Assembly: GCA_015485595.1 (NCBI GenBank)
Contig: WFTH01000034.1
Coordinates: 1 to 13,733 of the forward strand
DNA from: Candidatus Microgenomates bacterium
Lineage (GTDB): Bacteria > Patescibacteriota > Microgenomatia > UBA1400 > PJMF01
DNA: 13,733 nucleotides
Reading direction: 5' to 3'
Made by a program: the position numbers and the translations under genes. Positions 1 through 13,733 of the stretch are shown here, one piece after another (positions within the stretch are counted from its first letter, which is position 1; each line of letters opens with the position of its first letter). The notes under the pieces are model-generated. The model searched no databases. It saw nothing but the letters and a program-made list of their open reading frames with translations, and was not told the DNA's origin.

Positions 1-1133
1 CTTAAGCGCAGTAAGTTAGCAACCAAGAAATAAAAACTAAAGATAGCTAAAAAAAGATTTTTTTTCCTCAAAAACCAAACCAGTAGAGTCGGCCAGATTA
101 ACAAATAAAGTCCTAGGTTATACCACCAGTAACGCAACAAACCTAAACCTGTTTTATCTGGTGAAAGGTAACCTGCAGCCCTAACTATTTCTTGACCTGA
201 ACCGGTAGTAAGAAAGTAAAAGGTAAACAAAGACAGCACTCCACCAACTCCAAACGGCAAAAAATACTTGATCGCCAAGCGTTTCTGCCTGAGGTAGTAG
301 CGAGAGTAGATCACAACCCAACTAATAAAAAAAATACCAAACATAACATAGGCTGCTTGATGAAGTAAGGGAAACAAACCAAGTGTTAACGCTACAGCCA
401 ACTGAAAACATAAAGGTAGGGGAGTAAGCTTAAGCTTGGATCTAGGTTTTTGAACCAAAGAGGTAGCGAGACCTCCTTGATGCCAAGGTAGCGTCTTTAC
501 CACCAAGTAAACTAACCACAGCATCAGTCCATAACTTAATCCAAGGTGTCTTTGATTAGTGTAGATGTTTAAGCTCCAAAAAGCACTCACCAGTCGGCCA
601 GACCACGGCCCAAAACTAGCAAACTGAGTTTGCTTGGGTATTTCAAGTAAACTAGTTAAACCTAAACCATGCTGACTAAAGTACTCCACCCAAGAAAAAG
701 AACCGTTAAACAGAAACAGCACCACTGCCAAGGCACCAGCTAAACTTTTTTTGAAAAAAAGTCGTGTGAGTTTATAGATCATCACTAAAAGCAACCAAAA
801 ACCTAAGGCGCTTAAAAGGTTTAAGGCAAAAGCTAGATTAACCCCTAACCTCTCCAACCAGCCAACCAGAAGATAAAACAAGTAATGATACCGAATCGGC
901 TCGCCATGATAAAAAGGATATTCTGGGCGGGGAAAGTTATCTCCAAAACTAAACGAGCGAATCAAAGGCAAGTGAGCCCCAAAGTCTGAGTAAAGCTTAC
1001 TGTCGATCACAAAGTATCCATCTTGGTATCCAAAAGTAGAAAACATAAGCCAAAAAGAAAAAACACCCATCAAGCTGATAAAAACCAGGTCTGGATGTTG
1101 CTTAAAAAAGCCGGCGATGTTCTTAAGAAACAT
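1..1133 (-). CDS. GT-C-like polytopic membrane glycosyltransferase, 3' end cut by window
   Basis: Reading the minus strand from the ATG at 1133 gives 377 uninterrupted codons with no stop before the left edge, so the C-terminus lies outside. The protein is very hydrophobic: a first membrane segment at about residues 15-35, then a long loop (36-85) with IDSKLYSDFGAHLPLIRSF (43-61) and EYPFYHGEPIRYHY (71-84), then about eight further hydrophobic stretches. An acidic first extracytoplasmic loop (D44, D50) followed by many membrane spans is the layout of GT-C enzymes (PMT/DUF2298-like), which move sugars from lipid-phosphate donors outside the membrane. The exact substrate cannot be read. PLLH (255-258) in a later segment resembles a motif seen in related proteins. 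It lies 91 bp downstream of the FAD oxidoreductase on the same strand, so co-transcription is possible. I see no ribosome binding site before the ATG. Class assignment is by layout and motif memory, not by alignment. Confidence 0.72.
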   Translation of the reverse strand, partial: MFLKNIAGFFKQHPDLVFISLMGVFSFWLMFSTFGYQDGYFVIDSKLYSDFGAHLPLIRSFSFGDNFPRPEYPFYHGEPIRYHYLFYLLVGWLERLGVNLAFALNLLSALGFWLLLVMIYKLTRLFFKKSLAGALAVVLFLFNGSFSWVEYFSQHGLGLTSLLEIPKQTQFASFGPWSGRLVSAFWSLNIYTNQRHLGLSYGLMLWLVYLVVKTLPWHQGGLATSLVQKPRSKLKLTPLPLCFQLAVALTLGLFPLLHQAAYVMFGIFFISWVVIYSRYYLRQKRLAIKYFLPFGVGGVLSLFTFYFLTTGSGQEIVRAAGYLSPDKTGLGLLRYWWYNLGLYLLIWPTLLVWFLRKKNLFLAIFSFYFLVANLLRL

Positions 1134-1137
1134 AAAT

Positions 1138-1164
1138 ATTTATATGATTTATATGATTTATATG
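1138..1164. repeat. 9-bp tandem repeat, three copies (ATTTATATG)
   Basis: ATTTATATG occurs three times without interruption at 1138-1146, 1147-1155 and 1156-1164, directly upstream of the GT-C gene start (ATG at 1133, minus strand). The copies are identical. The array replaces any recognisable ribosome binding site. On the minus strand it gives AT-rich, -10-like hexamers, so it could carry promoter activity, but this is inference. Confidence 0.85.
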
Positions 1165-1202
1165 TATTATGAATGTTGTATTTTATATGAGTGAAATAGT
1201 CT

Positions 1203-1254
1203 AAATACAAAATACAAAATAACTTTAATTTTTAATTTTTAATTTTAAATTAAC
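1203..1254. repeat. Two adjoining heptanucleotide tandem repeats
   Basis: AAATACA stands at 1203-1209 and 1210-1216, followed by a degenerate AAATAAC at 1217-1223. After CTT comes a second 7-bp array: AATTTTT at 1227-1233 and 1234-1240, AATTTTA at 1241-1247 and AATTAAC at 1248-1254. The second array overlaps the 3' end of the oxidoreductase gene and encodes its last residues (NLKLKIKN) and stop. Other arrays with a 7-bp period lie at 6302-6329 and 13069-13089. Confidence 0.8.
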
Positions 1255-2538
1255 TGTCTCCGCTGCCTCCAAGCCCAACTTAACGGCAAAGTTTGTACCT
1301 CTATCCCAAGGATAGACATGCTGCATACTGGCCCAGTAAAGGCCAGGTAGAGGCGTCTTGATTGATGGGAGCAAACGTGAGTGATGGGTACCAACCACTG
1401 GTTGAGCAAAAGGTGCTTGAAAACGCCAAATACTCCTGATACTCCGATCAAAACCAGGCGAAAGCTTCTTAAGCCAAGGCTGATACCAAGCCAGCAGTTT
1501 TTTGGCCGAGAGCTTATAAAGCTGATCGCTTGATCTTAGGTACTTACCCACATAGATAATATGCTTGTTACCATAGTACTTTTTTGAGATAAAGTGAGTG
1601 TGCTCTACTACTGCCAAGAAAGGAAACTTAAGATCATTAACGTTAAGCCAGTAGGTGCGGTCTTTAAAGAAGGGCTTATCTGACTCAATCACCAAGGTCA
1701 CTGCCGAAAGATAGTCAAGCTTCTTTTGCCAGGGCAGTTTTTTTGTTTTTGGTGTCTTTACCAACCGAGCTACCTGATCGGCCGGCAAAGTCAATAAAAC
1801 AATATCAAACTTCATCAAACCATCTCTTTTTGACTTAGCAGTCTTAACTAGCCACTGCTGATTTTGCCTGATTAGACTTTTAATTGATGTATCAAGATAA
1901 AACCTAACCCCCTCCTTTTTTAATCGCCTCATAACTAAAAAAGCAAAGTTTAAAAAACCACCTTTAAAGTAACCTAAGCTCGGGGTTCGAGCCTTGATTC
2001 TGGCCCAAAACCAAGCCGCGTTTATCTGGGTTGCGTACTCACCAAACTTATCCTCAAACAGAGGTTGCCAAAGCACTTGCCATGCTTTAGCTCCCATGGT
2101 CTTTAACAAAAACTCTTTAGCTGTCAGTCTTTCCAAGTAGCGCCAACCAAACTCTGGTGTTAGTTTAAGCCCAGCTAAGGTAGCTGCTACTTTTAACTTA
2201 GTCACTCCATCAAGCACCGGCGCTTTTAAAAGTGAGGTAGGGGAGTCAAGCTGAAACACCTGGTTTTGATAGTAGACCGAAGTTTTAGGCCGGCGAAAAA
2301 AAAGCTCTCTTTCAAGTTCAAGCTCTTTGGCAAAGTTTTTAATCGCTCGGTCGCTTAAAAAGACATGATGGTAGTGATGCTCTAAGGTCCAGTCCCAGCC
2401 GTCTGCTTTAAACCCTGCCGCCAAACCTCCAGGGTAAGACTCTTTCTCAAACACCACTACTTGATGACCAAGCTGTCTTAAGCGCCAAGCAGCTGCCAAA
2501 CCAGAAAAACCAGCGCCAACTACCGCGACTTTTGCCAT
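1225..2538 (-). CDS. FAD-dependent oxidoreductase, amine oxidase/protoporphyrinogen oxidase-like
   Basis: The 437-aa product starts with a Rossmann dinucleotide-binding fingerprint, VAVVGAGFSGLAAA (G8, G10, G13), followed by E31 of the FAD ribose-binding strand and the PGG turn (36-38), as in the flavin amine oxidase, phytoene desaturase and HemY superfamily. LEHHYHHVF (53-60) follows the fold's second motif. Near the C-terminus LPGLYWASMQHVYPWDRGTNFAVKLG resembles the FAD-contacting end segment of this superfamily. Length fits single-domain members (about 430-470 aa). The substrate cannot be told. Close relatives include desaturases and UDP-galactopyranose mutase-like enzymes, and the neighbouring glycosyltransferase hints at envelope glycan or lipid work, which is inference. 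Its ATG follows the tpiA stop by only 2 nt, so translation is probably coupled. The last eight residues are written by a 7-bp AT-rich tandem repeat and are likely not functional. Confidence 0.82.
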   Translation of the reverse strand: MAKVAVVGAGFSGLAAAWRLRQLGHQVVVFEKESYPGGLAAGFKADGWDWTLEHHYHHVFLSDRAIKNFAKELELERELFFRRPKTSVYYQNQVFQLDSPTSLLKAPVLDGVTKLKVAATLAGLKLTPEFGWRYLERLTAKEFLLKTMGAKAWQVLWQPLFEDKFGEYATQINAAWFWARIKARTPSLGYFKGGFLNFAFLVMRRLKKEGVRFYLDTSIKSLIRQNQQWLVKTAKSKRDGLMKFDIVLLTLPADQVARLVKTPKTKKLPWQKKLDYLSAVTLVIESDKPFFKDRTYWLNVNDLKFPFLAVVEHTHFISKKYYGNKHIIYVGKYLRSSDQLYKLSAKKLLAWYQPWLKKLSPGFDRSIRSIWRFQAPFAQPVVGTHHSRLLPSIKTPLPGLYWASMQHVYPWDRGTNFAVKLGLEAAETVNLKLKIKN

Positions 2539-2540
2539 AA

Positions 2541-3251
2541 CTAAATAAACTCTGTTGGTTCGTAAATAGCCCTAAGCAGCGCTATAAGTCTTTCTGGCTC
2601 CAAAGAGATCGAGCCAACCAAGACTCCATCACTAACTGCTAGGTAGTCGTTAACGTTTAGTTCACTCACACTGCCACCATAAAGCACTTTCGTCTGCTGA
2701 CCGTAAAGTTGTTTAATCTTTTTTACCATGGCACTAACTTTATCTGTATCTGCTGCCAAACCGGTACCGATCGACTCTTTTGGCTCATAAGCAATCACAC
2801 ATTCTTGCCAAACAGACTCAGGCAGGGTAGTTGCTTGAGACCGGTAAGTCTCATCATCCACACAAACTATGGGAACTATCTTGTTTGCCAAGGCTTGCTC
2901 CACCTTCAAGGCCACATCGTTATCCGTTTCATGGAAGTAACGTCTCCTCTCTGAGTGACCGAGGATAACGTACTTAACCGGCCAGTCTTTCAGGTTGTAA
3001 GCCGAGACAGCTCCGGTATAGCTTCCAGCAGGGTAGGGACTTAAATCTTGCACAGCCAGCTTAACTTTTAAAAAGTCTCCTGTTGCTAAGGCTACTTCCG
3101 AAACAAAAACAAACGGTGGAGCTAAGGCTAACTCAAGCGCTTTTTTTTTAAGTAATAACTTAAGAGAAGGAGTTAGAAACACCTTAAGCCAGTCGTTCAT
3201 CTCTGACAGGGTCTTGTTTGACTTGAAGTTGGCAATCACTAGCTTTGCCAT
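2541..3251 (-). CDS. tpiA: Triosephosphate isomerase
   Basis: This enzyme interconverts dihydroxyacetone phosphate and glyceraldehyde 3-phosphate in glycolysis. I start it at the ATG at 3251 (MAKLVIANFKSNKT). The frame stays open up to 3296, but that would put an extra 15 residues before the conserved first strand and overlap the divergent helicase gene. The product is 236 aa, slightly short for the bacterial enzyme (about 250). Catalytic residues are present: N8 and K10 in ANFKSN, H99 in ILGHSERRRYF, E156 in AYEP, and the phosphate-binding YGGSV (191-195). The flexible loop 6 is unusual: EPKESIGTG (156-164) where most bacteria have EPVWAIGTG. No Shine-Dalgarno is visible. A TATCAT box on the minus strand 10 nt before the ATG suggests a very short leader. 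The following oxidoreductase gene begins 2 nt after the stop. Confidence 0.95.
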   Translation of the reverse strand: MAKLVIANFKSNKTLSEMNDWLKVFLTPSLKLLLKKKALELALAPPFVFVSEVALATGDFLKVKLAVQDLSPYPAGSYTGAVSAYNLKDWPVKYVILGHSERRRYFHETDNDVALKVEQALANKIVPIVCVDDETYRSQATTLPESVWQECVIAYEPKESIGTGLAADTDKVSAMVKKIKQLYGQQTKVLYGGSVSELNVNDYLAVSDGVLVGSISLEPERLIALLRAIYEPTEFI

Positions 3252-3280
3252 AACAAAAACTATGATACCATAAAGAGCCG
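3252..3280. promoter_or_regulatory. Divergent tpiA/helicase promoter with near-symmetric -10 element
   Basis: Only 29 bp separate the two divergent start codons. The centre, TATGATACCATA (3261-3272), is a near-perfect dyad (10 of 12 positions). The plus strand gives a -10-like TATGAT (3261-3266), 14 nt before the helicase ATG. The minus strand gives TATCAT (3267-3262), 10 nt before the tpiA ATG. Placing start sites 7 nt past each box puts them near 3273 and 3255, about 18 bp apart, with leaders of 4-8 nt. No clear -35 boxes or ribosome binding sites are visible. Confidence 0.55.
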
Positions 3281-5176
3281 ATGGACTTACTTGCAAAACT
3301 CAACCCTGATCAGCTTTTGGCTGTAACCCACAAAACCGGTCCAGCTCTAGTGCTAGCCGGCGCCGGATCCGGCAAGACCACCGTTTTAACCACCCGTGCT
3401 GCCTGGTTGATCTCCCAAGAAAAGATAGATCCCGAAGCGATCCTGTTAGTTACCTTTACAAACAAGGCTGCGACTGAGATGAAGACCAGGCTCAAGCAGC
3501 TTAGGCTTAATCCGCCTAGTTTAATCAGCACTTTTCACAGTCTCTCAGCTTACCTTCTGCGCCTTTACGGCCAAGCTGTTGGCTTGTCGACTAACTTTGT
3601 TATCTACGATACCGAAGACAGTCTAAGTTTGATTAAAAACATCATCAAAGAGCTAAGTCTAGATAAAAAAAGGTTCTCTCCTTACACCGTAAAAAACTTA
3701 ATCAGCAATGCTAAAAACGAGCTGATCGGGCCGGAAAAATACGCTCAACTAGCAAATAGCTACTTTCAAGAAAACCTGGCTATAATCTATAAAAACTACC
3801 AACACAGACTAACAGCTTCTCAAGCGGTGGACTTTGACGACCTCTTGATCAAGGCACTTGAGCTTTTAAAAGAAGACGTCCACACTAGAGAAAAACTCCA
3901 GGCTCGATTTGAGCACGTTCTGGTAGATGAGTATCAAGACACAAACAAGGCTCAGTACGAACTAACCAAGCTTCTAAGTACTCCCCAAAACAATCTGTTT
4001 GTGGTCGGAGACTTCTCTCAAAGCATCTATGCCTGGAGAGGAGCCGATTATCGTAACATGTTAAAATTAAAAAATGACTTCCCAAAGATAACTGAGTACC
4101 GCCTAGAACAGAACTATCGCTCAACTCAAGTCATCCTTAACGCCGCTACTCAGGTAATCAGTCAAAACACCACTCATCCCATCTTAAAACTCTGGACAAG
4201 TAAAAAAGATGAGACAGAGAAAATTAGTTTAATCCAGGCAACAGATGACCGCGACGAGGCCTACCAAGTAACTCAAGCTATCAAGTGGCATCAACACAAG
4301 GGTGTTAACCTCAGTGAGATAGCCATTCTCTATCGCACCAACGCTCAGTCTCGCGCTTTTGAAGAAACCTTAATCAAGGCTAATCTGCCGTACAAGATTA
4401 TCGGAGGAGTAAAGTTTTATGAGCGCAAAGAGATAAAAGACCTCGTTAGCTATTTAAGGCTTTTGCTTAACCCCACAGACGAGGTCAGCCTAACTCGAGC
4501 CACCAAGCTCGGCAAAAAACGTTTAAGTCAACTTCTAAACTGGCAAGAAACCCATCCAGACTTTACCCTAAAGCACGAACCAAGCGAGATTCTAGAAAAA
4601 GTCCTAGCAGTAACCCAATATCAAAAAAAGTACAAACCCGAAGTACCTGAAGATCTGAGTCGGCTAGAAAACATTCAAGAGTTAAAGCGCGTCTCTTTAA
4701 ACTTTGATAGCTTAACCCAGATGCTAGAAAACATCGCTCTCATTCAAGATGGCTACATGCACACTCAAAGTGCCAACCTAGTTAAAGAAGATAGGCTACA
4801 ACTGATGAGCCTACACGCGGCTAAGGGACTTGAGTTTGAGGTGGTGTTTTTGGTGGGGCTTGAGGATGGACTACTGCCTCACTCGATGAGTCAGTTCGAT
4901 CAAGCCAAGCTAGAGGAGGAAAGGCGTCTGTGTTATGTGGGTATCACTCGAGCAAAACAGAAACTTTACCTTAGTTTTGCTAAGAGGCGCTTTAGTTACG
5001 GACGATTTAGTTCAAGTCAGCCCAGTCGATTCTTGTTTGACATCGATCCAGACTTGCTCGACCAACCGATAACTAATCACGCCACTCAAAAACAAACTCA
5101 AGAGAGATATCTAGAGGCAGAAGTAGACGAACTTTTAAGTGGTGAGCTTGACGTAGATGAGTTTTTAGACATCTAG
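3281..5176 (+). CDS. uvrD: UvrD/PcrA-type superfamily 1A ATP-dependent DNA helicase
   Basis: A 3'-5' DNA helicase for repair and for clearing protein from DNA. The 631 residues show the SF1 motifs in order: Q-motif (LNPDQLLAV, 7-15), Walker A (AGAGSGKT, 26-33), motif Ia (VTFTNKAATEM, 57-67), STFHSLSAYLLR (83-94), Walker B (VLVDEYQDTN, 213-222), motif III (GDFSQSIYAWRGA, 243-255), motif IV (EQNYRSTQVIL, 276-286), then motif V (LMSLHAAKGLEFEVVFL) and motif VI (RRLCYVGITRAKQKL) in the C-terminal half. It is shorter than E. coli UvrD or PcrA (about 720 aa), mainly in the 2A/2B region and the C-terminal tail. The tail ends in a strongly acidic stretch (EVDELLSGELDVDEFLDI). Motif III has GDFSQ where most relatives have GDxDQ. 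The ATG is 14 nt from a TATGAT box and lacks a Shine-Dalgarno. UvrD versus PcrA naming is arbitrary here. Confidence 0.95.
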   Translation: MDLLAKLNPDQLLAVTHKTGPALVLAGAGSGKTTVLTTRAAWLISQEKIDPEAILLVTFTNKAATEMKTRLKQLRLNPPSLISTFHSLSAYLLRLYGQAVGLSTNFVIYDTEDSLSLIKNIIKELSLDKKRFSPYTVKNLISNAKNELIGPEKYAQLANSYFQENLAIIYKNYQHRLTASQAVDFDDLLIKALELLKEDVHTREKLQARFEHVLVDEYQDTNKAQYELTKLLSTPQNNLFVVGDFSQSIYAWRGADYRNMLKLKNDFPKITEYRLEQNYRSTQVILNAATQVISQNTTHPILKLWTSKKDETEKISLIQATDDRDEAYQVTQAIKWHQHKGVNLSEIAILYRTNAQSRAFEETLIKANLPYKIIGGVKFYERKEIKDLVSYLRLLLNPTDEVSLTRATKLGKKRLSQLLNWQETHPDFTLKHEPSEILEKVLAVTQYQKKYKPEVPEDLSRLENIQELKRVSLNFDSLTQMLENIALIQDGYMHTQSANLVKEDRLQLMSLHAAKGLEFEVVFLVGLEDGLLPHSMSQFDQAKLEEERRLCYVGITRAKQKLYLSFAKRRFSYGRFSSSQPSRFLFDIDPDLLDQPITNHATQKQTQERYLEAEVDELLSGELDVDEFLDI

Positions 5177-5208
5177 CTTAGCCACTAGCCTTTAACAAGC
5201 AACTTCAG

Positions 5209-5227
5209 TATAATCACCTTCTAGTCT
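5209..5227 (+). promoter_or_regulatory. -10 box TATAAT just before the FemAB start (leaderless-type)
   Basis: A perfect TATAAT lies at 5209-5214, 13 nt before the ATG at 5228, so the start site would be near 5221 and the leader only about 6-7 nt. There is no purine-rich ribosome binding site between box and ATG. A convincing -35 hexamer at 16-18 bp spacing is not visible. Confidence 0.6.
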
Positions 5228-6259
5228 ATGCTGGTTCGACCGATCAAAGAAGAAGAAGCCACCCTTTATAACCAAGTCGTTGATCATCCACTTCAGTCCT
5301 GGCAGTGGGGAGAGTTTCGTAAAAAAACCAAAGTTAAGGTAGAGAGAGTAGGTTTTTTTGATCACGGCAAGTTAAAAAAAGCCTTTCAAGTCACCTTTCA
5401 TCATGTCCCTTTTTTAAATCGTACCGTGGGTTACCTACCTAAGTCCTACATGCCCGATGAAGATCAGCTAGAAGTACTAAAAAGTCTAGGCAAACGCCAT
5501 GGCGCTATCTTTGTGAAGATCGAGCCAAACGTGGCTCATCCGGTGGGAAACAAAAGCGCCCACGAGACCATTAAGCAGTTTCTACTTAACCACGGCGCCA
5601 CTTACGGGCGCCCGCTTTTTACCAAGTACACCTTCAAGATCGACTTGACTCAAACCGAAGAGGAGCTCTTCGCTAGCCTAACCTCAAAAACTCGTTATAA
5701 CGTACGGCTGGCGATTAAAAAAGGCGTGACTATTGTAGAAGACTCAAGCGAAAGAGGGGTGGAAACCTACCTTGAGATTTTAAAAGAGACCACCAAAAGA
5801 CAAGGTTTTTACGCTCACTCACCAGACTACTTCCGGAAGATGTGGCAGGCGCTGGGCTCAAGCGGAATGTTAAGAATCTTTCATGCTGTTTATCAAGATC
5901 AAGTCTTGGCAACCTGGATCATGTTTGTCTTTAACGGTGTGCTTTACTATCCCTACGGAGCTTCGCGTAGTGTTCACCGAAACGTGATGGCCAGCAACCT
6001 AATGATGTGGGAGATGATTCGTTTTGGTAAGAAGGTTGGCTGTCAAAGTTTTGACCTTTGGGGAGCACTTGGTCCAGACGCAAGTAAAAAACATCCTTGG
6101 TATGGTTTTCATCGTTTTAAAGCTGGTTATGGGGGTGAGCTTATTGAGTTTTTGGGAACCTTTGATGTTCTGGTTGACCCACCTATGTACCAAATCTATA
6201 CTATCGGAGATAGTTTGAGGTGGAAGGTGTTAAAGTTAAAGGCAAGGCTTTCGTTCTGA
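5228..6259 (+). CDS. FemAB/FemX-family peptidoglycan aminoacyltransferase
   Basis: Members of this family add amino acids from aminoacyl-tRNA to the stem peptide of the cell-wall precursor lipid II in the cytoplasm. The 343-aa protein has the two tandem GNAT-like halves of the family. SWQWGEFRKKT (about 24-34) and VGYLPKSYMP lie in the first. LFASLTSKTRYNVRLAIKKGV, matching the typical KTRYN(I/V)RLA signature, opens the second. The C-terminal half carries VLYYPYGAS, ANSNLMMWE-like helix residues and FDLWGALGPD...HPWYGFHRFKAGYGGE, the usual end block. No long helical arm insertion of the FemA type is seen, so it is closer in size to FemX or MurM types. Which amino acid and which position it adds cannot be deduced. 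The gene is preceded by TATAAT and lies 51 bp after the helicase gene. Downstream come a heptad repeat and the first structured RNA. Confidence 0.85.
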   Translation: MLVRPIKEEEATLYNQVVDHPLQSWQWGEFRKKTKVKVERVGFFDHGKLKKAFQVTFHHVPFLNRTVGYLPKSYMPDEDQLEVLKSLGKRHGAIFVKIEPNVAHPVGNKSAHETIKQFLLNHGATYGRPLFTKYTFKIDLTQTEEELFASLTSKTRYNVRLAIKKGVTIVEDSSERGVETYLEILKETTKRQGFYAHSPDYFRKMWQALGSSGMLRIFHAVYQDQVLATWIMFVFNGVLYYPYGASRSVHRNVMASNLMMWEMIRFGKKVGCQSFDLWGALGPDASKKHPWYGFHRFKAGYGGELIEFLGTFDVLVDPPMYQIYTIGDSLRWKVLKLKARLSF

Positions 6260-6301
6260 ACCTAGTTCATTTAAGTTTGATCAAGGTAAGATTGATTTTT
6301 G

Positions 6302-6329
6302 GGATACTGGATACTAGATACTGGATAAT
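6302..6329. repeat. Heptanucleotide tandem repeat (GGATACT type, four units)
   Basis: GGATACT at 6302-6308 and 6309-6315, AGATACT at 6316-6322 and GGATAAT at 6323-6329 make four head-to-tail 7-bp units with few changes. It lies 42 bp after the FemAB stop and 13 bp before the structured RNA. Each unit offers a weak -10-like hexamer (GATACT; GATAAT at 6324-6329), so the array could double as promoter for the RNA-pyrH transcript. That is inference. Confidence 0.8.
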
Positions 6330-6342
6330 AATTAAAAATGTA

Positions 6343-6465
6343 ATCAAACGGACAAATTTTAAAAAGCCTCTACTGAGGAGGTCTGGTTGTTTTGGGGCAA
6401 TCGCACCTCACCAAGCGTTTTTACCGACGAGATTTAGAGGTTTTTTAAAATTTCGTCTGTTTGAT
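6343..6465 (+). ncRNA. Structured RNA element, copy A, upstream of pyrH (class unknown)
   Basis: The arms 6343-6372 and 6435-6465 form a 30-bp stem with two G-U pairs (G6366, G6350) and one bulged base (C6454). Inside is a 58-nt core (6373-6430) that is almost the same as the core of copy B (10183-10239). Identical blocks are CTGAGGAGGTCTGGTTG, CAATCGCACC and GTTTTTACCGACGA. Likely inner helices are TTGTT/GGCAA (6387-6391 with 6396-6400) closing the tetraloop TTGG, GTC(T)GG with CCGAC (6381-6386 with 6424-6428), and CGC with GCG (6402-6404 with 6415-6417). Four nucleotides (GATT) join the core to the right arm. The element ends 59 nt before the pyrH ATG, in sense orientation. It could be a cis-acting leader, a stand-alone small RNA or a small mobile element. 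The plus strand is chosen from the position of the downstream gene. Confidence 0.75.
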
Positions 6466-6510
6466 GAAATAAAAACAATGCTTGAATATTTTTGAATTTA
6501 GAAAATTTAA

Positions 6511-6519
6511 AAAGAAAGG
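6511..6519 (+). promoter_or_regulatory. Ribosome binding site that fixes the pyrH start
   Basis: AAAGAAAGG at 6511-6519 lies 5 nt before the ATG at 6525. The same purine run precedes gap (10350-10357) and the 120-aa gene (8935-8943). The reading frame is open further up to a TTG at 6492, but that would put this site inside the coding region. Confidence 0.8.
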
Positions 6520-6524
6520 TCTCT

Positions 6525-7280
6525 ATGACTAAAAAAACTCCAAACACCCGTTTTAAACGTATCCTCCTCAAGGTCGGCGGCGAGTCGATGATCGGTGACC
6601 GCGAGTACGGCATCGACCCTAAAGCAGCCCTTAAGGTAGCCAAGCATATAAAAGATATCTACACCATGCATGTCCAGATCGCTATTGTGATTGGCGGTGG
6701 CAACATCTTTCGGGGTATTGCTGGCGAAAAAAACGGCGTCGACCGAGCTACCGCAGACTACATGGGCATGCTGGCTACAGTTATGAACGGCTTGGCCCTC
6801 CAAGATGCACTGGAAAAGATCGGTGTACCAACGCGCATGCAGTCGGCTCTTTTAATGCCGGCAGTAGCCGAGAGCTTTATCCGGCGCAAGGCTATTCGTC
6901 ACATGGAAAAAGGTAGAGTGGTGATCCTGGCTGCTGGTACCGGCGTACCTTATGTCACTACTGACACCGGCGCCTCACTTCACGCTCTGGAACTTAAGTG
7001 TGATGTCTTAATGAAAGCCACCAAGGTTGACGGTGTTTATGACAAAGACCCATTAAAACATGCTGATGCTAAGCGTTACCGCACCTTAAACTTCAAAGAT
7101 GCTATCGAAAAAGCCGATATTCAGATTATGGACACAGCGGCACTGGCCATGAGCCAGGAAAATAACATGCCGGTAATGGTCTTTGAGCTGTTTAAAAACG
7201 ACAACCTGGTTAAAGCGGTTAGAGGTGAAGATATCGGCACCTATTTGGCAAATGATGTTAAAACCGAGCTTGCTGTTTAA
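6525..7280 (+). CDS. pyrH: UMP kinase
   Basis: This enzyme phosphorylates UMP to UDP with ATP, supplying all pyrimidine nucleotides. It is a cytoplasmic hexamer of the amino-acid-kinase fold. The 251-aa product (start at ATG 6525) has the family signatures in order: RILLKVGGESM (12-22, phosphate-binding loop), IAIVIGGGNIFRG (about 53-65), DRATADYMGMLATVMNGLALQDAL (UMP pocket and helix), RMQSALLMPAVAE, VILAAGTGVPYVTTDTGASLHAL (about 141-163) and the ATP-site region VLMKATKVDGVYDKDP. Length is normal (about 240 aa). The usual bacterial partner frr does not follow. Instead the gene converges on an unrelated gene, and the two stop codons overlap (plus TAA 7278-7280, minus TAA 7279-7277). A 182-nt region upstream holds the structured RNA, so the mRNA probably has a long folded leader. 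Confidence 0.96.
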   Translation: MTKKTPNTRFKRILLKVGGESMIGDREYGIDPKAALKVAKHIKDIYTMHVQIAIVIGGGNIFRGIAGEKNGVDRATADYMGMLATVMNGLALQDALEKIGVPTRMQSALLMPAVAESFIRRKAIRHMEKGRVVILAAGTGVPYVTTDTGASLHALELKCDVLMKATKVDGVYDKDPLKHADAKRYRTLNFKDAIEKADIQIMDTAALAMSQENNMPVMVFELFKNDNLVKAVRGEDIGTYLANDVKTELAV

Positions 7281-8737
7281 AAGTATCCACTTTCATGTTT
7301 GTAAAACGGATCAGGTTTTGTAACGTGTTTCTTGGCTTCATCTTTTAGCCAATACTCAAAATCATCATCTTCTGGGCTAATACCTGACAGAAGGAGCATA
7401 TTAGTTAATTCTTCTTTATGTGCTTGTATATACTGATGCACTTCTTGCTGGTACACTCTGTCTATATAATCGTCGTAAGAAGGCCAATGTTCAGCTACGC
7501 TGCGCAAAAAGACTCGTGCTAAGTCATTTTGGTCTAAGTTGTCAACTTCCAGCAACCTGCTTAACTTTGCAACTAACATTGCATACTTATTTAACCCCAG
7601 AATCAGACCGGAAAGATCAGCCGAGTTTTCTGGTGCTAAGCCGATCTCTAACAGTCCTTCATGCACAGAAAAGTTATCCGCAATCTCTCCAAAGAACGTA
7701 ATGTTCTGGTCATGAAGCGCACCATGTGATACAGAGTTGTTGCCATTGCCATACATGGCGTCATAGTTCTTGCCCATAGTGGCAGATAAGGCTAAACCAA
7801 AGTCCATTAAAATACTTAAAAGTTCCTTCGCTTGAAGGCGGGTGTGTTCTGCATTAACCAAGTGAGTATATTTTTTAGTTAACTCTTGATACTCTGGGGA
7901 AATGTCTTGAGCAGCTAGGTCTAGTAAAGCTTGAACGAAAATAGACAGTTTTTCCGTGTTAACCTGTGTCTGATTGTTATCTGTTTCTAGAAATGTCCGA
8001 GCTAAAATATCGTTAACATCTTCTAAAGTTAAGGGGCATGACACTAACCAGTCACTTTGATAGATCTCTTCTTCTGTTAAGCCTTCTTGCTTTAAGTAGT
8101 TCCTGTCCTTAAGCTCCATCTGCCCAGTTTCTTCGTTATAAAACCATAGTTTTTTTATAAACCTGCCAGCAAGCGGCAACCTTGTCTTAACACCTCGTTT
8201 GTGCAACATCAGTGAGTTCTTAGCGTCCAAAATCTGCCTCTCGTCCAGGTGAGACCCTAAACCTACTGTAGCCTCGCGCTTAATTAGATCAGTACGTTCG
8301 TCTCCATGTGGGTTTGTTGGTGTATGACGAAATATTGGTGGTTTTCCTTTATAATCAGCCCAGGTTTCACGTACTATTTTAGGGGCTCCGGTAACTTTTG
8401 TTTTAATGTAAGCCAAGGACCTTCTACCATCTACAGTTAAAACTGGTCGTTCTAGAGTTCTAAATACAGCACGACCTAAAAATCGAGTGGCTTCGGCAAA
8501 CATAAGCCTAACCGATACTCCTGGGTCAGCTGAGTCATGAGTATTTAGAATCGGATTCTCATCTACTACCTGCAAGGCAGGAAGTTTCGCAACATCAACG
8601 GGTGAGTCATCTGCCAAAACAATCTTAGGAAATGCACTGTCGTGCTGTACCACCTCTGGTGGTAAAATAGCCACCTGTTCTTTTTGGGTTCCAAGTGGTG
8701 TTTCTTTTAATGGTATGTTTAGGTACTCTGTGGGCAT
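7277..8737 (-). CDS. Hypothetical protein, 486 aa, with a degenerate kinase-like HGALHDQN motif
   Basis: I do not recognise this protein. It is soluble-looking (no membrane segments, no signal peptide) and acidic. The first 75 residues look low in structure (many P, D, V). The middle contains an RFIKKLWFYNEETGQMELKD stretch (192-211). A helical region (295-325) precedes VSHGALHDQNITFF (336-349). This resembles the catalytic loop HGDLHxxN of the aminoglycoside phosphotransferase/choline kinase fold, but with Ala in place of the catalytic Asp. EIADNFS (351-357) would sit where the metal-binding Asp comes, and ADLSGLIL (373-380) where these proteins have a D-L-A helix. The rest is helical and the protein ends FYKHESGYF. 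This suggests a kinase-fold protein with altered or lost activity, at low confidence. It is divergent from the 120-aa gene across a 214-bp region with repeats, and both proteins start MPTE. No Shine-Dalgarno is seen. Confidence 0.75.
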   Translation of the reverse strand: MPTEYLNIPLKETPLGTQKEQVAILPPEVVQHDSAFPKIVLADDSPVDVAKLPALQVVDENPILNTHDSADPGVSVRLMFAEATRFLGRAVFRTLERPVLTVDGRRSLAYIKTKVTGAPKIVRETWADYKGKPPIFRHTPTNPHGDERTDLIKREATVGLGSHLDERQILDAKNSLMLHKRGVKTRLPLAGRFIKKLWFYNEETGQMELKDRNYLKQEGLTEEEIYQSDWLVSCPLTLEDVNDILARTFLETDNNQTQVNTEKLSIFVQALLDLAAQDISPEYQELTKKYTHLVNAEHTRLQAKELLSILMDFGLALSATMGKNYDAMYGNGNNSVSHGALHDQNITFFGEIADNFSVHEGLLEIGLAPENSADLSGLILGLNKYAMLVAKLSRLLEVDNLDQNDLARVFLRSVAEHWPSYDDYIDRVYQQEVHQYIQAHKEELTNMLLLSGISPEDDDFEYWLKDEAKKHVTKPDPFYKHESGYF

Positions 8738-8794
8738 GTTAGTACACAGTTAAACACTTCACTTTTTTTAAACTTCCAAACTAAAATTTAGTTA

Positions 8795-8890
8795 TGCAAT
8801 CCGTGCAAAAACTGCAAGTTATTGGCACTATAGACAATATAACATAATTATTATATAGTTATCTATAGTTATCTATAGTTATATAGTTGG
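8795..8890. promoter_or_regulatory. Iterated motifs in the divergent intergenic region
   Basis: The 214 bp between the two unrecognised genes (8738-8951) hold two arrays. TGCAA occurs at 8795-8799, 8804-8808 and 8813-8817, a 9-bp spacing. A 10-bp repeat follows: TTATATAGTT (8851-8860), ATCTATAGTT (8861-8870), ATCTATAGTT (8871-8880) and ATATAGTTGG (8881-8890). The ten-base phase would put sites on one face of the helix, as in operators, and the array contains TATAGT hexamers that could act as -10 boxes. No clear -35 partner is seen. I infer shared control of both genes. Confidence 0.5.
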
Positions 8891-8951
8891 TTGTTAACAT
8901 AACACTACCCTAGGTAAAGTAAAGTAAGTATTAAAAAGAAAGGAATTTATT

Positions 8952-9314
8952 ATGCCGACAGAAAACAACGCTTTATCTGAATATATAACACAACCACGCA
9001 AAGAAGCAGAAGGAAACGCACCTGAGACTCCAGAACAAGCGTGGAATCATGTCTTTTTAGCATTAGAGAGAGCAATTAGTCAATTTTTAGACCAAAAGGG
9101 CAGTGTGGATGAAGATGAGTTACGAGAGCTAGTAGAAACAACCCTTCGGTCAGAAGATACAAGCGAAGTTTGTATTGCTTACTTTAGCCCTGCTCCCAAA
9201 GACGCAAAAATACTTGACTCCACAATAGTAGGTGAGGCAGAGCAAGAGGTAAAGATTCAAGTAGCTATTGATAATGCTAGAAGACAAGCTGTTTTTTATA
9301 TCACTCGTGCGTAA
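8952..9314 (+). CDS. Hypothetical small acidic protein, 120 aa
   Basis: I do not recognise this protein. The ORF is well supported as a gene: AAAAAGAAAGG (8933-8943) lies 8 nt before the ATG. This is the same ribosome binding sequence as for pyrH and gap. The product has a flexible, Glu-rich N-terminus (1-27), a helical stretch (PEQAWNHVFLALERAISQFLDQ, about 27-48, then DEDELRELVETTLRSE), and a C-terminal half that alternates like beta strands (VCIAYFSPAP, VKIQVAIDNARRQAVFYITRA). It has no membrane segment, signal peptide or cysteine pair (one Cys only). Its start MPTE matches that of the divergent 486-aa protein. The shared regulatory region suggests the two act together, which is inference. 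It is not obviously an antitoxin or DNA-binding protein. Confidence 0.75.
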   Translation: MPTENNALSEYITQPRKEAEGNAPETPEQAWNHVFLALERAISQFLDQKGSVDEDELRELVETTLRSEDTSEVCIAYFSPAPKDAKILDSTIVGEAEQEVKIQVAIDNARRQAVFYITRA

Positions 9315-9330
9315 GTCGCCTGCTTTACTA

Positions 9331-9346
9331 TATAATACATGATGTA
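9331..9346 (+). promoter_or_regulatory. -10 box TATAAT with overlapping dyad
   Basis: TATAAT at 9331-9336 is a perfect -10 hexamer 55 nt before the peptidase start. TACATGATGTA (9336-9346), an 11-bp palindrome with a central G, overlaps its last base and covers the expected start site near 9343, so it could be an operator. No -35 box is evident. A second weak -10-like stretch (TTAATA, 9378-9383) lies right before the ATG at 9392. Confidence 0.4.
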
Positions 9347-9391
9347 CAAGTAATTTAGATACGCGATCGGTTTTGTGTTAATAAACTTGTC

Positions 9392-10011
9392 ATGCAACTA
9401 TTTCTAACCTCAAGTATAGGTGAAGTCATTGGCGACATTGTGCCAAAAATTGGCAATGTTAGCAACCTTAAGCTCACCTTCATTACTACTGCTGCAGAAG
9501 GAGAGGAGGGAGATAAAAGCTGGGTGGATAGCGACCGTCAGGCATTAATAGATGCTGGCTTTAAGCAGGTTACAGACTATACCTTTACTGGAAAAAACAC
9601 CAAGCAGATAAAAAACGACCTGAAAGGCTTTGACATCTTGCACCTTAACGGCGGCAACACCGCCTATCTCCTAAAAGTAATTCACCAAACCGGCGCGTTT
9701 GATGTGATTAAAGATTTGGTTCTTAACCAAGGAAAAATCTACACCGGCTCAAGCGCGCCGGCTCGATGGTGGCAGGCAGTAGTATTAAAGAACTAGAAGA
9801 GATTGATGGTAAAAAGTATTCAAGTCAAGATCTTGAATGTTTTAAGTTTGTACCTTTTGCTATCGCACCACACTGGGGAGGCAAACACTTTAGGGATGAG
9901 TACCGGCAGCTTTGGTCTAAGTACTATACGAAAGAGACTCCCTTTGTGATGTTGCCGGATAACAGTTATTTGTGGGTAAGAGGTGGTTCAATACAATTGA
10001 TAATTGTGTGA
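9392..10011 (+). pseudogene. Peptidase E-like (family S51) gene broken by a frameshift
   Basis: Two overlapping frames make one protein of family S51, Asp-specific dipeptidases with a class-I glutamine-amidotransferase-like fold. Frame one (from 9392) gives MQLFLTSSIG, FITTAAEGEE, the LNGGNT motif (85-90) and IYTGSSA (116-122), whose S121 is the nucleophile by family logic. It then runs into unrelated residues and stops at 9796. The other frame continues the family sequence at once: GSMVAGSSIKELEE from 9760, then FAIAPHWGGKHFRDEY (candidate catalytic His), and ends at 10011. The switch lies in AGCGCGCCGG (9752-9761). Removing one GC dinucleotide (9755-9756) restores GSSAGSMVAG and a protein of about 205 aa, a normal length. 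So it is either a recent 2-bp duplication or a sequence error. No slippery heptamer is visible. No Shine-Dalgarno precedes the ATG. Confidence 0.8.
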
Positions 10012-10044
10012 CACTGTCATACAAGTGTCATACATTGTCATACG
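10009..10044. repeat. Three direct TGTCATAC repeats with an overlapping dyad
   Basis: TGTCATAC starts at 10015, 10026 and 10036, spacings of 11 and 10 bp (about one helix turn). The first two copies extend to TGTCATACA. TGACACTGTCA (10009-10019) is an 11-bp palindrome around a central C that includes the peptidase stop codon and the first repeat. This could be an operator array, but the terminator that follows separates it from gap. Confidence 0.7.
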
Positions 10045-10050
10045 TTTTTA

Positions 10051-10079
10051 AAAAAATACCGATTCATCGGTCTATTTTT
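10051..10079 (+). terminator. Intrinsic terminator after the peptidase E gene
   Basis: ACCGA (10058-10062) pairs with TCGGT (10067-10071) around the tetraloop TTCA. Flanking AAAAAT (10052-10057) can pair with ATTTTT (10074-10079) across a 2-nt bulge, and the T-run 10075-10079 follows. It lies 46 bp after the stop codon. The AT-rich flank would also allow function on the minus strand, but no gene points that way. Confidence 0.65.
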
Positions 10080-10128
10080 CTCTTGATTTTTGAGTTAAAA
10101 ATGAGGTATGCTGTATATGTTGTGTCAG

Positions 10129-10134
10129 TATAGT
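10129..10134 (+). promoter_or_regulatory. Candidate -10 box for the RNA-gap transcript
   Basis: TATAGT (5 of 6 to consensus) would start transcription near 10141, just before the left arm of the structured RNA at 10154. No good -35 is found at 17 bp. An alternative pair is TTGATT (10083-10088) with TATGCT (10107-10112), spacing 18 bp. Either would put the RNA element in the 5' leader of gap. Confidence 0.35.
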
Positions 10135-10153
10135 GATTTACATTCTATGTAAA

Positions 10154-10312
10154 GCAAAACACTTTAAAATTTTTAAGCTTCGCTGAGGAGGTCTGGTTGC
10201 TCTGGAGCAATCGCACCCAAGAAGTGTTTTTACCGACGACCCGCCTGCATCAGCTGGCGCGAAGCAACTGCGGGCAGGGATTCGAAGTCTTAAAAATTTT
10301 AGAGTGTTTTGC
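10154..10312 (+). ncRNA. Structured RNA element, copy B, upstream of gap (class unknown)
   Basis: The arms 10154-10182 and 10283-10312 make a 29-bp stem with one G-U pair (T10164-G10302) and one bulge (T10288). The arm sequences differ from copy A, yet pairing is kept. The core 10183-10239 matches copy A. The tip hairpin is TTGCT/AGCAA with loop CTGG: C-G and T-A pairs replace the G-U pairs of copy A, so both still pair. GTC(T)GG can pair with CCGAC (10191-10196 with 10234-10238 region), and CGC with GTG. Between the core and the GATT joiner (10279-10282), copy B carries 39 extra GC-rich bases. The element ends 51 nt before the gap ATG, in sense orientation. Nothing I know among riboswitches, T-boxes, RNase P, tmRNA or SRP RNA fits. 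Confidence 0.75.
10240..10278. repeat. 39-nt GC-rich self-complementary insert in RNA copy B
   Basis: Compared with copy A, these 39 bases sit exactly between the shared ACCGACGA and GATT. They are 28/39 G or C in an otherwise AT-rich region. They can fold by CCTGC (10244-10248) with GCAGG (10274-10278), plus CAG (10251-10253) with CTG (10268-10270), or alternatively CCCGC (10240-10244) with GCGGG (10270-10274). It may be a separate small palindromic element that landed in the RNA, or an extra helix. Confidence 0.55.
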
Positions 10313-10363
10313 GGCAATACAACCAACTTAAAATAAAACAACTAAACAACAGAAAGGAAACCT

Positions 10364-11410
10364 ATGTCACTTAACTTCGCCATCAATGGATTTGGCCGCA
10401 TCGGCCGCACCGCCACTCGTGTCTGGTGGAAAAACCACCGCAACTTGGCTAACTTAGTCGCCATCAACACTTCAGGCTCGATGGAGATAAACGAGTGGGC
10501 TCACCTTCTAAAGTACGACACCAACTACGGCGTCTTTAACACAGAAATCAAAGTGGAGGAAATCAAGGGAAAGAAAGAGGTAACAGATAAGGATCCTTTA
10601 CTTGGCTACTTAACTATCGGTGATCATAAAATTAAGGTAACCGCCCAACGCGATCCGGCCAAACTACCGTGGGCTGAGTATGGTGTGGATGTGGTGATCG
10701 AGGCCACCGGTGTTTTCCGCACCGAAGAGACTGCTAGTGCTCATCTAACAGCTGGGGCGAAAAAGGTGCTTATCTCTGCACCTGGCAAGGGTGGAGCCAT
10801 CTCTACAGCAGTTATCGGGGTGAACGAGTTTGATCCTGAAGCTAAAATCTTCTCAAACGCTTCCTGTACCACTAACTGTGTGGCGCCGGTGGCGGCAGTG
10901 ATGGTCAAGGAGTTTGGGGTAGAGAAGGCGATGCTCACCACCATTCACTCCTACACCGATGACCAAAACACTCAAGATAACTCCCACAAAAAAGACTTAA
11001 GACGAGCCCGAGCAGCAGCCGAGAACATCATTCCCACCACTACCGGCGCGGCTAAAGCAACCGCCAATGTCATCCCTGAGCTTCAAGGTCTGTTTGATGG
11101 CCTGGCGGTGAGGGTACCCACACCAGTCGGTTCGCTTTCTGATATGGTCTTTGTAACCAAGAGAAACACTACAGTTGAGGAGGTAAACCAGGTTTTAAAC
11201 GAGGCGAGCAAAAGTCCGCGTTGGCAAGGTATTCTGGCCGTCACCCACGACCCGATCGTCTCTTCCGACATTATTGGCCGAGACGAATCAAGCATCGTTG
11301 ACCTGTCTCTGACTCAAGTGATTGGCGGCAACTTGGTGAAGGTAGTTAGTTGGTACGATAACGAGTGGGGCTATTGTAATCGACTGCTAGAACAACTTAG
11401 CAAGATATAA
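10364..11410 (+). CDS. gap: Glyceraldehyde-3-phosphate dehydrogenase, probably NADP-accepting
   Basis: This enzyme oxidises glyceraldehyde 3-phosphate to 1,3-bisphosphoglycerate in glycolysis, or the reverse. The 348-aa product has the Rossmann start FAINGFGRIGR (5-15), catalytic C168 in SNASCTTNC, catalytic H195 in TTIHSYTDDQ, the DLRRARAAAENIIPTTTGAAKA block (211-232) and the end block SWYDNEWGYCNRL. Length is normal (about 335 aa). Cofactor positions are unusual. The acidic residue after VAIN that selects NAD is Thr (T36), followed by SGSM. The Leu-Pro pair before the HKDLRRARAAA block is N206-S207, with one extra Lys after His. These changes point to NADP acceptance by analogy with NADP-type GAPDHs. 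AGAAAGG (10351-10357) lies 6 nt before the ATG. The leader contains structured RNA copy B. No pgk follows. The 138 bp after the stop hold no gene or clear terminator. Confidence 0.96.
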   Translation: MSLNFAINGFGRIGRTATRVWWKNHRNLANLVAINTSGSMEINEWAHLLKYDTNYGVFNTEIKVEEIKGKKEVTDKDPLLGYLTIGDHKIKVTAQRDPAKLPWAEYGVDVVIEATGVFRTEETASAHLTAGAKKVLISAPGKGGAISTAVIGVNEFDPEAKIFSNASCTTNCVAPVAAVMVKEFGVEKAMLTTIHSYTDDQNTQDNSHKKDLRRARAAAENIIPTTTGAAKATANVIPELQGLFDGLAVRVPTPVGSLSDMVFVTKRNTTVEEVNQVLNEASKSPRWQGILAVTHDPIVSSDIIGRDESSIVDLSLTQVIGGNLVKVVSWYDNEWGYCNRLLEQLSKI

Positions 11411-11532
11411 TCTTGCTACCGAGAACGTATATCGGGGATCTCAAGCAATCAATTAAGTGATTCCAAATCAAGCTCAAAATGACAACATGATTTTGCTTAC
11501 AAAACGTAACGGTTTTTGCAATAATTACCCCC

Positions 11533-11556
11533 TATAATCGCTAGCACCATGCTAGC
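11533..11556 (+). promoter_or_regulatory. comM promoter: TATAAT plus GCTAGC dyad over the start codon
   Basis: TATAAT at 11533-11538 is 10 nt before the ATG at 11549, so the leader would be about 4 nt. There is no Shine-Dalgarno. GCTAGC occurs at 11540-11545 and again at 11551-11556, flanking ACCAT, a 17-bp dyad over the predicted start site and the ATG. It might be an operator. No -35 box at the normal distance is clear. Confidence 0.55.
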
Positions 11557-13057
11557 TAAAACCTTTTCCGCCACCTTGCGTGGCCTAGAACCCATTAAGA
11601 TTGAGGTGGAGGTCGATGCCGTGCGGGGTGCGCCCAAGTTGATCATCATCGGCCTGCCAAGTAAAGCTATCGATGAAGCTAAAGAGAGAATCACCGCCGC
11701 GCTTATAAACTGTGGGATAAGACCTAAGTCTAAGCGCACAGTCATAAACTTGGCTCCGGCCAATCTGAAAAAATCAGATAACGCAGTCGAGTTTGCCATC
11801 GTGGTGGCGCTACTTAAACTTTATGGCAAGGTTAAGATAGAGACCGACAAGGCTATCTTTCTAGGCGAACTCTCGCTTGATGGCACACTTAAATCGATTA
11901 CCGGCGCTTTACCCTTGGTGATTGCTGCTAAAGAAATGGGTTTTGAGTCTATTTTTCTACCAAAAGCTAACCTGAACGAGGTAAACATTATCAAGGATAT
12001 TAAGATCTACCCGGTCAAGCACCTAGCTCAATTCATCGCGCTTGCCAGTGGTAAGGATAAAAAAGCCATCAAACCAGCCCCACTTAGAACCTTTGCCAGC
12101 CAAAAACAGACCTACCCTTTGGACTTTGCTGATATTAAAGGTCAAGAACAAGCCAAAAGAGCCTTAGAGATCTGTGCTGCTGGTGGGCATAACTTAATCA
12201 TGGTTGGCCCGCCAGGAGCAGGGAAGAGCCTTTTGGCCAAAACCTTTCCTTCAATTCTGCCTCCCTTAACCGAACAAGAAGCGATCGAAGTAACTAAGAT
12301 CTTCTCAATCGCAGGCTTAACTGACAAACAAGGCTTAATCACCACCAGACCGTTTAGGAGTCCTCACCACACCATCTCTCAAGCTGGCTTGGTAGGAGGG
12401 GGGAGTAACCTAAAACCAGGTGAGATATCCTTGGCACATCGAGGGGTTTTGTTTTTAGATGAGATTCCTGAGTTTTCTCGCACAGCCCTTGAGGCTCTTA
12501 GGCAACCGATGGAGGATGGAGTGGTCACGATTGCGCGCGCTGCAGGCAGCGCGCGCTACCCCGCCAGCTTTACTCTTATCGCCGCCGCTAATCCTTGCCC
12601 CTGTGGTTACTTTGGCTCCAAACAAAAAAAGTGTCGCTGCAGCCCTTTGATAATCGAGCGCTACCACCAAAAACTGTCCGGTCCGGTTCTAGACAGAATC
12701 GACGTCAGGCTGCACGTAGACGCGGTCAAACTTAAGGCTCTTACTGCTAAAGACAAAGGAAAAAACGAGTCTTCAGTCCAGATTAGAAAGCGGGTCATAA
12801 AAGCCAGAAAACGACAACTAAAACGCTATCAAAACACACCTTACCTAACCAACAGTGAGTTAATGTCCAAAGATGTCAAGCATTTCTTAAAGCTAACTGA
12901 CTCTGCCGACAGACTCCTGACCCAAGCAACCACTAACCTTAATCTATCCGCCAGGAGCTACTTTAAGGTCATTAAGGTCGCTCAAACTATTGCTGATCTG
13001 GCGGGTAAAGACAAGATTGAGGCTGAGTTTATCTCCGAAGCTCTGCAGTACCGATAG
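11549..13057 (+). CDS. comM: ComM/YifB-family AAA+ ATPase (Mg-chelatase-like)
   Basis: ComM is a hexameric helicase that drives branch migration when taken-up DNA is integrated during natural transformation. The 502-aa product has the family's three parts: an N-terminal Lon-protease-like fold domain (1-165, with GLPSKAIDEAKERITAA and NLAPANLKKSDNAVEFAI), an AAA+ core, and the C-terminal Mg-chelatase-like helical domain (about 400-500). The core shows Walker A GPPGAGKS (220-227), RPFRSPHHTIS (267-277), Walker B LFLDE (301-305), RQPMEDG (318-324) and GPVLDRID with a likely arginine finger R383. Four cysteines in NPCPCGYFGSKQKKCRC (348-364) form the knuckle typical of ComM. Length is normal (about 500 aa). 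It starts without a Shine-Dalgarno, 10 nt after TATAAT. It converges on the yvcK-like gene with 13 bp between stops. Confidence 0.95.
   Translation: MLAKTFSATLRGLEPIKIEVEVDAVRGAPKLIIIGLPSKAIDEAKERITAALINCGIRPKSKRTVINLAPANLKKSDNAVEFAIVVALLKLYGKVKIETDKAIFLGELSLDGTLKSITGALPLVIAAKEMGFESIFLPKANLNEVNIIKDIKIYPVKHLAQFIALASGKDKKAIKPAPLRTFASQKQTYPLDFADIKGQEQAKRALEICAAGGHNLIMVGPPGAGKSLLAKTFPSILPPLTEQEAIEVTKIFSIAGLTDKQGLITTRPFRSPHHTISQAGLVGGGSNLKPGEISLAHRGVLFLDEIPEFSRTALEALRQPMEDGVVTIARAAGSARYPASFTLIAAANPCPCGYFGSKQKKCRCSPLIIERYHQKLSGPVLDRIDVRLHVDAVKLKALTAKDKGKNESSVQIRKRVIKARKRQLKRYQNTPYLTNSELMSKDVKHFLKLTDSADRLLTQATTNLNLSARSYFKVIKVAQTIADLAGKDKIEAEFISEALQYR
12533..12556. repeat. GC-rich 11-bp inverted repeat inside comM
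   Basis: GCGCGCGCTGC (12533-12543) and GCAGCGCGCGC (12546-12556) are perfect inverted repeats with a 2-bp spacer. They lie over the codons for the conserved ARAAGSAR segment (329-336), so much of the sequence is set by the protein, but the exact symmetry depends on codon choice. The mRNA could form a strong hairpin here. Confidence 0.75.
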
Positions 13058-13068
13058 GTTAAGCTCTA

Positions 13069-13089
13069 ATTCAAAATGCAAAATTCAAA
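13069..13089. repeat. Heptanucleotide tandem repeat (ATTCAAA type, three units)
   Basis: ATTCAAA at 13069-13075, ATGCAAA at 13076-13082 and ATTCAAA at 13083-13089 lie head to tail, between the convergent comM and yvcK-like genes. The array covers the last codons (NFAF) and the TGA stop of the minus-strand gene. Confidence 0.8.
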
Positions 13090-13733
13090 ATTTTCCTGAT
13101 CGTTTTCCTTAACTTCCTTACATCATGACGCGCTAGGTCCCCTTGAGTACTCAAAAGGTCCGTGGCAACAAGCTGGCTTTCTGGCCAGCTATCTTTGGTG
13201 GGCACGGTTACCAGTTCTGCGCCTTCTTCCTTATATGGCTTTAAAATCCGCTTGTCTGGCTCGGTCGAGTTTGCGATGATGATCTCCGGCACTCTACCGA
13301 TGTACTTTTCCATCAAAGCCACAAAGTCATCTCCAGAGAACCCGTCCGTTTCTCCCTTTTTGGTCATGAGGTTTACTATATAAACTAACCGTGCCGGTGA
13401 TGACCTTAACGCCTGCTTGGCGCCCGGTACAATCAAGTTTGGCACGATCGAAGTATAGATATCTCCTGGACCTACGATTACGTAGTCTGCTTGCTTGATC
13501 GCCTCAAGCGCTGGGGGATAGGCGGCAATCTGTTTTTTATCTACACTTTTTAGTTCAAGCTTCACAATCGGCGCTCGCGCTTCTTTAGCAACATCAATGT
13601 GAGTCTCGCCGTAAATCTTTTTCCCATCTGCCAAAGTTGCCACTAGATGGATCTTATTCGTCGTTACTGGCAACACCACTCCTTTTATTTCTAAAAGTTC
13701 TCCAAACGCCAAGGTCGCTGCTGGAAAATCATC
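13071..13733 (-). CDS. yvcK: YvcK/CofD-family protein, N-terminal part outside the window
   Basis: YvcK (gluconeogenesis factor; binds UDP-sugars such as UDP-GlcNAc) supports cell-wall building and shape in bacteria. The frame is open to the right edge (DDFPAATLAFGELLEIKG from 13733), so the start lies outside. A TTG at 13712 is internal. The visible 220 residues match the C-terminal two thirds of the family: GELLEIKGVVLPVT, then VIVGPGDIYTSIVPNLIVPG, the block most typical of the family, then VYIVNLMTKKGETDGFS and the ELVTVP end region. Full-length relatives have about 320 aa, so about 100 residues, including the phosphate-binding GG(G/T) loop, are missing only because of the window. It could instead be another CofD-like member. 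The C-terminal NFAF is encoded by a heptad repeat. It faces comM with 13 bp between stop codons and no clear terminator. Confidence 0.88.
   Translation of the reverse strand, partial: DDFPAATLAFGELLEIKGVVLPVTTNKIHLVATLADGKKIYGETHIDVAKEARAPIVKLELKSVDKKQIAAYPPALEAIKQADYVIVGPGDIYTSIVPNLIVPGAKQALRSSPARLVYIVNLMTKKGETDGFSGDDFVALMEKYIGRVPEIIIANSTEPDKRILKPYKEEGAELVTVPTKDSWPESQLVATDLLSTQGDLARHDVRKLRKTIRKILNFAF

Follow-up and report, generated by a model that had tools for sequence, protein, structure and literature searches.

Among the known systems closest to the RNA described here are the riboswitches and leaders of Rfam, T-boxes included, which likewise have a conserved core and a less conserved closing stem and stand ahead of genes. 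The closing stems of riboswitches and leaders are usually far shorter than the ~30-bp stem (P1) found here. Other systems to be compared are the ompA, aprE and STAB-SD leaders, and palindromic repeats of the MITE or REP type. According to a passage of PMC7509114, a strong Shine-Dalgarno sequence matters for ompA and others even without translation; STAB-SD and aprE are named in titles in the reference list of PMC3997798.

Sequence and fold of the two copies

We analysed a window of 13,733 nt, this being the whole stretch of DNA considered (contig WFTH01000034.1 of assembly GCA_015485595.1, Candidatus Microgenomates bacterium), from the 688-kb, 92%-complete genome of an uncultured bacterium, hereafter G000. 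The window carries two copies of a structured RNA, A (6343-6465) and B (10154-10312), with the following features.

6343-6372, plus strand: copy A, 5′ arm of P1, pairing in the predicted fold with 6435-6465 (30 bp, one bulge)
6373-6434, plus strand: copy A, conserved core, CTGAGGAGGTCTGGTTG...GTTTTTACCGACGA-GATT
6380-6407, plus strand: copy A, inner hairpin P2 (3 bp, C-C mismatch, 8 bp, loop UUGG; pair probabilities 0.60-1.0)
6435-6465, plus strand: copy A, 3′ arm of P1, predicted to pair with the 5′ arm
6525-7280, plus strand: pyrH (UMP kinase; PF00696; matches 63-81% identical in 35 genomes of the family)
7281-10153, no single strand: stretch between pyrH and copy B, with a 486-aa minus-strand ORF, a 120-aa ORF and an S51 peptidase gene in two frames (ORFs and Pfam)
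10154-10182, plus strand: copy B, 5′ arm of P1, pairing with 10283-10312 (29 bp, one bulge)
10183-10239, plus strand: copy B, conserved core up to ACCGACGA, aligned with that of A
10190-10217, plus strand: copy B, inner hairpin P2 (loop CUGG; pair probabilities 0.83-1.0)
10240-10278, plus strand: dispersed palindromic repeat within copy B
10279-10282, plus strand: copy B, end of core, GATT (compare 6431-6434 in A)
10283-10312, plus strand: copy B, 3′ arm of P1, predicted to pair with the 5′ arm
10364-11410, plus strand: gap (GAPDH; PF00044, PF02800)

The cores (6373-6430 and 10183-10239) are identical at 51 of 58 columns, with six substitutions and one deletion, and at 55 of 62 when the terminal GATT is included, which bears out the near identity reported in the initial annotation of this DNA. 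The one-base deletion in B shifts the frame, so that the copies share no common reading frame; a leader peptide starting at TTG 6387, after AGGAGGU, was rejected because the frames differ. Besides P2, the core contains the strand GUUUUUACCGACGA, whose middle is largely unpaired in the predicted fold. The AGGAGGU present in both cores is predicted to be paired at five of its seven bases in A and at about half of them in B.

Both P1 stems are AT-rich and have a single bulge on the 3′ side. The stem of A (30 bp, 2 G-U) is as originally described; that of B has 29 bp and 1 or 2 G-U pairs, depending on the base taken as the bulge, and does not close the core directly after ACCGACGA as had been claimed. 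Indeed, 39 nt separate ACCGACGA from GATT in this copy, and the stems enclose loops of 62 nt in A and 100 nt in B. These 39 nt form a hairpin that recurs letter for letter in contig C64 of G000, and its 20-nt half is found at seven places in the genome at up to three mismatches, its own site counted. The extra hairpin of B is probably a later insertion of this genome-wide dispersed repeat.

The claim that the stems differ between copies yet still pair holds for the three pairs adjoining the core, which are changed on both sides (A/B: A-U/G-C, U-A/C-G and C-G/U-A) with pairing kept. The outer parts of P1 allow no confident alignment, the outer arm ends differ, and likeness between the arms of A and B is weak (alignments as good arise in 31 and in 7 of 500 shuffles). 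P2 also differs with its pairing kept, as stated previously; its changes from A to B (U-G to C-G and U-G to U-A) are each one-sided and hence not full compensations.

Folding energies were lower than those of shuffled sequences, with z scores of -7.5 for A and -5.8 for B and none of 200 shuffles equally good. When stems were scanned for, with bulges allowed, at 20,492 positions in the window and in 125,414 bases from 20 further contigs, together 139 kb of the 688-kb genome, the copies scored 25.6 and 25.3 and the next-best site 15.6. The sense fold contains seven wobble pairs in A (six in P1 and P2) and six in B (three in P1 and P2), and sense and antisense energies are -52.4 versus -35.5 kcal/mol for A and -66.3 versus -56.9 kcal/mol for B. 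Together, wobble pairs and energies favour an RNA on the strand of pyrH and gap. The two-copy observation and the RNA fold are confirmed as real; two sequences cannot establish an RNA family.

Known classes and further copies

The RNA copies match none of the 4,227 Rfam families. A scan of the entire window at E 1 returned a single match, below threshold and within uvrD-like coding sequence, and scans of each copy at E 10 gave at best 17.9 bits against a cut-off of 55, and 13.7 against 75. The Rfam scan that had been suggested at the outset therefore leaves this RNA unlike any catalogued family. ARAGORN found neither a tRNA cloverleaf nor a tmRNA.

Further copies, by which the initial annotation had proposed to recognize a wider family, were found neither elsewhere in G000 nor in ~800 other genomes (nearer relatives, with GAPDH 84-87% identical, are not among the DNA searched), so that a wider family is not demonstrated by that test. 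The R1 searches, which covered 88, 373, 379 and 82 genomes, returned only G000 and one chance match in coding DNA, and no second core copy is among the loci listed from a 15-mer scan of the contigs. With blastn, the best phage hit for copy A had an E value of 0.7 and the best plasmid hit for copy B one of 0.5, and a protein search with the ORF overlapping copy A matched only itself.

Several isolated matches were attributed to chance. Two 17-mer matches in contigs C26 and C82 of G000 have three mismatches each; a reversed control also finds two, and the model finds none there. A match in genome G604 (E 0.0065) falls in an ORF that reads by eye as GAPDH, and a viral match (L161) lies inside an ORF and covers the hairpin only. 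An element ahead of a trigger-factor-like gene in genus g3 is unrelated, the match being of 6 nt and equalled by 781 of 1,000 shuffles.

Gene neighbourhood and transcription signals

As first noted, both copies are in sense orientation and end shortly before genes, A 59 nt before the start of pyrH and B 51 nt before that of gap. The initial annotation saw no obvious ligand shared by these genes and on that ground favoured a general or mobile role for the RNA. That they are unrelated, and the role hence general, is not supported, since pyrH and gap are old neighbours, adjacent in most family members measured; what stands of the interpretation is a structured sense-strand RNA, outside Rfam, ahead of both genes. 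Their neighbourhood also means that a duplicated leader could account for the two copies. In 26 of the 28 relatives measured, the femAB-pyrH spacer lies between -16 and 127 nt, against 265 nt here; for pyrH-gap the range is 9-215 nt in 24 of the 26 measured, against 3,083 nt here. Copy A occupies the first of these enlarged spacers and copy B closes the 3-kb stretch ahead of gap. Five of the pyrH or pyrH-gap arrangements measured in relatives are likewise opened (two with spacers above 1 kb, three without gap within 1,500 nt), and whole-locus scans in gene orientation found no such RNA in any of them. The femAB-pyrH spacer of one relative, G388, holds an unrelated 24-bp hairpin.

Between 6200 and 10400 there are 10 promoter-like sites against 8.4 expected, none of them within 100 nt upstream of A or B. 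At 10058-10071, upstream of copy B, a hairpin followed by a T-rich tail resembles a terminator. Another terminator-like site (6366-6382, 6 pairs; one of 9 found against 3.4 expected) lies inside copy A, where it is built from part of the 5′ arm and the core and competes with P1 and P2; the scan gave no counterpart in B. No terminator-like site follows either P1 stem, and there is no T run past 6465 or 10312. The whole element was accordingly rejected as an intrinsic terminator, its stems being AT-rich and its loops 62 and 100 nt long. The ribosome sites of pyrH and gap, of the AAGAAAGG type, fall by eye outside the RNA structure. G000 encodes RNase III (268.6 bits, cut-off 166.25).

Possible roles and comparison with known systems

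Our preferred reading, held tentatively, is a lineage-specific structured 5′ leader, carried by each part of a gene string that has been split, whose effect would be in cis and concern the processing or the stability of the mRNA. The femAB-pyrH-gap string would have been cut into separate transcription units, the leader coming to stand before pyrH and then, by duplication, before gap. Transcription would start just upstream of each copy, and the helix of ~30 bp, close to the 5′ end, may shield the transcript from 5′-end decay or set an RNase III processing site, with the core (P2 and GUUUUUACCGACGA), closed by the long stem, possibly binding a factor. This leader is favoured by the sense orientation of the copies and their distances to the start codons, by the absence of any other long-loop stem of such quality in 139 kb, by the wobble pairs and lower energies of the sense folds, by the two-sided changes in the three innermost pairs, by the short spacers of relatives compared with those seen here, and by the presence of RNase III; the terminator-like site before copy B fits a new transcription unit. 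Against it stand the number of copies, which at two is too small for covariation statistics, promoter-like sites near chance level, a terminator-like site within A, the lack of homologues in the ~800 other genomes and the opened loci of relatives without the RNA. A ribosome-bound stabilizer is not obvious either, since most of AGGAGGU is paired in A and part of it in B. A further proposal, that of an undescribed structured RNA class confined to one Patescibacteria lineage, seems unlikely. Its core, closed by a 30-bp helix, would be a sensor, ribozyme-like or factor-binding, and the pyrH leader would have been copied to gap at the break-up of the string, leaving the two genes under common control.

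It is rather doubtful that the copies are a non-autonomous, MITE-like palindromic element inserted twice in the spacers of the gene string, with the fold reflecting a DNA palindrome or transposition and not gene control. Lineage specificity as far as seen, the position in spacers that most relatives keep short, the other dispersed palindromes of G000 (one within copy B) and the hairpin of G388 agree with such an element, but the arms of A and B are too weakly alike to provide common terminal inverted repeats, the IS200-type transposase PF01797 is absent from the 92%-complete genome, the two copies found share orientation and position before a start codon, and the wobble and energy bias indicates RNA. 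A leader that senses a ligand or a protein, as a riboswitch or an autoregulatory site, and that once served the pyrH-gap unit and now serves both genes, is quite unlikely. It would explain why the core has stayed alike at 55 of 62 columns and the stems have not, needs no separate ligands given the pyrH-gap neighbourhood, and has an AGGAGGU partly hidden by P2; however, it finds no Rfam riboswitch or leader match, it shows no expression platform, with ribosome sites outside the structure and no terminator-like site after the stems, and it would be expected in relatives, being absent from all those searched. Still less probable is a small RNA gene, or a precursor excised from the leader by RNase III, whose twin copies act in trans with the downstream genes incidental: the long double helix and RNase III, a GUUUUUACCGACGA mid-part that could be a pairing site, and the 39-nt repeat tolerated inside B speak for it, but neither stem is followed by a terminator-like site and both copies lie close to start codons.

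In the literature searched, little work seems to have been done on structured RNAs in Patescibacteria. Should the two copies prove to be a duplicated leader, a split gene string whose parts both keep the same RNA is a natural test of its function, and the diverged stems around a fixed core suggest clear mutants to test. Compared with known systems, the leader proposed here differs from Rfam riboswitches and leaders, T-boxes included, in matching none of the catalogued families. Like ompA, aprE and STAB-SD leaders it has a stable stem near its presumed 5′ end and a Shine-Dalgarno-like AGGAGGU that does not serve the start of the gene itself, but here the ~30-bp helix closes a conserved core and the AGGAGGU is predicted to be paired for the most part in A and in part in B. 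With MITE and REP-type repeats it shares a long intergenic inverted repeat confined, as far as seen, to one lineage; of the marks of a MITE, neither common terminal inverted repeats nor many dispersed copies are found, and it differs from such repeats in having two copies only, with arms of their own, in the same orientation and at the same distance from a gene.

Anatomy and strand of the two copies

The structured RNA of the window is real and occurs there twice, each time ahead of a gene, both copies lying on the forward strand (copy A, 6343-6465, before pyrH; copy B, 10154-10312, before gap). As the initial annotation had claimed, near-identical cores are closed by long stems of differing sequence: the cores (6373-6430 and 10183-10239) are identical in 51 of 58 columns, and alike in 55 of 62 when the terminal GATT of each is included, and the closing stem has 30 bp in copy A and 29 bp in copy B, with one bulge apiece. 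Copy A folds at about -52.4 to -53.5 kcal/mol (z -7.5) and copy B at about -66.3 to -68.6 kcal/mol (z -5.8). When stems were scanned with bulges allowed, over 20,492 positions drawn from the window and from parts of 20 further contigs, 139 kb altogether, the two copies ranked top, at 25.6 and 25.3, and the third-best site reached 15.6. This ranking, together with the fold z, demonstrates that the structures are not due to chance.

The sense folds comprise 7 wobble pairs in copy A (6 within the terminal stem P1 and the inner hairpin P2) and 6 in copy B (3 within P1 and P2), and the antisense folds are weaker (-35.5 versus -52.4 in copy A, -56.9 versus -66.3 in copy B), so that the copies fit an RNA transcribed on the strand that encodes pyrH and gap. 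A conserved peptide is unlikely, since the cores differ in length by one base, which shifts any reading frame.

A dispersed repeat and the femAB-pyrH-gap neighbourhood

Direct closure of the core by the stem, initially described for both copies, holds for copy A but not for copy B, where an extra hairpin (10240-10278) intervenes. This hairpin is part of a repeat dispersed in the source genome (688 kb, 102 contigs, 92% complete); the 20-nt half of the repeat occurs there at 7 places with at most 3 mismatches, copy B counted, and the hairpin is letter-identical in contig C64.

Features of the window and their occurrence elsewhere
10240-10278, dispersed palindromic repeat of about 40 nt, CCCGCCTGCA...GCAACTGCGGGCAGG; also on source-genome contigs C64, C47, C54, C9, C42 and C82
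6304-6329, low-complexity short repeats of the ATACTGGATACT / AGATAGAAGAT type; also at source-genome loci L225, L231 and L235
7277-8737, minus strand, ORF of 486 aa, no Pfam match at E 0.01; at least 5 related proteins, 33-47% identical and none carrying a name, among the best 7997 candidates by shared words
9392-10011, gene for an S51 peptidase, divided between two frames that overlap; a broken gene or an assembly indel

An IS200-type transposase (PF01797) was sought in this 92% complete genome and not found. Without the repeat, both cores terminate in ACCGACGA-GATT, with the stem immediately after. The simplest account would be that the repeat inserted into copy B once both copies existed, leaving the stem unbroken.

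pyrH and gap are usual neighbours. A pyrH match was present in 36 of the 42 family genomes, source genome included, and loci were obtained from 29 of the 35 relatives. On estimated gene starts, 26 of the 28 relatives measured have a femAB-pyrH spacer of -16 to 127 nt (423 and 447 in the other two; the 29th locus has no femAB, the contig ending there), and the pyrH-gap spacer is 9 to 215 nt in 24 of 26 (>1 kb in the other two; the remaining three loci have no gap within 1500 nt). At the L198 locus of one further genome (G395), femAB adjoins gap and no pyrH was recognised. The window spacers measure 265 and 3083 nt, the first filled by copy A and the second closed by copy B, upstream of which lie the minus-strand ORF, a 120-aa ORF and the S51 peptidase gene in two frames.

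The initial argument for a general role, from the lack of an obvious ligand common to pyrH and gap, is thus not supported, and a duplicated leader becomes a simple account of the element before both genes. Against it counts the finding that relatives with a likewise opened pyrH-gap spacer yielded no such RNA. A scan for stems without gaps in 60 loci (226,122 bases; 58 relatives' loci, some overlapping, plus L162 and L192 of the window) returned, at a score of at least 16, only copies A and B and sites in G388, G398 and G401/G402. The G388 site (L164), a perfect 24-bp hairpin with a 21-nt loop, lies in the femAB-pyrH spacer, the one occupied by copy A in the window. This spacer can hence acquire hairpins by other routes, which keeps a mobile element alive as the origin of the copies, beside the duplicated leader.

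The G398 site is a palindrome pair downstream of gap. That of G401 and G402 (genus g3) is a stem-closed element unrelated to copies A and B, with a 17-bp stem of differing sequence around a conserved core, ATCGCTAGAGCC...GTGGGATCTCCCGATGAG, directly upstream of TATAAT and of a gene judged by eye to encode trigger factor. G397 has part of the element, and G208 a degraded part; the loci concerned are L217 3155-3251, L220 (minus strand) and L185. It has no Rfam match at E 0.5 and is possibly another undescribed structured element.

Searches for further copies

A 17-mer found two exact copies in the source genome, plus two chance-level matches with 3 mismatches; a model search of this genome gave the two copies, and none on 28 other stretches of it (148,876 bases). 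R1, a model of the core alone, was run with stricter filters, so weak relatives may be lost. It matched 1 of 88 genomes of the same order at E 1, 2 of 373 in the class at E 0.1 (the source genome itself, plus a coding-DNA hit put down to chance), 1 of 379 in the phylum at E 0.01, and 0 of 82 in another order at E 0.01, a set holding no positive control; these sets overlap, with some 800 distinct genomes altogether. A pattern search of the 42 family genomes matched the source genome alone. Viral contigs gave, among the matches listed, one within an ORF, taken as chance, and further chance matches.

The model search that the initial annotation had proposed for more copies therefore came out negative, with just the two in the source genome and none beyond chance in the other genomes searched. 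Closer relatives exist, with GAPDH 84-87% identical (P0003-P0006) versus 72% in the nearest family genome compared; their records are labelled Patescibacteria group, Woesebacteria, Pacebacteria, Microgenomates group and, for one, Pseudomonadales, names that agree with a host of Microgenomates type. Since they lie outside the DNA searched, the absence of further copies is established at genus distance or greater only. As far as could be seen the structured RNA is lineage-specific, and its absence from Rfam agrees with the initial failure to match the core to a riboswitch, T-box or housekeeping RNA.

Possible role and comparison with known stabilizers

Copies A and B combine sound anatomy with a telling gene-order history, in just two sequences. 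The observed basis for a mechanism consists of the fold, the strand bias, the position, the opened spacers and an encoded RNase III. Transcripts would start just upstream of the copies, the stem may protect or mark the mRNA, and the core may bind a factor; a promoter scan for such starts gave chance level. Searches of the literature on structured or noncoding RNA and riboswitches in Patescibacteria, Microgenomates and the Candidate Phyla Radiation, including PMC11665869 in excerpt, yielded no such element, and neither did that on pyrH leaders.

mRNA stabilizers are covered in an excerpt of PMC7509114 and, for these cases, in reference titles of PMC3997798. The likeness to a stabilizer of the STAB-SD type lies in the Shine-Dalgarno-like AGGAGGU of the core, but here this motif has 5 of its 7 bases paired in copy A and about half in copy B, and a STAB-SD type role of the core is therefore only a possibility.
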